A stretch of 64,000 nucleotides of DNA from contig NZ_CP163444.1 in assembly GCF_041053105.1 (NCBI RefSeq), positions 6,666,501-6,730,500 on the forward strand. Direction: 5' to 3'. The translations under genes were made by a program, and so were the position numbers. Positions within the stretch are counted from its first letter, which is position 1. The number at the start of each line of letters is the position of its first letter. The notes below the pieces were generated by a model. It was not told where the DNA came from, ran no database searches, and saw only the letters and a program-made list of their open reading frames with translations. Of this stretch, positions 1 to 64,000 are shown piece by piece. Source of the stretch: Streptomyces sp. R44. Lineage in GTDB: Bacteria > Actinomycetota > Actinomycetes > Streptomycetales > Streptomycetaceae.

Positions 1-45
1 GCCGGCGAGGTCGTCGGTGTTCGGGCTGATGTCAGTGCTGGCCAT
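1..45 (-). CDS. ABC transporter permease, 5' fragment
   Basis: Only the first 15 codons lie in the window, reading off its left edge. An ATG at 45 overlaps the last 14 bases of the ATPase gene, and the frame stays open to base 1. The N-terminus is hydrophilic (MASTDISPNTDDLAG), as in many actinobacterial SsuC/TauC-type permeases. The identity rests on position: an ATPase and a binding lipoprotein precede it in the same direction, and the membrane subunit is the missing part. No membrane segment is visible yet. Confidence 0.6.
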   Translation of the reverse strand, partial: MASTDISPNTDDLAG

Positions 46-826
46 GACGGCGGATCTCCCCACGCAGGTGCTCGGTGATCTCGAGGGACAGCTCCGCGAC
101 GGCGGCGTCCTCGATGCGGCGCGGCTGAGGGATGTCGATGGTCCACTCGTGCGCGATCCGGCCGGGCCGGGACGAGAGGAGGACGACACGCTCGGCGAGG
201 CGTACGGCCTCGCGCACGTTGTGGGTGACGAAGAGCACCGACAGCTTCGTCTCCCGCCAGATCCGGGTCAGCTCGTCGTGCAGCACGTCCCGGGTGATGG
301 CGTCGAGCGCGGCGAACGGCTCGTCCATCAGGAGCAGGTCGCTGTCCTGGGCGAGCGCGCGGGCCAGCGCGACGCGCTGGCGCATGCCGCCGGACAGCTC
401 GTGGACCCGCTTGTCGTACGAGCCGCCGAGCCGGACGAGGGTCAGGAGGCGCTCGGCCTCCTCGCGCCGCTCGGCCTTGGGCACCCCGCGCAGCCGCAGG
501 GCCAGTTCGATGTTCTTGCCCGCGGTGAGCCACGGGAAGAGGGCGTGCTCCTGGAACATCAGGGCCGGCCGGCCGCCGGGGGTCTCGATGGACCCCGCGG
601 ACGGCCGGTCGAGCCCGGCGACCAGGTTGAGCAGCGTGGACTTGCCGCAGCCCGAGGCGCCCAGGAGGGTGACGAACTCGCCGGGGGCGACATCGAGCGA
701 GATGTCGTCGAGGACGAGCTGCCCGCCGGCGGGTCCGCCGAAGGACTTGGAGACATGCTCGATGCGGGCGGCATGGGTCACCGCCGCACGGTCCTCGGCC
801 TTGGCGAGCGTCGTGGTCGTGGCCAT
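32..826 (-). CDS. ABC transporter ATP-binding protein, sulfonate/nitrate/taurine type
   Basis: ATPase subunit of an importer of the SsuB/TauB/NrtD group, acting at the inner face of the membrane. Seen: Walker A GASGCGKST (residues 56-64), Q-loop Gln near 92, signature LSGGMRQ (144-150), Walker B LLLMDEP (164-170) and a later VTHN H-loop. An in-frame GTG lies 9 bases upstream, but AGGAGG abuts that GTG and sits 8 bases before the ATG at 826, so the ATG is the better start (264 aa). It follows a binding lipoprotein and precedes a permease. The sulfate-assimilation genes upstream suggest sulfonate or sulfate as substrate; this is inferred from context. Confidence 0.88.
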   Translation of the reverse strand: MATTTTLAKAEDRAAVTHAARIEHVSKSFGGPAGGQLVLDDISLDVAPGEFVTLLGASGCGKSTLLNLVAGLDRPSAGSIETPGGRPALMFQEHALFPWLTAGKNIELALRLRGVPKAERREEAERLLTLVRLGGSYDKRVHELSGGMRQRVALARALAQDSDLLLMDEPFAALDAITRDVLHDELTRIWRETKLSVLFVTHNVREAVRLAERVVLLSSRPGRIAHEWTIDIPQPRRIEDAAVAELSLEITEHLRGEIRRHGQH

Positions 827-859
827 GGTCGTCACCTCCTGGGGATCAGCTGCGGGCTG

Positions 860-1978
860 TTACTTCGCGCCGAGACCGGCGTCGGAGACCTCGGGCTGAC
901 CCGCGGCCTTCAGGACCTTGTTGAGCGGCTTCAGGTCGTAGATGCCGGACAGCTCGGGCTGCTTCAGGAGACCGGCCTTCACCGCGTGGTCGGCCTGGGC
1001 CTGGAGGGTGGCCGCCAGCGGGTCGTTGGTGAAGGCGATGGACGGCCACGCGGCGTCGATGACCTTGGCACCGAGCGCCTTGCCCGAGAGGGCCTTCAGC
1101 TTGGCGTTGGCCGAGGCCTTCGCCTTGTCCTGGTTGGCGTTGATCCACTCGTTGGTCTTCACCGAACCGCGCAGGAACGCCTCGACGACGTCCGGGTGCT
1201 CCTTCAGGAACTTCTGCGACACGATGATGTTCGTGATGACGAACTTCTTGTCCGGCCACAGGTCGGACTCGTCGAGCAGCACCTTCGCGCCGTCGCTGAC
1301 CAGCTTCGACGCGGTCGGCTCGGGCACCCAGGCGCCGTCGATGGCGCCGGAGGCGTAGGCGTTCGGGGTGACCTTGTTGTCCGTGCGGACCACGGAGACG
1401 TCGCCCTTGCCGCTCTGGGCGTCGACCTTCCAGCCCTTCTCGGAGATCCAGTTGAGGAAGGCCACGTCCTGCGTGTTGCCGAGCTGCGGGGTGGCGATCT
1501 TCTTGCCCTTGAGGTCGTCCAGGGTCTTGATCTTCGCCGGGTTCACCACGAGCTTCACGCCACCGGAGGCGGCGCCGCCGACGATGCGGAGGTTGGTGCC
1601 CTTGGTCTTGACGTAGCCGTTGATGGACGGCGAGGGGCCGATGAAGCCGATGTCGATGGAGCCGGCGTTCAGCGCCTCGATCTCGGACGGGCCCGCGTTG
1701 AAGGTGGTGGGAACCAGCTTGGTGCCGCCCAGCTCCTTCTGGAGGATGCCCTCCTGGTCACCGACGAGGGCGGTGGCGTGCGTGAGGTTGGGGAAGTACC
1801 CGAGCCGTACGGTGTCGGCGGAGAGCTTCTCGCCCTCGGCGGCCACCTTCTTCGTGGAGTCGTCGTCGTTCTTGGACTCGGAGCCGTAGCCGCAGGAGGC
1901 GAGAGCGCCGATCAGCAGCGGCAGGGCGGCGGCGGCGGCCAGGCCGCGGCGCAGGGTGGTACGGGTGGTGGCAGGCAC
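860..1978 (-). CDS. ABC transporter substrate-binding lipoprotein (SsuA-like)
   Basis: Extracytoplasmic binding protein of 372 aa for the importer encoded downstream. The N-terminus has a double Arg, a hydrophobic stretch and a lipobox LASC with the lipidated Cys at residue 29, followed by a charged, disordered linker. The body begins with TVRLGYFPNLTHA and contains GSIDIGFIGPSPS and TPQLGNTQDVAFLNW, typical of the NMT1/SsuA-like aliphatic sulfonate, nitrate or taurine binding family. The start is GTG with GAGGGG upstream. The exact ligand cannot be read from sequence; a sulfur source is inferred from the linked cys genes. Confidence 0.88.
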   Translation of the reverse strand: MPATTRTTLRRGLAAAAALPLLIGALASCGYGSESKNDDDSTKKVAAEGEKLSADTVRLGYFPNLTHATALVGDQEGILQKELGGTKLVPTTFNAGPSEIEALNAGSIDIGFIGPSPSINGYVKTKGTNLRIVGGAASGGVKLVVNPAKIKTLDDLKGKKIATPQLGNTQDVAFLNWISEKGWKVDAQSGKGDVSVVRTDNKVTPNAYASGAIDGAWVPEPTASKLVSDGAKVLLDESDLWPDKKFVITNIIVSQKFLKEHPDVVEAFLRGSVKTNEWINANQDKAKASANAKLKALSGKALGAKVIDAAWPSIAFTNDPLAATLQAQADHAVKAGLLKQPELSGIYDLKPLNKVLKAAGQPEVSDAGLGAK

Positions 1979-2005
1979 GGGTGGTGTTCCCCTCGGTTCA
2001 ACTTC

Positions 2006-2095
2006 TCAGCGAAGTCTGCGTCTATGTCGTTCGGGGTGGAGCGGGTGGAGCCGTGTCGCACCGCTGGCGCGGCGCATCGAGGTCAGCACGCACAT
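2006..2095 (-). CDS. Possible leader ORF upstream of binding-protein gene (29 aa)
   Basis: Short frame starting ATG-TGC (Met-Cys) with GGAGG 9 bases upstream, the best ribosome site in this 207-bp spacer between cysN and the binding-protein gene. The peptide is Arg/His-rich and ends 27 bases before the lipoprotein start. It overlaps, in another frame, the end of the preceding short ORF. The early Cys codon in a sulfur operon would fit translational sensing of cysteine, but no relative is recognised and coding is unproven. Confidence 0.3.
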   Translation of the reverse strand: MCVLTSMRRASGATRLHPLHPERHRRRLR

Positions 2096-2184
2096 CGCGC
2101 GACACCTCCCATGCCCGCACCGAGGGCGCCGGAGCCGACCCGGCCGCCCTCCTTCGCGAAGGTGGCGTAGACGTTCTGGCTCAT
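2083..2184 (-). CDS. Possible short ORF after cysN ending in Cys codons (33 aa)
   Basis: ATG one base after the cysN stop, with GGTGGGA 8 bases upstream. The frame starts MSQNVYATFAKE, is Gly-rich in the middle and ends Arg-Cys-Ala-Cys-stop, so two Cys codons fall in its last three sense codons. It runs in operon direction into the spacer before the ABC transporter genes. It may be a small protein or a cysteine-sensing leader; nothing beyond frame, position and Cys codons supports it. Confidence 0.35.
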   Translation of the reverse strand: MSQNVYATFAKEGGRVGSGALGAGMGGVARCAC

Positions 2185-2185
2185 C

Positions 2186-3526
2186 TCAGAAATCCCACCC
2201 TTCTTCCTCGTCGACCGCGGCGACGGCCTTGGTCGTGGCGAAGGACTCGCCCGCCATGCCGGCCGCGAGCGTGGTGCCGTCCGCGGGGTCGATCAGCAGG
2301 AACGATCCCGTACGGCGGGAGTCCGCGTACGCGTCGAGCGCGAGCGGCTCGGCGGTGCGGACCACGACCCGGCCGATGTCGTTGGCGACCAGCTGACCCG
2401 GGTTCGGGTGCTGGGACAGGTCGTCGAGGGTCAGCCGCGAGGGGATGTCCTTGACGATCGCCTTGACCGTGCGCGTGGTGTGCTTGAGCAGGACCCGCTG
2501 GCCGACGGCGAGCGGCTGGTCCGCCACGTGGCAGACGGTCGCCTCGACGTCCTGGCTGGTGGCCGGGGCGTCGCCGCTCGGGGCGAGCAGGTCGCCGCGC
2601 GAGATGTCGATGTCGTCGGCGAGCCGGATCGTCACCGACTGCGGGGCCCAGGCGATGTCCACGGACTCGCCCAGCGCGTCGATGCCGGTGATCGTCGACT
2701 TCCTGCCCGACGGCAGGACGGTGATCTCCTCGCCGACGCGGAAGGCACCGGCGGCGATCTGACCGGCGTAGCCCCGGTAGTCGGGGTGCTCGGCGGTCTG
2801 CGGGCGGATCACGTACTGCACGGGGAACCGGGCGTGGCAGGCCGTCAGGTCGTGGCTGACCGGGACGGTCTCCAGGTGCTCCAGGACCGTCGGGCCGCCG
2901 TACCAGTCCATGTTCGCGGACGGCTCCACGACGTTGTCGCCGGCGAGCGCCGAGATCGGGATCGCGGTGATCTCCGGGACGCCGAGCTCGGAGGCGTACG
3001 TCGTGAACTCCTCGGCGATCGCGGCGAAGACGGGCTCCTGGTAGTCGACCAGGTCCATCTTGTTCACGGCGAGGACCACGTGCGGGACGCGGAGCAGGGC
3101 GGCGACGGCCGCGTGCCGGCGGGTCTGCTCGACGACGCCGTTGCGGGCGTCGACGAGGACCACGGCCAGCTCGGCGGTGGAGGCGCCGGTGACCATGTTC
3201 CGGGTGTACTGCACGTGCCCGGGGGTGTCGGCGAGGATGAAGCGCCGGCGCGGGGTCGCGAAGTAGCGGTAGGCCACGTCGATCGTGATGCCCTGCTCGC
3301 GCTCGGCCCGCAGACCGTCGGTGAGCAGCGCCAGGTCGGGCGCCTCCTGGCCGCGGGAGCGCGAGGCGTGCTCCACGGCCTCCAGCTGGTCCGTGAGGAC
3401 CGACTTGGAGTCGTGCAGGAGACGGCCCACCAGGGTGGACTTGCCGTCGTCGACGGAGCCGGCGGTGGCGAAACGCAGCAGGGTGGTGGCCGAGACGTCG
3501 GCGAACTGCTCGGTGGACGTGCTCAT
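2186..3526 (-). CDS. cysN: Sulfate adenylyltransferase subunit 1 (GTPase)
   Basis: GTPase subunit of ATP sulfurylase, which with CysD makes adenosine 5'-phosphosulfate (APS) from sulfate and ATP, driven by GTP hydrolysis. EF-Tu-like motifs are visible: P-loop GSVDDGKST (residues 23-31), DTPGHVQYTRN (G3) and NKMDL (G4), followed by beta-barrel domains. The frame is open far upstream, but the ATG at 3526 shares its A with the cysD stop (TAATG), which fixes the start and gives 446 aa. There is no APS-kinase fusion; cysC is separate in this operon. Confidence 0.96.
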   Translation of the reverse strand: MSTSTEQFADVSATTLLRFATAGSVDDGKSTLVGRLLHDSKSVLTDQLEAVEHASRSRGQEAPDLALLTDGLRAEREQGITIDVAYRYFATPRRRFILADTPGHVQYTRNMVTGASTAELAVVLVDARNGVVEQTRRHAAVAALLRVPHVVLAVNKMDLVDYQEPVFAAIAEEFTTYASELGVPEITAIPISALAGDNVVEPSANMDWYGGPTVLEHLETVPVSHDLTACHARFPVQYVIRPQTAEHPDYRGYAGQIAAGAFRVGEEITVLPSGRKSTITGIDALGESVDIAWAPQSVTIRLADDIDISRGDLLAPSGDAPATSQDVEATVCHVADQPLAVGQRVLLKHTTRTVKAIVKDIPSRLTLDDLSQHPNPGQLVANDIGRVVVRTAEPLALDAYADSRRTGSFLLIDPADGTTLAAGMAGESFATTKAVAAVDEEEGWDF

Positions 3527-4461
3527 TAGAAGTACCCTTCGCGCTTGCGGTCTTCCATCGCGGCCTCGGACATCTTGTCGTCGGCGCGGGTCGCGCCCCG
3601 CTCGGTGAGGCGGGAGGCGGCGATCTCGGCGATGACGGCGTCCAGCGTGGTGGCGTCGGAGTCGACGGCACCCGTGCAGGACATGTCGCCGACGGTGCGG
3701 TAGCGGATGAGCCGCTTCTCGACCGTCTCGGTGTCCTTGGGGCCGCCCCACTCGCCGGCGGTCAGCCACATGCCGTTGCGGGCGAAGACCTCACGCTCGT
3801 GGGCGAAGTAGATCTCCGGCAGCTCGATGCCCTCACGGGCGATGTACTGCCAGACGTCCAGCTCGGTCCAGTTGGAGAGCGGGAAGACCCGGACGTGCTC
3901 GCCGGGGGCGTGCCGGCCGTTGTAGAGCTGCCACAGCTCGGGGCGCTGCCGGCGCGGGTCCCACTGCGAGAACTCGTCGCGCAGCGAGAACACCCGCTCC
4001 TTGGCGCGGGCCTTCTCCTCGTCGCGGCGGCCGCCGCCGAAGACGGCGTCGAAGCGGTGCTGCTGGATCGCCTCGGTCAGCGGGACGGTCTGCAGCGGGT
4101 TGCGGGTGCCGTCGGGGCGCTCGCGGAGCTTGCCGGCGTCGATGTACTCCTGCACCGAGGCCACGTGCAGCCGCAGCCCGTGCTGGGCGACGACGCGGTC
4201 GCGGTACTCGATGACCTCGGGGAAGTTGTGCCCCGTGTCGACGTGGAGGAGCGTGAAGGGGACCGGCGCCGGGGCGAAGGCCTTCAGCGCCAGGTGCAGC
4301 ATGACGATGGAGTCCTTGCCGCCGGAGAAGAGGATCACCGGCCGCTCGAACTCGCCCGCCACCTCACGGAAGATGTGGACGGCCTCGGACTCCAGGGAGT
4401 CGAGGTGCGACAGCGCGAACGGACTGTCCGTGGTGTCGTGAGCATGGGCGACGGTGGTCAC
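3526..4461 (-). CDS. cysD: Sulfate adenylyltransferase subunit 2
   Basis: Catalytic subunit of ATP sulfurylase (311 aa), an ATP-pyrophosphatase-fold enzyme that adenylates sulfate. The PP-loop SGGKDS lies in VILFSGGKDSIVMLHL near residue 46, and the family motifs HVDTGHNFPEVIE, FGGGRRDEEKARAKER and PLSNWTELDVWQYI are present. The GTG start overlaps the stop of the 31-residue ORF upstream (GTGA), and its stop overlaps the cysN start, so D and N subunits should be made in step. It works in the cytoplasm in assimilatory sulfate reduction. Confidence 0.97.
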   Translation of the reverse strand: MTTVAHAHDTTDSPFALSHLDSLESEAVHIFREVAGEFERPVILFSGGKDSIVMLHLALKAFAPAPVPFTLLHVDTGHNFPEVIEYRDRVVAQHGLRLHVASVQEYIDAGKLRERPDGTRNPLQTVPLTEAIQQHRFDAVFGGGRRDEEKARAKERVFSLRDEFSQWDPRRQRPELWQLYNGRHAPGEHVRVFPLSNWTELDVWQYIAREGIELPEIYFAHEREVFARNGMWLTAGEWGGPKDTETVEKRLIRYRTVGDMSCTGAVDSDATTLDAVIAEIAASRLTERGATRADDKMSEAAMEDRKREGYF

Positions 4462-4553
4462 AGTGCCTCCTCGTTCGCTTCTCCGCCCGTGCGGCGCAGA
4501 GGTGCGGCTTTCGTTGTTGTCTGCGACCCGGCGGCCGCGCGTGCGTCGCTCAC
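4458..4553 (-). CDS. 31-residue coupled ORF, copy A, between cysC and cysD
   Basis: GTG start overlapping the cysC stop (GTGA) and TGA stop overlapping the cysD GTG start (GTGA), so it fills the spacer exactly. The peptide starts MSDARAAAGSQTTTKAAPLR and ends GGEANEEAL: polar, Ala/Thr-rich, without Cys or a membrane segment. Its last codons spell GAGGAGGCAC, which also supplies the Shine-Dalgarno for cysD. A near-identical copy lies at 5993-6088 after the sulfite reductase gene. No family recognised. It may be a real peptide or a duplicated translational-coupling cassette. Confidence 0.55.
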   Translation of the reverse strand: MSDARAAAGSQTTTKAAPLRRTGGEANEEAL

Positions 4554-5116
4554 AACAGCCCCCTCTCGGTGAGCAGCGCGTGCAGCTGCGCCGCGGACTC
4601 CTGCACGGTCTGGTTCTGGGACTCGATCCGCAGATCGGGGTTCTCGGGCGCCTCGTACGGGTCGTCGACGCCGGTGAGGCCGGAGATCTCGCCGGCGGCC
4701 TGCTTGGCGTAGAGGCCCTTCACGTCGCGGACGGAGCAGACCTCCACGGGGGTGGCCACGTGCACCTCGACGAAGGCGGTGCCCTCGGCCTGGTGGCGCT
4801 TGCGGACCGCCTCGCGGCTGTCGTTGTACGGGGCGATGACCGGGACCAGGACCTTCACGCCGTGCGAGGCGAGCAGCTCGGCGACGAAGCCGATCCGCTG
4901 CACGTTGGTGTGCCGGTCCTCGCGGGTGAAGCCGAGGCCCGCCGAGAGGAACTCGCGGATCTCGTCGCCGTCGAGGATCTCCACGGCGTGGCCCTCCTCG
5001 CGGAGGCGGCCGGCCAGCTCGTACGCGATGGTGGTCTTTCCGGCGCTCGGCAGGCCGGTGAGCCAGATGGTGGCACCGGTCACGTGGTTCTCCTGGGGTG
5101 TCTGAGTGTCCGTCAT
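4550..5116 (-). CDS. cysC: Adenylyl-sulfate kinase
   Basis: APS kinase, phosphorylating APS to 3'-phosphoadenosine 5'-phosphosulfate (PAPS). P-loop GLPSAGKTT lies near residues 21-29; DGDEIREFLS, GFTREDRHTN and the FVEVHVATPVEVC / KGLYAKQAAGEI region are typical. The ATG at 5116 overlaps the cysH stop (ATGA), giving 188 aa, usual for a stand-alone kinase. The neighbouring reductase looks APS-type, so PAPS here may serve sulfotransfer rather than assimilation; that is inference. Confidence 0.95.
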   Translation of the reverse strand: MTDTQTPQENHVTGATIWLTGLPSAGKTTIAYELAGRLREEGHAVEILDGDEIREFLSAGLGFTREDRHTNVQRIGFVAELLASHGVKVLVPVIAPYNDSREAVRKRHQAEGTAFVEVHVATPVEVCSVRDVKGLYAKQAAGEISGLTGVDDPYEAPENPDLRIESQNQTVQESAAQLHALLTERGLL

Positions 5117-5820
5117 CCGTGCAGCCCGCATTCGGTCTTGGCGCGTCCGGCCCAGCGGCCGGCCCGGGCGTCCTCGCCCTCCAGGACGCGGCGGGTGCAG
5201 GGCGCGCAGCCGACGGAGGCGTATCCGTCCATGAGGAGCGGGTTGGTGAGGACACCGTGCTCCGTGACGTACGCGTCGACGTCGTCCTGCGTCCAGCGGG
5301 CGATGGGGGAGACCTTGACCTTCTGCCGCTTCTCGTCCCAGCCGACGACCGGGGTGTTCGCCCGGGTGGGGGACTCGTCGCGGCGCAGGCCGGTGGCCCA
5401 CGCGCCGTAGGCGGTGAGGCCCTCCTCCAGCGGCTTGACCTTGCGCAGCGCGCAGCACAGGTCGGGGTCGCGGTCGTGGAGCTTCGGACCGTACTCGGCG
5501 TCCTGCTCGGCCACCGTCTGACGCGGGGTCAGGGTGATGACGTTGACGTCCATGACGGCGTCCACGGCGTCGCGGGTGCCGATGGTCTCCTCGAAGTGGT
5601 AGCCCGTGTCGAGGAAGACGACGTCCACGCCGGGCTTGACCCGGGAGGCCAGGTGGGCGACGACCGCGTCCTCCATGGAGGAGGTGACGCAGAAGCCGTC
5701 GCCGAAGGTGTCCACGGCCCAGCGGAGGATCTCCAGGGCGGAGGCGTCCTCCAGATCACGGCCGGCCTGCTCGGCGAGTGCCTTGAGGTCGGCCGCGGTC
5801 GTGTCCTGAGTGACCGTCAT
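5113..5820 (-). CDS. cysH: APS (adenylyl-sulfate) reductase, CysH family
   Basis: Reduces activated sulfate to sulfite. At 235 aa it belongs to the PAPS/APS reductase family: FLDTGYHFEET, the Cys pair in DLCCALRKVKPL, TGLRRDESPTR, PVVGWDE, the second pair in GCAPCT and a C-terminal ECGLH. The two extra Cys pairs are the known mark of the [4Fe-4S] APS-reducing form. The ATG at 5820 overlaps the stop of the zinc-ribbon gene (ATGA); an upstream extension to 5916 is rejected for that reason. Its stop overlaps the cysC start. Confidence 0.94.
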   Translation of the reverse strand: MTVTQDTTAADLKALAEQAGRDLEDASALEILRWAVDTFGDGFCVTSSMEDAVVAHLASRVKPGVDVVFLDTGYHFEETIGTRDAVDAVMDVNVITLTPRQTVAEQDAEYGPKLHDRDPDLCCALRKVKPLEEGLTAYGAWATGLRRDESPTRANTPVVGWDEKRQKVKVSPIARWTQDDVDAYVTEHGVLTNPLLMDGYASVGCAPCTRRVLEGEDARAGRWAGRAKTECGLHG

Positions 5821-5996
5821 ATGTCTTTCCTCCCAGTGGTGTTGTCCGAAGTCGCCGGGGCGAGGAGCCCCAGGAACTTCAGCTGGAAGGCTCGACTGCA
5901 CGCGGCGCATTCCCATGCGCCATGGCCCTGCTCGTTGGGACGCAGGTCCTCGTCCCCGCAGTAGGGGCAGTGGAACGGTGCGGCGCGCTCGCTCAC
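5817..5996 (-). CDS. Small zinc-ribbon protein of the sulfate-reduction operon
   Basis: 59-aa protein with two metal-binding knuckles, CPYC (residues 10-13) and CAAC (30-33), followed by AFQLKFLGL. Cys4 spacing suggests a zinc ribbon or rubredoxin-like fold. The GTG start at 5996 overlaps the preceding 31-residue ORF (GTGA) and the stop overlaps cysH (ATGA), so it is translated with cysH. From memory, the S. coelicolor counterpart between sulfite reductase and cysH is annotated as hypothetical. A role as electron carrier or assembly partner for the reductases is possible but inferred only from position. Confidence 0.85.
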   Translation of the reverse strand: MSERAAPFHCPYCGDEDLRPNEQGHGAWECAACSRAFQLKFLGLLAPATSDNTTGRKDI

Positions 5997-6088
5997 AGTG
6001 CCTCCTTGTTCGCTTCTCCGCCCACGCGGCGCAGAGGTGCGGCCTTCGTCGTCGGCTGCGGCCCGGCGACCGCGCGTGCGTCGCTCAC
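5993..6088 (-). CDS. 31-residue coupled ORF, copy B, after sulfite reductase
   Basis: Second copy of the 31-residue ORF at 4458-4553. The GTG at 6088 overlaps the sulfite reductase stop (GTGA) and the stop overlaps the zinc-ribbon GTG (GTGA). It starts MSDARAVAGPQPTTKAAPLR and ends GGEANKEAL, differing from copy A at only a few residues, and the DNA is nearly identical over about 95 bp including GAGGCACTGTGA at the end. Two copies in identical overlap contexts argue for a duplicated unit under constraint. No known family; function unknown. Confidence 0.55.
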   Translation of the reverse strand: MSDARAVAGPQPTTKAAPLRRVGGEANKEAL

Positions 6089-7782
6089 GACAGCGCCTCC
6101 TCGGAGGCCCGGGCCGCCCAGGTCGCGAAGCGCTCGCCGGTCTCGCGCTCCGCCTGGAAGCGCTTGAGGACCCGCTCCACGTAGTCCGGGAGCTCGGCCG
6201 CCGTGACCTTGAGGCCGCGGACCTTGCGGCCGAAGCCGGCCTCAAGACCGAGCGCGCCGCCCAGGTGCACCTGGTAGCCCTCGACGCGGTTGCCCTCGTC
6301 GTCCAGGACCAGCTGGCCCTTGAGGCCGATGTCCGCGACCTGGATGCGGGCGCAGGCGTTCGGGCAGCCGTTGATGTTGATCGTCAGCGGCTCGTCGAAC
6401 TCCGGGATGCGGCGCTCCAGTTCGTCGATGAGCGAGGAGCCGCGGCCCTTCGTCTCGACGATCGCGAGCTTGCAGAACTCGATGCCGGTGCAGGCCATCG
6501 TGCCGCGCCGGAACGGCGAGGGGGTGACGCGCAGGTCCAGCGCCTCCAGGGCGGAGACGATCGAGTCGACCTGCGCCTCCTCGACGTCGAGGACGAGCAT
6601 CTTCTGCTCGGCGGTGGTGCGGACCCGGCCGGAGCCGTGCGCCTCGGCGACCGCGGCGATCTTCGTCAGGGTGGCGCCGTCGACCCGGCCGACGCGCGGC
6701 GCGAAACCGACGTAGAACTTGCCGTCCTTCTGCCGGTGGACGCCGACGTGGTCGCGCCAGCGGCCCGCGGGCTGCTCGGGGGCGGGACCGTCCGTCAGCT
6801 TGCGCTTCAGGTACTCGTCCTCCAGGACCTGGCGGAACTTCTCCGGGCCCCAGTCGGCGACGAGGAACTTCAGGCGGGCGCGGTTGCGCAGCCGGCGGTA
6901 GCCGTAGTCGCGGAAGATCGAGATGACGCCCTCGTAGACGTCGGGGACCTCGGCGAGGGAGACCCAGGTGCCGAGGCGGACCCCGAGCTTGGGGTTGGTC
7001 GACAGACCGCCACCGACCCACACGTCGAAGCCGGGGCCGTGCTCCGGGTGCTCCACGCCGACGAAGGCGATGTCGTTGATCTCGTGCGCCACGTCGAGCA
7101 GCGGCGAGCCGGAGACCGCGGACTTGAACTTCCGGGGCAGGTTGGAGAAGTCCTTGTTGCCGACGATGCGGCGGTAGATCTCCTCGATGGCGGGGGTGCC
7201 GTCGATGATCTCGTCCGCGGCGATGCCGGCGACCGGCGAGCCGAGGATGACACGCGGGGTGTCGCCGCAGGCCTCGGTGGTGGACAGGCCGACCGCCTCC
7301 AGGCGGTTCCAGATCTCGGGGACGTCCTCGATGCGGATCCAGTGGTACTGGACGTTCTGCCGGTCCGTGATGTCGGCGGTGCCGCGGGCGAACTCCTCGG
7401 AGATCTCGCCGATGACACGCAGCTGCTCGGTGGTCAGACGGCCGCCGTCGATGCGGACGCGGAGCATGAAGTACTCGTCGTCCAGCTCCTCCGGCTCCAG
7501 AACGCCCGTCTTGGTGCCGTCCAGACCCTGCTTGCGCTGGGTGTAGAGGCCCCACCAGCGCATGCGTCCGCGCAGGTCGTTGGGGTCGATGGAGTCGAAG
7601 CCGCGCTTCGAGTAGACCGTCTCAATACGTGTCCGCACATTGAGACCGTCGTCGTCCTTCTTGAACTGCTCATTGCCGTTCAGGGGGGTGAAGTGCCCCA
7701 CGGCCCACTGACCCTCGCCACGGTGGCGCCCGACCTTGCGGCGGGCGGCGGCGGGAGTGGGGTTTTCCGGAGTGGCGGCCAT
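6085..7782 (-). CDS. sir: Ferredoxin-dependent sulfite reductase (nitrite/sulfite reductase family)
   Basis: 565-aa siroheme/[4Fe-4S] enzyme reducing sulfite to sulfide. It has the two-repeat architecture: an N-terminal half with FMLRVRIDGG, TDRQNVQYHWI and DTPRVILGSPVAG, and a C-terminal half with the cluster ligands in MACTGIEFCK (Cys-x5-Cys) and NGCPNACARIQ (Cys-x3-Cys). The ATG at 7782, with GAAGGAC upstream, is preferred over a start 48 bases further out. It is first in the operon after a leader peptide and ends overlapping the small ORF. Family members can also take nitrite; the cys neighbours favour sulfite. Confidence 0.93.
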   Translation of the reverse strand: MAATPENPTPAAARRKVGRHRGEGQWAVGHFTPLNGNEQFKKDDDGLNVRTRIETVYSKRGFDSIDPNDLRGRMRWWGLYTQRKQGLDGTKTGVLEPEELDDEYFMLRVRIDGGRLTTEQLRVIGEISEEFARGTADITDRQNVQYHWIRIEDVPEIWNRLEAVGLSTTEACGDTPRVILGSPVAGIAADEIIDGTPAIEEIYRRIVGNKDFSNLPRKFKSAVSGSPLLDVAHEINDIAFVGVEHPEHGPGFDVWVGGGLSTNPKLGVRLGTWVSLAEVPDVYEGVISIFRDYGYRRLRNRARLKFLVADWGPEKFRQVLEDEYLKRKLTDGPAPEQPAGRWRDHVGVHRQKDGKFYVGFAPRVGRVDGATLTKIAAVAEAHGSGRVRTTAEQKMLVLDVEEAQVDSIVSALEALDLRVTPSPFRRGTMACTGIEFCKLAIVETKGRGSSLIDELERRIPEFDEPLTININGCPNACARIQVADIGLKGQLVLDDEGNRVEGYQVHLGGALGLEAGFGRKVRGLKVTAAELPDYVERVLKRFQAERETGERFATWAARASEEALS

Positions 7783-7918
7783 GGCGTTTCGTCCTTCGGG
7801 ACTGCGAGAGGGCGGCTCTGACCTGCACACTCGCGCTCAGGTCAGAGGGTGGCGCGTCAGTGCGCAGCAGGGTGGGGCAGAGTCGGGAATGAAAGAATGC
7901 GCGGCGGTGCTGGTTCTC

Positions 7919-8002
7919 TCAGCGCGCCGAACAGATGGCGCTGGACATGCGGCCGAGGTCGACGTGCCGCCGACTCACCAAGGCAATTCCAGTTCCAGAC
8001 AT
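7919..8002 (-). CDS. Leader peptide (27 aa) of the sulfur operon
   Basis: Short ORF ATG 8002 to TGA 7919, 136 bases before the sulfite reductase start. The peptide begins MSGTGIALV, has the core SRRHVDLGRMSSAIC and ends SAR. This RRHVDL..(S)SA.C pattern is one I recognise from streptomycete short peptides annotated as putative leader peptides upstream of sulfur genes. The single Cys near the end would suit attenuation by cysteinyl-tRNA supply, as reported for short Cys-coding ORFs in mycobacteria; the mechanism here is inference. A longer overlapping frame in another phase is not coding. Confidence 0.8.
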   Translation of the reverse strand: MSGTGIALVSRRHVDLGRMSSAICSAR

Positions 8003-8025
8003 GACGGAAGCGTGTCACGGGACTT

Positions 8026-8058
8026 TGGACCCAGTCCAGCATCGTCCAGGATTTGGAC
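8026..8058 (-). promoter_or_regulatory. Paired GTCCA/TGGAC inverted repeats upstream of the sulfur leader
   Basis: Two inverted repeats lie 24-56 bases before the leader ATG: TGGAC-CCA-GTCCA (8026-8038) and GTCCA-GGATT-TGGAC (8044-8058), same half-site, different spacers. Their place in the probable promoter of the operon suggests a repressor or activator site. The regulator is not identified in this window. Confidence 0.4.
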
Positions 8059-8102
8059 ATAGTCGTCTCGCAGATCAAGACGGTGTGGTGTGGGTCACGC
8101 AA

Positions 8103-8126
8103 AAGGGGCCCTGAGCAGGGCCCCTT
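8103..8126 (-). terminator. Rho-independent terminator after the GNAT gene
   Basis: A 10-bp perfect stem AAGGGGCCCT/AGGGGCCCTT with a 4-base loop; on the minus strand it is followed by two more T residues. It lies 26 bases past the acetyltransferase stop and separates that gene from the sulfur operon promoter. Confidence 0.8.
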
Positions 8127-8151
8127 CACATGGATCGGTCTTCCGTACGGC

Positions 8152-8721
8152 TCAGGCGTACGCGCCCGGCCACGGGCCGGGGGTCTCCGCCTCCTCGGCC
8201 TCCTCGACCTTGGTGTCGAAGAGCCGGAAGCCGCGGCGCTCGTAGTTGGCCATGGCGTGCGGCCCGTCGAGCGAGCAGGTGTGCAGCCAGACCCGCTTCG
8301 TGGCCTCCCGCTCGGGCCAGCGCTCCGCCAGGTCCCAGGCGCGCGCCGCCCCGTAGGAGAGCAGGTGGCCGCCGATCCGACGGCCCCGGAAGGCCGGGAT
8401 CAGGCCGAAGTAGACGATCTCCACCACGCCGTCGTCCTGCGGGTCCAGCTCCACGTACCCGGCCGGCGTCCCCTTGTCGTACGCCACCCAGATCTCGGCG
8501 CCCGGCTTCTCCACGATCTCCTGCCACTGCTTGTACGTCAGCGACAGCCGGTCCGACCAGCGGATGTCGCCGCCGACCGCCGTGTAGAGGAAGCGGCTGA
8601 ACTCCGCCGAGGGCACCTCGGCGCGCCGGATCACCACGTCGTCGCCCTCCGGCGGGGTGGCGGGACGGAGGTCGGACGGTGAGGTCTGTTCGAGGGACCA
8701 GGTGGTGAGAGTGATGCTCAT
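8152..8721 (-). CDS. GNAT family N-acetyltransferase
   Basis: 189-aa acetyl-CoA-dependent transferase. The GNAT core is visible: AGYVELDPQDDGVVEIVYFGLIP (strands 4 and 5), then the acetyl-CoA loop RGRRIGGHLL, and a late HAMANYERRGF motif typical of strand 6/helix 4. A preceding WVAYDKGTPAGYVEL strand supports the fold. The start is ATG at 8721. It is monocistronic, with a terminator after it and a palindrome in its upstream region. The substrate cannot be predicted. Confidence 0.88.
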   Translation of the reverse strand: MSITLTTWSLEQTSPSDLRPATPPEGDDVVIRRAEVPSAEFSRFLYTAVGGDIRWSDRLSLTYKQWQEIVEKPGAEIWVAYDKGTPAGYVELDPQDDGVVEIVYFGLIPAFRGRRIGGHLLSYGAARAWDLAERWPEREATKRVWLHTCSLDGPHAMANYERRGFRLFDTKVEEAEEAETPGPWPGAYA

Positions 8722-8770
8722 AGGGTCATCGCATCATGCGGAGCGCAGGATTCCCACCCTGTTCGGTACC

Positions 8771-8789
8771 GGCGGACAGACTGTCCGCC
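8771..8789. promoter_or_regulatory. GGCGGACA-N3-TGTCCGCC palindrome between divergent genes
   Basis: A perfect 8-bp inverted repeat with a 3-base spacer lies in the 246-bp region between the leftward GNAT gene and the rightward secreted protein gene. Further copies of the GCGGACA/TGTCCGC half-site follow at about 8792 and 8848, so it looks more like an operator cluster than a terminator. Confidence 0.4.
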
Positions 8790-8967
8790 ATGCGGACAAG
8801 GGTGCCCCCGCGCTCCGGCGAGGAGGTGTCCCCCCGGGCCCCGGCACCTGTCCGCCGAGGCGCATGACCTCAGAGGTAATCGACCCCCGCACCGCCCTCC
8901 CGGCAGGGTGAGCGCACCGGGGCGGCACACGGCCGCACCCGGTGATCGACGACATGAGGGGTACGAC

Positions 8968-10119
8968 ATGGGTACGGGTCGGCGTGGTCTGGCGGGCATC
9001 GCGATGGCGACGGCGATCGTCGCGGGAGCGGCGGTCACCGTGACGACGGCGGAGGCGGTGCCGGGCGGGGCGGCCACCATCGCGCGGGGCGACTGCCCGG
9101 CGGCGCGGGAGAAGGTCGAGCGGCTGGAGGGCCGCATCACCCCCAATGCCTGCGCCTTCATGGAGAGGCAGATCACGTTCGGCGAGATGCCGACCGGCAC
9201 GCCGCCCGCGTACGGCGACCTCGCCCACCCCCGGGTCCGTGCCTACCTCGACATCTTCGACCCCGAGGCCACGCTCTGGGAGGCGGGGAGCGCCGCGCAG
9301 CGCGGTCGCACCGCGATCGGCACCTCCATCACCGGCTCCCTGGGCCTCGCGCCCAGCCTCAGCTACCGGGGCACGGACGTGGTCGCCGACGGCAGCACCG
9401 TGATGTTCGGGCAGTGGAACGAGGTCACCCTCAAGGGCCGCACCGTCGCCTATCCGCAGATCGCGCGGAACGTCCTCGGCGACGAGGGACGCACCCTCCA
9501 GGCCCGCCGCTACTACGACCGGGCGGTCCTCTTCCGCGACACCCTGCCGGAGGCGGCGCCCACCCCGCTCTTCGCGGGCATCACGGACAGGGGAGCGCCG
9601 GGGGACGGCGAGCGGTCCCGGGCCGGTCTCCCTGCCGAGGCCGGTCTCCCTGCCGAGGCCGGTCTCGCGGCCCAGGCCGGTGTCCCCGCCGAGGCCGGTC
9701 TCCCCGCCCAGGTCGGCTTCCGGGCCCGGGCCGAAGAGGTTCCGGAGCGGCTCGCCGCCTGGAACGCCGGGGACACCGACGCCCTCCTCGCCCGCACCCG
9801 CGGTGCGCGGCTCGGCGGACCCGGACTGGCCGCCCCGCTCGTCTCCGAGGCCGGCAAGCGCGCCTACCTGGAGCGCCTCTTCGCCACCGCCGACCTCGAC
9901 CTCAGGGCGGGCCAGGTCGCCGTCGGCGAGACCACCACCTACGTGGAGTGGCACGGGACCGCCTCCGTGCGCGACGGCGACAAGCTCCGTACCGGCATCC
10001 CCTTCGGGATCGTGGAGCGCTTCGGCCCCGGCGGGGAGTGGGAGCTGTACTTCGACACCCTGCCGCTGGTCGCGACCCAGGCCGAGATCGGCACCCTCTT
10101 CCAGAAGCTCGCCTCCTAG
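8968..10119 (+). CDS. Secreted protein with two NTF2/SnoaL-like halves
   Basis: 383 aa from the ATG at 8968 (GAGGGG 7 bases upstream; an earlier frame-open start at 8908 lacks a site). A signal peptide spans residues 1-26 (GLAGIAMATAIVAGAAVTVTTAEA). Two similar segments of about 120 residues follow, each with the cone-fold pattern of nuclear transport factor 2-like proteins (VRAYLDIFDPEATLWE... in the first; RLAAWNAGDTDALLARTRGARLGGPG... and TYVEWHGTASV in the second). Between them sits a run of AGLPAE-type repeats. No catalytic residue is clear; probably an extracellular binding or accessory protein. Confidence 0.7.
   Translation: MGTGRRGLAGIAMATAIVAGAAVTVTTAEAVPGGAATIARGDCPAAREKVERLEGRITPNACAFMERQITFGEMPTGTPPAYGDLAHPRVRAYLDIFDPEATLWEAGSAAQRGRTAIGTSITGSLGLAPSLSYRGTDVVADGSTVMFGQWNEVTLKGRTVAYPQIARNVLGDEGRTLQARRYYDRAVLFRDTLPEAAPTPLFAGITDRGAPGDGERSRAGLPAEAGLPAEAGLAAQAGVPAEAGLPAQVGFRARAEEVPERLAAWNAGDTDALLARTRGARLGGPGLAAPLVSEAGKRAYLERLFATADLDLRAGQVAVGETTTYVEWHGTASVRDGDKLRTGIPFGIVERFGPGGEWELYFDTLPLVATQAEIGTLFQKLAS
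9622..9711 (+). repeat. Five tandem 18-bp repeats encoding AGLPAE
   Basis: Five back-to-back 18-bp units of GCCGGTCTCCCTGCCGAG type, the first two identical, with a sixth degenerate unit to 9729. They encode a flexible Ala/Pro/Gly linker between the two NTF2-like halves. Copy number could vary between strains. Confidence 0.9.
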
Positions 10120-10146
10120 GCGGATCAGGCGGATCAGGCGGATCAG
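10120..10146. repeat. Three 9-bp repeats between convergent genes
   Basis: Three copies of GGCGGATCA start at the last base of the secreted protein's stop codon and reach the TGA of the opposite gene (10143-10145), forming the whole intergenic space. No terminator stem is visible here. Confidence 0.7.
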
Positions 10147-11438
10147 GCGGGGCTCGCCGTGCGGACGGCGGGGGCGGTGGAGTGCGGCAGCAGGTCGCCC
10201 GGCCGCTGCGGGCGCAGGACCTCCACCGCGACCTCCTCGCGGAAGCGGTACGGGCGGTGTGCCAGGACCCCCGCCAGGTTCCGCCGGACCCGGGACATCT
10301 CGGCCCGCACGGTCACCGTCCTCGTACGGTCCCCGAACACGTCCTCGGCGAGCTCCGCCGCCGTCCGTCCGTCGCGGTGCAGCGCCAGTACATAGAGGAG
10401 CTCCGCGTGCCGGGGGCTGAGCTCCTGCTGCCAGCTGCCCGCCACCCCCGAGACGGCCACCGTCCAGCGGCGCGGCCGGCTCAGGTCGAGCACCACCCGG
10501 CTCGCCGCCTCCTCCGAGCCCGGCTCCTCGGGCCGCGTCTCCTCCTCGACCCGCAGCAGCCAGCCGCCCGGCAGCGGCTCCACCGCGCACACGCCGAGCG
10601 AGGGCAGCCAGACCCGGCCGGCCCGGAACGACTTGGGCAGCGGGATCCGGTCCGCCGGCGCGAGCCCGGTCACCGCCGCCGTCCAGCCGTGGGCGTCCAC
10701 CGCGACGGCCCGGCCGCCCACCCGGCACAGGATCGGGGCCGCCACCGCCCGCAGCCGCTCGATCGACCGGCGGTGCCGCTCCCGCATCTCCGCCTCGGCC
10801 AGCTGCGCCACCGAGCCCACCAGGGCCAGCATCGCCGGATGGAAGCTGGACGCGGGACCGCTCACGTCCAGGATCCCCAGGAGCCGCTGGTCGCGCGGAT
10901 CGTGCACGGGCGCGGCCGCGCAGGTCCAGTTGTGCAGCGACTGCACGTAGTGCTCGGCGGAGTGCACCTGCACCGCCCGGCCCATGGCGAGCGCCGTGCC
11001 GACCGCGTTCGTCCCGGTGGCGTCCTCGGCCCAGGCCGCGCCCTCCTCCAGGCAGATGCTGTGCGCCTGGCGCAGCACCGAGAGGTTTCCCTGGCGCCAC
11101 AGCACCCGGCCGTGCTCGTCGGTGACCACCATGATCTGGAGGGAGGCGTCGGCGATGCCGGCGAGCCCGCCGCTCAGCGTCCGCATCACCTCGGAGAGGA
11201 GCGTGGTCCTGCGCCGCTGCTCCAGCTCGTCGCGCTGGAGCAGCACGCTGCTCGTGCTCTGGTCCGGGTCGAGGCCGAGCCGGGCCATCCGCTGCCAGGA
11301 CGCGTCGATCACCGGGCGGGGCGCGATCGGGGGCCTGCGGCCCGCCAGGGTCTCCTCGCGCACCCGGTGCAGCAGCCGGGTGGCCTGGGCGGCGTCCATG
11401 GAGGCGAGCCGCTTCATGTCGAGCTGCGTGTTGTTCAT
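10143..11438 (-). CDS. GAF-domain transcriptional regulator
   Basis: 431 aa from the ATG at 11438 (GGGAGAG upstream); the frame is open to 11678 but the extension is arginine-rich noise. The N-terminus (SWQRMARLGLDPDQS) and the GAF domain, about 80-230 (RVLWRQGNLSVLRQAHSICLEEGAAWAEDATGTNAVGTAL), match AcoR/ExaC-type actinobacterial regulators. The C-terminal part has a winged-helix-like segment (LSPRHAELLYVLALHRDGRTAAELAEDVFGD). There is no sigma-54 AAA domain. The family typically controls alcohol or aldehyde metabolism; no such gene is adjacent. Confidence 0.85.
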   Translation of the reverse strand: MNNTQLDMKRLASMDAAQATRLLHRVREETLAGRRPPIAPRPVIDASWQRMARLGLDPDQSTSSVLLQRDELEQRRRTTLLSEVMRTLSGGLAGIADASLQIMVVTDEHGRVLWRQGNLSVLRQAHSICLEEGAAWAEDATGTNAVGTALAMGRAVQVHSAEHYVQSLHNWTCAAAPVHDPRDQRLLGILDVSGPASSFHPAMLALVGSVAQLAEAEMRERHRRSIERLRAVAAPILCRVGGRAVAVDAHGWTAAVTGLAPADRIPLPKSFRAGRVWLPSLGVCAVEPLPGGWLLRVEEETRPEEPGSEEAASRVVLDLSRPRRWTVAVSGVAGSWQQELSPRHAELLYVLALHRDGRTAAELAEDVFGDRTRTVTVRAEMSRVRRNLAGVLAHRPYRFREEVAVEVLRPQRPGDLLPHSTAPAVRTASPA

Positions 11439-11554
11439 CGGTCTCTCCCAGCCACCCGGGGTGCTGTATCGGTTCTGCACAGGGCAGATGTCCGGAGTGT
11501 CGGTGCCCATCGTGCCGTCCGGGACCCCCCGGTGAGGCCCGGTTCGGGTAATCC

Positions 11555-11570
11555 TGCAACCCTTTGCAAC
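11555..11570. promoter_or_regulatory. TGCAAC-rich repeat upstream of the GAF regulator
   Basis: TGCAACCCTTTGCAAC contains TGCAA/TTGCA as an inverted repeat and TGCAAC twice as a direct repeat, about 117 bases upstream of the regulator start. GTTGCA-type repeats are, as I remember, common near this GAF family. It could be an autoregulatory site; otherwise the 285-bp spacer shows nothing clear. Confidence 0.4.
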
Positions 11571-11723
11571 TCTGGCGACCGACCGGCCTCCTGGGCGAGG
11601 GTGGTGACAGCGGCGGGTGGTGCCGTGTCGGCGCAGCACCACCCCCGCTTTTCCGCGCGTGCCGGCCTGATGAGACACCCCCTCAGGTCCACCCCTGGTA
11701 CGCGCGGCACAGCACTTCCCGGC

Positions 11724-13361
11724 TCAGCACACCACCCGCGCCCGCTCCACCAGCGCCCGCAGGTCGAGCGTGTGCGGCAGCGTCCCGAAGGCGGCGCCAC
11801 CGTCCCCGCCGAGCCGCGCCGCGCAGAACGCGTCCGCCACCTCCGGCGGGGCCCACCGCACGAGCAGCGCACCCTGGAGCACCAGCGCGAGGCGCTCCGT
11901 GAGCCGCCGCGCCCGTGCCTCGATCCCCTCCAGGTCCGCAAGTTCGACGAGCAGACCCCGGATCGCCCGGTCGAGCCGGTGGTCGGCGCCACGCACCGCC
12001 CCCACCTCCCGGAGCAGCGCGTCGAGCGCGGCGGGCTCGGTCCGCAGCGCCCGCACCACGTCGAGCGCCTGCACGTTCCCCGAGCCCTCCCAGACCGAGT
12101 TGAGCGGCGACTCCCGCAGCAGCCGGGGCATCCCCGACTCCTCCACGTACCCGTTGCCGCCCAGACATTCGAGCGCCTCCGCCACCATCGGCGTACACCG
12201 CTTCGTCACCCAGTACTTCGCCGCCGGAACGGCGATACGGAGCAAGGCCCGCTCCTGCTCGGAGTCGCCGCCGCCGTCGGAGTCGCCGGCGTCGTAGGCC
12301 GCCGCCAGCCGCATGCCCAGGGTCGTGGCGGCCTCCGACTCCAGGGCCAGATCGGCCAGGACGTTGCGCATCAGGGGCTTGTCGACGAGCAGCCCGCCGA
12401 AGGCCGAGCGGTACGAGGCGTGGTGCACCGCCTGCGCCACCGCCTGCCGCATCAGCGCCGCCGAGCCGAGCACACAGTCGAGCCGGGTCGCCGCGACCAT
12501 GCCCATGATGGTCCGGATCCCGCGCCCCTCCTCGCCGACGCGGTGCGCCCAGGTCGTCCCGTCGAACTCCACCTCGGCCGAGGCGTTCGACCGGTTGCCC
12601 AGCTTGTCCTTGAGCCGCTGGATCGCGAAGGCGTTGCGCGAGCCGTCCGCGAGCACCCGGGGGACCAGGAAGCAGGTCAGCCCCGCCGGGGCCTGCGCGA
12701 GGACCAGGAAGGCGTCCGACATCGGCGCCGAACAGAACCACTTGTGCCCCGTCAGGACGTACTCCCCGTCGGCCGCGAGCGGCCGTGCCTCCGTCGTGTT
12801 CGCCCGGACGTCGCTGCCGCCCTGCTTCTCCGTCATCGCCATGCCGAGCAGCGCCCCCGGCTTCTCCGCGACCGGACGCAGCCCCCGCTCGTACACGTGC
12901 GAGAGCGCCGCCGGCTCCCACACCGCCGCGAGCTCCGGCTCGGCGCGCAGCGCGGGCACCGCGGCGTGCGTCATCGACACCGGGCAGCCGTGCCCCGCCT
13001 CCGCCTGCGAGGCCACCAGGAACCCGGCGGCCCGCCGCACATGACCACCCGGACGGCCCCACGCGTGCGTGAGCCCGGCCGACACGGACCGGCCGAGGAG
13101 CCGGTGCCAGGACGGATGGAACTCGACCTCGTCGATCCGGTGGCCGTACCGGTCGTGGGTCAGCAGCCGGGGCGGATGCGCGTTCGCCTGCTCGCCCCAC
13201 TCCCGTACCTGCGCCGAACCGGTCGCCCGGCCGAGCAGGCCCAGCTCCTCGCGCGCCTGGGCCAGGAGCTCCGGCGCGAGGTGCCGCTCGACCGCCTCCG
13301 AGAGCGCCCGATCGCTCGTGAAGACGTCATATCCGACCAGGGGAGGGGCCTGATTGGTCAC
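11724..13361 (-). CDS. aidB: Acyl-CoA dehydrogenase, AidB-like
   Basis: 545-aa flavoprotein of the AidB subgroup, larger than normal acyl-CoA dehydrogenases. Seen: MTEKQGGSDVRANTT and GHKWFCSAPMSDAFLVLAQ (FAD/substrate region), KDKLGNRSNASAEVEF, and near the end ECLGGNGYVEESGMPRLLRE followed by PLNSVWEGSGNV. E. coli AidB is an adaptive alkylation-response protein that binds DNA and FAD. The start is uncertain: a GTG at 13361 (VTNQAPPLVGYDVF) is chosen; upstream the frame is open to 13421 but runs into the promoter of the divergent gene. Confidence 0.88.
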   Translation of the reverse strand: MTNQAPPLVGYDVFTSDRALSEAVERHLAPELLAQAREELGLLGRATGSAQVREWGEQANAHPPRLLTHDRYGHRIDEVEFHPSWHRLLGRSVSAGLTHAWGRPGGHVRRAAGFLVASQAEAGHGCPVSMTHAAVPALRAEPELAAVWEPAALSHVYERGLRPVAEKPGALLGMAMTEKQGGSDVRANTTEARPLAADGEYVLTGHKWFCSAPMSDAFLVLAQAPAGLTCFLVPRVLADGSRNAFAIQRLKDKLGNRSNASAEVEFDGTTWAHRVGEEGRGIRTIMGMVAATRLDCVLGSAALMRQAVAQAVHHASYRSAFGGLLVDKPLMRNVLADLALESEAATTLGMRLAAAYDAGDSDGGGDSEQERALLRIAVPAAKYWVTKRCTPMVAEALECLGGNGYVEESGMPRLLRESPLNSVWEGSGNVQALDVVRALRTEPAALDALLREVGAVRGADHRLDRAIRGLLVELADLEGIEARARRLTERLALVLQGALLVRWAPPEVADAFCAARLGGDGGAAFGTLPHTLDLRALVERARVVC

Positions 13362-13399
13362 AGTGTGGGTGCTCGCTGCCGTGCCGATACGGTAAGCAG

Positions 13400-14524
13400 G
13401 TGCAGGCAGCAAGCGAAACACCCGAACGGCCCGAGCGGCGGCCCTGGAGCAGACTCCACCGCGCGCGCGTCCTCTACCGCAACGTCTCGAAGCGGAAGAT
13501 GGTCTGGCTGCTCCTCAAGGACACCGTCAACTCGTGCATCGAGTACCGGATCCTCGGCCTCGCCGCCGAGGCCGCGTTCTTCACCCTGCTGTCCCTGCCA
13601 CCGCTGCTGCTCGGCCTGATCGCCGTCCTCGGCTACGCCGACGACTGGACCAACACCGACACCGTCGCCAGCATCCGGGAGAACATCCTCCACGCGGCCG
13701 GCACGGTCCTCTCCGACCGGGGCGTCCACGAGATCGCCGAGCCCCTCCTCGACGACATCACCCAGGGCAAACGGCCCGAGCTGATCTCCCTCGGCTTCGC
13801 CATCGCCCTCTGGTCGGGATCGCGCGCGGTGAACGTCTTCATCGACACCATCACCGTCATGTACGGACTCGACGGGCGCCGCGGCATCGTCAAGACCCGG
13901 CTCCTCGCCCTGCTCCTCTACATCATCGCGCTGCTCATCGGAGCCGTCGTGCTGCCCCTCGCGGTCGTCGGCCCCGACCGGGTCGTCGAACTCGTCCCCT
14001 GGGGCACCGAGGTCGTCGCCGTCCTCTACTGGCCGGTCGTCATCCTCCTCTCCATCGCCTTCCTCACCACGCTCTACCACGTGTCCGTGCCCGTCAGATC
14101 GCCGTGGATCGAGGACATCCCCGGCGCCCTCGTCGCGCTCGGGATGTGGGTCCTCGGCAGCTTCCTGCTGCGCATCTACCTGACCAGCCAGGTCGAGGGA
14201 CCGACCATCTACGGCTCCCTCGCCGCCCCCATCGCCGTCCTCCTCTGGATCGGCATCTCGGCCTTCGCGGTCCTCGTCGGCGCCGCCGTGAACGCCGCCA
14301 TCGACCGCGTCTGGCCCTCGGTCGCCACCGCCGCCGCCCGCGAGGCCAACGAACGGGCCCGCGCCGTCCAGGCCGCCGAGCTCGTCGCCCGTGTGCGGGC
14401 CGAGGCCGAGGACGTCGACGAGGACGACCCGGACATGCCGTCCGAGTTCCCCGAGCGCTGGTCCAAGTTCCTGCCCCCGGACGACGTGAAGTCCCGCCTC
14501 CACTCGGGCTGGGAGAAGGACTGA
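13400..14524 (+). CDS. YihY/BrkB family inner-membrane protein
   Basis: 374-aa integral membrane protein of the UPF0761 (YihY/virulence factor BrkB) family. After a basic N-terminal tail come about six hydrophobic helices, with AAFFTLLSLPPLLLGLIAVLGY near residues 55-75, FAIALWSGSRAVNVFIDTITVMY near 133-155, LLALLLYIIALLIGAVVLPLAVV, VVAVLYWPVVILLSIAFLTTLYH and AAPIAVLLWIGISAFAVLVGAAVNAAID. The acidic tail (EAEDVDEDDPDMP) is cytoplasmic. GTG start; divergent from aidB with 38 bp between. Molecular function unknown; it is not an RNase as once proposed for the family. Confidence 0.88.
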   Translation: MQAASETPERPERRPWSRLHRARVLYRNVSKRKMVWLLLKDTVNSCIEYRILGLAAEAAFFTLLSLPPLLLGLIAVLGYADDWTNTDTVASIRENILHAAGTVLSDRGVHEIAEPLLDDITQGKRPELISLGFAIALWSGSRAVNVFIDTITVMYGLDGRRGIVKTRLLALLLYIIALLIGAVVLPLAVVGPDRVVELVPWGTEVVAVLYWPVVILLSIAFLTTLYHVSVPVRSPWIEDIPGALVALGMWVLGSFLLRIYLTSQVEGPTIYGSLAAPIAVLLWIGISAFAVLVGAAVNAAIDRVWPSVATAAAREANERARAVQAAELVARVRAEAEDVDEDDPDMPSEFPERWSKFLPPDDVKSRLHSGWEKD

Positions 14525-14551
14525 CACCCCGGGGGCGCCTAGGCTCGAAGG

Positions 14552-15292
14552 ATGTACGAGGAGCGTCCCGCCCTGCTCGACGGGGCCGTGCTGTGGACCC
14601 GGAGCGCCGCCGCGGGCCCCACGGCGGAACGGGCCGTCCTGCCCGACGGCTGCATGGACCTGATCTGGGCCGACGGCAGCCTCCTGGTCGCCGGACCCGA
14701 CACACGCGCGTACGTGCCCGGGGAGTTCGCCGCACGGTACGCGGGCATCCGCTTCGCCCCCGGGGACGCCCCCGGCTTCCTCGGCGTCCCCGCCCATGAA
14801 CTCCGCGACCGGCGGGTCGCCCTCGGCGCGCTGTGGGGCGAGGCGGAGGCGCGGCGGCTCGGCGAGCGGATCACGGACGCCCCCGACCCGGCCGCCGCCC
14901 TGGAGGAGCTGGTCCTGCGCCGGGCCGCCGACGTCCTCGCGCCCGATCCGCTGCTGCGGGCCGTCGTGGCGCGCCTCGCCGCGGGCCGGGCGGTCGCCGA
15001 GACGGCCGAGGCGGTCGGGCTCGGCGCCCGGCAGCTGCACCGGCGTTCCCTGGACGCCTTCGGCTACGGCCCCAAGACCCTCGCGCGCGTGCTGCGCCTC
15101 CAGCGCGCGCTCGCCCTGGTCCGGGCCGGGGTCCCGTACGCGGAGGCCGCCCTGCGCGCGGGCTGCGCCGACCAGGCCCACCTCGCCCGGGAGACCAGGG
15201 CCCTCGCGGGCACGACGCTGAGCGCCTACACGGCTTCCGTGTCCGCGAAGAGCGAGACCCCGCTGCCGTCCGGGTCGAGGACCACCGCGTAG
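14552..15292 (+). CDS. AraC-family transcriptional regulator
   Basis: 246 aa. The N-terminal half ([58 protein letters not shown]) is the sensor type often found in streptomycete AraC proteins near small-molecule enzymes; the C-terminal half carries two HTH motifs ([41 protein letters not shown] and [31 protein letters not shown]). The last 22 codons overlap the opposite-strand VOC gene by 67 bp, so its tail is probably dispensable. It may regulate that neighbour. Confidence 0.85.
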
Positions 15293-15654
15293 CGCTGCCC
15301 CCACACGGCGTCCCAGGGCTTCAGATGCCCCCGGTACCCGGCGGCGACCAGCTCCTCGTACACGGCGTCCACCTCCTCCGGCGCACCGCAGCGGAAGGCG
15401 AGCTCGACCCGGTTGCCGCCCTCGGGGCGCGTCCAGCCGGGATCGAAGGAGCGGACGACGTCCTCCGTGTCCCAGGCGATCCGCAGCCCGCCGGGCAGCA
15501 CCGCCTCCACGTGCGGGGCGGACCCGGCCCCGGCCGGGACGTCCAGGCCGAGCCGCCGGTAGAAGGCGAGCGAGGCGGCCATGTCGGAGACGACGAGACC
15601 GACGAGGTCGAAACGGGGCGTGACGCGGGGGGTGCCGCGGGGTGTGGTGTCCAT
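15226..15654 (-). CDS. VOC family protein (glyoxalase/bleomycin resistance fold)
   Basis: 142-aa protein with the paired beta-alpha-beta-beta-beta modules of the vicinal oxygen chelate superfamily: [25 protein letters not shown] at residues 15-39 and [46 protein letters not shown] in the second half. It could bind a drug, act as a dioxygenase or as a lyase; metal ligands are not certain. It is convergent with the AraC gene and overlaps it by 67 bp. Confidence 0.85.
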
Positions 15655-15756
15655 GCGGTCACGCTAGGCAGGGTGCTCGCGGCCGGTCTTGTACGAATCG
15701 GACGCGGGCCCCGGGGGGCCTCCCGCACCGTCCGGCCGGGCGGCTACGGTCGGGCC

Positions 15757-16764
15757 ATGACCACGCGCGCGTACGGACGGACGTCCTGGCCCTGGGCCGC
15801 GGCGGCCGTCCTGCTGTTCTGGCAGACCTGGTTCCTCTTCCACGTGTACGCCACCGAGAACTCGGGCGTGCGCTGGGACTGCGACTCGGAGGGCTGCGGC
15901 ACGAACGACCTCGCGGGCCCGGCGATCCCCTTCGGGGCGATCTCGGCGGTCGCCGCCGCCGTGCTCGCGGCCCCGTACCTGGGCCTCGGCGGCGCGGGTG
16001 TCGGGGCGCTCCTCGCCGCCTTCGGGCTCCTCGTGCGCCGCGAGGACGACCACGCGCTCCTGGCCGCGTACGGCCTCGCCGCGCTCGGCGTCGTCCTCGT
16101 CATGGCCGGAGCGGTACGGGCCGTACGCCGCGGGCCGGCGGCCGAGGAGGACGACCGGCCCCCGCGTCCGCGTGGCCGCCCGCAGGTCCTCGCCCTGCTG
16201 CGCCTGCTGGTCGCACCGGCCACCCTGCTCGCGGCCGTCCCCGGCACCCTCGCCGCCACCGGACTCGTGCACGGCGCCCTCGACGGGCCGCGCTGGATCA
16301 TGATGCTCGGCCTCAACGGCACCGTCGCCCTGCTCGTGGCGCTCGGCTCGGCCCGGCTGAAGCACCGCCCCGGCGTCGCCCAGGGCCCCGTCCCGGCCGA
16401 GCGGGCCGCCCACGCGCCCGCCCGCCTGAACGGCCTCGGCACCCGGGGGACCGCCTTCGTCTTCGACCTGACCGTGCGGCCCGAGCGGGGCGCCCCGTAC
16501 CGCATCGAGGTCGAGCACCCGCTCGACCTCCAGGACGTCCGCGTCCACCGCGCGGCCCTCGTCCGCCACGACCCCCGCCGCCCCTGGCTGGTCGACCTGC
16601 CGCAGGACCCGCCCGCCGCCGACCTGGCCCGAGCCCGCGCCGCCGCCCGCACGGAGCCCCCGGCCCCCGCCCCGTACCTCTGGTCCCCGCCCCCGGGATC
16701 CCCGGCCCTGCTGCTCACCGGGGTGTTCACGGCGGCCCTGGTGACCCTGCTCGCCGTGGCCTGA
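15757..16764 (+). CDS. Integral membrane protein of unknown function
   Basis: 335 aa from the ATG at 15757. About six hydrophobic segments: WPWAAAAVLLFWQTWFLFHV at the N-terminus, two more around residues 50-85, one at 100-125, a pair at 145-205, a soluble stretch of about 90 residues (VFDLTVRPERGAPYRIEVEH...) and a C-terminal anchor LLLTGVFTAALVTLLAV. A pair of Cys in DCDSEGC sits in the first outside loop. No family recognised. Confidence 0.75.
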   Translation: MTTRAYGRTSWPWAAAAVLLFWQTWFLFHVYATENSGVRWDCDSEGCGTNDLAGPAIPFGAISAVAAAVLAAPYLGLGGAGVGALLAAFGLLVRREDDHALLAAYGLAALGVVLVMAGAVRAVRRGPAAEEDDRPPRPRGRPQVLALLRLLVAPATLLAAVPGTLAATGLVHGALDGPRWIMMLGLNGTVALLVALGSARLKHRPGVAQGPVPAERAAHAPARLNGLGTRGTAFVFDLTVRPERGAPYRIEVEHPLDLQDVRVHRAALVRHDPRRPWLVDLPQDPPAADLARARAAARTEPPAPAPYLWSPPPGSPALLLTGVFTAALVTLLAVA

Positions 16765-16799
16765 CGAAATCCCCCGGGAATGTCGTCAGGCCGCTGCGC

Positions 16800-17375
16800 T
16801 CATCCCCACATTCCGAGACCGATCTCTTCGAAGAGGCTGGGCCACTCGCCTTCGTCGTCGGCGAAGGGGGTCTCGTCGACGGCCGTGATCTCGTCGCGCA
16901 TCTGCTGCACGACCCTGTCGCGCGCTTCGTCGTCGTCCCGGTCGATGCCCTTGTACCGGGACTTGCCCTTCTCCAGGACCGTCAGGGAATGCACGAGGGA
17001 GGAGACGTCGGCGTGCAGGGGCAGGTAGTCGACCTCGCCCTCCGAGAAGGCGTAGATCCTGCCGTCCGCGGGGTCGATCGCGACCGTCGCGTACTGGAAC
17101 CCGCCGAGCTCCTCCCACGCCGTCGCCTCGGGCGGGCACTTCGCCCCGTCCCGCTCGAAGGAGGCCTTGAGGCTCGCGCCGAAGTCCAGGCGGTGGAGGC
17201 TCTCGTCCTCCAGGTCGAGCCGGGGGGAGAAGAACCTGTTCTCGGGCAGTCCTACGCCGGCCAGGAAGTCCGCGGTCGGGCCGTGCAGGTGGGCGCCCCG
17301 CACATGGGGAAAGTACGTGATGGCCGTCAGCCCGAACGTGTCCACGACGTCGGACGAGTTGATGTCGGTCAGCAT
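16800..17375 (-). CDS. SUKH-4-type immunity protein for the upstream toxin
   Basis: 191-aa cytoplasmic protein. The pattern PTADFLAGVGLPENRFF, then FQYATVAIDPADGRIYAFSEGEVDYLPLHADVSSLVHSLTVLEKGK fits the SUKH-4 branch of SMI1/KNR4-like immunity proteins, with an acidic C-terminus. It starts 12 bases after the stop of the deaminase-ending toxin, with GGGAAGA upstream, so it is in the same transcript. Known SUKH proteins neutralise diverse nuclease and deaminase toxins by direct binding; the pairing here is inferred from order. Confidence 0.75.
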   Translation of the reverse strand: MLTDINSSDVVDTFGLTAITYFPHVRGAHLHGPTADFLAGVGLPENRFFSPRLDLEDESLHRLDFGASLKASFERDGAKCPPEATAWEELGGFQYATVAIDPADGRIYAFSEGEVDYLPLHADVSSLVHSLTVLEKGKSRYKGIDRDDDEARDRVVQQMRDEITAVDETPFADDEGEWPSLFEEIGLGMWG

Positions 17376-17387
17376 GGGTCTTCCCTG

Positions 17388-18932
17388 CTATGGATGCTGC
17401 TGGAGCTTGTGACGCTTTTCCAAGTCTGTCATGTAGTCACGGTGTTCCTTGTCCCGGCTGCTCCCCGTGATCGACTGGTCGTAGCTGTTGGCGTACTCGA
17501 CCTCCAGCTTCGGGTTCTTCGGTTTGAAGTAGATCTCTAACCACTGGTCGCATTTCGGGGTCTTCTGGCAGGGTTCTCGTTCGGTGTAGATCTTGGTGAT
17601 GTTCGCCTCCTCGCCGTGCTTCAGGACCGGATAGCCGATGAGCCGTTCGGAGTGGGGCCCTTCGCTGTCGCCGACGAGGATGATGGGTTTGCCGGTCTTG
17701 GGGTTCACGTACTCCGCCGCGGCGAAGTTGGTGCCGCCGTAGTCCTTCTTCGCGAACCGCGCGATCTCCGTCGCGCGCGACAGGTCGGTCGTTCCGGGCT
17801 GGATCTTGGTCGAGGTGACCGCGGAGCTCGTGCTTCCCTTCGGGACGGGGTACGGGTTGTTGCGCCCCGGCGGCCGCCAGACGGTCCCGTCCGTCTCCAG
17901 GATGTTCCAGATCCCCGACTTGTCCGTCTTGGAGACCGGATCCCTGCTCCCGTCCGAGTTGAGGACCTGTACGGAGCCGTCGGCGTTCAGGAGGTACATC
18001 GGGACGGCGTCGTCGTCGTCCTCGTCGCACTTCTCGAACTTGTCCTTGACGTCGTCGTCGTGGTCCTTGTGGCTGTCCTTGCTCTTGTCGATCTTGCCGC
18101 CGTGGTCCTCAAGGGTCTTGACCATCTCGTCGGCCTTCTTCTCGACCGCGTCCTCGGCCTTGTCCATGACGGCGGCGAGCTTGTGGAACCTGCTGTCCTT
18201 CTTCACCGAGGACTTGCGTCCCGCTCCGCCGACCGTGAACTCACCCTTCTTCTTGTCGAAGTTGGTGGCCGTCTTCCGGTAGCCGCCCGCCGCGCGGTCG
18301 AACTCGTCGAACTCGATGACGAGGTCCTGCGCCATGTCCGCGGAGCCCGCCGGCATCCCCTCGGAGGAGCTGTCGCCGCCGAGATGGCCGGAGAACAGCT
18401 CCTCGATCTCGGCGAGGATCATCCCCTCGATCTTCTCGCCGGCGATCGAGGTGATCTGCTCGATGGCGTAGTCGATCGCTTCCTGGATGACCAGTCGCGC
18501 GGCCGCGATGGCGGCGGCGGACAGCAGACCGCTGAGCCCGGCGGTGAAGAACATGCCGATGATGCCCGCGGTGGCGGTGGCCGCCGTCGCGGTCAGTTTG
18601 GCGATGACCGCGACTTTGCAGGTGACGATCAGTCCGGCGCAGTCGTCCAGCGCGCCGGCCAGGTCGTCGCAGCCCTTCGCGAAGGTGGCGAGGTCCTTCG
18701 TGGTGAGCTTGCCCCAGTGACGGTCGATGGCCTTGACCGTCTCGCCCTTGCTCTTGCCGGCGACGATGTGGGAGCAGGCGTTGTTGCCCTCCTTGACCGC
18801 GTCGCGGATGCCGTCGGCCAGCTTGCGGAAGTCCTTGGCCGAGGCCTTGACCTCGTCCTCGTCTATCTGCGGCCAGTCGACGCCGACCAGATCCAGGACC
18901 TCCACCAGGTCATCAGGCAGTGTCATCCCCAT
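17388..18932 (-). CDS. Polymorphic toxin with C-terminal nucleic-acid deaminase-like domain
   Basis: 514 aa. The N-terminal ~190 residues form the helical WXG100-like/CpnT-type module common in streptomycete toxins (PDDLVEVLDLVGVDWPQIDED, ...HWGKLTTKDL, hydrophobic 105-155), usually linked to type VII export. A Lys/Asp-rich region (240-320) leads to a domain with H427-S-E429 and P454-C455-x5-C461, the zinc and catalytic signature of cytidine-deaminase-fold toxins, closest in my judgement to the XOO_2897 type. The SUKH-4 gene follows 12 bp later. No signal peptide. Target (DNA, RNA or nucleotide) unknown. Confidence 0.75.
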   Translation of the reverse strand: MGMTLPDDLVEVLDLVGVDWPQIDEDEVKASAKDFRKLADGIRDAVKEGNNACSHIVAGKSKGETVKAIDRHWGKLTTKDLATFAKGCDDLAGALDDCAGLIVTCKVAVIAKLTATAATATAGIIGMFFTAGLSGLLSAAAIAAARLVIQEAIDYAIEQITSIAGEKIEGMILAEIEELFSGHLGGDSSSEGMPAGSADMAQDLVIEFDEFDRAAGGYRKTATNFDKKKGEFTVGGAGRKSSVKKDSRFHKLAAVMDKAEDAVEKKADEMVKTLEDHGGKIDKSKDSHKDHDDDVKDKFEKCDEDDDDAVPMYLLNADGSVQVLNSDGSRDPVSKTDKSGIWNILETDGTVWRPPGRNNPYPVPKGSTSSAVTSTKIQPGTTDLSRATEIARFAKKDYGGTNFAAAEYVNPKTGKPIILVGDSEGPHSERLIGYPVLKHGEEANITKIYTEREPCQKTPKCDQWLEIYFKPKNPKLEVEYANSYDQSITGSSRDKEHRDYMTDLEKRHKLQQHP

Positions 18933-19064
18933 GATTACCCCCGTTGCGAGCCAACTGCCCCACCCTCCATAGCATCTGAGGGAGCGTCAACTTCGCGGAC
19001 GCGAGGACGGCGGAAAACTGGCCCGTTCCCGGCGCACCGTGGCCCGGAATCGACGTCGGCGCGT

Positions 19065-20714
19065 CTACGGCCGCGGGGCGAAGCACATCAGGGCATGGTC
19101 CGTGCCGACGAAGACGCGACCCCGCGCGTCGAGAGCCACCGCGCGCACGGGCGGGCCCGGCCGCACGGTCCGCCGCGCCCCCGATGCCCAGTCGATCCAC
19201 TCCACGAGCCCGTCGGCCCACGCCACCACGGCGGTCGGCCCGCTCGCGGTCATGGCGGCGTCCAGGGAGACCACGGGGCAGGACCGTCGCATCAGTACGC
19301 CCGCCATGGGCGCGCTTCCCGGAGACCAGGCCCGCACAGTGCCGTCCGCCCCGCCGCTGTAGACGAGCGGCAGAGTGGCCGCGCCGTCCCCGACCGGGAG
19401 GCCGAGAGCGGCCAGACCGGTCACCACCCCCTCGTGCAAGGAGGCGGAATCGGTGATGTCGCCGAAGGCCCGTACCGCACCAGTGGCGTCCCCCAGTACA
19501 ACGGTCCCCAGGGCGCCGCCCTCGGCGTACGCGAGGTCCGTCCCCCTCCGGCCCCGCAGGAGCTCCGCCAGACGCTGCGCGCCGGTGGGGGTGTCGTCGA
19601 GGAGCCCCGCGATCCCCGAACGCTCCGGCTCCGCCGGCCGCGCCGACTCCCGGTGGACATGACCGTGCTCGTCGACGAACAGCACCGTGCCGTCGGGGAG
19701 GCCCACCAGCGACACGGGCCGGTCCCCTGACAGCGGCACACGGCCACGCGCCGCCGCGTCCGAGGCCCCGACCGCCCGCACGGTCGCGTCCACTCCGGCG
19801 ACCAGCAGACAGCCGGCCAGCGGCCCCCGTCCCCTCGCCACGGCGGTGACAGGACCCGGCCAGGGCGGCGTCACATCTCCGCGGACCCGACTCCACTCCA
19901 GGTCCCAGGCGGCACCGCCGGCCAGCGCCCTCAAGGCGGGGGCGTACCGCGGATCCGCACGGTCGCCCAGGGCGCCGAGCAGGATCAAGGCCCTTGTCGC
20001 GGGCGACGGTTCCGCGCACAGGGCCTGCCCGGCGCTCAGCCACGCGTCGCGCAAGCCCCCGTGCTCCCCGGCCCCGTCCTTCTCGTAGCCGGCGGTGACC
20101 GACCACGGATCCGCCGCGCAGACGGCCGTGGCGTCGGACAGGTCCACCTCCCCCGCGGGCGGCGAGGAGGCGGCGACAGCCACCCCCTCGGGTGCGGACG
20201 CCCGCCACTGCTCGAAGCTCTCCGGGTCCCGCCACCGCTCCAGGTCCAGATCCAGCTCCGCGCAACCGCTCCCGGCCAGAAGCCGATGCGCCCCGCTCCC
20301 GGTGCGGGACTCCACGACCAGGCGGACATGCGCCACCCGGGCCAGATCCAGGACCAGTCCGGCCGCCTCCTCCTCGTGAAGGTCGGGCAGCACGATCACC
20401 GTCCGCCGCGGGTCACTGCTCACGGCCCGTACCAGCTCACCCCGCGACCGGGCCGCCACGCCGAGCTGGTCGGCGAGCGCCCACACCGTGCCCGCCGCAC
20501 TGCGGCCGGCCGAGGGCACCACGGCGTGAACGGCGCGCTCGGCCGCCGTACCGGACCGAGTGCCGTGGTGCACGAGCCAGGCCAGCAGCCCCGACTTCCC
20601 GCACCCCGCCGATCCGGACACCAGACACAGACGGGGAGCGTGCGGGTCGGCCAGCCAGCCCAACAGCGCCGCCGCCGCCGGCTCCCGCCCCGCGGCGGGC
20701 CGTTCCCAGCGCAT
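19065..20714 (-). CDS. P-loop NTPase with C-terminal WD40-like repeats
   Basis: 549 aa. N-terminal NTPase: Walker A GSAGCGKSG near residue 37 after LLGWLADPHAPRLCLVS, and a Walker-B-like strand VIVLPDLHEEEAAGL. The C-terminal ~270 residues hold WD40-like beta-propeller blades such as LVYSGGADGTVRAWSPG and FVGTDHALMC. It resembles a compact STAND-type signalling ATPase. The ATG at 20714 overlaps the stop of the upstream SUKH-4/deaminase gene (TGATG). A clear paralog lies at 38325-39980. Its role in the toxin island, if any, is unknown. Confidence 0.75.
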   Translation of the reverse strand: MRWERPAAGREPAAAALLGWLADPHAPRLCLVSGSAGCGKSGLLAWLVHHGTRSGTAAERAVHAVVPSAGRSAAGTVWALADQLGVAARSRGELVRAVSSDPRRTVIVLPDLHEEEAAGLVLDLARVAHVRLVVESRTGSGAHRLLAGSGCAELDLDLERWRDPESFEQWRASAPEGVAVAASSPPAGEVDLSDATAVCAADPWSVTAGYEKDGAGEHGGLRDAWLSAGQALCAEPSPATRALILLGALGDRADPRYAPALRALAGGAAWDLEWSRVRGDVTPPWPGPVTAVARGRGPLAGCLLVAGVDATVRAVGASDAAARGRVPLSGDRPVSLVGLPDGTVLFVDEHGHVHRESARPAEPERSGIAGLLDDTPTGAQRLAELLRGRRGTDLAYAEGGALGTVVLGDATGAVRAFGDITDSASLHEGVVTGLAALGLPVGDGAATLPLVYSGGADGTVRAWSPGSAPMAGVLMRRSCPVVSLDAAMTASGPTAVVAWADGLVEWIDWASGARRTVRPGPPVRAVALDARGRVFVGTDHALMCFAPRP

Positions 20715-21601
20715 CAGCCCTGCCTCGCCCGCGTGGCGGAGTGGATGATCAACTCCTTCAGGCCCTCCTCGCGGGACTCGGCGGAACCGCCGTAGTCGAA
20801 GCTGTGGGTGAACTCGGCCCGAGGGAACGTCTCCTGCATCCACACGGCGCAGTAGTGACCGGGCATCAGACACGGCTCCAGCTCGCAGTGGACACGCAGC
20901 ACCTGCTCCGGCTTCACGCCCTGTGCGGACAGGCCCCGCCAGACGATCTCCTCCGGGTGCGCCCGGCCGGGCCCCGTGGCGTCGGTGACGACCTGCTTCG
21001 CCCCCGCCGCGTCCACGTACTCGAACGCCGCGGAGAACGGGAAGTTCAGGGTGTGCCGCACATCGTCCAGGACCCGGGGCCACCACGACTCCCGCGCGTC
21101 GAAGGCCGCCGGATCGATCCGGCGCAGCTCCGCGGTCAGATCACGCAGGACCGCCGCGGCCTCCGCGAGACCCGAAGCCGCCGCGATCAGCGGCAGCGCC
21201 CGATCCAGGGAGAGCAGAGCCGCGTTCAGCGTCGACACATCCGTGTCGACGAACATGTCCTGTGCGACAGCCCGCAGGAACACGGCCTGGACGGCTCCGT
21301 CGGGACGCACACACAGATGGGCCAGACCGTCCCCGCCGACGCGGGGCCAGTTCGCCATCGCCTCATGCGGCCTCGGCAACGAGGAACGCGCCGCCGTGAC
21401 GCCGAGAGCCACCGGATCCAGGTCGCCCGGAGCCCGGAAGTAGGAGGCCACCCCGCGAGGCACACCGGTCTCCTCCAGAAGAGTGCGCGCCGTGTCGGGC
21501 AGGCGCGCTCCGAGCAGGCTCGCCCGCTCGAACCGACGAAGACCCTCACGGCCGAAGTGCTCGGCCAACTCGTTGTGGCGGTCCGGAACGGACGGCGGCA
21601 T
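20714..21601 (-). CDS. SUKH-4-like protein fused to a YwqJ-type deaminase-like domain
   Basis: 295 aa. Residues 1-145 resemble SUKH-4 (LPDTARTLLEETGVPRGVASYF, then LAHLCVRPDGAVQAVFLRAVAQDMFVDTDVSTLNAAL). Residues 165-275 carry H215-P-E217 and the motif P-C244-LMPGHY-C251, a deaminase zinc-site pattern with the PCxxPGxYC form known from YwqJ-like deaminases. It is the first gene of the leftward island and overlaps the NTPase start. An immunity domain joined to a toxin-like domain in one protein without secretion signals suggests a cytoplasmic role; the activity is untested. Confidence 0.65.
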   Translation of the reverse strand: MPPSVPDRHNELAEHFGREGLRRFERASLLGARLPDTARTLLEETGVPRGVASYFRAPGDLDPVALGVTAARSSLPRPHEAMANWPRVGGDGLAHLCVRPDGAVQAVFLRAVAQDMFVDTDVSTLNAALLSLDRALPLIAAASGLAEAAAVLRDLTAELRRIDPAAFDARESWWPRVLDDVRHTLNFPFSAAFEYVDAAGAKQVVTDATGPGRAHPEEIVWRGLSAQGVKPEQVLRVHCELEPCLMPGHYCAVWMQETFPRAEFTHSFDYGGSAESREEGLKELIIHSATRARQG

Positions 21602-21809
21602 GAGAACCTCGCAGTATCAGACAGACAACCGGTCGTCGCACACGACCATAGCCTTGACCCCACTGCGCCAAGGCAGTTGATCCGACCGGTGCTCGGCGCG
21701 TGCCCGCCGGATTTAATCGGTGGTGCCGCGCCTTCGGGTGGGGCTATCGTTCTGCTCGTCCGCTCCCGAGGGGCGGTGTCGGTTCGTTGAGAAGCAGGAG
21801 GTGAGGACA

Positions 21810-21884
21810 GTGATGACTGTCACGGTGACGGGCTCTGCCCGCATTCACGAGTTCATCGTTCCCACCTCTGTGGCCTCCGGCTGA
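21810..21884 (+). CDS. Short ORF with strong ribosome site upstream of rsgA (24 aa)
   Basis: GTG-ATG start preceded by a full AGGAGG 8 bases upstream, one of the best Shine-Dalgarno sites in this window. The peptide starts MMTVTVTGSARIHEFIVPTS and ends VASG. It stops 60 bases before rsgA. Between them lie a 7-bp hairpin GCGCGCT-CGG-AGCGCGC (21899-21915) and CCCTTCGAAGGG (21927-21938), which covers the weak GAAGGG site of rsgA. It may be a leader ORF that opens the rsgA start, or a small protein. No homolog recalled. Confidence 0.5.
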   Translation: MMTVTVTGSARIHEFIVPTSVASG

Positions 21885-21944
21885 CACCCACTCGATCCGC
21901 GCGCTCGGAGCGCGCCGCCGGGGCCGCCCTTCGAAGGGTTCCCC

Positions 21945-23069
21945 TTGTTCAACGCTTCGCTCCACCCGTCTTCCCTCCACGCTGCCCAGCACCCGCTCGC
22001 CGACCACGGCTGGGACGAGCGCTGGGAGGCCGAGTTCGCCCCGTACGCCGCCCAGGGACTGCTCCCGGGACGGGTCATCCGTGTCGACCGCGGTCAGTGC
22101 GACGTCGCCACCGCCGAAGGGGTCGTCCGCGCCGACACGGCGTTCGTGACCCCGCACGACCCGCTGCGGGTCGTCTGCACCGGCGACTGGGCCGCCATCG
22201 ACCCCGAGGGGGCCAGTGACCCGCGATACGTACGGGCGTGCCTGCCGCGGCGTACGGCCTTCGCGCGGTCCACTTCCTCCAAGCGGTCCGAGGGGCAGAT
22301 CCTCGCTGCCAACGTCGACCACGCCGTCATCACGGTCTCGCTCGCCGTCGAGCTCGACCTCGGCCGGATCGAACGCTTCCTCGCCCTGGCCTGGGAGTCC
22401 GGCGCCCAGCCGACCGTCGTCCTCAGCAAGGCCGACCTCGTGCCCGACCCGGTCGGGCTCTCCTACCTCGTCGAGGACGTGGAGACGGTCGCGCCCGGCG
22501 TCCAGGTGCTGCCCGTCAGCTCCTCCACCGGAGAAGGGATCGACGTGCTCGCCGCGACCGTCGCGGGCGGCACCACCGTGCTGCTCGGCGCCTCCGGCGC
22601 CGGCAAGTCGACCCTCGCCAACGCGCTGGTCGGCGAGGACGTCATGGACGTCCAGGCCGCCCGTGACGTCGACGGCAAGGGCCGGCACACGACGACCACC
22701 CGCAACCTCTTCGTGCTGCCCGGCGGGGGAGTCCTCATCGACACCCCCGGACTGCGCGGCGTCGGACTCTGGGACGCCGAGGCCGGCGTCGGCCAGGTCT
22801 TCTCGGAGATCGAGGAGCTGGCCGCGGAGTGCCGCTTCCACGACTGCGCCCACGAGGCCGAGCCCGGCTGCGCCGTGGCCGCGGCCATCGAGGAGGGCTC
22901 GCTGCCCGTGCGCCGTCTGGAGAGCTACCACAAGCTGATCCGCGAGAACCGGCGGATCGTGGCCAAGACCGACGCCCGGGTCCGCTCCGAGATGCTCAAG
23001 GAGTGGAAGCGCATGGGTCGGGAAGGGCGTACGGCCATGGAGATCAAGCGGGGTGGCCGCGGCCGTTAG
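21945..23069 (+). CDS. rsgA: Ribosome small-subunit-dependent GTPase A
   Basis: 374-aa circularly permuted GTPase that assists late 30S subunit maturation. Order seen: OB-like N-terminus (GRVIRVDRGQCDVAT), G4 SKADL near residue 165, G1 GASGAGKST near 220, G3 DTPGLRG near 270, then a zinc knuckle CRFHDCAHEAEPGC. The likely start is TTG at 21945; GAAGGG lies just upstream inside a small hairpin. No better in-frame start is evident, so the true N-terminus is uncertain. Confidence 0.93.
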   Translation: MFNASLHPSSLHAAQHPLADHGWDERWEAEFAPYAAQGLLPGRVIRVDRGQCDVATAEGVVRADTAFVTPHDPLRVVCTGDWAAIDPEGASDPRYVRACLPRRTAFARSTSSKRSEGQILAANVDHAVITVSLAVELDLGRIERFLALAWESGAQPTVVLSKADLVPDPVGLSYLVEDVETVAPGVQVLPVSSSTGEGIDVLAATVAGGTTVLLGASGAGKSTLANALVGEDVMDVQAARDVDGKGRHTTTTRNLFVLPGGGVLIDTPGLRGVGLWDAEAGVGQVFSEIEELAAECRFHDCAHEAEPGCAVAAAIEEGSLPVRRLESYHKLIRENRRIVAKTDARVRSEMLKEWKRMGREGRTAMEIKRGGRGR

Positions 23070-23158
23070 GGCCGGCCTCGGGCCCCGCCGACCCGGCCCC
23101 GATCGTGGTGTCCGAAAACCGCGAGCCGGGGTCGGGCGGCTCCCGCACACTGGGAGCC

Positions 23159-24511
23159 ATGAGGGACGACGACACCCGCTACGAGGCGGTCAGCAGCAGG
23201 GACGCGCGGTTCGACGGAGAGTTCTTCTTCGCCGTCCGGACCACCGGGATCTACTGCCGCCCCAGCTGCCCCGCCGTCACCCCCAAACGGCAGAACGTCT
23301 CCTTCTACCCGACGGCCGCCGCCGCCCAGGGCCACGGCTTCCGCGCCTGCCGCCGCTGCCGCCCCGACGCCGTGCCCGGCTCCGCCGAGTGGAACGTCCG
23401 GGCCGATGTCGTCGGGCGCGCCATGCGGATGATCGGCGACGGCGTCGTCGACCGCGAGGGCGTGCCCGGGCTCGCCGGGCGCCTCGGCTACAGCGCCCGG
23501 CAGGTGCAGCGCCAGCTCACCGCCGAACTGGGCGCCGGACCCGTCGCCCTCGCCCGCGCCCAGCGGGCCCACACCGCGCGGCTGCTGCTCCAGACCACCG
23601 GGCTGCCCGTCACCGAGATCGCCTTCGCGGCCGGATTCGCCAGCGTCCGCCAGTTCAACGAGACCATCCGCGCGGTGTACGCCCGCACCCCCACCGCCCT
23701 GCGCGCCGAGGCGGGCAGCGGCGCGGGAGCCCGTACCGCGCTCGCCGCCGGGGTGCCGCTGCGGCTGGCCCACCGGGGCCCGTACGCGGCCGGCGAGGTC
23801 TTCGACCTGCTCGCCGCCGAGGCCGTGCCCAGGGTCGAGGAGGTCGTCGGTGCCCCCGGCTCCCGCACCTACCGGCGCACGCTCCGCCTCCCGTACGGCA
23901 CCGGCGTCGTCTCCGTCGACGAACGCTCCGGCGGCCGCTGGCTCGAAGCCCGCATCCACCTCACCGAGCTGCGCGACCTGACCACCGCCGTGCACCGGCT
24001 GCGTCGCCTCTTCGACCTCGACGCCGACCCGTACGCGGTCGCCGAGCGGCTCGGGGCGGCCCCCGGGCTCGCCGCCGAGGTGGCCGCCCGGCCGGGCGTG
24101 CGCTCCCCGGGGACGGCCGAGCCCGAGGAGTTCGCGCTGCGGACGGTCCTCGGGGCCGAGGAGTCGGCCCGGGCCGTCGAGCTCCACGGCACCCCGCTGG
24201 CCACCGCCTGCGGCACCCTCACCCATGTCTTCCCCGAGCCGGCCGCCCTGACCGGCCACCCCGTCGCGGGGCCGCTGGCCCGGGCCCTCGCCGACGGAGC
24301 CGTACGCCTCGACCCCGGCGCCGACCGCGACGAGGCCGAGCGCGCCCTGCTCGCCGTCCCCGGCGTGACCCCCGAGGCCGCCGCGCTGATCCGGATGCGG
24401 GCCCTCGGCGACCCGGACGTCGCCCTCGCGGACGGGCGGGAGGCGGAGGAGTGGCGTCCCTGGCGCTCGTACGCCGCCCGCTACCTTGCCCCGGCGCTCC
24501 CCGGGACGTAG
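23159..24511 (+). CDS. alkA: Ada-type regulator fused to AlkA-like 3-methyladenine glycosylase, shortened
   Basis: 450 aa. The Ada metal-binding domain has its four Cys (GIYCRPSC and ACRRC) near residues 32-75; an AraC HTH follows (85-185: VPGLAGRLGYSARQVQRQL, VTEIAFAAGFASVRQFN); then an AlkA-like half. That half is abnormal: the helix-hairpin-helix reads VPGVTPEAAALIRMRAL instead of G-(I/V)-G-x-W-T-A, and GDPDV is followed almost at once by EEWRPWRSYA. The usual stretch carrying the catalytic Asp and about 30 residues seems missing. Methyl-sensing may remain while base excision is doubtful. GGGAG precedes the ATG at 23159. Confidence 0.85.
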   Translation: MRDDDTRYEAVSSRDARFDGEFFFAVRTTGIYCRPSCPAVTPKRQNVSFYPTAAAAQGHGFRACRRCRPDAVPGSAEWNVRADVVGRAMRMIGDGVVDREGVPGLAGRLGYSARQVQRQLTAELGAGPVALARAQRAHTARLLLQTTGLPVTEIAFAAGFASVRQFNETIRAVYARTPTALRAEAGSGAGARTALAAGVPLRLAHRGPYAAGEVFDLLAAEAVPRVEEVVGAPGSRTYRRTLRLPYGTGVVSVDERSGGRWLEARIHLTELRDLTTAVHRLRRLFDLDADPYAVAERLGAAPGLAAEVAARPGVRSPGTAEPEEFALRTVLGAEESARAVELHGTPLATACGTLTHVFPEPAALTGHPVAGPLARALADGAVRLDPGADRDEAERALLAVPGVTPEAAALIRMRALGDPDVALADGREAEEWRPWRSYAARYLAPALPGT

Positions 24512-24888
24512 TCCTCCAGGCCCCAGCTGTGCACCCGGCGCGGGTGGATCCGGATGACCTCCTCGCTGAAGTGCGGCCCCAGGGTGTGCGGGCCCACGAG
24601 GAGTTCCGCCTCGCCGCGGATCTCGACGCCCCGCACGTGCCAGGGGCGGACGCTCGCGAGGTCGTCGACGACCAGCGCCAGCTTCGGGTTCTGCCACAGG
24701 TTGCGCCACTTCTTCGTCCGGCCCATGGCGATCCCGCCCACCAGGACCGTGTCGTCGTCCTGCGGGAAGAAGACCACCGGGTTGGCCTGCGGCTGGCCGG
24801 ACGGGTCGACGGTCGCCAGCCGGCCGAGCCGCCGGCTCTCCGTGAGATAGGCGCGCTCGACCTCGCTGAAGCCATCGAAATCCCTCAT
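24481..24888 (-). CDS. Pyridoxamine-phosphate-oxidase-fold (PPOX) oxidoreductase
   Basis: 135-aa single-domain split-barrel protein: EVERAYLTESRRLGRLATVDPSGQPQANPVVFF (strands 1-3), VLVGGIAMGRTKKWRNL and KLALVVDDLASVRPWHVRGVEIRGEAELLVG. This matches PPOX-class proteins that bind FMN or F420; actinobacterial members of this length often use F420. The substrate is unknown. It is convergent with the alkA-like gene, overlapping its last 31 bases, so neither gene end can change freely. Confidence 0.87.
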   Translation of the reverse strand: MRDFDGFSEVERAYLTESRRLGRLATVDPSGQPQANPVVFFPQDDDTVLVGGIAMGRTKKWRNLWQNPKLALVVDDLASVRPWHVRGVEIRGEAELLVGPHTLGPHFSEEVIRIHPRRVHSWGLEDYVPGSAGAR

Positions 24889-25014
24889 GCCTCCAGCTTC
24901 GCGCGGTCCCGGCCCCTGCGGATCGGCACCGCGACGGGTCCGGGCTCCGCCGTCCGACCTAGGACCCCTCCGGAAAGTCCCGCCCGGGCCGCGACGCCCG
25001 GCGACGTCCCGTCC

Positions 25015-25497
25015 TCAGCCCCAGATCACCGCCCCCGCCCACGCGCCCACGATCAGCAGGCAGGCGAAGAGCTCGACGAGCACGCTCGTGCCGGCCGCCC
25101 GCATCACGGTCCGGGTCGCCGCCCTCGCCTGGCCGTGGCCGCCGAGGCGGAGCCGCTCCGAGAGGTAGATCCCGCCGACGAAGCCGGGGATCGCGCCGAC
25201 CACCGGGAGCAGGACGAAGCCCAGGACGGCGCCCACCCCCGCGTACGTCACCATGCGCCGGGTGATGCCGACGCCCCGGAAGCGGCGCGGCGGCAGCTGC
25301 CAGACGATCACCTGGGTGAGGAGCAGCAGGCCGGTCGAGGAGGCGAGGAGGATCCAGGCGAGGTCCGTCCGCTCGTGCAGCGACCACCAGAGCATCGCCG
25401 CCCACACCAGCCACGTTCCCGGCACGCCGGGCGCGAGCACCCCGAACAGACCGAGCAGCATCACCGTCGCGATCATCAGGAGCTGCCACACACCCAC
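25015..25497 (-). CDS. DUF456 family membrane protein
   Basis: About 160 aa with four or five hydrophobic segments: LMIATVMLLGLFGVLAPGVPG at the start, then LAWILLASSTGLLLLTQVIVW, TYAGVGAVLGFVLLPVVGAIPGFVGGIYL and a C-terminal TSVLVELFACLLIVGAWAGAVIWG. The Gly/Pro-rich VGAIPGFVGGIYLSE motif is typical of DUF456. The start is a GTG (25497), chosen because the upstream frame is low-complexity; no strong ribosome site. Function unknown. Confidence 0.8.
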   Translation of the reverse strand: MGVWQLLMIATVMLLGLFGVLAPGVPGTWLVWAAMLWWSLHERTDLAWILLASSTGLLLLTQVIVWQLPPRRFRGVGITRRMVTYAGVGAVLGFVLLPVVGAIPGFVGGIYLSERLRLGGHGQARAATRTVMRAAGTSVLVELFACLLIVGAWAGAVIWG

Positions 25498-25577
25498 GCT
25501 GCCCAGGGTGCACGACCGCGCGGATTCCCGCAGGTCGCGCGGGGCGTACGGGGTACGGGGTACGGGTACGCGAGCGG

Positions 25578-26012
25578 TCAGGGCGCCAGGGGCAGGGCGG
25601 CGGCCACGAGGTTCCGCTCCCTGCGGCTGATCAGCGGGAAGATCAGCTTGAGGGCGTGCTCGCTGTTCGGCGAGGAGAGGACGAAGGAGGAGTTCAGGAT
25701 CCGTTCCTTGATGGCCGAGCGGAACAGGCCGTCGCGCGCGATCGTCATGGTGTGCTCGACCGGCTTCGCGAACACCGGATCGGCCCGGAAGACGAAGAGC
25801 CGGCGGTCGGTCATCGCCAGGTACATCGGGACCGGCGTCGGTATCACGGCCATCGCGCCACCGCTGAGGACGGCGGACGCCACGCCGAAGGCGGCGGTCC
25901 GGCGCACGGAGACCGTGTTCAGGCCGACGACGCACGTCACCTCGACCCGCTCACCGGGCTCCAGCATGGGGGTCACGGTGGCCAGCAGGGCGCGACGGCG
26001 TCGTCCGTTCAT
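25578..26012 (-). CDS. Hypothetical protein with PH-like fold features
   Basis: 144 aa, mostly beta-strand pattern: LEPGERVEVTCVVGLNTVSVRRT, a hydrophobic stretch AAFGVASAVLSGGAMAVIPTPVP, then MYLAMTDRRLFVFRAD, VEHTMTIARDGLFRSAIKE and NSEHALKLIFPL. The MTDRRLFVF strand with a following ligand-like loop resembles bacterial PH or GRAM-type proteins. There is no signal peptide. Possibly membrane-associated; no specific function can be given. Confidence 0.7.
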   Translation of the reverse strand: MNGRRRRALLATVTPMLEPGERVEVTCVVGLNTVSVRRTAAFGVASAVLSGGAMAVIPTPVPMYLAMTDRRLFVFRADPVFAKPVEHTMTIARDGLFRSAIKERILNSSFVLSSPNSEHALKLIFPLISRRERNLVAAALPLAP

Positions 26013-26081
26013 GGGGGCGGGAGCTCCTGAGGATGAGGGTGCAAGCGGAACCAGCCGCTCACCTTCCCATACCGTCCGAGA

Positions 26082-27065
26082 TCAGCCGCGGGCGACCCAG
26101 CCCTTCTCGTACGCGTGCCAGCCGAGCTGCAGCCGGGTCGTCACCCCGGTCAGCTCCATCAGCCCCTTCACCCGCCGCTGCACGGTCCGCAGCCCCAGGT
26201 CCAGCTGCTTCGCCACGCTCGCGTCGGTCATCCCGGCGAGCAGCAGCGACAGGATCTCCAGGTCCATCACGTCCGGGCCCGGCGCCTCGTCCTCGGTGAT
26301 CTGCGCGCCCGCCCCGAGCCGCAGCGGCAGGGCCTCCCGCCACACCGACTCGAAGAGGCCCATCAGCGATTCCAGGAGCCCGCTCGCGTGCACGACGATC
26401 GCCGCGGGCTCGGCGCCCCGCCCGGTCAGCGGCACCATGGCCAGGGACCGGTCGGCGACGACGAGCTTCGTGGGGACCCGGTCGGCGACGCGGACCTTCT
26501 CCTCCCGGCCGAGCGCCGCCGACAGTTCGAGCAGCCCGGTCGGGAGGCTGAGCACCTCGCGCTCCAGGACCACCCGGTAGCGGACGCCCCGGCCCGCCGC
26601 CTGTTCCTCCGCGTCGTTCTCCATCCCGGAGACCGCGATCGGCTTGCCCGTGACCAGGGCGCAGACCTCCTCCTGGGCGCCCAGCTGGAGCTGGAGGAAG
26701 CGGTGCGTCACGGCGCTCGCGCCGGTCACCACCTCCACCAGGTCGTGCACGGCCGCCTCCTCGGCCTCGGCCCGGTACTCCTCGGCGAGCAGCTTGGCCG
26801 CCAGCTCGGCCTGCTCCAGCTCGTGGCGCTGCTGGGTGAGGAGCGCGCCCAGCGCGACCCCGGGCGGCGCCGCGACCCAGCGGCCGGTGCGCGCCGAGGA
26901 CTGGGCCGCGAGGCCCTGCGACTCCAGGCGGCGCAGCGCCCGCTCGGTGTCCTGCTCGGGCAGGGCGAGCCGGTGCGCGAGATCGGTGACCTCGGCCGCG
27001 CCCAGCGCGACCAGGGCGCGGTACGCGGACTCCTGGCGCTCGTCGAGACCTATCGCTCCCAGCAT
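26082..27065 (-). CDS. TrmB-like/LuxR-type transcriptional regulator
   Basis: 327 aa from the ATG at 27065 (GGGGTGGGG upstream). The N-terminal winged helix (LDERQESAYRALVALGAAEVTDLAHRLALPEQDTERALRRLESQGL) is TrmB-like; a helical stretch LLTQQRHELEQAELAAKLLAEEYRAEAEEA follows; the middle is a possible phospholipase-D-like sensor; the C-terminus is a LuxR HTH (DLEILSLLLAGMTDASVAKQLDLGLRTVQRRV). This layout is common among streptomycete regulators beside secreted proteases. It is divergent from the large S8 peptidase gene, a probable target. Confidence 0.82.
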   Translation of the reverse strand: MLGAIGLDERQESAYRALVALGAAEVTDLAHRLALPEQDTERALRRLESQGLAAQSSARTGRWVAAPPGVALGALLTQQRHELEQAELAAKLLAEEYRAEAEEAAVHDLVEVVTGASAVTHRFLQLQLGAQEEVCALVTGKPIAVSGMENDAEEQAAGRGVRYRVVLEREVLSLPTGLLELSAALGREEKVRVADRVPTKLVVADRSLAMVPLTGRGAEPAAIVVHASGLLESLMGLFESVWREALPLRLGAGAQITEDEAPGPDVMDLEILSLLLAGMTDASVAKQLDLGLRTVQRRVKGLMELTGVTTRLQLGWHAYEKGWVARG

Positions 27066-27152
27066 GGATGCCCCACCCCTCGCCGCACCTCCGGCCGGCG
27101 TCCCGGATCTTCCGGGGACGTTCACCGGAGGCATTCGTTCCGTTGGTGACCT

Positions 27153-27182
27153 GGCGGGAAACGGCCACGGCGTATTCCCGCC
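27153..27182. promoter_or_regulatory. Inverted repeat between LuxR-type regulator and protease genes
   Basis: GGCGGGAA (27153-27160) and TTCCCGCC (27175-27182) form an 8-bp inverted repeat with a 14-bp gap, centred in the 232-bp divergent promoter region. Half-sites on about the same helix face suit a dimeric regulator, perhaps the adjacent LuxR-type protein. Confidence 0.35.
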
Positions 27183-27297
27183 TCACCCATCATCCCTGCA
27201 CCGCCCTCACCTCTGCCAATGTGGCGCCACCGCAGCACCAACAGCCTCCGGCGAAGGGTGATTTGTGCCCATTTTCCGGATTCAGATGGGGAGAGCG

Positions 27298-30200
27298 ATG
27301 CGCCCGATTTCGCGTACGGCCCTGGGGGTGGCGACCGCCGTCGTCCTGGCCGTCACCGCGGTCGCGCCGTCCATGGCCGATGAGCCGAAGGACGACACGA
27401 CCGGCAAGCGACCGCTGGTCGGCAGCGAGGCCGCGGCCCGCTCCGGCGACGGAGCCAGGACCGCCACGGTCACCCTGGTCACCGGCGACCGCGTCCTGGT
27501 CACCCGCGACGCCGAAGGCAACCCGGCGGCCACGGCCCTGCCCCGCGAGGACGGGACCGTCCCCCTGGTGCAGACCCGCCGCTCCGGCCAGGACCTGTAC
27601 GTCTACCCCGAGGACGCCACCGCCGCGCTCGCCGCCGGACGCGTCGACGAGCAGCTCTTCAACGTCACGGGCCTGATCCGCCAGGGCTACGACGACTCCG
27701 CCACCACCACGCTGCCCCTCATCGCGGTCTACGGCTCCGACCTCGCCCGCTCCGTCCCCGCCGCCCCCCGCGGCGCCAGGCGCGGCAAGGTCCTCAAGGC
27801 CGTCGACGGCGTCGCGCTCACGGCCGAGAAGAAGCAGGCCGCCACCTTCTGGGCGGAGATCAGCGCCCCGAACGCCCGCTCCGCCTCCGGCCTGAAGAAG
27901 CTCTGGCTCGACCGCAAGGTCCAGGCCACCCTGGAGCAGTCGACGAAGCAGATCCACGCCCCCGAGGCCTGGGCCGCCGGCTACGACGGCAAGGGCACCA
28001 AGGTCGCCGTCCTCGACACCGGCGCCGACGCCGAGCACCCCGACCTCAAGGGCCGCATCGTCGCCTCGGAGAACTTCACCGACTCCGACACCACCGGCGA
28101 CCACCAGGGCCACGGCACCCACACCATCTCCACCGTCGGCGGCTCCGGCGCCGCGAGCGACGGCAGGAAGAAGGGCGTCGCCCCCGGCGCCGACCTCCTC
28201 AACGGCAAGGTCCTCAACGACTCCGGCTCCGGCGCCGCCTCCTGGATCATCGCCGGCATGGAATGGGCCGTCGCCCAGGGCGCCGACGTCGTCTCCATGA
28301 GCCTCGGCAGCCCCGAACCCACCGACTGCACCGACCCGATGAGCGTCGCCGCCGAGGAACTCGCCCAGAACAAGGGCACGCTCTTCGTCATCGCCGCGGG
28401 CAACTCGGGCCCCACGCACAACACCGTCTCCTCGCCCGGCTGCGCGCCCGGCGTGCTCACCGTCGGCGCCACCGACCGCGACGACTCCACCGCCTGGTTC
28501 TCCAGCCGCGGCCCGACGATCGTGAACCACACCCTCAAGCCCGAGATCGCCGCGCCCGGCGTCGGCATCTCCGCCGCGGCGGCCGGCGGCCGGGGCGTGT
28601 ACGCGTACCAGTCCATGTCCGGTACGTCGATGGCGACCCCGCACGTCGCGGGCGCCGCCGCCATCGTCAAGCAGCGCCACCCCGACTGGACCGCGCAGCA
28701 GATCAAGTCCGCGCTCGTCGCCTCCGCCGACAGCTCGGTCCCCGGCGACGTCCGCGAGGTCGGCGGCGGCCGCCTCGACGTCAAGGCCGCCGTCGACCAG
28801 ACGGTCCTGAGCGCCCCCGCCGTCCAGGGCGGCACCTTCGACTGGCCGCAGGACAAGAGCGACCGCACCACGGTCTCCGTGCCGTACACCAACACCTCCG
28901 GCGCCCCGGTCACCCTCGACCTGGCCGTCGAGAAGGTCACCGGCAACGACGGCTCCGCCGTCCGGTCCTCGGTCGCCCGCCTCGGCAGGCGCACCGTCAC
29001 CGTCCCCGCCGGCGCCACCGTCGAGGTCCCGCTCGACCTCGCCCCCGACGCCCGCCTGGAGCGCGCCCAGTACGGCGACGTCACCGGCCGCGTCGTCGCC
29101 ACCGGCCCCGGCGGCATCCACGTCTCCACCCCGTTCTCGCTGTACGTGGAGCCCGAGACGGTCACCCTGCGCGTCAAGCTGATCGACCGTCACGGCAACC
29201 CGGCCTCCGGCGCCTCCTCCCTCGACGTCATCGGCACCGACACCGCCACCGGCGAGCGCCGCTTCAACGAAGGAGCCGCCGACCAGGTCTACCGCCTGCG
29301 CCCCGGCAGCTACTTCCTCTCCTCCTTCGTCACCACGCCCGACGCGGGCGAGGGCGCCACGCTGAACGACTCGCTCAGCTACCTCGGCCGCCCGCAGGTC
29401 GAGCTGAAGAAGGACACCACCGTCGTCCTCGACGCCCGCACGGCCCACCGGCTGTCGGTGAAGACCGACAAGCCCTCCGAACTCCGCGGCGCCACCCTCG
29501 CGTTCGCCCGGTCCTGGGACGACTTCTGGCTGCACGCCGGAACCGCCACCGGCCCGCGCACCCTCCGCGGCTACTACGCCTCGGTCGAAGGCCGTGCCGA
29601 CGAGGGCGACTTCGAGTTCGGCAGCTACTGGCGGGCCGCCGCCCCGCAGATCACCTCGCTGACCACCGGCGACGGACTGGCCCTGCACCCGCTCACCGCC
29701 TCCCTCGGCTCCGACAACCTCGACGGCACCGGCTCCGCCCGCCTCGTCGACGCCGGAACCGGCACGCCGGACGAGCTCAAGGCCGCCGGAGTCCAGGGCC
29801 GCGTCGCCCTCGTCCGGCTCCCGGACGGCTCCACCGCCGCGGGCACCCTCGCCCGCAACGCCAAGGCCGCCGGCGCCGTCGCCGTCGTCACGTACCACTC
29901 GGCCCCCGGCCGCTGGTACCCCACCGGCGGCTTCACCGGCCTCGGTCTCCCCGTCCTCGCCGTCCCCTCCACGGAGGCGACCGCGCTCCTCGGCAGGCTC
30001 GCGGCGGGCGAGGTCACCCTCGCCTGGAACGCCACCGCGAAGAGCCCCTACCTCTACAACCTCGCCTTCCCCGAGACCGGCGCGATCCGTGACGACGAGG
30101 AGTACCGGGTCCACGACGCCCGCCTCGGCCGGACGGAATCGACCTACGGCTCGGCCGGCATCACCACCGACTTCACGGACTTCCCGGCCGCCTACCGCCC

Positions 30201-31065
30201 CAACGGCCTCGGCATCTCCTTCGGCTCCCTGGAGACCGTCCCCGCGCCCGGCACCCGCACCGAGTACTACTCCGCCGGTGACACCGCCTGGCAGCAGATG
30301 GTCAACAGCAGCTTCCCGTTCGGGGAGATCATGATGGGCGTCCGCCACGCGTACGCGCCCGGCGAGCGGCGCACCGAGAAGTGGTACGACGGCGTCATCG
30401 CCCCCACCGCGCCGCGCGACACCACCGGGAAGCCGGTCCTCGTCGCCGAGCGGCAGGGCAACCTCATCGGCTTCGCCGACGCCATGTGGGGCGACTCCAC
30501 CCACCACGCCGAGCCCGGCTCCTTCGGCGACATCGGCAACGTGCGCCTGAGCCGTGACGGCGAGGTCCTCGGCGAGTCCGGCTGGCCGTTCGGCGTCTTC
30601 GAGGTACCGGCCGAAGCCGGGACGTACACGCTGGAACAGAACACCATGAAGATAGGCAGCAAGGTGTGGGCCCGCTCCACATCCGTCAACTCGGTGTGGA
30701 AATTCACCTCCAAGCTTGACGAGAGCGTCTATTCTCAGGGCATCCCGATTCTCTTCCCCCGGTACAACCTTCCGGTGGACGGACTGAAGACCCTCGCCGC
30801 GACCGACGGCCAGCACATCGGCCTCACCGCGACGGGTCACGCGGGCTACACCCCCGCAGCGCTCACCTCGGCGAAGCTCTCGTACTCCTACGACGGGGGC
30901 ACGACCTGGACCGAAGCGCAGGTCTCCCAGCAGGGCGACGGCTGGACCGCGACCGTGAACCACGCGGGCGCGACCGGCAGGCAGGTCACCCTGAAGACCG
31001 AACTGACGGACGCCAACGGCAACTCCGTCACCCAGACCGTGGTCCGCGCTTACGACGTGCGCTGA
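27298..31065 (+). CDS. Secreted subtilisin-family (S8) serine protease, large multidomain
   Basis: 1255 aa from the ATG at 27298 (GGGGAGA 5 bases upstream; an earlier in-frame ATG exists). Signal peptide about 1-29 (cut after SMA), a propeptide to about 200, then a catalytic domain with Asp240 (VLDTGADAEHPD), His272 (HGTHTISTVGG), an oxyanion AAGNSG region and Ser444 (GTSMATPHVAG). A PA-like insert appears downstream (VQGRVALVRLPDGSTAAGTLARNAKAAGAVAVV) with beta-rich C-terminal domains. Probably an exported protease for protein scavenging or developmental processing. A strong hairpin follows the stop. Confidence 0.94.
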   Translation: MRPISRTALGVATAVVLAVTAVAPSMADEPKDDTTGKRPLVGSEAAARSGDGARTATVTLVTGDRVLVTRDAEGNPAATALPREDGTVPLVQTRRSGQDLYVYPEDATAALAAGRVDEQLFNVTGLIRQGYDDSATTTLPLIAVYGSDLARSVPAAPRGARRGKVLKAVDGVALTAEKKQAATFWAEISAPNARSASGLKKLWLDRKVQATLEQSTKQIHAPEAWAAGYDGKGTKVAVLDTGADAEHPDLKGRIVASENFTDSDTTGDHQGHGTHTISTVGGSGAASDGRKKGVAPGADLLNGKVLNDSGSGAASWIIAGMEWAVAQGADVVSMSLGSPEPTDCTDPMSVAAEELAQNKGTLFVIAAGNSGPTHNTVSSPGCAPGVLTVGATDRDDSTAWFSSRGPTIVNHTLKPEIAAPGVGISAAAAGGRGVYAYQSMSGTSMATPHVAGAAAIVKQRHPDWTAQQIKSALVASADSSVPGDVREVGGGRLDVKAAVDQTVLSAPAVQGGTFDWPQDKSDRTTVSVPYTNTSGAPVTLDLAVEKVTGNDGSAVRSSVARLGRRTVTVPAGATVEVPLDLAPDARLERAQYGDVTGRVVATGPGGIHVSTPFSLYVEPETVTLRVKLIDRHGNPASGASSLDVIGTDTATGERRFNEGAADQVYRLRPGSYFLSSFVTTPDAGEGATLNDSLSYLGRPQVELKKDTTVVLDARTAHRLSVKTDKPSELRGATLAFARSWDDFWLHAGTATGPRTLRGYYASVEGRADEGDFEFGSYWRAAAPQITSLTTGDGLALHPLTASLGSDNLDGTGSARLVDAGTGTPDELKAAGVQGRVALVRLPDGSTAAGTLARNAKAAGAVAVVTYHSAPGRWYPTGGFTGLGLPVLAVPSTEATALLGRLAAGEVTLAWNATAKSPYLYNLAFPETGAIRDDEEYRVHDARLGRTESTYGSAGITTDFTDFPAAYRPNGLGISFGSLETVPAPGTRTEYYSAGDTAWQQMVNSSFPFGEIMMGVRHAYAPGERRTEKWYDGVIAPTAPRDTTGKPVLVAERQGNLIGFADAMWGDSTHHAEPGSFGDIGNVRLSRDGEVLGESGWPFGVFEVPAEAGTYTLEQNTMKIGSKVWARSTSVNSVWKFTSKLDESVYSQGIPILFPRYNLPVDGLKTLAATDGQHIGLTATGHAGYTPAALTSAKLSYSYDGGTTWTEAQVSQQGDGWTATVNHAGATGRQVTLKTELTDANGNSVTQTVVRAYDVR

Positions 31066-31072
31066 CCACGCC

Positions 31073-31120
31073 GGTCCGCCGGGCGTCCTTCCCGTGGGGG
31101 GTGGGGTCGCCCGGCGGACC
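31073..31120 (+). terminator. Terminator hairpin after the large protease gene
   Basis: A perfect 13-bp stem GGTCCGCCGGGCG (31073-31085) pairs with CGCCCGGCGGACC (31108-31120) around a 22-base loop, starting 8 bases after the stop. The U-tract is poor, as often in Streptomyces. Confidence 0.75.
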
Positions 31121-31188
31121 ACCCATTTGCAGCAACGGTTTTCCTGATGTCCCGTTTTCGGACGCCGTGCGCGGTGGACAATAAGGGC

Positions 31189-32664
31189 ATGACTCAGCAG
31201 GGGGACAACTGGTGGGACAAGCTCTACGACGACGCGGAGCCGGACGCGGCACCGACGGCCTCGGGTGACACACTCGACGACCACTTCGACACGACACCGC
31301 GCGCGGTGCCGAGCCCGGTGACGGCGCAGGACCCCGTGCCGCAGGACCCCATGCCGCGGGACCCGCTGCCCCAGGTCCCGGTCCCGTACCACCCGGTCGC
31401 GTACGACCCGGTCGCGTACGACCCGGTGCCGCAGGTCCCGGCGACGCCCCCGCTCGCGCCGCCACCGGCCCCCGTGTCCGGACCCGCGCCCTGGGAGGCG
31501 CCCCGGGATCTCGGGCCGCGGACCTTCCCGGGCCCGCCCCCGCCCCCGGCCGCCCCTCCCGTCGAGACGCCCACCGTCCGGGTGCCCGTGCTCCGGGAAC
31601 CGGACGCCCCCGAGGAGCCGCAGGCCGACACCGGGCCCGCCCACGACCCCGACCTCACCGTCGCGGTGTCCGTGCCCCGGCCCAGGACCGGCTTCGTCGG
31701 GAGCCGGCCGCCCACCTACGAGGCCGAGCCCACCGCGCTGCCCGTCGCCCGGCCCGGTGAGCTCGCCGAACTCGTCGCCGACACCGTCCTCGACGGCGCG
31801 CGCTACGGCACCTGCACCCTGCGCGCCGCCTCCGTACGCGGCGACTCCGCCCGCTACCGGGGCGAACCCCGGCGCGACGCCCTGCTCACCGCCCGCTTCG
31901 GCCACGACGAGACCGCGCTCGTCCTCGTCGCCGTCGCCGCCGGCTCCCGCGCCGCCGAGGGCGCCCACCTCGCCGCCGCCGACGCCTGCCAGTGGATCGC
32001 CGAGGCCGTCTGCCGCAGCCACGCCCGGCTCTCCGAGGACATCAGGTCCGGCCGCCGCGGCGACCTCAAGTCCGGACTGCACCGGCTCACCGACAGGACC
32101 TACGGCAAGCTGCGGGCCCGCGCCGCCGAGCGGGACCTCGCCCCCGACGAGTACACCGCGACGCTCCGCTGCCTCCTCGTCCCCGCCGACCCCGAATGCC
32201 GCACGCGCGTCTTCTTCGGCATCGGCGGCGGCGGGCTCTTCCGGCTCCGCGACGGCTCCTGGCAGGACCTCGAACCGCTCCTGCCCGAACCGGCCGCCGT
32301 CACCGGCGCCCCCGTCGTCGGCTTCGGCTCGCCGCCCCCGGTGCCGGAAGCCACCGAGGAGGGGGACAGGTTCACCATGGACCTCGGCATCACCACCGCC
32401 CCGCCGCTCATCGAGGAGCCCGTACCCCCGCCCGCCGAGCCCTTCCGCTTCCGCGCCTCCGTGGCCCGCGCCGGCGACACCCTCCTCCTCGCCTCGCCCG
32501 GCCTCGCCGAGCCGATGCGCGGCGAACCGGCCCTCGCCCACGAGCTCGCCGCCCGCTGGGCCGACGCCGAGCCGCCGGGCCTCGCCGCCTTCCTCGCCGA
32601 CACCCAGCTGAGGGTGACGGGTTACGCCGACGACCGTACGGGGGTGGCCGTCTGGGAGGCGTAA
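31189..32664 (+). CDS. PP2C-like protein without the metal-binding Asp residues (probable pseudophosphatase)
   Basis: 491 aa from the ATG at 31189. Residues 1-190 are a disordered Pro/Asp-rich region with short repeats (PVAYDPVAYDPVPQ). The rest follows the PP2C layout: YGTCTLRAASVRGDSARYRGEPRRDALL, ALVLVAVAAGSRAAEGAHLAA and, near the end, DTLLLASPGLAEPM. In active PP2C enzymes the last two would read about DGxGG and SDGL; here both metal-binding Asp are absent. It may act as a binding or regulatory protein, for instance for phosphoproteins. No signal peptide. Confidence 0.75.
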   Translation: MTQQGDNWWDKLYDDAEPDAAPTASGDTLDDHFDTTPRAVPSPVTAQDPVPQDPMPRDPLPQVPVPYHPVAYDPVAYDPVPQVPATPPLAPPPAPVSGPAPWEAPRDLGPRTFPGPPPPPAAPPVETPTVRVPVLREPDAPEEPQADTGPAHDPDLTVAVSVPRPRTGFVGSRPPTYEAEPTALPVARPGELAELVADTVLDGARYGTCTLRAASVRGDSARYRGEPRRDALLTARFGHDETALVLVAVAAGSRAAEGAHLAAADACQWIAEAVCRSHARLSEDIRSGRRGDLKSGLHRLTDRTYGKLRARAAERDLAPDEYTATLRCLLVPADPECRTRVFFGIGGGGLFRLRDGSWQDLEPLLPEPAAVTGAPVVGFGSPPPVPEATEEGDRFTMDLGITTAPPLIEEPVPPPAEPFRFRASVARAGDTLLLASPGLAEPMRGEPALAHELAARWADAEPPGLAAFLADTQLRVTGYADDRTGVAVWEA

Positions 32665-32691
32665 CCCGCCGGGCCGTGTGTTGATGGAGCC

Positions 32692-34434
32692 ATGGCCAAA
32701 CAGAACGTGGCGGAACAGTTCGTCGACATCCTCGTCCGCGCGGGCGTCCGGCGCCTCTACGGAGTGGTCGGCGACAGCCTCAACCCGGTCGTCGACGCGA
32801 TCCGCCGCACCCGGGCGATCGACTGGATCCAGGTGCGGCACGAGGAGACCGCCGCCTTCGCCGCGGGCGCCGAGGCCCAGATCACCGGCAGCCTCGCCGC
32901 CTGCGCCGGCTCCTGCGGGCCCGGCAACCTCCACCTCATCAACGGCCTGTACGACGCCCACCGCTCGATGGCCCCGGTCCTCGCGCTCGCCTCGCACATC
33001 CCGTCCAGCGAGATCGGCCTCTCCTACTTCCAGGAGACCCACCCGGACCAGCTGTTCCGCGAGTGCAGCCACTACAGCGAACTCATCTCGAACCCGAAGC
33101 AGATGCCCCGGCTGCTCCACACGGCGATCCAGCACGCCGTCGGCGGCCGCGGCGTCAGCGTCGTCTCGCTGCCCGGCGACATCGCCTCCCAGCCGGCCCC
33201 CGAGAAGTCGGCGGAGACCGCGCTCGTCACCACCCGGCCCACCGTCCGTCCCGGGGACGCCGAGATCGACGCCCTCGTCCGGATGATCGACGAGGCCGAC
33301 CGCGTGACGCTCTTCTGCGGCAGCGGCACGGCGGGGGCGCACCCCGAGGTGATGCAGTTCGCCGAGCGGATCAAATCACCGGTCGGCCACGCCCTGCGGG
33401 GCAAGGAGTGGATCCAGTACGACAATCCGTACGACGTCGGCATGAGCGGTCTGCTCGGGTACGGCGCCGCCTACGAGGCCACCCACGAGTGCGATCTGCT
33501 GATCCTGCTCGGCACCGACTTCCCGTACAACGCCTTCCTGCCCGACGACGTGACGATCGTGCAGGTGGACGTCCGGCCCGAGCATCTCGGCCGCCGCTCC
33601 CGGCTCGACCTGGCCGTCTGGGGCGACGTCCGCGAGACCCTGCGCTGTGTGATCCCGCGGGTCCGCGCCAAGACCGACCGCCGCTTCCTCGACAAGATGC
33701 TGAAGAAGCACGCCGACGCGCTGGAGGGCGTCGTCAAGGCGTACACCCGCAAGGTCGAGAAGCACGTCCCGGTGCACCCCGAGTACGTGGCCTCCGTCAT
33801 CGACGAACTGGCCGACGACGACGCGGTCTTCACGGTCGACACCGGCATGTGCAACGTCTGGGCGGCCCGCTACCTCTCGCCCAACGGGCGGCGCAGGATC
33901 ATCGGCTCGTTCAGCCACGGCTCCATGGCGAACGCCCTGCCGCAGGCGATCGGCGCCCAGTTCAGCGACCCGGGCCGCCAGGTCGTCTCGCTCTCCGGCG
34001 ACGGCGGCTTCTCGATGCTGATGGGCGACTTCCTGACCCTCGTCCAGTACGACCTGCCCGTGAAGGTGATCGTCTTCAACAACTCCTCGCTCAGCATGGT
34101 CGAGCTGGAGATGCTGGTCGCCGGGCTCCCCTCGTACGGGACGACGAACAAGAACCCGGACTTCGCCGCGATCGCCCGCGCCGCCGGGGCCTACGGCGTG
34201 CGGGTCGAGAAGCCCAAGCAGCTCGCGGGCGCGCTCAAGGACGCCTTCAAGCACAAGGGACCCGCCCTGGTCGACGTCGTCACCGACCCCAACGCGCTCT
34301 CCATCCCGCCGAAGATCAGCGCCGACATGGTGACCGGCTTCGCGCTCTCCGCCAGCAAGATCGTCCTGGACGGGGGAGTGGGCCGGATGCTCCAGATGGC
34401 CCGATCCAACCTGCGCAACGTGCCCAGACCCTGA
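32692..34434 (+). CDS. poxB: Thiamine-diphosphate pyruvate dehydrogenase/oxidase (PoxB-like)
   Basis: 580 aa ThDP enzyme. N-terminal PYR domain with RHEETAAFAAGAEAQ (Glu that activates ThDP) near residue 60, central FAD/NAD-like domain (VTLFCGSGTAGAHPEV), C-terminal PP domain with GDGGFSMLMGDFLTLVQYDLPVKVIVFNNSSL (GDG...NN ThDP/Mg motif). The C-terminal segment fits the quinone-dependent pyruvate dehydrogenases that turn pyruvate to acetate and CO2 at the membrane. Acetolactate synthase is less likely from the LYGVVGDSLNPVVDA start. It lies 27 bp after the PP2C-like gene. Confidence 0.87.
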   Translation: MAKQNVAEQFVDILVRAGVRRLYGVVGDSLNPVVDAIRRTRAIDWIQVRHEETAAFAAGAEAQITGSLAACAGSCGPGNLHLINGLYDAHRSMAPVLALASHIPSSEIGLSYFQETHPDQLFRECSHYSELISNPKQMPRLLHTAIQHAVGGRGVSVVSLPGDIASQPAPEKSAETALVTTRPTVRPGDAEIDALVRMIDEADRVTLFCGSGTAGAHPEVMQFAERIKSPVGHALRGKEWIQYDNPYDVGMSGLLGYGAAYEATHECDLLILLGTDFPYNAFLPDDVTIVQVDVRPEHLGRRSRLDLAVWGDVRETLRCVIPRVRAKTDRRFLDKMLKKHADALEGVVKAYTRKVEKHVPVHPEYVASVIDELADDDAVFTVDTGMCNVWAARYLSPNGRRRIIGSFSHGSMANALPQAIGAQFSDPGRQVVSLSGDGGFSMLMGDFLTLVQYDLPVKVIVFNNSSLSMVELEMLVAGLPSYGTTNKNPDFAAIARAAGAYGVRVEKPKQLAGALKDAFKHKGPALVDVVTDPNALSIPPKISADMVTGFALSASKIVLDGGVGRMLQMARSNLRNVPRP

Positions 34435-34468
34435 CCGTCTGCCACCACCTCATGAATGCGGACGGTGA

Positions 34469-34489
34469 CACGGGGCATGCATCCCCGTG
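34469..34489. other. CACGGGG/CCCCGTG hairpin between poxB and HATPase genes
   Basis: Seven-bp stem with a 7-base loop CATGCAT, 35 bases after the poxB stop. It may be a weak terminator or an operator; part of it would be coding if the next gene began at an earlier start. Confidence 0.4.
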
Positions 34490-34521
34490 AGCCTGTTCGA
34501 CGCGACCTGTGGGTGGGGGAT

Positions 34522-34926
34522 ATGGCCGGGGAGGCACGACAGCCGACTCAACTGCTCAGAAAGGTGGGATGCGCGGATCTCACCGCGGTGCCGGAGGTGC
34601 GACATGCCCTGCGTGAACTGCTGCGGAAGTGGGGCGGACCGGGCGCCTCCGACGTGGCCGAACTGCTCACCAGCGAACTGGTGACGAACGCCCTGGTCCA
34701 CACCGAGCACGGGGCCGTCGTGACCGCGACGGTCGTCCCCGAGCAGTTGAGGGTCGAGGTCCGGGACTTCGTGTCCGGACTGGAGCGGCCGCCCGTACCG
34801 CCCGCCGACGACGGTACGCACGGCCGGGGCCTCGTCCTCGTCCAGGCCCTCGCCGACTCCTGGGGGGTCGAGGACCACGGGGTGGGCAAGGTGGTCTGGT
34901 TCGAACTGAACGGCGGGGCCGCCTAG
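34522..34926 (+). CDS. HATPase_c (anti-sigma-type serine kinase-like) protein
   Basis: Small GHKL ATPase, 134 aa from the ATG at 34522; an upstream start at 34456 is possible. Motifs: N-box ELVTNALVH near residue 55, G1-like DFVSGLERP and G2 GRGLVLVQALADSWGV, ending VWFELNGGAA. This is the RsbW-like family numerous in streptomycetes, where members bind anti-anti-sigma factors or act within PAS/GAF phosphatase systems. No partner is adjacent. GGTGGGGG sits just before the start, closer than usual. Confidence 0.8.
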   Translation: MAGEARQPTQLLRKVGCADLTAVPEVRHALRELLRKWGGPGASDVAELLTSELVTNALVHTEHGAVVTATVVPEQLRVEVRDFVSGLERPPVPPADDGTHGRGLVLVQALADSWGVEDHGVGKVVWFELNGGAA

Positions 34927-34965
34927 GGCTTGCCCTGTGCGGCCCCGCCGGATTTCCGTGATGCC

Positions 34966-36078
34966 TCAGCCGAACTGCTGCTCCAGATCCTTGAGCTTGC
35001 GCTCCAGGGAGTCGAGACGCGGCAGCGCCTGGGTGTCGTCCTCGGCGGTGAGGTCCACCGTCCGGGACTCGCCGGGGCGGGGCTCATCGCCCCTGACGGC
35101 TTGCAGGGAGGGCCGGGGTCGAAGCGGCAGCTGTCCGGGGTCCGCTATGGCGGGCTCCGCGACGGCCGCCTGCACGGCGGCCGTCACGGAGCCCGAACCA
35201 CTGCCCGCACCCGGGCCCTGGCCGGTGCCGGAAGCGGCGCCCAGCGCCGCCATCTCGACCTGGCGTCCGCCGCCGCGGCCGAGCCCGAAGGCCCGGTGCT
35301 GACGGTTGATCGCCTTGAGTCTCGCCCGGTCCAGCTTGACCTGGTCGCGCCGGCGGAGCCTGTTCTGCTCCTTCTCCCGCCGGTCCTCGCGCACCTCGTC
35401 GACCGCCTCGTCCAGGGTCCGTACGCCCTCCAGGAGCATCAGCGACCAGGCCGCGAAGGTCTCCCGGGGCGCCCTCAGCCACCGCACGATCCGGATCTGC
35501 GGCAGCGGACGGGGCACCAGGCCCTGCTCGCGCAGCGCGGCCCTGCGGGTCTGCTTCAGCGCCCGGTCGAAGAGGACCGCCGCCGAGAGGGACATGCCCG
35601 CGAAGAAGTGCGGAGCCCCGTCGTGGCCCATGCCGCGCGGTGCGTGCACCCAGTTGAACCAGGCCGCCGCGCCCGCGAACAGCCAGACGAGCAGGCGCGA
35701 GCCGAGGGCCGCGTCGCCGTGGCTGGCCTCGCGGACCGCGAGCACCGAGCAGAACATGGCGGCGCCGTCGAGGCCGAAGGGGACGAGGTACTCCCAGCCC
35801 CCGGCGAGGTTCAGGTTCTGCCGGCCGAAGCCGACGAGGCCGTGGAAGGAGAGCGCCGCCGCGACGGCCGCGCAGAGGAAGAGCAGCCCGTACGAGGCGA
35901 ATCCGTAGACGGCCTCCTTGCGTCTGCGACGCTCCTCGCTGCGTTCCCAGGAGTCGTCGGCCGCGGCCTGGTCACCGGCGCGCTTCCCGCGCGCGAGCAC
36001 CGCCACCGCCGTCAGGACTCCGGCCACCATCACGCCACCCGGAAGCAGCCAGTCCAGCGATATGTCGGTCAGTCTCAT
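34966..36078 (-). CDS. DUF2637 (SpdB-like) membrane protein
   Basis: 370 aa. Four or five hydrophobic segments in the first 170 residues (LLPGGVMVAGVLTAVAVLA, GFASYGLLFLCAAVAAALSFHGLVGFG, YLVPFGLDGAAMFCSVLAV, LLVWLFAGAAAWFNWVHAPRG), then a basic helical region (DRREKEQNRLRRRDQVKLDRARLKAINRQ) and a disordered tail ending in a short coiled coil. DUF2637 proteins occur on actinomycete conjugative plasmids (spread genes) but also as core chromosomal copies. No transfer gene is near, so this is probably the chromosomal type. Function unknown. Confidence 0.82.
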   Translation of the reverse strand: MRLTDISLDWLLPGGVMVAGVLTAVAVLARGKRAGDQAAADDSWERSEERRRRKEAVYGFASYGLLFLCAAVAAALSFHGLVGFGRQNLNLAGGWEYLVPFGLDGAAMFCSVLAVREASHGDAALGSRLLVWLFAGAAAWFNWVHAPRGMGHDGAPHFFAGMSLSAAVLFDRALKQTRRAALREQGLVPRPLPQIRIVRWLRAPRETFAAWSLMLLEGVRTLDEAVDEVREDRREKEQNRLRRRDQVKLDRARLKAINRQHRAFGLGRGGGRQVEMAALGAASGTGQGPGAGSGSGSVTAAVQAAVAEPAIADPGQLPLRPRPSLQAVRGDEPRPGESRTVDLTAEDDTQALPRLDSLERKLKDLEQQFG

Positions 36079-36243
36079 GCGGTGTCCCTTGCATCGCAGT
36101 AGGGCGTTTGGCGGCCCATACTGGCCGACCTCGTGGGGCGCTCAAGGGGTTTCCGGGCAAGAGCACGCCATCGGGGTCACGGGGCATACGAATAGGTGCG
36201 ATCTGGTCGAACGCACATACAGGGAAGGGGATTTGCGTTCGAT

Positions 36244-36269
36244 TTACGCCACCCGGACGGGTGGCGTAA
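36244..36269 (-). terminator. Terminator after the FhuF-like reductase gene
   Basis: 11-bp perfect stem TTACGCCACCC/GGGTGGCGTAA with loop GGAC, 13 bases beyond the stop of the leftward FhuF-like gene. It separates it from the DUF2637 gene promoter at 36079-36240, where nothing else clear is seen. Confidence 0.75.
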
Positions 36270-36282
36270 TCCCTCCGGACCC

Positions 36283-37149
36283 TCAGGCGGTCGCGGTCAG
36301 CCGGCGGACCCGCTCGGCGTCACAGGTGCGGGGGCAGGTGAGGCAGGTGTCCTCGGGGCGCAGGGTGTAGAAGAAGCAGCAGGTGGCCCGGTCGCGGGTG
36401 GCGCGCGGCGCGCCGTCCGGCCCCTCGGACCCCGCGAGCTCGCGGAAGCCCGCCCCGCCCGCGTACGGCTTGTACGGCTTGGGGGTCCGCGGCAGGAGCA
36501 GTTCCAGCTCGGTCATCGCCCGCGGCTCCTCGCCGAGCAGGGCCGCGACGTACCAGAGGCCCTCGACGATCTCGTCCGTGGCCATTCCCCACAGGGCCCG
36601 GCGGCCGCGCCGCAGCCGGGGCCCGAAGCCGCCGAGGACGGCCTCGAAGTGCTCGGCGAGCGAGGCGCGCACCTCGGCCCGGAGCGCCTCCTCGTCGGCG
36701 ACGACCCGGGCGCCGGGCAGGGCGGCCGCGGGGTCGTCCGGCAGGCAGGCGAACTCCTCCACGCGGACCGACAGACGGCCCAGCGCCCGCTGGAAGGCCA
36801 CGTGGCGGACGGGCAGTCGGGGCACCCGGCGGTCCAGGAACCAGGGGACGGTGACGAGGAGACAGGCGGGCCAGGCGTACCGGTGCAGTCCGAATCCGGC
36901 GACGACGTCGGGGCGGGCCCGGGCGCCGTAGTCCCGCAGCACCTGTGCGTCGTCCCAGGCGAGGAAGGCGTCGAGGGCGGGGCCGCCGGCCGCGAGCTCC
37001 TCCGCGCCGACCCAGCCGGCTCCCCGCGGCAGCCGCTCGCCCCGGGAGGGCTCCTCTATCCGAAGGCCGGGGAAGACCTCGGCGAGCCGGGCGTAGGAGG
37101 CCGCGACGGGCGAGGTGAGGGGCGTGGGCAACAGGGCGGGGACGGTCAT
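36283..37149 (-). CDS. FhuF-like (2Fe-2S) ferric-siderophore reductase
   Basis: 288 aa. The C-terminal cluster motif is TCCFFYTLRPEDTCLTCPRTC: adjacent Cys pair, a spacer, then Cys-x2-Cys, as in FhuF, whose [2Fe-2S] centre reduces ferric siderophores in the cytoplasm. The N-terminal part (AFLAWDDAQVLRDYGARARPDVVAGFGLHRYAWPACLLVTVPWFLDRRVP) is the usual streptomycete extension. A perfect-looking iron box lies 27 bases before the start, predicting repression by DmdR/IdeR when iron is ample. A GTG at 37158 is an alternative start. Confidence 0.85.
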   Translation of the reverse strand: MTVPALLPTPLTSPVAASYARLAEVFPGLRIEEPSRGERLPRGAGWVGAEELAAGGPALDAFLAWDDAQVLRDYGARARPDVVAGFGLHRYAWPACLLVTVPWFLDRRVPRLPVRHVAFQRALGRLSVRVEEFACLPDDPAAALPGARVVADEEALRAEVRASLAEHFEAVLGGFGPRLRRGRRALWGMATDEIVEGLWYVAALLGEEPRAMTELELLLPRTPKPYKPYAGGAGFRELAGSEGPDGAPRATRDRATCCFFYTLRPEDTCLTCPRTCDAERVRRLTATA

Positions 37150-37175
37150 GCGGACCACCGAATCGCGAGCGTTGG

Positions 37176-37194
37176 CAGGTAAGCCTTACCTTAC
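37176..37194. promoter_or_regulatory. Iron box (DmdR/IdeR operator)
   Basis: Minus-strand GTAAGGTAAGGCTTACCTG matches the actinobacterial DtxR-family consensus TTAGGTTAGGCT(C/A)ACCTAA closely, with the AGGTAAGCCTTACCT core palindromic. It sits just upstream of the FhuF-like gene and about 150 bases before the divergent GntR gene. Confidence 0.85.
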
Positions 37195-37342
37195 CCGATT
37201 CGGGGTGGCCTCTCACCACCGCAGACCCCCTCCCACCTGCGGGGCAGCCCGTATGCCCCGGATGTCGGTCCGTTCGCCTATGGTGCACAGGGGACCCGGG
37301 CGACGCGAGCCGGGCCCGGCACGAGGCCGCAGGAGGACCCGG

Positions 37343-38134
37343 GTGGAGCAGGGCGCAGCGCGCGAGCGGGCGACGGAGAGACCGTCCCCGCCCTTCGGTG
37401 ACGCCGCGGGTCGTCCCGGCGCGTCCGTACGGGTGCCCGAGCAGGCACGCGGCACGGAAGGGGCGCGGGGTGAGCACACCCACGACGAGCCGGTGCCCCG
37501 CGGCCCCCGGACCGTGCAGCGGCACTCCGTCCGCGGCCAGGTCCTCGAAGCCCTCCGCACCGCCCTCGTCGGCGGCGAGCTCCGCCCCGGCGAGGTCTAC
37601 TCGGCCCCCGCCCTCGCCGAGCGCTTCGGCGTCTCCGCCACCCCCGTCCGCGAGGCCATGCAGCGCCTCGCCGTCGAGGGCGCCGTCGAGGTCGTGCCGA
37701 ACCGCGGCTTCCGCGTCACCGAGCGCACCCCCCGGGAGCTCGCCGAACTCGCCGAGGTCCGCGCGCTCATCGAGGTCCCCGTCATGCTGCGGCTCGCCCG
37801 CACGATCCCGGCCGCCCGCTGGGCCGAGCTCCGGCCGCTCGCCGAGGCGACCGCGGCCGCCGCGGCCCGGGGCGACCGCGCCCACTACGCCGAGGCCGAC
37901 CGGGCCTTCCACCGGGCCGTCCTCTCCCTCGCGGGGAACGAGCAGCTGCTCGCCGTCGCCGACGACCTGCACCGCCGCTCCCAGTGGCCCCTGATCAGCG
38001 CCCCCGCCCTCCGGCACGGCGTCCTCGTCGCCGACGCGGCCGAGCACACGGCCCTGCTCGACGCCCTGATCGCCCAGGACCTGCCGGTCGTCCAGGCCCT
38101 GGTGCGCGAGCACTTCACCGGATCCGAGGCCTGA
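37343..38134 (+). CDS. GntR-family regulator, FCD type
   Basis: 263 aa from a GTG with AGGAGG 6 bases upstream. After a polar 60-residue extension comes the GntR winged helix (VRGQVLEALRTALVGGELRPGEVYSAPALAERFGVSATPVREAMQRLAVEGAVEVVPNRGFRV) and then the helical FCD ligand domain (LAELAEVRALIEVPVMLRLA, ADRAFHRAVLSLAGNEQLLAVADDLHRRSQ, EHTALLDALIAQD). FadR-subgroup members bind small acids through metal in the FCD pocket. No clear target next to it. Confidence 0.88.
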   Translation: MEQGAARERATERPSPPFGDAAGRPGASVRVPEQARGTEGARGEHTHDEPVPRGPRTVQRHSVRGQVLEALRTALVGGELRPGEVYSAPALAERFGVSATPVREAMQRLAVEGAVEVVPNRGFRVTERTPRELAELAEVRALIEVPVMLRLARTIPAARWAELRPLAEATAAAAARGDRAHYAEADRAFHRAVLSLAGNEQLLAVADDLHRRSQWPLISAPALRHGVLVADAAEHTALLDALIAQDLPVVQALVREHFTGSEA

Positions 38135-38172
38135 GCGGGTCCCGGAGCGGGGTGCGGAGAACGTCGCAGCGC

Positions 38173-38237
38173 GCGGGTCCCGGGACCCGCTCGGGCCTCC
38201 GGGCCGGTGCGGTGCTCTCCGAGCCGGTTCGGAGAGC
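38173..38237. other. Palindrome and hairpin after the GntR gene
   Basis: GCGGGTCCCGGGACCCGC (38173-38190) is a perfect 18-bp palindrome; 24 bases on, GCTCTCCGA/TCGGAGAGC (38214-38237) is a 9-bp stem with a 6-base loop. The second is a likely terminator for the GntR gene, the first possibly an operator or a second hairpin, before the NTPase gene at 38325. Confidence 0.5.
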
Positions 38238-38324
38238 AGTTCCCAGGACCGGGGTCGTGGCCGCCCCGGACGACTAAGGTCGAAGGCGTCAGCCGTCCGT
38301 ACCGCGTCGCCCGTGAGGTGCCCC

Positions 38325-39980
38325 ATGACGTACGCGACCTCGTCCCCGGCCTGGGACGGCACGGAAGCCGAGGCCGCCGAGCTGCTCGGCTGGCTCACCG
38401 ATCCCGAGGCACCCCGCCTCTGTCTCGTCACCGGCGCCCCCGGCAGCGGCAAGACGGCCCTCCTCGGCTGGCTCGCCGCGTACGGCCCGCGCTCCGGCCG
38501 GGCCCGCCGCCGCACGGCCCGGCTGCTCGTCCCGCTCGCCGGGCAGAGCGCGCTCGGCGCGGCCTGGACGATCGCCGACCGCCTCGGCGTGGTGGCCCGC
38601 TCGCCCGGCGACCTCGTCCACGCCCTCGCGACCAGCGAGGCGCGCCCCGCCGGCCGGGCCGTCCTCCTCCTCACGGACCTCCACGCCTCCGCCGAACCCG
38701 CCGCGCTCACCCGGCTCATCGCGGAGCTCGCCGGCGTCGGCCGGATCCGGCTCGTGGTCGAGGCCCGGAGCGGCACCCCGGCCCCCGCCGTGCTGCGCGC
38801 CGAACGCCGGGTCACCGTCGTCGACCTCGACGGCGCGCCCGAGACCGCCGACGGCGCCGCCGTGGAGCCGGCGCCGCCGCTGCCGGACCTCTCCGACCCC
38901 GCGGCCGTCTGCGCGGCCGACCCGCTGCTCGTCACCACGGCGTACGTGACGGGCGCCGCGCTCGCCGGGGTGCCCGGCACCCTCGACGGGCCCGAGCCGT
39001 CCGGCCGGCCCGGCGAGGGCACCGCCGACGAGCACGGCGGCCTGAGGGCCGCCTGGATGCGCGCCGGACAGTCGCTCTGCCGTGAACAGACCCCGGCGGA
39101 ACGTGCGTTGGTCCTCCTGGCCGCGCTCGGCGACGGCGCCGACCCCCGGCTCCGGCCCGCCCTCGCCGCACTCGCGGAGGGCGCGCCCTGGCGGGTCCGG
39201 TGGGCCCGTCACCGCGGCGACCTCAACCCGCCCTGGCCGGGCCCGGTCGCCGTGCTCGGCGCGGCGGGCGGCCCCCTGGAGGGCACCCTCTTCGTCGGCG
39301 ACCCCACCGGCACCGTACGGCTGCTCCACGAGGCCGACGCGAGCCCCGGCGGGCGCCTCGCGCACAGCGTCCCCGGCCGGATCACCGCGCTCGCGCCCGC
39401 ACCCGACGGCACGGTGCTGCTCCTGGACGACCGGGGGCGGCTGCACGCCGTACGGGGAACGGCGCCCCGGCCCCCGTATCTGGAGCGGCTCACCGAGGCG
39501 GTCTCGGCGACCCTGGCCCGCCACCCGGGCACGGCGCTCGCGGCGATCGCCGGCTCGGTGGTGGTGGGGGACCGGCTGGGCTCCGTCCACGCCTTCGGCC
39601 TGACGGGCCTTCACCAGTCGGCCTCGCACAGCGGCCGGGTCACCGCCGTCGCGGCGGTCGAGTCCGAGACCCCGTTCGTCTGCTCCGGCGGTGCCGACGG
39701 GAGCGTCCGGCTCTGGACCCCCGGCCGCGCCACGCGCCCCGAGCCCCTCGCCGAACGCCCCTCGCCGGTCGTCTCCCTGCACGCGACCGAGACCCCGTAC
39801 GGACCGCTGGTCGCCGCGGCCTGGGCCGACGGCCTCGTCGAACTCCACCGGCCGGAGGGCGGCCCGACGCTCTCCTTCCGCCCGGGCCCCCCGGTCCGCG
39901 CGGTCGCGGTCACCGGCGCCGGCTCCCTGCTCGTCGGCACCGACGACAGCCTGGTCTGCCTCGCACCCACCTCGCGGTGA
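38325..39980 (+). CDS. P-loop NTPase with WD40-like repeats, paralog of the 19065-20714 gene
   Basis: 551 aa. Same architecture as the gene in the toxin island: AAELLGWLTDPEAPRLCLVTGAPGSGKTALLGWLA (Walker A GAPGSGKT), VLLLTDLHASAEPA (Walker-B-like), a shared DEHGGLRAAWMRAGQSLC segment, then propeller-like blades (FVCSGGADGSVRLWTPG, LVGTDDSLVCLAP). GAGGTG lies 5 bases before the ATG at 38325. It stands alone here, without toxin or SUKH neighbours, so the NTPase family is not tied to the island. Function unknown; a signalling or scaffold role is possible. Confidence 0.75.
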   Translation: MTYATSSPAWDGTEAEAAELLGWLTDPEAPRLCLVTGAPGSGKTALLGWLAAYGPRSGRARRRTARLLVPLAGQSALGAAWTIADRLGVVARSPGDLVHALATSEARPAGRAVLLLTDLHASAEPAALTRLIAELAGVGRIRLVVEARSGTPAPAVLRAERRVTVVDLDGAPETADGAAVEPAPPLPDLSDPAAVCAADPLLVTTAYVTGAALAGVPGTLDGPEPSGRPGEGTADEHGGLRAAWMRAGQSLCREQTPAERALVLLAALGDGADPRLRPALAALAEGAPWRVRWARHRGDLNPPWPGPVAVLGAAGGPLEGTLFVGDPTGTVRLLHEADASPGGRLAHSVPGRITALAPAPDGTVLLLDDRGRLHAVRGTAPRPPYLERLTEAVSATLARHPGTALAAIAGSVVVGDRLGSVHAFGLTGLHQSASHSGRVTAVAAVESETPFVCSGGADGSVRLWTPGRATRPEPLAERPSPVVSLHATETPYGPLVAAAWADGLVELHRPEGGPTLSFRPGPPVRAVAVTGAGSLLVGTDDSLVCLAPTSR

Positions 39981-40013
39981 CGAGGCGTCACCAATGATTC
40001 AGCGCAGGAGACT

Positions 40014-40817
40014 TCAGGTCGCCGCCCGAGGTGTCAGCTGGGCCGACAGCCAGGTCGGGACGCCGCCCAGGAGCTGGAAGAGGCGTCTCGCCTCGGCCCG
40101 CAGGCGGCCCGCCTCCGGCTCGGTCTCCGTGGTCGCCAGGGCCGTGAGCGCCGGGGCCGTGCCGACCAGATAGCCCAGCTCCTCACGGATCCGCAGGGAC
40201 TCCGCGAAACCGTGCCGTGCCTCCGCCAACTCCCCCTCGCGCAGGGCGAGTCCGGCGAGGTGCCGCCAGGTGAAGGAGAGCAGGAGCGAGTCCCCCTGCG
40301 CGGTCGCCCCGGCGTGCGCCCTGCGGTACGCGGCGCGGGCCGCCTGCGGGGAGTCGCCGAGGTTCTGGGCGATGAGCCCGCGCCGGAAGTCCAGGAGCGG
40401 CCGCCCGCCGGCGGAGGGGCCGATCAGCGCCGCCGCCCGGCCGAGCGCCATCCGGGCCTCGTCGGCCCGGTCACGTACGCCCAACAGCGTGGAGGCGTAG
40501 GCGAGATAGCCGCGTTCGCAGGCCGCGGCCCCGCGTTCCTCGTCGGTGCCGGCCACCGCCTCGGCCGCCCGGAGCGCGTCCTCGGCGTCGGCCCAGCCCT
40601 TCTCGGTGTAGAGGCAGCGCTCGATGAGCAGCGCGGCCCGTTCGAGTGCGGCTGCCGGTTCGGCCGCGTGCGGCGCGAGCAGCGCCGCCGCGTCCGTCCA
40701 GCAACCTCGGGAGCGGAGCCGCCATATGGCGGTCTCCACGGGTGTCTCCTTGCCGTAGGCGAGGGACGGATCTTCGCCACCCCTTGATTCGGAACCAGAC
40801 ATGGCGGTATCCGCCAC
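40014..40817 (-). CDS. Tetratricopeptide-like repeat protein
   Basis: 267 aa from a GTG at 40817 with GGAGGGCAAT upstream. After a short polar start it is all helical, with Ala/Leu/Arg repeats of about 34-40 residues (AALERAALLIERCLYTEKGWADAEDALRAAEAV, AACERGYLAYASTLLGVRDRADEARMALGRAAAL, FRRGLIAQNLGDSPQAARAAYRRAHAGA, LAGLALREGELAEARHGFAESLRI). This is a TPR scaffold without catalytic domain. Convergent with the NTPase gene, 33 bp apart. A partner is not evident. Confidence 0.75.
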   Translation of the reverse strand: MADTAMSGSESRGGEDPSLAYGKETPVETAIWRLRSRGCWTDAAALLAPHAAEPAAALERAALLIERCLYTEKGWADAEDALRAAEAVAGTDEERGAAACERGYLAYASTLLGVRDRADEARMALGRAAALIGPSAGGRPLLDFRRGLIAQNLGDSPQAARAAYRRAHAGATAQGDSLLLSFTWRHLAGLALREGELAEARHGFAESLRIREELGYLVGTAPALTALATTETEPEAGRLRAEARRLFQLLGGVPTWLSAQLTPRAAT

Positions 40818-40899
40818 ATTGCCCTCCCCGAGCGCGCCATCGAGCTGTTGAGTAGGACGGCATCTCAGCACGAACGGGAGCACCCGGCCAAGGGGTCGG

Positions 40900-40913
40900 G
40901 TGAAAAATTTCAC
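40900..40913. promoter_or_regulatory. GTGAAA-N2-TTTCAC inverted repeat upstream of the TPR gene
   Basis: A 14-bp inverted repeat, AT-rich in a G+C-rich setting, 83 bases before the TPR gene start. Possible operator. The remainder of the 309-bp spacer 40818-41126 holds G+C-rich sequence and, at its left end for the opposite gene, a large terminator. Confidence 0.45.
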
Positions 40914-41046
40914 AAACTCGCGCCGGGGTGGAGAGCCCCGCCCCGACCCGGCGCGACGGGCCGCCGGACGGCCGACCGGCCCGTGATCAAGCCGGTGATC
41001 AGCCCCGGACCCGGTCCGCGGGACGCGGCGCGCGGGGGATGCCGAA

Positions 41047-41098
41047 GGCCCCGGCGCCACTCCTCCGGACTCGCCCGAAGGAGTGAATCGCCGGGGCC
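41047..41098 (-). terminator. Two-part terminator after the PucR gene
   Basis: Outer 10-bp stem GGCCCCGGCG/CGCCGGGGCC (41047-41056 with 41089-41098) and an inner stem CACTCCT/AGGAGTG (41058-41064 with 41079-41085) form one long hairpin 29 bases past the PucR stop. Confidence 0.75.
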
Positions 41099-41126
41099 CC
41101 GAACCGTTCGAACCGGCTCGCGCGGC

Positions 41127-42821
41127 TCAGCTCATCCGCAGCGCGAGGAAGAAGTCGAGCTTGTCCTCCAGACGGGAGAGATCACGGCCGGTGAGCTGCT
41201 CGATCCGGCCCACCCGGTAGCGCAGCGTGTTCACGTGCAGGTGGAGGCGGGTCGCGCAGCGGGTCCAGGAGCCGTCGCAGTCCAGGAACGCCTCCAGGGT
41301 CGGGATGAGCTCCGCCCGGTGGCGCCGGTCGTAGTCGCGCAGCGGGTCGAGCAGCCGGGCCGTGAAGGCCCGCCGCACGTCGTCCGGGACGAAGGGCAGC
41401 AGCAGCACGTGCGAGGCCAGCTCGTGGTGCCCGGCGGCGCAGACCCGGCCCGGACGGGCGGCGGCCACCCGGCGGGCGTGCCGGGCCTCCTCCAGGGCCC
41501 CGCGCAGGCCCTCCGCCGACGCCACGGCCGCGCTGACGCCCAGCGTGACGCGCCCGTCGCCGTCGAGGCCCGAGGAGAGCGGAGCCCGTACGGAGGCGAG
41601 CAGCGCGTCCGCGTGCAGCCCCAGGGCGGGCGCCGGGCCGTCGTCCTCGCTCTCCGGCAGCGGGCCCGCGGCCAGTGGGACCAGGGCGATCGCCTCGTCA
41701 CCGCTGTGCGCGACCGCGATCCGGTCCGCCGACTCGGCGCCGATGGCCGCCGGGTCGACGAGGATCTCCTCCAGGAGCGCCTGCGCGACCGGCCCGCTGT
41801 CCACGGGGGCCTGACCGGCCTCCTGCTCCCACTCCACGCGGGCGACGACCACCTGCCAGTGCGGGGCCGTGCCGAGCCCGGGCAGCAGCACCGGGGCGGC
41901 GACCCGCAGCCTGGCGGCGATCTCGGCGGGCGCGGCGCCCGTCTGCACCAGCTCCAGGACCTCCTGGGCGAGCCGGCGCCGTACCGTGCGGGCCGCGTCG
42001 CGCCGGTCCCGCTCGACGGCGATCAGCTGGGTGACGCCCTGGAGCAGGTCGAGCCGGGCGGCGGGCCAGTCCCCGGCGTCCGCCTCCACGGCCAGCAGCC
42101 AGTCCGACAGGACCGTCTCGCGCACGTCCCGGGAGGCGGGCGCGGCGCCCCGGCCGGTGTTGCGGATCGGGAAGAGCGAGTACGTGGCCCCGGCGACGCT
42201 CAGCCGGTGCGGGCCGCGCCGGCCGGTGCGGGTGGCGGCCAGGTGCTCACCGGCCAGGGTGGCGGCGAGCGCGGCCTCCAGCGGCTCGCCCGCGCCCGCG
42301 ATCTGGCGGCCGGTGGGGGAGAGGACCCAGGCCCGCAGGTCCAGGTCGGAGCCGAGGAGGTCGAGGACGACCTCGGGGCCGCCGCCCGCGGGACCGGAGG
42401 TCATGAGCCGCCGGTGGCGGTCGACGACGGCCGCCAGGTCGCCGGCCCGCTCGCCGGAGACCTGTCGAACAACATGCTCGGTGATCGTCGCGAACGCAAC
42501 GGACTCGTTCACAGCGAACAGCGGAAGCCGGTGGCGCAAACACGCCGCCACGAGATCGTCGGGGATGTCGCCGAGCTCGGCCTCGCCGGCGGCGAGGGCG
42601 GCCACTCCGGCCGAGGCCAGGATCCGGACGAAGGGCTCGGCGTCGGCCGGGTCCGTCCGCCAGGCGAGCCCGGTCAGCACCAGCTCGCCGCCGGACAGGT
42701 ACCGGCTGGGGTCCTTGAGGTCCGTCGTCATGACGCCTCGGACGGTTCGGTCCAGCTCGTCGTCGCCGCCGAGCAGGCGCAGCCCGAGCGCGTCGTTCTC
42801 CAGCAGTGCGCGCAGCCGCAT
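41127..42821 (-). CDS. pucR: PucR-family transcriptional regulator, likely of the purine operon
   Basis: 564 aa from the ATG at 42821; upstream frame to 43028 is promoter region. N-terminal PucR sensor (RALLENDALGLRLLGGDDELDRTVRGVMTTDLKDPSRYLSGGELVLTGL), a central GGDEF-like region (340-480), and a C-terminal HTH (DCDGSWTRCATRLHLHVNTLRYRVGRIEQLTGRDL). B. subtilis PucR controls purine catabolism. Here the gene is divergent from xanthine dehydrogenase genes across 303 bp, which strongly suggests it regulates them; activator or repressor is not determinable. Confidence 0.88.
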   Translation of the reverse strand: MRLRALLENDALGLRLLGGDDELDRTVRGVMTTDLKDPSRYLSGGELVLTGLAWRTDPADAEPFVRILASAGVAALAAGEAELGDIPDDLVAACLRHRLPLFAVNESVAFATITEHVVRQVSGERAGDLAAVVDRHRRLMTSGPAGGGPEVVLDLLGSDLDLRAWVLSPTGRQIAGAGEPLEAALAATLAGEHLAATRTGRRGPHRLSVAGATYSLFPIRNTGRGAAPASRDVRETVLSDWLLAVEADAGDWPAARLDLLQGVTQLIAVERDRRDAARTVRRRLAQEVLELVQTGAAPAEIAARLRVAAPVLLPGLGTAPHWQVVVARVEWEQEAGQAPVDSGPVAQALLEEILVDPAAIGAESADRIAVAHSGDEAIALVPLAAGPLPESEDDGPAPALGLHADALLASVRAPLSSGLDGDGRVTLGVSAAVASAEGLRGALEEARHARRVAAARPGRVCAAGHHELASHVLLLPFVPDDVRRAFTARLLDPLRDYDRRHRAELIPTLEAFLDCDGSWTRCATRLHLHVNTLRYRVGRIEQLTGRDLSRLEDKLDFFLALRMS

Positions 42822-43124
42822 CGTGTCGCCGCCGTTCCTTCGTTCGGTGATGGTGAGTGTCGCGTTGTCGACGGTGGGGTGGTGCCACCGTTTCCAGGGG
42901 AAAACGGCGAGGTTTCTGTTCCCCGCCTTTCGTTCGAATCTACAAGACGACGACGGGCACCAGCCAACTCCTTCATGTTTTCGGTGACTGCACCCGGGCG
43001 ATCGTGGCTTGTGTACTAGGCCACACACCGCGTGAACAGCACATGAACACGATGTCGAGGGCCGGCCGTCCCCCCGGACCCACTAGCTCGACCCCCGATC
43101 CAGAATCACTAGAAGAGAGCCACC
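42822..43124. promoter_or_regulatory. Divergent promoter region pucR / xanthine dehydrogenase operon
   Basis: 303 bp without a convincing gene. It contains CCGTTT (42888-42893) and AAACGG (42902-42907) as an inverted repeat with an 8-bp gap, a candidate PucR site, and AT-richer stretches around 42910-42975 and 43010-43050 where promoters may lie. GAGAG sits 5-9 bases before the first dehydrogenase gene. The TTCGAATC at about 42933 is not part of a tRNA. Confidence 0.4.
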
Positions 43125-44015
43125 ATGGACTTCCTTCGCCCCGCCAGCTGGGAGGAGGCGCTCGCCGCCAAGGCCGAGCACCCCACGGCCGTGCCCATCG
43201 CCGGTGGTACCGACGTCATGGTCGAGATCAACTTCGACCACCGGCGCCCCGAGTACCTCCTGGACCTGAACCGTATCGAGCTGCTGCGCGAGTGGGAGGT
43301 CGGCGAGGAGAACGTCCGCCTCGGCGCCTCCGTCCCGTACACGCAGATCATGGAGAACCTGCGCGCAGAGCTCCCGGGTCTGGCACTGGCCTCGCACACG
43401 GTCGCCTCCCCGCAGATCCGCAACCGCGGCGGCGTGGGCGGCAACCTCGGCACCGCGTCGCCCGCCGGCGACGCCCACCCGGCCCTGCTCGCCGCGGGCG
43501 CCGAGGTCGAGGTCGAGTCGGTGCGCGGCAACCGCTTCATCCCGATCGACGAGTTCTACACCGGCGTGAAGCGCAACGCGCTCCAGCCCGACGAGCTCAT
43601 CAAGACCGTCCACATCAAGAAGGCGGACGGCCCCCAGCAGTACTCCAAGGTCGGCACCCGCAACGCGATGGTCATCGCCGTCTGCGCCTTCGGCCTGGCC
43701 CTGCACCCGGAGACCCGGACCGTGCGCACCGGCATCGGATCCGCCGCGCCCACCCCGATCCGCGCCAAGGAGGCCGAGGCCTTCCTGAACGCGGCTCTGG
43801 AAGAGGGCGGCTTCTGGGACAACGGCAAGATCATCACTCCTTCGATCGCGAAGCAGTTCGCCGACCTCTGCTCGGCCGCCGCCAACCCGATCGACGACGT
43901 CCGCGGCACCGCCAAGTACCGGCGCCACGCCGTCGGCATCATGGCCCGCCGTCAGCTCGGCTGGACCTGGGAGCAGTACCGCGGCGCCGGCCGCACGCTT
44001 GAGGGAGCTGCATAA
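43125..44015 (+). CDS. Xanthine dehydrogenase, FAD-binding subunit
   Basis: 296-aa medium subunit of a molybdenum hydroxylase. FAD contacts: PIAGGTDVMVEIN (residues 25-37, the AGGT motif) and RNRGGVGGNLGTASPAGD (about 100-117, the T/S-x-GGN-like motif). C-terminal CO_deh_flav_C region follows. It passes electrons from the iron-sulfur subunit to NAD+ through FAD. First gene of a tight operon; the next gene starts 2 bases after its stop. Confidence 0.94.
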   Translation: MDFLRPASWEEALAAKAEHPTAVPIAGGTDVMVEINFDHRRPEYLLDLNRIELLREWEVGEENVRLGASVPYTQIMENLRAELPGLALASHTVASPQIRNRGGVGGNLGTASPAGDAHPALLAAGAEVEVESVRGNRFIPIDEFYTGVKRNALQPDELIKTVHIKKADGPQQYSKVGTRNAMVIAVCAFGLALHPETRTVRTGIGSAAPTPIRAKEAEAFLNAALEEGGFWDNGKIITPSIAKQFADLCSAAANPIDDVRGTAKYRRHAVGIMARRQLGWTWEQYRGAGRTLEGAA

Positions 44016-44017
44016 CC

Positions 44018-44614
44018 ATGCGCGTCAATTTCACGGTCAACGGTCGTCCGCAGGAAGCCGACGACGTCTGGGAGGGCGAGTCCCTCCTCTACGTTCTGCG
44101 TGAGCGCCTGGGTCTGCCCGGCTCCAAGAACGCGTGCGAGCAGGGCGAGTGCGGTTCCTGCACCGTCCGTCTCGACGGCGTGCCGGTCTGCTCGTGTCTG
44201 GTCGCCGCCGGCCAGGTCGAGGGCCGCGAGGTCGTCACCGTCGAGGGCCTGGCGGAGTACGCCAAGGAGCGCGAGGCGCACGGCGGTTGCGCCACCGGCG
44301 CCTGCGGCGGGACCTCGGTCGACGCCGCCAAGAAGTGGGAGGCCAAGCCCCAGGACTCGCAGACCGGTGAGGGCATCGAACTCTCCCCGATCCAGCAGGC
44401 GTTCATCGACGCCGGCGCGGTCCAGTGCGGCTTCTGCACCCCCGGTCTGCTCGTCGCGGCCGACGAGATGCTGGAGCGCAACCCGTCCCCGACGGACGCG
44501 GACATCCGCGAGGCGCTCTCCGGCAACCTCTGCCGCTGCACCGGTTACGAGAAGATCCTCGACGCGGTCCGCCTCGCGGCCGCTCGCCAGGAGCGTCAGG
44601 GAGAGGCGGTCTGA
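44018..44614 (+). CDS. Xanthine dehydrogenase, (2Fe-2S) subunit with a Cys-containing insert
   Basis: 198 aa. First cluster: NACEQGECGSCTVRLDGVPVCSC (plant-ferredoxin-like Cys-x4-Cys-x2-Cys...Cys); second cluster: VQCGFCTPG and NLCRCTGY. Between the two domains lies an insert of about 40 residues (EYAKEREAHGG...EGIEL) with CATGAC, making the subunit longer than the usual 155-165 aa. Start 2 bases after the FAD subunit. The extra Cys pair might bind metal or be structural; I recall similar inserts in streptomycete relatives but cannot check. Confidence 0.93.
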   Translation: MRVNFTVNGRPQEADDVWEGESLLYVLRERLGLPGSKNACEQGECGSCTVRLDGVPVCSCLVAAGQVEGREVVTVEGLAEYAKEREAHGGCATGACGGTSVDAAKKWEAKPQDSQTGEGIELSPIQQAFIDAGAVQCGFCTPGLLVAADEMLERNPSPTDADIREALSGNLCRCTGYEKILDAVRLAAARQERQGEAV

Positions 44615-44616
44615 CG

Positions 44617-47010
44617 ATGGCTCAGAACACACTGCCGGTGGGTACGCCCACCGACGTCACCCAGAACCACGTCAAGGGCGGCATCGGCGAGTCCACGCTC
44701 CGCCCGGACGGCACCCTCAAGGTCACCGGCGAGTTCGCCTACTCCTCGGACATGTGGCACGAGGACATGCTCTGGGGCCAGATCCTGCGCTCCACCGTCG
44801 CGCACGCCGAGATCGTGTCCATCGACACCTCCGAGGCCCTCACGATGGACGGCGTCTACGCCGTACTGACCCACGAGGACCTGCCGGCCGCGAAGAACTA
44901 CGGCATGGAGTTCCAGGACACCCCGGTCCTCGCCTACGGCAAGGTCCGTCACCACGGTGAGCCGGTCGCCCTCGTGGCCGCCGACCACCCGGAGACCGCC
45001 CGCCGCGCCGCCGCCAAGATCAAGATCGAGTACCGGGAGCTCCCGCTCATCACGGACGAGGCCTCCGCCCTCGCCCCCGACGCGATCCTGGTCCACGAGA
45101 ACCGCGACGACCACCACTCCGGCCACGTCCCGCACCCGAACATCGTGCACCGCCAGCCGATCATCCGCGGCAACGCCGACGAGGCCGCCAAGCGCGCCGA
45201 CGTCATCGTCAAGGGCGAGTACACCTTCGGCATGCAGGACCAGGCCTTCCTCGGCCCCGAGTCCGGCCTCGCCGTACCGGCCGAGGACGGCGGCGTCGAC
45301 CTGTACGTCGCCACCCAGTGGCTGCACTCGGACCTCAAGCAGATCGCCCCCTGCCTCGGCCTGCCCGAGGAGAAGGTCCGGATGACCATGGCCGGTGTCG
45401 GCGGCGCCTTCGGCGGCCGCGAGGACATCTCCATGCAGATCCTCGCCTCCATCCTCGCGCTGCGCACCGGCAAGCCGGTGAAGATGGTCTACAACCGGTA
45501 CGAGTCCTTCTTCGGGCACGTCCACCGTCACCCGGCGAAGCTCTACTACGAGCACGGCGCCACCAAGGACGGCAAGCTCACGCACATGAAGTGCAAGATC
45601 GTGCTCGACGGCGGCGCGTACGCGTCGTCCACGGCCTCGGTCGTCGGCAACGCCTCCTCCCTCTCGGTCGGCCCGTACGTCATCGAGGACGTCGAGATCG
45701 AGGCGATCGGCCTCTACACCAACAACCCGCCCTGCGGCGCCATGCGCGGCTTCGGCGCGGTCCAGGCCTGCTTCGCCTACGAGGCGCAGATGGACAAGCT
45801 CGCGGCCAAGCTGGGCATGGACCCGGTGGAGCTGCGCCAGCTCAACGCCATGGAGCAGGGCACGATCATGCCGACCGGCCAGGTCGTGGACTCGCCGGCC
45901 CCGGTCGCCGAGCTCCTCCGCCGGGTCAAGGCCCGCCCGCTCCCGCCGGAGCGCCAGTGGGAGACCGCCGGCGAGGGCGCGGACGTCCGCGCGCTGCCGG
46001 GCGGCCTGTCCAACACCTCGCACGGCGAGGGCGTCGTCCGGGGCATCGGCTACGCCGTCGGCATCAAGAACGTCGGCTTCTCCGAGGGCTTCGACGACTA
46101 CTCGACCGCCAAGATCCGCATCGAGGTCATCAACGGCGAGGCCGTCGCCACGGTCCACACCGCCATGGCGGAGGTCGGCCAGGGCGGCGTCACCATCCAC
46201 GCCCAGATCGCCCGTACCGAGCTCGGCGTCCAGCAGGTCACCATCCACCCCGCCGACACCCAGGTGGGCTCGGCCGGTTCGACCTCCGCGGGCCGCCAGA
46301 CGTACATGACCGGCGGCGCCATCAAGAACTCCTGCGAGATCGTCCGCGAGAAGGTCCTGGAGATCGGCCGGCGCAAGTTCGGCTCGTACCACCCGGCCTG
46401 GGCCAACGCCGAACTCCTGCTGGAGGGCGGCAAGGTCGTCACCGACGGCGGCGAGGCCCTCGCCTCCATCGCGGACGTCCTGGAGGACCAGGCCGTGGAG
46501 GTCGAGGAGGAGTGGCGGCACCGTCCGACCCAGGCCTTCGACCTCGTCACCGGCCAGGGCGACGGCCACGTCCAGTACGCCTTCGCCGCGCACCGCGCGG
46601 TCGTCGAGGTGGACACCGAGCTCGGTCTCGTCAAGGTCATCGAGCTGGCCTGCGCCCAGGACGTCGGCAAGGCGGTCAACCCGCTCTCCGTGGTCGGCCA
46701 GATCCAGGGTGGTACCACCCAGGGCCTGGGCGTCGCGGTGATGGAGGAGATCATCGTCGACCCGAAGACCGCGAAGGTGCGCAACCCCTCCTTCACGGAC
46801 TACCTGATCCCGACGATCCTCGACACGCCGACCATCCCGGTCGACTACCTCGAACTGGCCGACCCCAACGCGCCGTACGGCGTCCGGGGCATCGGCGAGG
46901 CCCCCACCCTGTCGTCCACCCCGGCCGTCCTCGCGGCGATCCGGGCGGCGACGGGCCTGGAGCTCAACAAGACACCGGTCCGCCCCGAGGCGCTCACCGG
47001 CACCCTGTAG
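44617..47010 (+). CDS. xdhA: Xanthine dehydrogenase, molybdopterin-binding subunit
   Basis: 797-aa catalytic subunit that hydroxylates hypoxanthine and xanthine to uric acid. Moco region: GGAFGGRE near 260-267, PCGAMRGFGAVQACFA near 370-385, the Gln-containing EVGQGGVTIHAQIA near 520 and the active-site Glu in VRGIGEAPTLSSTPAV near 760. FLGPESGLAV matches the substrate-pocket Glu segment of the bacterial family. ATG 2 bases after the iron-sulfur subunit stop. A strong hairpin follows before the permease gene. Confidence 0.95.
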   Translation: MAQNTLPVGTPTDVTQNHVKGGIGESTLRPDGTLKVTGEFAYSSDMWHEDMLWGQILRSTVAHAEIVSIDTSEALTMDGVYAVLTHEDLPAAKNYGMEFQDTPVLAYGKVRHHGEPVALVAADHPETARRAAAKIKIEYRELPLITDEASALAPDAILVHENRDDHHSGHVPHPNIVHRQPIIRGNADEAAKRADVIVKGEYTFGMQDQAFLGPESGLAVPAEDGGVDLYVATQWLHSDLKQIAPCLGLPEEKVRMTMAGVGGAFGGREDISMQILASILALRTGKPVKMVYNRYESFFGHVHRHPAKLYYEHGATKDGKLTHMKCKIVLDGGAYASSTASVVGNASSLSVGPYVIEDVEIEAIGLYTNNPPCGAMRGFGAVQACFAYEAQMDKLAAKLGMDPVELRQLNAMEQGTIMPTGQVVDSPAPVAELLRRVKARPLPPERQWETAGEGADVRALPGGLSNTSHGEGVVRGIGYAVGIKNVGFSEGFDDYSTAKIRIEVINGEAVATVHTAMAEVGQGGVTIHAQIARTELGVQQVTIHPADTQVGSAGSTSAGRQTYMTGGAIKNSCEIVREKVLEIGRRKFGSYHPAWANAELLLEGGKVVTDGGEALASIADVLEDQAVEVEEEWRHRPTQAFDLVTGQGDGHVQYAFAAHRAVVEVDTELGLVKVIELACAQDVGKAVNPLSVVGQIQGGTTQGLGVAVMEEIIVDPKTAKVRNPSFTDYLIPTILDTPTIPVDYLELADPNAPYGVRGIGEAPTLSSTPAVLAAIRAATGLELNKTPVRPEALTGTL

Positions 47011-47014
47011 GACT

Positions 47015-47073
47015 CTCCGGGCGGTGCGTGCCTCCCCGGAACGTCACACTTCCACCGCCCGCACCGCCCGGAG
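47015..47073 (+). terminator. Hairpin between xanthine dehydrogenase and permease genes
   Basis: 14-bp perfect stem CTCCGGGCGGTGCG (47015-47028) with CGCACCGCCCGGAG (47060-47073) around a 31-base loop, starting 5 bases after the stop. It may end or reduce transcription before the permease. Confidence 0.65.
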
Positions 47074-47086
47074 CACTCCCTCCCGG

Positions 47087-47120
47087 AGTACCCGCATCAC
47101 CGCAGTACCCGCATCACGGC
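47087..47120. repeat. Two 17-bp tandem repeats
   Basis: AGTACCCGCATCACCGC is followed directly by AGTACCCGCATCACGGC and a third partial copy (AGTAACCC). It lies in the 238-bp spacer ahead of the permease, after the terminator-like hairpin. Could be a protein site or simple slippage product. Confidence 0.6.
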
Positions 47121-47248
47121 AGTAACCCGTTCGTCTCGGGCCGTCCCCCGGGTCGTGCAGCCAACGAAATATCCCAAATCCCGCAGCTTCACGTCAGAGC
47201 TTGAGAAGTCTGATGCGGGTGCCCCTTTGAACCTTGGGAGTAGGCCCC

Positions 47249-48721
47249 ATGACCCAGTCGTCTGTGGAGCCCAAGACCACCGCTGAGGACGCGGGCTCCG
47301 GCTCGCGCACCCCCGCCGGGCGCTCTTGGCTCGACCGGTACTTTCACATCTCGGAGAGAGGATCCACCGTCGCGACGGAGATCCGCGGCGGCGTCACCAC
47401 CTTCATGGCGATGGCGTACATTCTCCTGCTCAACCCGATCCTCCTCGGTGGCCCGGACGTCGACAAGCACGTCCTCGCCACCTCCGCCGTCATCACGGCG
47501 ACCGCCTTCGCGGCGGCGGTGACCACCCTGCTGATGGGCTTCGTCGGCAAGGTCCCGCTCGTCCTCGCGGCGGGACTCAGCGTCTCCGGTGTGCTCGCGA
47601 CCCAGGTCGTGCCGCAGATGACCTGGCCGCAGGCCATGGGCATGTGCGTCGTCTACGGTGTCGTGATCTGTCTCCTGGTGGTCACCGGCCTCCGCGAGAT
47701 GATCATGAACGCGATCCCGCTGCCGCTCAAGCACGGCATCACCATCGGCATCGGCCTCTTCATCGCGCTGATCGGCTTCAACAAGGCCGGCTTCGTCGGC
47801 GCCGGCCCCCAGTTCGGCCCGCCCATCACCCTCGGGTCCGGCGGCGAGCTCGTCGGCTGGCCGGTACTGATCTTCGCGGTCACCCTCCTCGCGATCTTCG
47901 CCCTCCAGGCCCGCAAGATCCCGGGCGCGATCCTCATCGGCATCGTCGCCGGCACCGTCATCTCGCTGATCGTCAACGCGGTCGCCGACATCCCGGCCAA
48001 GGGCCCGGGCGCCTGGGCCAACGGCGCTCCCGAGCTCAAGGGCAGCGCGGTCTCCAAGCCGGACTTCTCGCTCTTCGGCGACGTCTCCTTCGGCGGCTGG
48101 GGCGACGTCGGCTACATCACCGTCGGCGTCATCGTCTTCACCCTCGTCCTCGCCGGCTTCTTCGACGCCATGGCCACCATCATCGGCGTCGGCACCGAGG
48201 CCAACCTCGCCGACGACAAGGGCCGCATGCCCGGCCTCTCCAAGGCGCTGTTCATCGACGGCGCGGGCGGCGCGATCGGCGGCGTCTCCGGCGCCTCCGG
48301 CCAGACCGTGTTCGTCGAGTCCGCCACCGGCGTCGGCGAGGGAGCTCGCACAGGCCTCTCCTCGACCGTCACCGGCCTGTTCTTCGCGGCCTGCCTCTTC
48401 TTCACGCCGATCACCCAGATCGTGCCCCGTGAGGTCGGCTCCGCCGCCCTGGTCGTCATCGGCGCGATGATGATGATGAACGCCAAGCACGTGAACTGGG
48501 GCGACAGCTCCGTCGCGATCCCGGTCTTCCTGACCGTCGTCCTGATGCCCTTCACCTACAGCATCACCCCGGGTGTCGCGGCCGGCGTCATCGCCTACAC
48601 CGTCATCAAGGTGGCGCAGGGCAAGGCGCGCGAGGTCGGAGCCTTCATGTGGGCCCTGACCGCGATCTTCATCGTGTTCTTCGCCCTTCACCCGATCGAG
48701 GGTTGGCTGGGCGTCAGCTGA
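47249..48721 (+). CDS. NCS2 family purine permease
   Basis: 490-aa membrane transporter, AzgA-like branch (adenine/guanine/hypoxanthine type): FHISERGSTVATEIRGGVTTFMAMAYILLLNP at the N-terminus, LGLxxxLI-type core AVCTG-equivalent GLFIALIGFNKAGFVG near 165-180, FFDAMATIIGVGTEANLADDKGRMPG near 305-330 and GASGQTVFVESATGVGEGARTGL, the signature substrate motif of the family. About 12-14 transmembrane segments. Placed between xanthine dehydrogenase and its maturation factor, it likely imports hypoxanthine or guanine for breakdown. Confidence 0.92.
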   Translation: MTQSSVEPKTTAEDAGSGSRTPAGRSWLDRYFHISERGSTVATEIRGGVTTFMAMAYILLLNPILLGGPDVDKHVLATSAVITATAFAAAVTTLLMGFVGKVPLVLAAGLSVSGVLATQVVPQMTWPQAMGMCVVYGVVICLLVVTGLREMIMNAIPLPLKHGITIGIGLFIALIGFNKAGFVGAGPQFGPPITLGSGGELVGWPVLIFAVTLLAIFALQARKIPGAILIGIVAGTVISLIVNAVADIPAKGPGAWANGAPELKGSAVSKPDFSLFGDVSFGGWGDVGYITVGVIVFTLVLAGFFDAMATIIGVGTEANLADDKGRMPGLSKALFIDGAGGAIGGVSGASGQTVFVESATGVGEGARTGLSSTVTGLFFAACLFFTPITQIVPREVGSAALVVIGAMMMMNAKHVNWGDSSVAIPVFLTVVLMPFTYSITPGVAAGVIAYTVIKVAQGKAREVGAFMWALTAIFIVFFALHPIEGWLGVS

Positions 48722-48762
48722 CGCCCGACAATCACCCTCCGTACACACCCAAGGAGACCGAC

Positions 48763-49899
48763 ATGCTGGACATCGCCGAAGAGCTGCACCGGTGGGTCGA
48801 GCAGGGACGCACCTTCGCCGTCGCCACCGTGGTGGCCGTCGGCGGCAGCGCGCCCCGGCAGCCGGGAGCCGCACTCGCCGTCGACAGCGACGGCACGGCG
48901 ATCGGGTCGGTCTCCGGCGGGTGTGTGGAGGGCGCGGTCTACGACCTGTGCGTCCAGGCCCTCGAAGACGGCAGGACCGTCGTCGAGCGCTTCGGCTACA
49001 GCGACGAGGACGCCTTCGCGGTCGGCCTGACCTGCGGCGGCATCATCGACATCCTCGTCACCCCGGTCCGCGGCGGGGTCTTCCCCGCCGCGCTGGCCGC
49101 CGCCGTCTCCGGGGAGGCGGCGGCCCTGGCGAGGATCGTGGACGGACCGGCGGACCTGTTGGGGCAGGCGCTGTTGGTCCGTCCCGACGGCTCGTACGAG
49201 GGAAAGCTCGGCGGCCACCCCGAGCTGGACCGCACCGCGGCCGCCGAGGCCGGGGCCATGCTCGACGCCGGCCGCACCGGCACCGCGGAGATCGGCGAGG
49301 ACGGCAGCCGCTGCGGACAGCCGCTGACCCTCCTGGTCGAGTCCTCCGTCCCCGCCCCCCGCATGATCGTCTTCGGCGCCATCGACTTCGCCTCCGCCCT
49401 CGTCCGGGTCGGCAAGTTCCTCGGCTACCACGTCACCGTCTGCGACGCCCGGCCGGTCTTCGCGACGCCCGCCCGTTTCCCCGAGGCCGACGAGATCGTC
49501 GTCGACTGGCCCCACCGCTACCTGGAGTCGACCGAGGTCGACGGCCGGACCGTGCTCTGCGTCCTCACGCACGACGCCAAGTTCGACGTGCCCCTCCTCC
49601 AGACCGCCCTGAAGCTTCCCGTCGCCTACATCGGCGCGATGGGCTCCCGCCGCACCCACGAGGACCGCAACGAGCGCCTCCGCGAGGTCGGCGTCACCGA
49701 ACTCGAACTCGCCCGCCTCCGCTCCCCGATCGGCCTGGACCTCGGCGCGCGCACGCCCGAGGAGACCGCCCTCTCGATCGGCGCCGAGATCGTCGCCAAC
49801 CGCCGCGGCGGCAGCGGCGTCTCCCTCACGGGCGCCCACACCCCCATCCACCACGACGGACCCCGCGAACCGGACGGACGCATAGGTTCGGTCGCATAG
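48763..49899 (+). CDS. XdhC-family maturation factor for xanthine dehydrogenase
   Basis: 378 aa, AAGGAG 7-8 bases before the ATG. N-terminal XdhC/CoxI domain (GRTFAVATVVAVGGSAPRQPGAALAVDSDGTAIGSVSGGCVEGAV, LTCGGIIDILV) and C-terminal Rossmann domain (MIVFGAIDFASALVRVGKFLGYHVTVCDARPVFATPARFP, YIGAMGSRRTHEDR). XdhC binds and hands sulfurated Mo cofactor to the dehydrogenase. The position after permease and dehydrogenase supports the role. From memory the Rossmann motif is usually GAGxVA; here it is GAIDFA. Confidence 0.92.
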   Translation: MLDIAEELHRWVEQGRTFAVATVVAVGGSAPRQPGAALAVDSDGTAIGSVSGGCVEGAVYDLCVQALEDGRTVVERFGYSDEDAFAVGLTCGGIIDILVTPVRGGVFPAALAAAVSGEAAALARIVDGPADLLGQALLVRPDGSYEGKLGGHPELDRTAAAEAGAMLDAGRTGTAEIGEDGSRCGQPLTLLVESSVPAPRMIVFGAIDFASALVRVGKFLGYHVTVCDARPVFATPARFPEADEIVVDWPHRYLESTEVDGRTVLCVLTHDAKFDVPLLQTALKLPVAYIGAMGSRRTHEDRNERLREVGVTELELARLRSPIGLDLGARTPEETALSIGAEIVANRRGGSGVSLTGAHTPIHHDGPREPDGRIGSVA

Positions 49900-49944
49900 C
49901 TCCGTTCACCGGACCGCGCCCCTGCCGGCGGATAGATTCCCGAT

Positions 49945-52284
49945 GTGGACCAGCTCACCGCCGAAGACCCGACACACGTGGGCCCGTACCGTCTCATCGC
50001 CCGACTCGGGGCGGGCGGTATGGGCCTCGTCTACCTCGGTCGCGACGACGTCGGCCGTACGGTCGCCGTCAAGGTCGTCCAGTCCGAGTACGCCTCCCAG
50101 CCGGAATTCCGCAGACGCTTCGCCCGCGAGGTCGCGGCCGCCCGAAGAGTGGGCGGCAGCTGGACCGCGGACGTCCTCGACGCGGACACCGACACCGGCG
50201 TCGCGGTGCCCTGGGTCGCCACCCAGTACATCGCCGGGCCCGACCTGACCACCGTCGTCGCCCGGGACTTCGGCCCGCTGCCCGAGCACTCCGTCCGCGT
50301 CCTCGCCAACCGCCTCGCCCTCGCGCTGCGGGTCGTGCACGACGCCGGCCTGATCCACCGCGACCTCAAACCGTCCAACGTCCTGGTCACGGTGGACGGG
50401 CCCCGCGTCATCGACTTCGGCATCGCCCGCGCCATGGACAGCCTGGCCGGGGACAGCCTGCACACCCGCACCGGCATGCTGATCGGCTCGCCCGGCTTCA
50501 TGTCCCCGGAGCAGGTCCGCGGCCTCGAACTCACCCCCGCCAGCGATGTGTTCTGCCTGGGTGCCGTCCTCGTGTACGCCGCCACCGGCCGCCTCCTCTT
50601 CGGCGCCACCGACACCGGTCTGAACGCCCACCTCTTCCGGGTCGCCGAGGAGGAACCCGACCTCACGGGCGTACCCGCATCACTGCTCGGCCTCGTCCGC
50701 GCCTGCCTGGAGAAGGACCCGGCCGCGCGGCCCGCGCCCGAGCGGATCGCCGCCCTCACCGAGGGGGACGCCGGCGGGGTCTGGCTGCCGGGCGAGGTCC
50801 TGGTCCAACTGGGGCGACACGCGGCGCAGTTGCTGGACTACGTACCGGCGGCGCGCGCGGAGGCGCCGGCTGATCGGCCCGTGGTGCGGCCCTCCGCTCA
50901 GCCCGTGACCGAGACGGCTCCCCGCGACTCGGCACCCAGGCCCGCACCGGCATCCGCCTACACCCCGACGGCTCCGGCCCACGAGGTCCCCGCACCCTCG
51001 CCCGGCCGCGGACGGGGCCTGGCGGTGATCGTGCTCGCTCAACTGGCGGTGCTGCTCGGGGCGGCGCAGGACCCCTTCGGCTTCGACCGGGAGAGCCCGG
51101 AGCTGTACTCCTTCGCCGTCCCCTTCGCGGCCTTCCTGCTGCTCGGCGGGCACCTCGCCGACCGGCTGGGCGGCAGACGGACGCTGTTCGTCGGTCTGAC
51201 GGGACTCGTGGCTGCCTGTGTGCTGGGAGGCTCGGCCACCGCGATCGCCCCCACCCCCGCCGCGCTGATCACGGCCCGCGTCCTCCAGGGCGGGTTCGGC
51301 GCCCTGGTGACGGCGGCGGCGCTGACCCTGGTGGCCACCGCCTTCCCCGAACCGGGTGCACGGGCCAGGGCCTTCGGCGTCTACGCCACGGCCGGCATCG
51401 GCGCGCCCGTCGTCGCGCTCCAGCTCGCGGGGCTGGCCTGGGGCCCGGTCCTGGGCATCGCCGCCCTCCTCGCCCTGATCGCCCTGGCCGGGACGCGCGC
51501 CCTGCCGCACGACCGCCCGGACCGCACCGGCACCCGCTTCGACCTGCCCGGAGTCCTGCTCGGCACCTTCGCGATCGCCCTGCTCCTGTACGGCTCCACC
51601 AAGGCGACGCACGGCTGGGGCACCCCCCTGGCCATGAGCCTGCTCACCGGAGGCATGGCCCTGCTCGGGGCCTTCCTGGCGCAGCTGGGCAGCGGGACGA
51701 ACCCACTGCTGCCCCCGTACGTGTTCAAGGACCGCAACAGGCTCGGCGGCCTCCTCGCCATGCTCCTCGCCGGCGCCGGCATCCTCGCCCTGCTGCCGCC
51801 CCTGGCGTCGATCCTGACGTGGGACCTCGGGTACTCCCCGTCCCAGGCCGGTCTCGCCCTGCTGCCCATGGTCGCCGCGCTCGCCGTCGCCGCCGTCCAG
51901 GTCGCCCCGCGCCTGCTGCGCCGGGGCGTCGCGCCCCGCGTCCTCGTCGTGGCGGGCCTGGTGCTCACCCCGCTCGGCGTGACCCTGACCATCGTCGGGA
52001 TCGAGAACGGCGCCGGATACGCGGTTCTGCTCCCGGCCACGGTCCTCGCGGGTCTCGGGGTCGGTCTGGCCTTCATGCCGCTCTTCGCCACGGTGGTCGC
52101 CGCCGGCCTCGGCCGGCACACGGGAGCGGCGGCCGCCGCGGTCGTCACGGCCCAGACGCTGGGCAAGGACTTCGGCGCGGCAGCCGTCGTCGGCTACGGC
52201 GGGCCGCCCTGGTGGGCGATCGTCGTCCTGCTGCTCGCGGGGCTCGTCGCGGGCCTGATGGTGACCACCAGGGCGGCGGCCTAG
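49945..52284 (+). CDS. Ser/Thr protein kinase fused to an MFS transporter
   Basis: 779 aa in one frame. Residues 1-275: Hanks-type kinase with P-loop LGAGGMGLVY (21-30), VAVK Lys43, catalytic HRDLKPSN (138-145, Asp140), DFG (157-159) and SPEQ; all key residues intact. Residues about 290-352: Pro/Ala linker. From about 355: a major facilitator domain with GRGLAVIVLAQLAVLLGAA, motif A GGHLADRLGGRRT, then about 12-14 hydrophobic helices (ARVLQGGFGALVTAAALTLVATAFP like DHA2 exporters). Streptomycete kinases usually carry PASTA or other sensor domains; a transporter is unusual. GTG start, weak ribosome site. Confidence 0.88.
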   Translation: MDQLTAEDPTHVGPYRLIARLGAGGMGLVYLGRDDVGRTVAVKVVQSEYASQPEFRRRFAREVAAARRVGGSWTADVLDADTDTGVAVPWVATQYIAGPDLTTVVARDFGPLPEHSVRVLANRLALALRVVHDAGLIHRDLKPSNVLVTVDGPRVIDFGIARAMDSLAGDSLHTRTGMLIGSPGFMSPEQVRGLELTPASDVFCLGAVLVYAATGRLLFGATDTGLNAHLFRVAEEEPDLTGVPASLLGLVRACLEKDPAARPAPERIAALTEGDAGGVWLPGEVLVQLGRHAAQLLDYVPAARAEAPADRPVVRPSAQPVTETAPRDSAPRPAPASAYTPTAPAHEVPAPSPGRGRGLAVIVLAQLAVLLGAAQDPFGFDRESPELYSFAVPFAAFLLLGGHLADRLGGRRTLFVGLTGLVAACVLGGSATAIAPTPAALITARVLQGGFGALVTAAALTLVATAFPEPGARARAFGVYATAGIGAPVVALQLAGLAWGPVLGIAALLALIALAGTRALPHDRPDRTGTRFDLPGVLLGTFAIALLLYGSTKATHGWGTPLAMSLLTGGMALLGAFLAQLGSGTNPLLPPYVFKDRNRLGGLLAMLLAGAGILALLPPLASILTWDLGYSPSQAGLALLPMVAALAVAAVQVAPRLLRRGVAPRVLVVAGLVLTPLGVTLTIVGIENGAGYAVLLPATVLAGLGVGLAFMPLFATVVAAGLGRHTGAAAAAVVTAQTLGKDFGAAAVVGYGGPPWWAIVVLLLAGLVAGLMVTTRAAA

Positions 52285-52523
52285 ACGCCCAGCAGGCCCC
52301 GGAGATGGGCGCAGGCGGCCGCCTCCGTGTCGTGCGTGGCGACCGGCTCGTACGCGCCCCGCTCGTACACCCCGGTCTCCCAGCCGGGCCCGTCCGGCCT
52401 CGTCCGCAGATAGACGAAGTCGGGCGGGGTGGGCGCCGGTTCGTGGACGCCCTCGATCCAGTAGTACGCGGCGGGCACCCCGGCCTCCCGGAGTGCCCGT
52501 TCCAGCGCGCGGCGGTCGGTCAC
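52281..52523 (-). CDS. Small protein coupled to the TNT toxin gene (candidate immunity factor)
   Basis: 80 aa; the GTG at 52523 overlaps the TNT gene stop (GTGA), so translation is coupled. MTDRRALERALREAGVPAAYYW is followed by a strand-rich stretch (DFVYLRTRPDGPGWETGVYERGAYEPVATHDTEAAACAHL). Acidic and aromatic, no signal peptide, cytoplasmic. Position directly after a NAD-glycohydrolase-type toxin makes it the natural candidate for self-protection, though the toxin has a signal peptide. It is not similar to the mycobacterial IFT that I remember. Its end overlaps the kinase-MFS stop by 4 bases, convergent. Confidence 0.65.
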   Translation of the reverse strand: MTDRRALERALREAGVPAAYYWIEGVHEPAPTPPDFVYLRTRPDGPGWETGVYERGAYEPVATHDTEAAACAHLRGLLGV

Positions 52524-53203
52524 GCGGGGACGCGCACCAGGTAGCCGTTGTCGAGCAGCCACTTCACGTTGAGGCGCTGGCCCTCGCCCGGGTTCAGGAA
52601 CGCCGGGTCCAGCTTGATCTGGCGGCCACCGCCCGGCTGTTCGAACCAGGGCGCGATGGAGCCCTCCCAGACGACGAAGCTCTTCGTCACCTCGTACAGG
52701 TGGTAGTCGCAGGGGAAGGCCGTGTCACGGGTGTTGAGGTTCTGCGGGGGCAGCGCCCGCTTGGCGTAGGCGTCGCCGGCGGGGGCCAGGTAGCCGCCGT
52801 ACTCCGAGCCGAAGCGGTCCAGGCGCTCGCCCTGCTCCAGGAGCTCCGGCGCCTTGTCGACGGTGCCGTTGACCTCGGCGAAGCCGTCGTTCGGCGGGTA
52901 CTTCCAGCTGCCGGTGTCGGCCGGGCCCTCCCAGTACTTCTTGAGGAAGTCGGCGGAGGAGAGCTGCCCGGTCCGGTGGTAGCGGTTGAGGAGCGGGCCG
53001 ACCGGGTCCTGCCACTTCTTCGGCAGGAACTTCGGGCCGAGCCGCTTGTCGCCCTCGAACTCCCCGGTGCAGGGGGCCGGGGGAGCGGCGGCGGGCTTCT
53101 CGGCCGGGGCGGCCTGCGCCGCGGGGGCCGCGGCGAGGGCGGCGGTGACGCCCATGGCGGCGAGGACGGCACGGATCCTGAGGACGGTACGGCTGCGCTC
53201 CAC
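52520..53203 (-). CDS. Secreted TNT-domain protein (NAD+ glycohydrolase type)
   Basis: 227 aa from GTG 53203 with GGGAG upstream. Signal peptide with cleavage near AAQAAPA (about residue 31). Mature part: CTGEFEGDKRLGPKFLPKKWQDP, then WKYPPNDGFAEVNGT, EQGERLDRFGSEYGGYLAP, a tail of the TNT fold with VVWEGSIAPWFEQPGGGRQI and LLDNGYLVRV. This agrees with the tuberculosis necrotizing toxin domain, which cleaves NAD+; Streptomyces and fungi have secreted single-domain versions. Two Cys (start and FPCDYHLYEV) could form a disulfide. Enzymatic residues were not verified. Confidence 0.85.
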   Translation of the reverse strand: MERSRTVLRIRAVLAAMGVTAALAAAPAAQAAPAEKPAAAPPAPCTGEFEGDKRLGPKFLPKKWQDPVGPLLNRYHRTGQLSSADFLKKYWEGPADTGSWKYPPNDGFAEVNGTVDKAPELLEQGERLDRFGSEYGGYLAPAGDAYAKRALPPQNLNTRDTAFPCDYHLYEVTKSFVVWEGSIAPWFEQPGGGRQIKLDPAFLNPGEGQRLNVKWLLDNGYLVRVPA

Positions 53204-53325
53204 GCGGAGGCTCCCTGGGGTGGGGGTGGTCAGTGGCGCGGCACACAGTAGTGGATCATCTGCGCAGAGTGATCGAACGCGGGATGGATTCCGGCCAGAC
53301 GTCTCGCCGTGGGGTTCGGGGCCGT

Positions 53326-53931
53326 TCAGGCCTTGCGGAGGCCGCTGAGCAGTAGTTCGGCCAGCTGCTCGTACGCCTCGGCGTCGGCGAGACCCGTCGC
53401 CGCGGCCACCTGGCGGCGCTGGATCCGGACCATCACCGAGGAGATGACGTCGGCCGCGAAGGTCACGTGCACCTCGCGGAACACCCCGGCCCGCACGCCC
53501 TCCTCGATGAGCTGCTGCACCCGGCCCGCCGCCGCGCGGGTGTTCCGCTCGTACACCTCGGCCGCCGGCTCGAAGGCCGCCACGTCGTCGAAGAACGCAG
53601 GGGAGACCGGCGCCAGCTCGGCCGAAACCGCCCGCAGATAGGCGGCGAGCCGCTCGGCCGGGTCCGTCGCGGCGGCGAGCACCGCCTCGACCCGGGCGGT
53701 CGCGCGCCGGAAGAAGTGCACGACCGCCGCCCGGACCAGCTGCTCCTTGCTGCCGGCCAGGCCGTACAGGGTCCGCTTCGAGCAGCGCAGCCGCGCGGCG
53801 AGATCGTCGAGCGTCAGCCGGGCGAAGCCCTCCCCGACGAGGAGGGCGACGAGCTCCTCGAAGAGGGCGGAGCGGCGCGCCGCTCCGCGGCCCGTCAGCT
53901 TGGGGGCGTCGGCGGCGGAGGTCTCGATCAC
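53326..53931 (-). CDS. TetR-family regulator, divergent from acyl-CoA dehydrogenase
   Basis: 201 aa from a GTG at 53931. N-terminal HTH (LFEELVALLVGEGFARLTLDDLAARLRCSKRTLYGLAGSKEQLVRAAVVHFFRRA, residues 24-78) and an all-helical ligand domain. The 115-bp region to the divergent dehydrogenase gene holds a 14-bp palindrome, the likely operator. Such TetR proteins often respond to acyl-CoAs. Confidence 0.87.
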   Translation of the reverse strand: MIETSAADAPKLTGRGAARRSALFEELVALLVGEGFARLTLDDLAARLRCSKRTLYGLAGSKEQLVRAAVVHFFRRATARVEAVLAAATDPAERLAAYLRAVSAELAPVSPAFFDDVAAFEPAAEVYERNTRAAAGRVQQLIEEGVRAGVFREVHVTFAADVISSVMVRIQRRQVAAATGLADAEAYEQLAELLLSGLRKA

Positions 53932-53996
53932 CCCGCCAGTATTCCAGGCCGCCCCTGCGGGGGGTTACGGCGGCACCCTTCTGCGCTACTCTCAGC

Positions 53997-54022
53997 GGTA
54001 CTGCAGTACCTTCCCCAGTACC
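53997..54022. promoter_or_regulatory. Operator palindrome GGTACTGCAGTACC with extra half-site
   Basis: A perfect 14-bp palindrome at 53997-54010, and a further CAGTACC half-site at 54016-54022, lie between the divergent TetR and acyl-CoA dehydrogenase genes. Best candidate binding site for the TetR protein, which would then control both genes. Confidence 0.65.
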
Positions 54023-54046
54023 ACTTTGCGCGCCGCTGGAGTCGCC

Positions 54047-55210
54047 ATGGATGTCGACCGCCTGCTTCCCACCCCCGAGGCAGCGGACCTCATCGCCCTC
54101 ACCCGGGAGATCGCCGACAAGGAGCTCTCTCCGCGGGTGGACGAGCACGAGGCCGCCGAGACCTATCCCGAAGGGCTCTTCGCGACCCTCGGCGAGGCCG
54201 GGCTCCTCGGCCTTCCGTACCCGGAGGAGTTCGGCGGCGGAGGCCAGCCCTACGAGGTCTACCTCCAGGTCCTGGAGGAGCTCGCCGCGCGCTGGGCCGC
54301 CGTCGCCGTCGCCACCAGCGTCCACACGCTCGCCTGCCACCCCCTCCACACCTTCGGCACCCCGGAGCAGAAGGAGCGCCGGCTGCCCGCGATGCTGGAG
54401 GGCCGGACCATCGGCGGCTACAGCCTCTCCGAGCCGCAGGCCGGTTCCGACGCCGCCGCCCTCAGCTGCAAGGCCGAGCGCCAGGACGACGGCAGCGGTT
54501 ACCGCGTCACCGGCACGAAGGCCTGGATCACGCACGGCGGCAAGGCCGGCTTCTACGCCCTCTTCGCGCGCACCGCCCCCGGCAGCCACGGCATCTCCTG
54601 CTTCCTCGCCCCCGGCGCCACCGAAGGCCTGAGCTTCGGCGCGCCGGAGCGCAAGATGGGCCTCCAGGCCGTGCCGACGACGGCCGCGTACTGGGACGGC
54701 GCCCTCATCGAGGAGGACCGGCGCATCGGGGACGAGGGCCAGGGCCTCCAGATCGCCTTCAGCGCGCTCGACAGCGGCCGCCTCGGCATCGCCGCCTGCG
54801 CCACCGGGCTCGCCCAGGCCGCGCTCGACGCCGCCGTGGCGTACGCCAACGAGCGCACCACCTTCGGCCGCCGGATCGTGGACCACCAGGGCCTCGGCTT
54901 CCTGCTCGCCGACATGGCCGCCGCCGTCGACGCGGCCCGTGCCACGTACCTGGACGCGGCGCGGCGCCGCGACCTCGGCCGCCCGTTCAGCCGCCAGGCC
55001 AGCGCGGCCAAGCTCATCGCCACGGACACGGCGATGAAGGTGACCACGGACGCCGTGCAGGTCTTCGGCGGCTACGGCTACACCCGGGACTTCCCGGTCG
55101 AGCGGTACATGCGCGAGGCGAAGATCATGCAGATCTTCGAGGGCACGAACCAGATCCAGCGGCTCGTCATCAGCCGTGGCCTGGCGACGGCCGAGAAGGG
55201 CGCGCGGTAG
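54047..55210 (+). CDS. Acyl-CoA dehydrogenase
   Basis: 387-aa flavoprotein of normal length. Signature 1-like GGYSLSEPQAGSDAAAL near 125-140, TKAWITHGGKAGFY, and at the C-terminus DAVQVFGGYGYTRDFPVERYMREAKIMQIFEGTNQIQRLVISR, with the catalytic Glu in the IFEGTNQ motif. Oxidises an acyl-CoA and passes electrons to ETF; the etfA end at 63815 is not linked. Streptomycete AcdH relatives act on branched short-chain acyl-CoAs, which I cannot confirm. Its last 41 bases overlap the opposite subtilisin gene. Confidence 0.92.
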   Translation: MDVDRLLPTPEAADLIALTREIADKELSPRVDEHEAAETYPEGLFATLGEAGLLGLPYPEEFGGGGQPYEVYLQVLEELAARWAAVAVATSVHTLACHPLHTFGTPEQKERRLPAMLEGRTIGGYSLSEPQAGSDAAALSCKAERQDDGSGYRVTGTKAWITHGGKAGFYALFARTAPGSHGISCFLAPGATEGLSFGAPERKMGLQAVPTTAAYWDGALIEEDRRIGDEGQGLQIAFSALDSGRLGIAACATGLAQAALDAAVAYANERTTFGRRIVDHQGLGFLLADMAAAVDAARATYLDAARRRDLGRPFSRQASAAKLIATDTAMKVTTDAVQVFGGYGYTRDFPVERYMREAKIMQIFEGTNQIQRLVISRGLATAEKGAR

Positions 55211-56072
55211 CCGTCCGCAGCGTCGTGTACGCGGCCCAGGCGTCCAGGAGCGGCGGCATCGCCGACCGCCGGCGTCCGGGCCCGTGCGTCACCGCGTACC
55301 GTACGGCCGCCGGGGTGGCGTCCGGGAACGCCGAGCGGAGCAGGGCGACCGCCCCGGTGACGAAGGGCGCGGCGGCGCTCGTACCGCTCAGGAGGACGGG
55401 GCGGCCGTCGAGGCCCACACCGGGGACGCGGTCGCCGGGCGCGCCGACTCCGTTGCGGCCGATCGAGATGCCCCGATTGGAGTGGGGCAGGGGGCGTCCG
55501 GCGTGGTCGTACGCGACGACCGGGATGACCCAGGGGTGGTCGGTGAGCGGGGAGGAGCCCGTCCGGCCCTGGTTCCCGGCGGCCACCACGACGATCACGC
55601 CCCGGTCGGCGGCGTGACCGAGCGCCGCGTCCAGCGCGCGGTCGCGGACGCCGGAGGGCGCGGGCTGGGCCAGACTCAGGTTCAGCACGTGGGCGCCCGC
55701 GTCGACGGCCTCCGTGATCGCCTCCGCCAACTCCGCGACGCGTACGCCGGCCAGACAGGTCGCGGGGCCGCCGTCGGCCGGATGATCCGCGAAGAGGGGC
55801 CTGGACAGCAGCGTGCAGTGCGGGCACACGCCCCGGTCCCCGGCGAGGAGCGCGGCGACGGCGGTGCCGTGGGCGCAGCACACGTCCGGGTGGGCGCAGG
55901 TTCCCGTGCCGGCGGCCGCCCCCGCGGCCGGACGCAGTTCGCGGACCGGACGGCCCGCGAAGGCGGGGTGGTTCGGGGCCACACGGCCGTCGACGACGCA
56001 GACCACGACCGAGGACCGGCCGGAGGTACGCGCCATCAGCGGCGTGAGCCCGACCAGGTCCAGGGGGTCCAT
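55170..56072 (-). CDS. Cytoplasmic subtilisin-like protease of a PatA/PatG-like cluster
   Basis: 300 aa from the ATG at 56072 (AGAGAGG 5 bases upstream). S8 catalytic triad: Asp28 (VVCVVDGRVAPNHP), His68 (CCAHGTAVAALLAG), oxyanion Asn167 (AAGNQG) and Ser232 (LSGTSAAAPFVTG). No signal peptide and no propeptide, unlike secreted subtilisins, and several Cys (CAHPDVCC, CPHC). This fits the cyanobactin-type maturation proteases that cut ribosomal precursor peptides in the cytoplasm. Upstream in the same direction are a Cys-rich 64-residue gene and a PatG-C-like gene, which supports a peptide-processing role; inference. Confidence 0.85.
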   Translation of the reverse strand: MDPLDLVGLTPLMARTSGRSSVVVCVVDGRVAPNHPAFAGRPVRELRPAAGAAAGTGTCAHPDVCCAHGTAVAALLAGDRGVCPHCTLLSRPLFADHPADGGPATCLAGVRVAELAEAITEAVDAGAHVLNLSLAQPAPSGVRDRALDAALGHAADRGVIVVVAAGNQGRTGSSPLTDHPWVIPVVAYDHAGRPLPHSNRGISIGRNGVGAPGDRVPGVGLDGRPVLLSGTSAAAPFVTGAVALLRSAFPDATPAAVRYAVTHGPGRRRSAMPPLLDAWAAYTTLRTATARPSRPSPGHG

Positions 56073-56225
56073 GCGTACCTCTCTCCGCCCCTGCCGGGGG
56101 GCAGGCAGGCTCATCGCGACTCCGGCGGGGGGAAGGAGCCGGTCGCCCGGCGTTGCCAGGGCCGGGCGAGCGTTCTCGTGGTCACTCTCGTGCGCGGGTC
56201 CGAAGCCGGGGACGGCCGTCGGACG

Positions 56226-56420
56226 TCACCACCACGGATCCTCCGAGCAGAATGCCTTCAGGCACTTCCTCACGCACGTGCGGTAGTCATGGCTTCCCTT
56301 GCAGTTGTTGCGGCAGACCGGGCCCAACTCCAGCTCGCAGAGCGCGTCCTGAGGGCGGATCAGATCGCCGGTCCGTGTGTCGCGCGTCTGTGGTTCGACG
56401 GCGAATCCGGGGATGCTCAT
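56226..56420 (-). CDS. 64-residue Cys-rich protein (candidate precursor peptide)
   Basis: ATG at 56420 with AGGAGG 10 bases upstream inside a long purine-rich run, predicting high expression. Residues 1-27 are leader-like and polar (MSIPGFAVEP, TGDLIRPQDAL); residues 28-64 hold six Cys (28, 36, 40, 49, 53, 58) as two C-x3-C pairs plus two singles, ending DPWW. No signal peptide. It lies between the PatG-C-like gene and the cytoplasmic subtilisin. It could be the substrate of that protease, or a twin-CX3C structural protein. No family recognised. Confidence 0.7.
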   Translation of the reverse strand: MSIPGFAVEPQTRDTRTGDLIRPQDALCELELGPVCRNNCKGSHDYRTCVRKCLKAFCSEDPWW

Positions 56421-56429
56421 GTCCGTTCG

Positions 56430-56459
56430 CCTCCTTCTCTCCTCTTTCTCTTCCTTCTC
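56430..56459 (-). promoter_or_regulatory. 30-nt purine-only mRNA tract before the Cys-rich gene
   Basis: The 67-bp spacer before the Cys-rich ORF carries an uninterrupted 30-base run of C/T on the plus strand (A/G in the mRNA), with several overlapping GGAG/GAGG sites, ending in the AGGAGG before the ATG. Very unusual in this G+C-rich window; perhaps a standby ribosome site. Confidence 0.6.
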
Positions 56460-56487
56460 ACTGCCGCCCGGGCCGGCGTTGCCCGGG

Positions 56488-57471
56488 TCAGCGGGCGAAG
56501 TACTCCTGGAACGGTGTCACCGGGAAGGGGAAGTACCCGGCGAGACCCACGCGGACGAAGTACTTCTCGACCACGTTGGTCTGGAGGTCGGTGTACGAGA
56601 ACACGACCGTGACGACGGCCTGCGACCGGGTGCTGAGCCGGGAGGGACCGGCTTCCACCGAGGTGAGGACGGAGCCCTCCGCGCGCTTCTCGTTGGTCTT
56701 CTGGTACATCTCCTGGCACCGCACCGTCAGGTAGTTGAGGACCCGGCCGACCGGGTCGGTGCCGGCGTTGTCGCTGAGCTGGAGCAGCCGGTCGAGCAGC
56801 GATCCGACGACCTTCTCGAACTCCTTGCGGGAGGTGCCCTGGGGGCGGTCGATCGCGCGGATGAGTTCCTTGCGGTCGAAGCCCCAGGTCTTCACCACGC
56901 TGACGACGGGAACGGAGAGTCCCTGGCAGGCACTCGGGGGCGCGACCGGGCCGAGCGCGCCGACCACCACGGCGAGGTCGCGCCCGTAGTTCACCGGACG
57001 GAGCGCGTCCACCAGCTCGTCGAGACCGGTGGGGTCCGTGGCCTCCAGGATGTAGGTGTCGACGCCCTGGACGGACAGGACGAAGCACATCTGCCGGGCG
57101 AGATAGCGGTTCTCCGGGGCGGAGAGCACGCGGTACATCGCGTCGGCGTCGGTGCTGTCGGTATGCCCGCCGGCCCCCGCCACCTGGAAGAACTCGTGCT
57201 GGATCGAGACGTTGGGGAAGACGGCGCGGACGCGGCCGAGCACGTAGACGTAGCCGCCCTCGTCGGCCTCCCCTCCGTCGCCGGGGGCGGCCGCCGCGGT
57301 GCAGCCGCAGGACGACGGGACGACGGTCGCATCGTCGGCCTGCGCGGGGCCGGGATCGCGCACGGGCCCGGGATCGTCCGCCGCGAGCACGGGGTCGGGC
57401 GGAGTGGGCGGGGCGCCGGTCTCCGTCGAGAGGCCCGCGGCGGGGGCGGTGTCGATGATCTCGGGGTTCAT
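56488..57471 (-). CDS. PatG C-terminal-domain-like protein
   Basis: 327 aa, GAGGAG 7 bases before the ATG. After a Pro/Ala-rich N-terminal stretch with SSCGC (about 53-57), the body matches what I remember of the region C-terminal to the protease in cyanobactin PatG proteins: YVYVLGRVRAVFPNVSIQHEFFQ, NRYLARQMCFVLSVQGVDTYILEATDP, DLAVVVGALGPVAPPSACQGLSVPVVSVVKTWGF and LLQLSDNAGTDPVGRVLNYLTVR. In this cluster the protease is a separate gene (55170-56072), so a PatG-like protein appears split in two, with the Cys-rich gene between. Activity of the region is unknown in general. Confidence 0.75.
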   Translation of the reverse strand: MNPEIIDTAPAAGLSTETGAPPTPPDPVLAADDPGPVRDPGPAQADDATVVPSSCGCTAAAAPGDGGEADEGGYVYVLGRVRAVFPNVSIQHEFFQVAGAGGHTDSTDADAMYRVLSAPENRYLARQMCFVLSVQGVDTYILEATDPTGLDELVDALRPVNYGRDLAVVVGALGPVAPPSACQGLSVPVVSVVKTWGFDRKELIRAIDRPQGTSRKEFEKVVGSLLDRLLQLSDNAGTDPVGRVLNYLTVRCQEMYQKTNEKRAEGSVLTSVEAGPSRLSTRSQAVVTVVFSYTDLQTNVVEKYFVRVGLAGYFPFPVTPFQEYFAR

Positions 57472-57581
57472 CAGTCACTCCTCACACGCACTCTGGCGGA
57501 CCGTCAGGAGCGGGGGCGCTCAGGGGGACCGTGCATCGGGCAGGCGCTGCACACGGTGCCCGGAGGCACCGGCACGGAGGC

Positions 57582-57848
57582 TCAGCGGTCCGGCCCGCCA
57601 CCGATCGTCATCCACCGGTTCAGCGCCTCGGCCCGACGGCCGCAGCCGCCGCAGGGGCGGATGCCCACCGCCGAGGTCACCCGGGCGACGGCGTCGCCCA
57701 GCCCGATCTCCGTACCCTCACCGCCGGGACGCGCGAAGCCGGGGATGCGGACCCGGTGCCGGGGGCCGTCGTGGCGACGGCTGTCACGGGAGTCGTGTGC
57801 CGTCCCCTTCCGGGCCTTCCCCCGACTGCTCGTTGCGCGGTCAACCAT
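57582..57848 (-). CDS. Small CxxC protein upstream of the PatG-like gene
   Basis: 88 aa from the ATG at 57848 (in-frame GTG 9 bases earlier). The first 45 residues are Arg/Asp/Ser-rich; then GLGDAVARVTSAVGIRPCGGCGRRAEALNRWM, a pattern (GxGD...T...GI.PC.GC..R...LN) I have seen in small actinobacterial proteins of unknown function, often annotated hypothetical. The CGGC may bind metal. It precedes the PatG-like gene by 110 bp, same strand, so may belong to the same cluster. No strong ribosome site. Confidence 0.6.
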   Translation of the reverse strand: MVDRATSSRGKARKGTAHDSRDSRRHDGPRHRVRIPGFARPGGEGTEIGLGDAVARVTSAVGIRPCGGCGRRAEALNRWMTIGGGPDR

Positions 57849-57961
57849 CCTGCTCACATCCCGGACTTGGGCCGTTCGCGCCACCGGCGCACTCCCACCC
57901 CCTCCCATGCTCCTCCGGGACGGCGCCGCCCGCACGCGGGCCGGGGTCCCGCTTTCGCGGA

Positions 57962-58537
57962 CTACTTCGCGAGGGTGGCGACGCCGGCCTGTGCGAACTT
58001 CTCGTCCAGGTCGCCCGAGGGGGCACCCGCGACACCGATGCCCGCGATCGGGGCGCCCTTGGCGGTGACGGGGGCGCCGCCGGCGAGGAAGAGGGTGCCG
58101 GGGATGTCGCGCAGGGTCGGGGCGTTGGTGAGGCGCTTGGCGAGCTCGGAGGTCGGGGCGTTCCAGGAGACGGCGGTGTACGCCTTCTTCTGGGCCGACT
58201 CGTAGGACTGCGGGCCGGCGCCGTCGCCGCGCAGGGTCACGAGGGTGTTGCCGTTGCGGTCGACGACCGCCACGGAGACCCGCTGGTTCTCCTTCTCGGC
58301 GGCGTCCAGGGTCGCCTGCGCGGCCTTCGTGGCGGCCTCGATCGTCAGGTGCGTGGAGCGGGTCGTGTTCTTGTTCTTGGCGTCCGCCTCGGCGGTGGCG
58401 GCGGCCGGCGCGGCCGCCGTGTCCTCGCCGGTGGCGCTCGCGGAGTAGGCCCCGAAGCCGCCGAGGGCGAGGGCGGCGACGATCGCGCCACCGGTCACGA
58501 CACGGGTGCGGGAGGAGGCCTTCTTCACGTGCTTCAT
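57962..58537 (-). CDS. Secreted HbpS/GlcG-like haem-binding family protein
   Basis: 191 aa. Signal peptide: KKASSRTR, then VVTGGAIVAALALGGFGAYSASA, cleavage about residue 36. Mature part is the GlcG/HbpS (DUF336) fold: LTIEAATKAAQATLDAAEKENQRVSVAVVDRNGNTLVTLRGDGAGPQSYESAQKKAYTAVSW, ending DLDEKFAQAGVATLAK. HbpS of Streptomyces binds haem outside the cell and partners with SenS/SenR; that kinase pair is not here, so function is likely related but not identical. GGAG lies 9 bases before the ATG. Confidence 0.87.
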   Translation of the reverse strand: MKHVKKASSRTRVVTGGAIVAALALGGFGAYSASATGEDTAAAPAAATAEADAKNKNTTRSTHLTIEAATKAAQATLDAAEKENQRVSVAVVDRNGNTLVTLRGDGAGPQSYESAQKKAYTAVSWNAPTSELAKRLTNAPTLRDIPGTLFLAGGAPVTAKGAPIAGIGVAGAPSGDLDEKFAQAGVATLAK

Positions 58538-58680
58538 GGGATCTGCTCCAGTGAACTCGGGGAACCGCGGGGGCCGTCGGGATGCCGCGGCCCGGTCTGC
58601 TCCCCATCCTGGTGCCGTACCCTGCGGCCGTCCGTCGTCGTCCCGGCTGCACCCGGATCCCGCAACGGTGGACCCCGGGG

Positions 58681-59601
58681 TCATCCGATCGGTTGACCCC
58701 ACGACTCCCGGCCCCACGAAGTTCCCCAGGAGACGGCCAGTTCGGTGAAGGCCCCGGCCGCCGCGCTCCGGTAGCCGGCCGCGCGCCGCAGCAGGGCGAC
58801 ACCCCGGGACGGCAGCGCGGGGGAGAGCGGGACCGGGCGCAGCCAGGGGTGGTCCCGGGTGACGGCGTCGGGCAGGACGGTCGCCAGCGCGGTGCGCCGG
58901 ACGATCTCGGTGAGCGCGGTCACCGAGTTGGCCTCCACCGCGATCGCCGGACGGACACGGTGCTCGGAGACGTACGCGTCGATGTGCAGCCGGGTGGCGA
59001 AGTCCGCGCTGAGGAGCGCCAGGTGATGCTCGTTCAACTCGTCGGCCCGTACCGGCTCCGTCCGGCCCGCGAAGCGATGGCCCGGGCCCACGACGAGGCC
59101 GAGGGTCTCCGTGAACAGCTCCGTGGCCTCGACGCCCGGAAGGTGCTCCCCGTGGAAGGCGATGCCGAGATCGAGCCGGTCGGCGAGGAGTTCGGCCTCG
59201 ATGCGGTCCTGCGGCAGCTCCCGCACCTCCACGCCGATGCCCGGATGACGGGTGTGGAAGCCCGCGACCAGGGGGCCGGTGAGGTACGCGGTGAACGTGG
59301 GGGTGACCGCCAGCCGCAGATGGCCGCGCGACAGGTCGTGCACGTCGAGGACCGCCCGCTCGCCCGCCGCCAGGTCCCGCAGGGCGCGCCGGGCGTAGCG
59401 GGCGTAGGTCTCCCCGGCGTCGGTGAGGCGCACGGTGCGGCCGGTGCGGTCCAGGAGCTGCGCCCCCAGGGCCTTCTCCAGCTGCTTGATCTGCTGGGAC
59501 AGCGTGGGCTGGGCGATACGCAGCTCCTCGGCGGCGCGGGTGAAGTTCGCGTGCTCGGCGACGGCGAGCAGATAGCGGAGATGACGGAGTTCCGGCTGCA
59601 T
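58681..59601 (-). CDS. cynR: LysR-family regulator of the cyanate operon
   Basis: 306 aa from the ATG at 59601. N-terminal HTH ([63 protein letters not shown]) and a periplasmic-binding-like effector domain. The 95-bp divergent region to carbonic anhydrase and cyanase genes, with a LysR-type site, matches the E. coli cynR/cynTS layout, where CynR activates with cyanate. Assignment rests on family plus context. Confidence 0.87.
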
Positions 59602-59609
59602 ACGGCCGA

Positions 59610-59638
59610 CTATAGAGCGAGGTATAGCTTCCATCTAT
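59610..59638. promoter_or_regulatory. LysR-type binding site upstream of the cyanate operon
   Basis: ATAG-N7-CTAT at 59624-59638 is a LysR-type interrupted dyad; an overlapping CTATA-N8-TATAG dyad spans 59610-59627, and another CTATAG occurs at 59668. They lie between the divergent regulator and carbonic anhydrase genes. Likely operator. Confidence 0.6.
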
Positions 59639-59696
59639 GGCAGATATCGACAGCAGGTCTTGGACGCTATAGGCACTGGTCGTGCACGGTGGGGAC

Positions 59697-60293
59697 ATGC
59701 CTCACTTCGCCGAGGGAATCGCCCGCTTCCAGCGGGAGGTCTTCCCTGCCAAGGCCGGCCTCTTCGCCCGCCTGGCCACCGCCCACCGGCCCGGCACGCT
59801 GTTCATCGGCTGCTCGGACGCCCGCGTCGTACCCGAACTGATCACCCAGACCGATCCCGGCGAACTCTTCGTCATCCGCACCGCCGGCAACCTCGTCCCC
59901 GCCCACACCCCGGGCACCGACGGCGTCACCGCCGGTGTCGAGTACGCCGTCGGCGTCCTGGGCGTGCGGGACATCGTCGTCTGCGGGCACTCCGCCTGCG
60001 GCGCGATGACCGCGCTCGCCGAGGGCCACGACCTGAGCGCCGCGCCCGCCGTCGCCGCCTGGCTGCGGCACGCCGACGCCTCCCTCGCCCGCGCCGCCGT
60101 CGGCGGGACGGTCGACGTGGCCGCCCTGGTCCGCGAGAACGTCGCCGCACAGCTCGCGAACCTGGCCACCCACCCGTCGGTGGCCCGCGCCCTCGCCACC
60201 GGCGAAGTACGGCTGCACGGCTGGGTCTTCGACATCGCCGACGGCACCGTCGAGGAGCTCCCCGCCACGGCGCGCCCGCCGCTCGCCGCCTGA
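59697..60293 (+). CDS. cynT: Beta-type carbonic anhydrase of the cyanate operon
   Basis: 198 aa from the ATG at 59697, with GTGGGG upstream. Zinc site and catalytic residues: CSDARV near 40 (Cys and Asp-Arg dyad) and GHSACGAM near 100 (His and Cys). [13 protein letters not shown] and [20 protein letters not shown] are typical. Converts bicarbonate/CO2; beside cyanase it prevents loss of the bicarbonate that cyanase needs as co-substrate. Cyanase follows 41 bases later. Confidence 0.92.
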
Positions 60294-60334
60294 CCCCCCT
60301 CCGCAAGAACCCTTCAGGAAAGGACGTACCTCTC

Positions 60335-60805
60335 ATGGTGCACGCCCAGTTCGACCCCACCGCCCGCCGCGCCCTCGCGATCGCCGCCGTCGACGCCAAG
60401 ATCCGCGAGGACCTGAGCTGGCAGCGGATCGCGGACGCCGCCGGCCTCTCCGTCGCCTTCACCACCGCCGCCGTCCTCGGCCAGCACGCCCTGCCGGAGG
60501 AGTCCGCGAAGGCCGTCGCCGAGCTCCTCGGCCTGGACGAGGACGCGGTGCGCCTGCTGCAGACGATCCCCACCCGCGGCTCGCTCGACGGCGCCGTCCC
60601 CACCGACCCGACCATCTACCGCTTCTACGAGATGCTCCAGGTCTACGGCACCACGCTGAAGGAGCTCGTCCACGAGCAGTTCGGCGACGGCATCATCTCC
60701 GCGATCAACTTCAAGCTGGACGTGAAGAAGGTCGCCGACCCGGAGGGCGGCGAGCGTGCCGTGATCACCCTGGACGGCAAGTACCTGCCGACGAAGCCGT
60801 TCTGA
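60335..60805 (+). CDS. cynS: Cyanase (cyanate hydratase)
   Basis: 156 aa, normal size. HTH-like N-terminal half ([40 protein letters not shown]) and the conserved C-terminal catalytic segment [38 protein letters not shown], which carries the active-site Arg, Glu and Ser of the family. It decomposes cyanate with bicarbonate to ammonia and CO2. AGGAAAGG lies before the ATG. Its end is 7 bp from the convergent TetR gene, so no room for a normal terminator. Confidence 0.94.
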
Positions 60806-60812
60806 CGGGCGA

Positions 60813-61430
60813 TCAGTCAGTGATTCCCGCCCGGCTCTCCTCGGCGCCGAGGAGAGCCAGGGAATCCGCCCACAGGGCGTCGAGGCGGCCCGGGTCGTCG
60901 TACAGCTTGGCGAAGAGGACCCGGCCCTCCAGGAGGGCGACCAGGGCCCGCGCCGCCGCGCCGGTGTCGGTCACCCCGACCTCGCCGCGCGCGCGGGCCT
61001 CGGCGACGGTCTCCGCGACCAGGGCGACCTGCTCGTCGAAGATCTCCCGCAGCCGCCCGCGGACGCTCTCCGTCCGGGTGCTCAGCTCCAGGGCCAGGTT
61101 CCCGAGGAGACAGCCCGTGACCGTGCCGCAGCTCTCCCGGCCGGCCCGCAGCTCGGCCTCCGTCGACTCGTACAGCCGCCGCAGCCGCCGCAGCGGAGGG
61201 ACGTCCCCGGCGAGCGCGCGCGTCCACTCGGCGCGCTGCCCCGCCCAGTGCTCCTCGACGACGGCGAGGGCCAGCTCCTCCTTCGACGCGAAGAAGTAGT
61301 AGAAGCTGCCCTTCGGCACACCGGCCGCCGCACAGATCTCGGCCACGCCCAGGGCGGAGTAGCCGCGCGCCAGCATCAGCGTCCGCGCGGCGGTCAGGAT
61401 GCGCTCGCGCGCGTCACTCGTTCGCCCCAT
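60813..61430 (-). CDS. TetR-family regulator (YxaF/LmrA-like)
   Basis: 205 aa from the ATG at 61430; an upstream frame is open to 61643 but lacks family similarity. HTH: ARERILTAARTLMLARGYSALGVAEICAAAGVPKGSFYYFFASKEELALAVVEEHW, the PKGSFYYFFxSKExL form of the TetR_C-type YxaF/LmrA subgroup. A GACCGGTC palindrome is just upstream. Divergent from an SDR gene, its probable target. Confidence 0.87.
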   Translation of the reverse strand: MGRTSDARERILTAARTLMLARGYSALGVAEICAAAGVPKGSFYYFFASKEELALAVVEEHWAGQRAEWTRALAGDVPPLRRLRRLYESTEAELRAGRESCGTVTGCLLGNLALELSTRTESVRGRLREIFDEQVALVAETVAEARARGEVGVTDTGAAARALVALLEGRVLFAKLYDDPGRLDALWADSLALLGAEESRAGITD

Positions 61431-61442
61431 GGCGAGAGTGTA

Positions 61443-61452
61443 CGACCGGTCG
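61443..61452. promoter_or_regulatory. CGACCGGTCG palindrome, likely TetR operator
   Basis: A 10-bp palindrome (in context TACGACCGGTCGACTA) 12 bases upstream of the TetR gene. GACCGGTC is, from memory, the core of YxaF/LmrA-type operators (TAGACCGGTCTA). The rest of the 227-bp divergent spacer to the SDR gene shows no other clear element. Confidence 0.5.
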
Positions 61453-61657
61453 ACTACTGCCTTCCGGACGGTGTCGGGGCCGGTCCGGCGGATCAGGGCC
61501 GTACAGGCCCCGGCCTCCGCTTCCGGGGGCGCCGCACACGGTTCTATGGTGGGCGGCGCAGATCGCGCGGACCGCGCGGTCCACCGCGGACACGCGCCCG
61601 ATCCGGCGGCCAACCCGGCGGCAGGGTCGCACCCGCACGACACGAACGAGGAGTTCC

Positions 61658-62419
61658 ATGGACATCGCCGGCTCCGCCGCTCTCGTCACCGGCGCCGCCT
61701 CCGGCCTCGGCGCCGCCACGGCCGCCGCGCTCGCCGCCCGCGGCGCCACCGTCTACGGCCTGGACCTGGACAAGGCGGTGGCCGCCGCAGGCCCGCTGCC
61801 CGAGGGCGTCCGGTTGCTCGCCGCGGACGTCACCGACGAGGACCAGGTCCGTGAGGCGCTCGCCGCGATCGACGCCGACGGCGCCGAGCTGCGGCTCGCC
61901 GTGAACTGCGCCGGCGTCGCCCCCTCCGCCCGCATCCTGGGCCGCAAGGGACCGCACGACCTCGACCTGTTCCGTACGGTGCTCAACGTCAACCTGCTCG
62001 GCACCTTCAACGTGATGCGGCTCGCCGCCGAGGCCATCGCCCGCCACGAGCCCGACGAGCACGGGCAGCGCGGCCTCGTCGTCAACACCGCCTCGATCGC
62101 GGCCTTCGAGGGCCAGGTCGGGCAGATCGCGTACGCCGCCTCCAAGGCGGGCGTCGCCGGGATGACCGTCACCGCCGCGCGCGACCTCGCGCAGTTCGGC
62201 ATCCGGGTCGTCACCATCGCCCCCGGCATCGTCGACACCCCGATGATGGCCGGGTTCGGCGAGGACGTCCGGGCCGGTCTCGCCGCGAGCGTCACCTTCC
62301 CCCAGCGCCTCGCGCGCCCCGAGGAGTACGCCCGGCTCGTGACGATGATCGCCGAGCACGACTACCTCAACGGCGAGACCATCCGCATGGACGGCGCCCT
62401 CCGCATGACCGCCCGCTGA
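61658..62419 (+). CDS. SDR family 3-hydroxyacyl-CoA dehydrogenase-like
   Basis: 253 aa. Rossmann motif TGAASGLG (residues 11-18), DVTDEDQV cofactor Asp region, [12 protein letters not shown] (86-97), catalytic Ser in [23 protein letters not shown] with Tyr-x3-Lys, and PGIVDTPMM. The insertion of [25 protein letters not shown] is typical of type II (HSD17B10-like) 3-hydroxyacyl-CoA dehydrogenases. Acyl or steroid substrates are possible. A perfect terminator follows. Confidence 0.88.
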
Positions 62420-62442
62420 ACCTCCGTACCCCTGTGAGAGCA

Positions 62443-62470
62443 CTCGGTGCCGGAATTCTCCGGCACCGAG
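62443..62470 (+). terminator. Terminator after the SDR gene
   Basis: 12-bp perfect stem CTCGGTGCCGGA/TCCGGCACCGAG with loop ATTC, 23 bases after the SDR stop, before the next TetR gene on the same strand. Confidence 0.85.
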
Positions 62471-62507
62471 TTCCACGCCGACCGCGTCCGGATGTTAGGT
62501 TCGGGCC

Positions 62508-63215
62508 ATGGGAACAGCGTCGACGAACTCCACGAAGCCCGCGATGCGGGACTCCCTCATCGCCGCGGCCTTCCAGCTCTTCCTGGAGCGGGGCTACGAG
62601 CAGACCACCGTCGACGACATCGTCACGCTCGCGGGCGTCGGCCGGCGGTCCTTCTTCCGCTACTTCCCGTCGAAGGAGGACGTGGTCTTCCCCGACCACG
62701 AGCAGTGCCTCGCCGACATGACCCGCTTCCTCGCCGCGAGCGCCGACTCCGACGACCCGGTCGTCCGCGTCTGCGACGCCGCCCGGCTCGTCATGCGGAT
62801 GTACGCCGAGAACCCCACCTTCTCCGTGCAGCGCTACCGGCTCACCCGCGAGGTGACCGGGCTGCGCACCTACGAGCTGTCGGTGGTCTGGCGGTACGAG
62901 AAGACCCTCGGCGACTACCTGCGCACCCGCTGGGCCGACCGCAAGGACGGCACCCTGCGCGCCAACGTCGTCGCGGCGGCCGTGGTCGCCGCCCACAACC
63001 ACGCCCTGCGGCACTGGCTGCGCTCGGGCGGCGAGGGCGACCCGCTGGCCGAGGTCGACGGAGCCCTGGAGTACGTGCGCGGCACCTGGGGCGGCGGGCA
63101 GGTCGCGGAGGCGCCGGCCGAGGAGAACGAGGACGTCGTCGTGGTGATCACCAAGCGGTCCACCCCCATGTGGCGCGTGGTGCGCGAGGTGGAGTCGAGC
63201 CTCGGTGAGGGCTGA
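62508..63215 (+). CDS. TetR-family regulator upstream of the OB-fold gene
   Basis: 235 aa. HTH: MRDSLIAAAFQLFLERGYEQTTVDDIVTLAGVGRRSFFRYFPSKEDVVFPDH (residues 13-64); the RRSFFRYFPSKEDV form and the following TRFLAASADSDDP helix are seen in actinobacterial TetR proteins near acyl-CoA genes. The extended acidic C-terminus ends EVESSLGEG. It may bind TGGCAC-N3-GTGCCA, present 65 bases downstream of its stop in front of the next gene. Confidence 0.87.
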   Translation: MGTASTNSTKPAMRDSLIAAAFQLFLERGYEQTTVDDIVTLAGVGRRSFFRYFPSKEDVVFPDHEQCLADMTRFLAASADSDDPVVRVCDAARLVMRMYAENPTFSVQRYRLTREVTGLRTYELSVVWRYEKTLGDYLRTRWADRKDGTLRANVVAAAVVAAHNHALRHWLRSGGEGDPLAEVDGALEYVRGTWGGGQVAEAPAEENEDVVVVITKRSTPMWRVVREVESSLGEG

Positions 63216-63279
63216 GGGGTCACAGAAGGGCCACAGGGTTCTCAGTATCTCGAATTGAGGGAACTCAGGTCTTTATTTG

Positions 63280-63296
63280 ATGGCACTCAGTGCCAT
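63280..63296. promoter_or_regulatory. ATGGCACTCAGTGCCAT palindrome in front of the OB-fold gene
   Basis: A perfect 8-bp inverted repeat with one central base, 50 bases before the zinc-ribbon OB-fold gene start, in an AT-richer promoter-like stretch (TTTATTTGATGG...). Typical size and symmetry for a TetR operator; the preceding TetR gene is the obvious candidate. Confidence 0.65.
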
Positions 63297-63345
63297 ATCT
63301 TTGCTCCATGCACGGTCGAGCCGCCGAGTGCAAGGAGAAGGCATC

Positions 63346-63729
63346 GTGTTCCACACGGGACTGAGGAGCGGGACCGCCGTCCAGGCCGAGGATTCGGCCC
63401 CCGACTCCGAGCTGTACTTCCAGCGCTGCCGCTGGTGCCACACCACCACCTTCCAGCGCCTGCTCTGTCCGACCTGCGGGTCGACCGACCTGGCGCCCGA
63501 ACTCAGCGACGGCGAGGGCGTGATCTCCGTACGCCGCGGGGTCGCCGCCGCCGATGCCGACCTCTGGCCGGTCCACATGACCGAGGGCTTCGTGGTCCGC
63601 TGCCGCGTCGACGGACCGCCGCACGCGGTGCGCCCCGGGGTCAGGGTCAAGGTCTCCGGCACCGCGGTCAACGGGCGCAGGCCGGTCGTCCGGCTCTGCG
63701 AGGAGGTCCCCCTCGACGGCTGGTACTGA
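63346..63729 (+). CDS. Zn-ribbon OB-fold protein (DUF35 type)
   Basis: 127 aa from GTG 63346 with AAGGAG 8 bases upstream. Zinc ribbon: CRWC and CPTC, then the OB part (VISVRRGVAAADADLWPVHMTEGFVVRCRVDGPPHAVRPGVRVKV). DUF35 proteins bind or channel acyl-CoA with thiolase/HMG-CoA-like or acyl-CoA dehydratase partners. No partner thiolase is adjacent; ETF follows on the opposite strand. Earlier in-frame starts lack a ribosome site and would cover the operator. Confidence 0.85.
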   Translation: MFHTGLRSGTAVQAEDSAPDSELYFQRCRWCHTTTFQRLLCPTCGSTDLAPELSDGEGVISVRRGVAAADADLWPVHMTEGFVVRCRVDGPPHAVRPGVRVKVSGTAVNGRRPVVRLCEEVPLDGWY

Positions 63730-63762
63730 GCGCGACGGCCGGTACCGGGCGCGAACACGACG

Positions 63763-63797
63763 AAGGGGCGGGTGGCACAGAGTGCCACCCGCCCCTT
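63763..63797. terminator. Bidirectional terminator between the OB-fold and etfA genes
   Basis: A perfect 16-bp stem AAGGGGCGGGTGGCAC/GTGCCACCCGCCCCTT with a 3-base loop AGA between convergent genes, T-rich on one side. Its tip, TGGCAC-AGA-GTGCCA, has the same half-sites and spacing as the operator-like palindrome at 63280. Confidence 0.85.
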
Positions 63798-63814
63798 TCC
63801 CGTCATGCGGGAGC

Positions 63815-64000
63815 TCAGCGCGCGCCGATCTCGTCCGTCAGCTGCGGCAGCACCTCGAAGAGGTCGCCGACCACGCCGTAGTCGACCAGGTCGAAGATCG
63901 GGGCCTCGGGGTCCTTGTTGACCGCGACGATCGTCTTCGAGGTCTGCATGCCGGCCCGGTGCTGGATCGCGCCGGAGATGCCCGCCGCCACGTACAGCTG
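63815..64000 (-). CDS. etfA: Electron transfer flavoprotein alpha subunit, 3' end
   Basis: Last 61 codons of a gene entering from the right edge. The translated end reads [40 protein letters not shown] and [14 protein letters not shown], the conserved FAD-binding C-terminal domain of ETF alpha (ISGAIQH and NKDPEAPIF). ETF carries electrons from acyl-CoA dehydrogenases to the quinone pool. The stop TGA is at 63817-63815. The start lies outside the window. Confidence 0.93.

Follow-up and report, generated by a model that had tools for sequence, protein, structure and literature searches.

A four-gene cluster in Streptomyces sp. R44

The window, i.e. the whole stretch of 64,000 nucleotides of Streptomyces sp. 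R44 analyzed here, contains at 55170-57848 four genes on the minus strand that encode, in this order, a CxxC protein, a PatG_D/PatG_C protein, a six-Cys 64-mer and a PatA-like subtilisin (Table 1). The sequence-only reading had described this leftward group, and we found all four ORFs intact. The genes are separated by 110, 67 and 153 bases in gene order, and the sequence AAGGAGG is located nine bases upstream of the ATG of the 64-mer. Regarding the subtilisin, the ATG at 56072 places the catalytic Ser at 232, which is the numbering used in the sequence-only reading, and the homologue from locus L017 begins at the equivalent Met; an alternative ATG at 56114 would give a protein of 314 aa (55170-56114).

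Table 1. Features of the cluster, in gene order (positions in the window)
Feature	Position	Strand	Description
CxxC protein	57582..57848	-	88 aa from ATG 57848; RIPGF motif, with PGF at residues 36-38; GLGD; GIRPCGGCGRR
PatG-like protein	56488..57471	-	327 aa; PatG_D and PatG_C; stand-alone counterpart of the PatA/PatG domain of unknown function
PatG-like N-terminal tail VVPSSCGC (residues 50-57)	57301..57324	-	Resembles the second motif of the precursors, then Cys
64-residue six-Cys protein, proposed precursor peptide	56226..56420	-	Cys at 28, 36, 40, 49, 53, 58
Proposed leader, residues 1-24, MSIPGFAVEPQTRDTRTGDLIRPQ	56349..56420	-	Based on motifs; cleavage predicted from sequence
Proposed 40-residue core	56229..56348	-	Six Cys (CX7CX3CX8CX3CX4C); putative product
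PatA-like subtilisin	55170..56072	-	300 aa, preferred start; Asp28, His68, Ser232; extra conserved Cys59, Cys66, Cys83, Cys86

Relationship of the PatG-like protein and the protease to cyanobactin enzymes

The 327-aa protein, for which the sequence-only reading had suggested a kinship with PatG, matched PatG_D (PF18047, E 1e-22) and PatG_C (PF18065, E 1.7e-26), both above the Pfam cut-offs. As a single sequence it gave no match against the PDB; only a profile built from 27 members of the PatG-like family reached 4uvq, the PatG domain of unknown function (E 1.2e-8), with homology over profile positions 52-298. Unlike 4uvq, the PatG-like protein stands alone and often carries a tail similar to the precursor site described below: 39 of the 87 relatives carry an element combining a second-motif-like stretch with Cys, against a mean of 0.9 and a maximum of 5 after shuffling, and CxC/CxxC is found in 71 of the same 87, which are the tails read out of 89. 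According to PMC4259220, solving the structure did not settle the function of the domain common to PatA and PatG, and the zinc ligands of 4uvq are poorly conserved, even among cyanobactins. In that paper NMR gave no sign of binding between the patellamide precursor and the PatG domain on its own, which makes it less likely that this fold simply binds leaders; an aggregation artefact bearing on ITC is reported there as well.

The subtilisin matches Peptidase_S8 (E 1.2e-25). It had been proposed to be free of both propeptide and signal peptide; in agreement, no propeptide domain appears among its Pfam matches and its N-terminus, MDPLDLVGLTPLMARTSGR, is by eye without a long hydrophobic stretch. 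Among solved structures PatA was the best match (4h6w, E 2.5e-27), with the protease domain of PatG behind it (4h6x, 2.3e-12), and therefore a split PatA constitutes a better comparison than the split PatG first suggested, of which the separation of the PatG-type domains from the protease still stands. The top NCBIfam model was that of mycosin (TIGR03921), with 119.2 bits and below its cut-off of 278.75, while the PatA model TIGR03895 gave 95.1 bits, far below 421.05, and the QhpE maturation protease model NF049966 gave 26.2, not reaching 165. The catalytic Asp, His and Ser are kept in 74, 74 and 75 of the 75 aligned module proteases (out of 84, nine with stop symbols being left out), and Cys59, Cys66, Cys83 and Cys86 in 63, 65, 67 and 70 of them; the first three of these Cys are absent from 12 of 12 PatA sequences. 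In the S8 tree the module sequences (75 of 84) form a clade with a support of 0.845; the root is composed of 12 PatA and 8 other cyanobacterial subtilisins, and with PatA sitting in the root the tree is silent on PatA as a sister group.

The patellamide pathway shares with the module an S8 protease, PatA being the nearest solved structure, and the same C-terminal domain. According to PMC10885120, the substrate that PatA cuts is a ribosomal precursor, and the recognition sites of PatE-like precursors are G(L/V)E(A/P)S and AYDG; neither site is present in the 64-mer of the window. In contrast to PatA/PatG, the module has the protease and the domain as separate genes and adds a CxxC protein, and its precursor, leader and Cys-rich core are all unlike PatE. 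A classical cyanobactin pathway with its remaining genes lost or located elsewhere would fit the PatG domains and the PatA-like protease, and PMC10145562 includes cyanobactin-type genes among the predicted clusters of an actinomycete. However, we regard it as highly improbable: PatG_D/PatG_C are present, but a PatA-type single chain above the TIGR03895 cut-off is not, each of the 74 loci having both encodes the protease apart from the domain, and the 64-mer has no AYDG-type site. Also, a Pfam scan of 12 neighboring window proteins gave neither a cyclodehydratase (PatD) nor a radical SAM enzyme, as the sequence-only reading had noted, and no cyclodehydratase was recognized by eye in the 40 largest ORF clusters from 88 loci.

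Tagged Cys-rich peptides and recurrence of the module

Many of the PatG-like loci contain small genes whose products have a common N-terminal tag, [IML]PGFTAEASLY; a second motif (V/I-x-P-Q/A) comes next, and the remainder is a Cys-rich tail that varies. We found 102 tagged small ORFs on the module strand in 60 of 89 loci and 3 on the opposite strand in 3 of 89, 2 of them seemingly real by eye, after removal of CxxC proteins and of rows without a hydrophobic residue before P (from 122 and 8, respectively). The second motif, as [VI][VIL]P[QA], occurs in 41 of the 102 (shuffled mean 0.6, maximum 4), and in the 82 tagged ORFs with the looser motif Cys makes up 14 of 2779 residues up to the motif and 560 of 4331 (12.9%) after it. 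The tag stays constant, but the tails are highly diverse in sequence, length and the spacing of their Cys, and a locus contains up to 6 tagged genes. By pattern, a tagged ORF is absent from 29 of the 89 loci, 16 of which have a divergent one by eye, and the strict tag pattern has no match in 30 of 49 module-bearing genomes. The 64-mer of the window (MSIPGFAVE...LIRPQ/DALC...) is a divergent member of this family, with GFAVE in the tag and a second motif, LIRPQ, that fits the looser form only; another V-x-P-Q at positions 8-11 is not kept in its relatives, unlike P23-Q24. A ribosomal precursor whose leader is conserved and whose core varies, encoded next to maturation genes, is a general feature of RiPPs and is found here, the window tag being a divergent form.

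Nif11/NHLP-type RiPP families have one leader and many variable cores. The module likewise combines a constant leader and a variable core with several, sometimes dispersed, precursors, although its leader is different by eye.

The arrangement recurs in many genomes. The titles of 79 PatG-like loci span 11 bacterial phyla and archaea, and an S8 protease is present in 74 of the 79 and a CxxC protein in 64, always on the same strand as the PatG-like gene; none of the 74 loci having both S8 and PatG-like sequences encodes them as a single open frame. All four genes occur in 8 of 8 close relatives of the window locus (L027-L034). Locus counts omit L090, a duplicate of L022, and those of precursors, proteases and tails omit L026, where S8 was not found. 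This recurrence, together with dN/dS values of 0.08-0.86 among the six pairs of 64-mer relatives listed, indicates that the cluster is more than chance. Viral contigs had no PatG-like relative, and a viral origin was rejected.

The tag also follows the PatG-like gene across genomes. In the family of genome G460 it is found in 14 of 16 genomes with a PatG-like gene and in 1 of 109 without (Fisher p 1.4e-15), and in the family of G468 in 8 of 11 and 1 of 136 (p 3e-10), where none of the 21 tags of the 8 positive genomes is farther than 5.4 kb from a PatG-like gene. The association is weaker in Streptomyces, the genus of the window, with a looser tag in 3 of 11 and 4 of 139 genomes, respectively, and 2 for the reversed control. 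Three of the four Streptomyces matches in genomes without a PatG-like gene are at places without a listed small tagged Cys-rich ORF and the fourth is at a contig end. In G748, another genome without a PatG-like gene, the matching ORF encodes 38 residues with a single Cys and lies opposite a long ORF. The precursor role that the sequence-only reading had suggested for the 64-mer is strengthened by the shared leader, the variable Cys-rich tail and this genome-wide co-occurrence, its processing being predicted. Both features on which that reading had staked its proposal, a PatG-domain match and the co-occurrence of 64-mer relatives with the protease in other genomes, were found.

The CxxC protein repeats the PGF of the precursor tag: [ILVM]PGF is present in 62 of 64 CxxC proteins, and a 16-sequence alignment has fifteen invariant residues. 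It has no family in Pfam or NCBIfam. At E <= 0.001 its family includes at least 7994 of the 8000 candidates that were scored; the 120 relatives listed are devoid of Pfam domains, and wherever a name is given it is 'hypothetical protein'. The gene is missing from 15 of 79 PatG-like loci, and a search without positive control gave no CxxC match elsewhere in those genomes. A weak match of the CxxC tail to phrog_32048 (E 5.7e-6; hypothetical protein of two Nonlabens phages) led nowhere. The idea that PatA contains the CxxC protein was rejected, the LPGF-GLGD-CxxC element being in 0 of 12 PatA chains. As a separate observation, three PatA chains (L122-L124) have a Cys pair just upstream of the domain, and four others (L113, L114, L116, L117) have one at a more distant place in the linker that precedes it.

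Partners were surveyed by eye in the 40 largest clusters of ORFs of at least 90 aa from 88 loci. The widespread clusters corresponded to PatG-like, S8 and antisense or chance frames; none of the lanthionine, azoline or radical SAM enzymes is a constant partner, a radical SAM-like cluster occurs in 4 loci, and no exporter was found. The small proteins could be metal-binding or redox proteins, metallothionein-like, which the module trims for activation or turnover with no secreted product. The lack of an exporter or modifying enzyme in these clusters, save in those 4 loci, would agree with this, as would the Cys content of the tails and the conserved Cys of the subtilisin, the PatG-like tail and the CxxC protein. 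We consider it possible but unlikely, given that the tails vary so widely and that up to six tagged genes per locus seem beyond the needs of one metal site. Less probable still, the small proteins could inhibit or regulate the subtilisin encoded beside them, the tag being responsible for inhibition. Such a role would suit a subtilisin without propeptide domain that has small genes close by, and the CxxC protein and many PatG-like tails share elements with the small proteins, as competing ligands would. Nevertheless, genome G749 has two tagged genes that are on the contig of its PatG-like gene but about 158 and 246 kb away from it, and variable Cys tails behind a constant tag are the usual pattern of substrates, not of inhibitors.

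Proposed maturation route and its significance

On the observed homologies, gene linkage, shared tag, second motif, variable Cys-rich core and genome-wide co-occurrence, the module is probably a minimal RiPP-type peptide-maturation pathway, a split relative of PatA, in which the subtilisin would remove the leader after the second motif. Where the precursor is cut, what the PatG-like and CxxC proteins contribute, whether the core is modified and how the product acts are inferred. The 64-mer would be the precursor, its N-terminal IPGF tag being recognized by the module, and the PatA-like subtilisin would cut after the second motif (R-P-Q24, before D25) to give the 40-residue six-Cys core. The PatG-like protein, without being catalytic itself, may bring leader and protease into position. 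Since it carries the PGF of the tag, the CxxC protein probably docks at the leader site, and it may either take part in the chemistry of the Cys core, involving thiols or metal, or gate the protease.

The literature searched contains no description of the tag or the module. We tentatively suggest that they may represent a RiPP-like class across bacteria and archaea, undescribed in that literature, where PGFTAEASLY marks unrelated Cys-rich peptides, sometimes scattered, for one module whose proteins carry pieces of the substrate (PGF in the CxxC protein, a P-Q/Cys site in the PatG-like protein). None of 9 precursors reached an NCBIfam cut-off and none of 5 a Pfam cut-off, and the CxxC protein matches no family in either database; thus, present annotation may overlook a large set of Cys-rich peptides. 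If the proposal is true, assembly of leader and protease would be the function of the PatG 'domain of unknown function', which could then be studied outside cyanobactins. Furthermore, with the PatG-type domain as its own gene beside a protease, a CxxC partner and simple candidate substrates, its role may be tested with four small proteins.

Gene content of the module and its closest relatives

The sequence-only reading had proposed four leftward genes lying together as a candidate peptide-maturation module, and we found all four ORFs present and intact, in a genome consisting of a single contig of 8.9 Mb. For the subtilisin, the shorter form is preferred because the homologue at locus L017 has the equivalent Met as its first residue, a purine-rich site lies upstream of the ATG, and the catalytic Ser is then Ser232.

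Genes of the module in the window
Feature	Position	Strand	Length
CxxC protein	within 55170-57848	-	88 aa
PatG-like protein	within 55170-57848	-	327 aa
Six-Cys protein (64-mer)	within 55170-57848	-	64 aa
Subtilisin	within 55170-57848	-	314 aa, or 300 aa from ATG 56072

The PatG resemblance proposed by the earlier reading was borne out: PatG_D and PatG_C both exceed their Pfam cut-offs in the PatG-like protein, and a profile from 27 such proteins matches, with E 1.2e-8, the structure 4uvq of PatG's domain of unknown function. The protease has a Peptidase_S8 domain (Pfam), and of the solved structures the PatA protease 4h6w matches it best (E 2.5e-27), with the PatG protease domain 4h6x behind (E 2.3e-12). 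However, its top NCBIfam model is mycosin (119.2 bits, against 95.1 for the PatA model, both far under cut-off), which counts against the PatA-nearest result from solved structures. Taken together, the PatG_D/PatG_C, S8, 4h6w and 4uvq matches show that the window encodes the two halves of a PatA-like protein in separate genes. Many PatG-like proteins are already named "cyanobactin maturation protease PatG family protein" in a public source, though the protease is another gene. No family in Pfam or NCBIfam matched the CxxC protein or the 64-mer.

The earlier reading had seen no cyclodehydratase or radical SAM gene, and a Pfam scan found no known peptide-modifying enzyme among 12 neighbouring window proteins; these include regulators, an acyl-CoA dehydrogenase, a carbonic anhydrase and a cyanate hydratase. 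The carbonic anhydrase gene precedes that of the cyanate hydratase (59682-60805, +), as in a cyanate-use pair, and an HbpS-like haem-binding protein (57962-58543, -) adjoins the module. In a single 779-aa chain (49945-52284, +), a Ser/Thr protein kinase domain (E 1.5e-33) is combined with a Major Facilitator transporter domain (E 1.4e-20), a pairing that seems uncommon. At 52281-53152 (-), a protein with a TNT domain (Pfam PF14021, E 2.1e-32) precedes one of 93 aa that matches no Pfam family and whose position might be that of an immunity protein.

Distribution and gene order

PatG-like matches occur in 11/150 genomes of the window's genus, and 10 of these 11 loci match S8 no more than about 2 kb away, with a CxxC match at 7; in a phylum-wide draw they are rare (2/296, both in the window's genus). 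Among the best 80 of 108 loci from named genomes, titles indicate Actinomycetota, Pseudomonadota, Acidobacteriota, Nitrospirota, Cyanobacteriota, Bacteroidota, Chloroflexota, Verrucomicrobiota, Planctomycetota, Hydrogenedentota and Zixibacteria, together with methanogenic, methane-oxidising and ammonia-oxidising archaea; we assigned the phylum names from titles, and as many records are MAGs some placements may be wrong. Dropping one duplicate leaves 79 loci, of which 74 have S8 and 64 the CxxC gene, always in the same orientation as the PatG-like gene; the median S8-PatG gap is 378 bases. The order S8-CxxC-PatG is found at 50 loci, and the window's own order, CxxC-PatG-Cys64-S8, recurs at 8, all close relatives of the window. 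The separation into distinct genes, first read in the window, holds at every locus with both S8 and PatG-like genes (one open frame in 0/74). At the 15 loci missing the CxxC gene, no match was found elsewhere in those genomes; the CxxC protein is a frequent but not universal member.

Locus L133, on a Sinorhizobium mexicanum plasmid typed conjugative, holds S8, CxxC and PatG-like genes plus a tagged Cys peptide (4673-8280); its gene table, known to be incomplete, lists neither the CxxC gene nor the peptide gene. Within the window's genus, L024 (6346-6696) and L025 (6833-7567) perhaps represent a second leader type: both have the leader variant LPRLTAE, no CxxC gene was found at either, and their PatG-like proteins share only 32-33% identity with that of the window. 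Extra PatG-like matches are of two kinds. Pieces in short separate frames (G750:C1:739205-739700, G911:C9:7221-7507) resemble decayed copies. Weak matches within 669-725-residue frames (G873:C13:18090-18596, G882:C113:31434-31925, G844:C118:30357-30818) could be fused PatA-type proteins.

Tagged Cys-rich peptides as candidate precursors

The 64-mer begins MSIPGFAVE, and small ORFs with a similar start are present at most PatG-like loci. Once CxxC proteins are excluded, a fixed pattern detects 102 tagged small ORFs on the module's strand, in 60/89 loci, against 3 on the opposite strand in 3 loci, of which 2 appear genuine by eye. By eye, 16 of the 29 pattern-negative loci have a divergent yet similar peptide, and none of tagged type was seen in the other 13. 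The leader consensus, here called the tag, is [IML]-P-G-F-T-A-E-A-S-L-Y, with an extra Tyr ten residues past the Glu in 63/102. A second motif, [VI][VIL]P[QA], follows in 41/102 (shuffled mean 0.6, maximum 4); in the 82 with a looser form, Cys makes up 14/2779 residues up to the motif and 560/4331 beyond it. In the 64-mer both occur as variants: the tag as IPGFAVE (residues 3-9) and the second motif as LIRPQ (residues 20-24), which satisfies only the looser form, with six Cys downstream. All ten aligned sequences of its group keep Q24 and nearly all keep P23; a further site, V-E-P-Q at 8-11, is not conserved. A profile of the group recovers 44 proteins with E of 10 or less, of which 43 fall below 1e-7, and the group's core has two CX3C pairs that would suit a disulfide-stapled helical hairpin. 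Tagged peptides at L138 (2357-2710) and L081 (3478-3903) have a long Gly run between two Cys-rich parts, as though a linker connected two units.

The strict tag pattern matches 39 places in 19/49 module genomes, and its reversed control none. PatG-like genes occur in 16/125 genomes of the family of the Nitrosospira genome G460 (locus L035) and in 11/147 of that of the Nitrospira genome G468 (L045). The tag accompanies them in 14/16 carriers vs 1/109 others in the former (15 genomes by DNA pattern; p 1.4e-15), in 8/11 vs 1/136 in the latter (p 3e-10) and, with a looser pattern, in 3/11 vs 4/139 in the window's genus (p 0.009), p-values that ignore shared descent among related genomes. The reversed control matched 0, 1 and 2 genomes, respectively, and the association is less clean in the window's genus. 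One of the three tagless carriers in the G468 family is G844, with its weak match inside a long frame. In the eight tagged carriers of that family, 21/21 tags lie within 5.4 kb of a PatG-like gene. Some tagged genes in the G460 family are remote, such as two in G749 about 158 and 246 kb away on the same contig, and by eye no PatG-like or CxxC gene was seen among the frames listed for six such stretches (L136-L141); therefore, a single module could act in trans on several peptides. In L141, a 699-aa frame with subtilisin-like motifs, unlike the module protease, directly precedes the remote tagged Cys peptide (59-2158 and 2524-2784, by eye).

Substrate-like elements and a proposed maturation step

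The core of the tag, [ILVM]PGF, is also found in 62/64 CxxC proteins, ahead of GLGD and GI-x-P-C-x-x-C-x-x-R. The N-terminal tail could be read in 87 PatG-like proteins. It holds CxC or CxxC in 71 of them (shuffled mean 7.5, maximum 16) and, in 39, a P-Q/A/S/M site at most 8 residues ahead of the Cys pair (shuffled mean 0.9, maximum 5); the window's element is VVPSSCGC. In 12 PatA chains a Cys pair lies just before the domain in 3 and further up the linker in four more. In an alignment of 75 module proteases, four Cys near the catalytic His are present in 63, 65, 67 and 70 sequences, whereas PatA lacks three of them in 12/12 chains; His 179 is found in 75/75 module proteases and in no PatA. 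Candidate roles for these substrate-like elements and extra Cys and His would be docking or gating, or a thiol or metal relay.

Searches of an open-access library, which lacks most subscription papers, turned up no paper printing the string PGFTAE and, among the papers listed, no description of the module. One source reports cyanobactin-type genes in a Saccharopolyspora (PMC10145562) and another a cyanobactin peptidase in a Roseomonas (PMC8776678), and these may be members of the split module; passages of PMC4603692 and PMC10783134 mention PatG only in other settings.

Most likely, the subtilisin would cut after P-Q/A to remove the leader, and the PatG-like protein would be its assembly partner. 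PatE is not known to carry the tag. This qualifies an objection to a plain leader-binding role for the PatG-like protein, namely that the isolated patellamide domain showed no PatE binding by NMR (PMC4259220). The proposed cut is consistent with the action of PatA in leader removal, as described in PMC10885120. The interpretation of these genes as a maturation cluster is supported and its scope extended, with the maturation step and its product as proposals.
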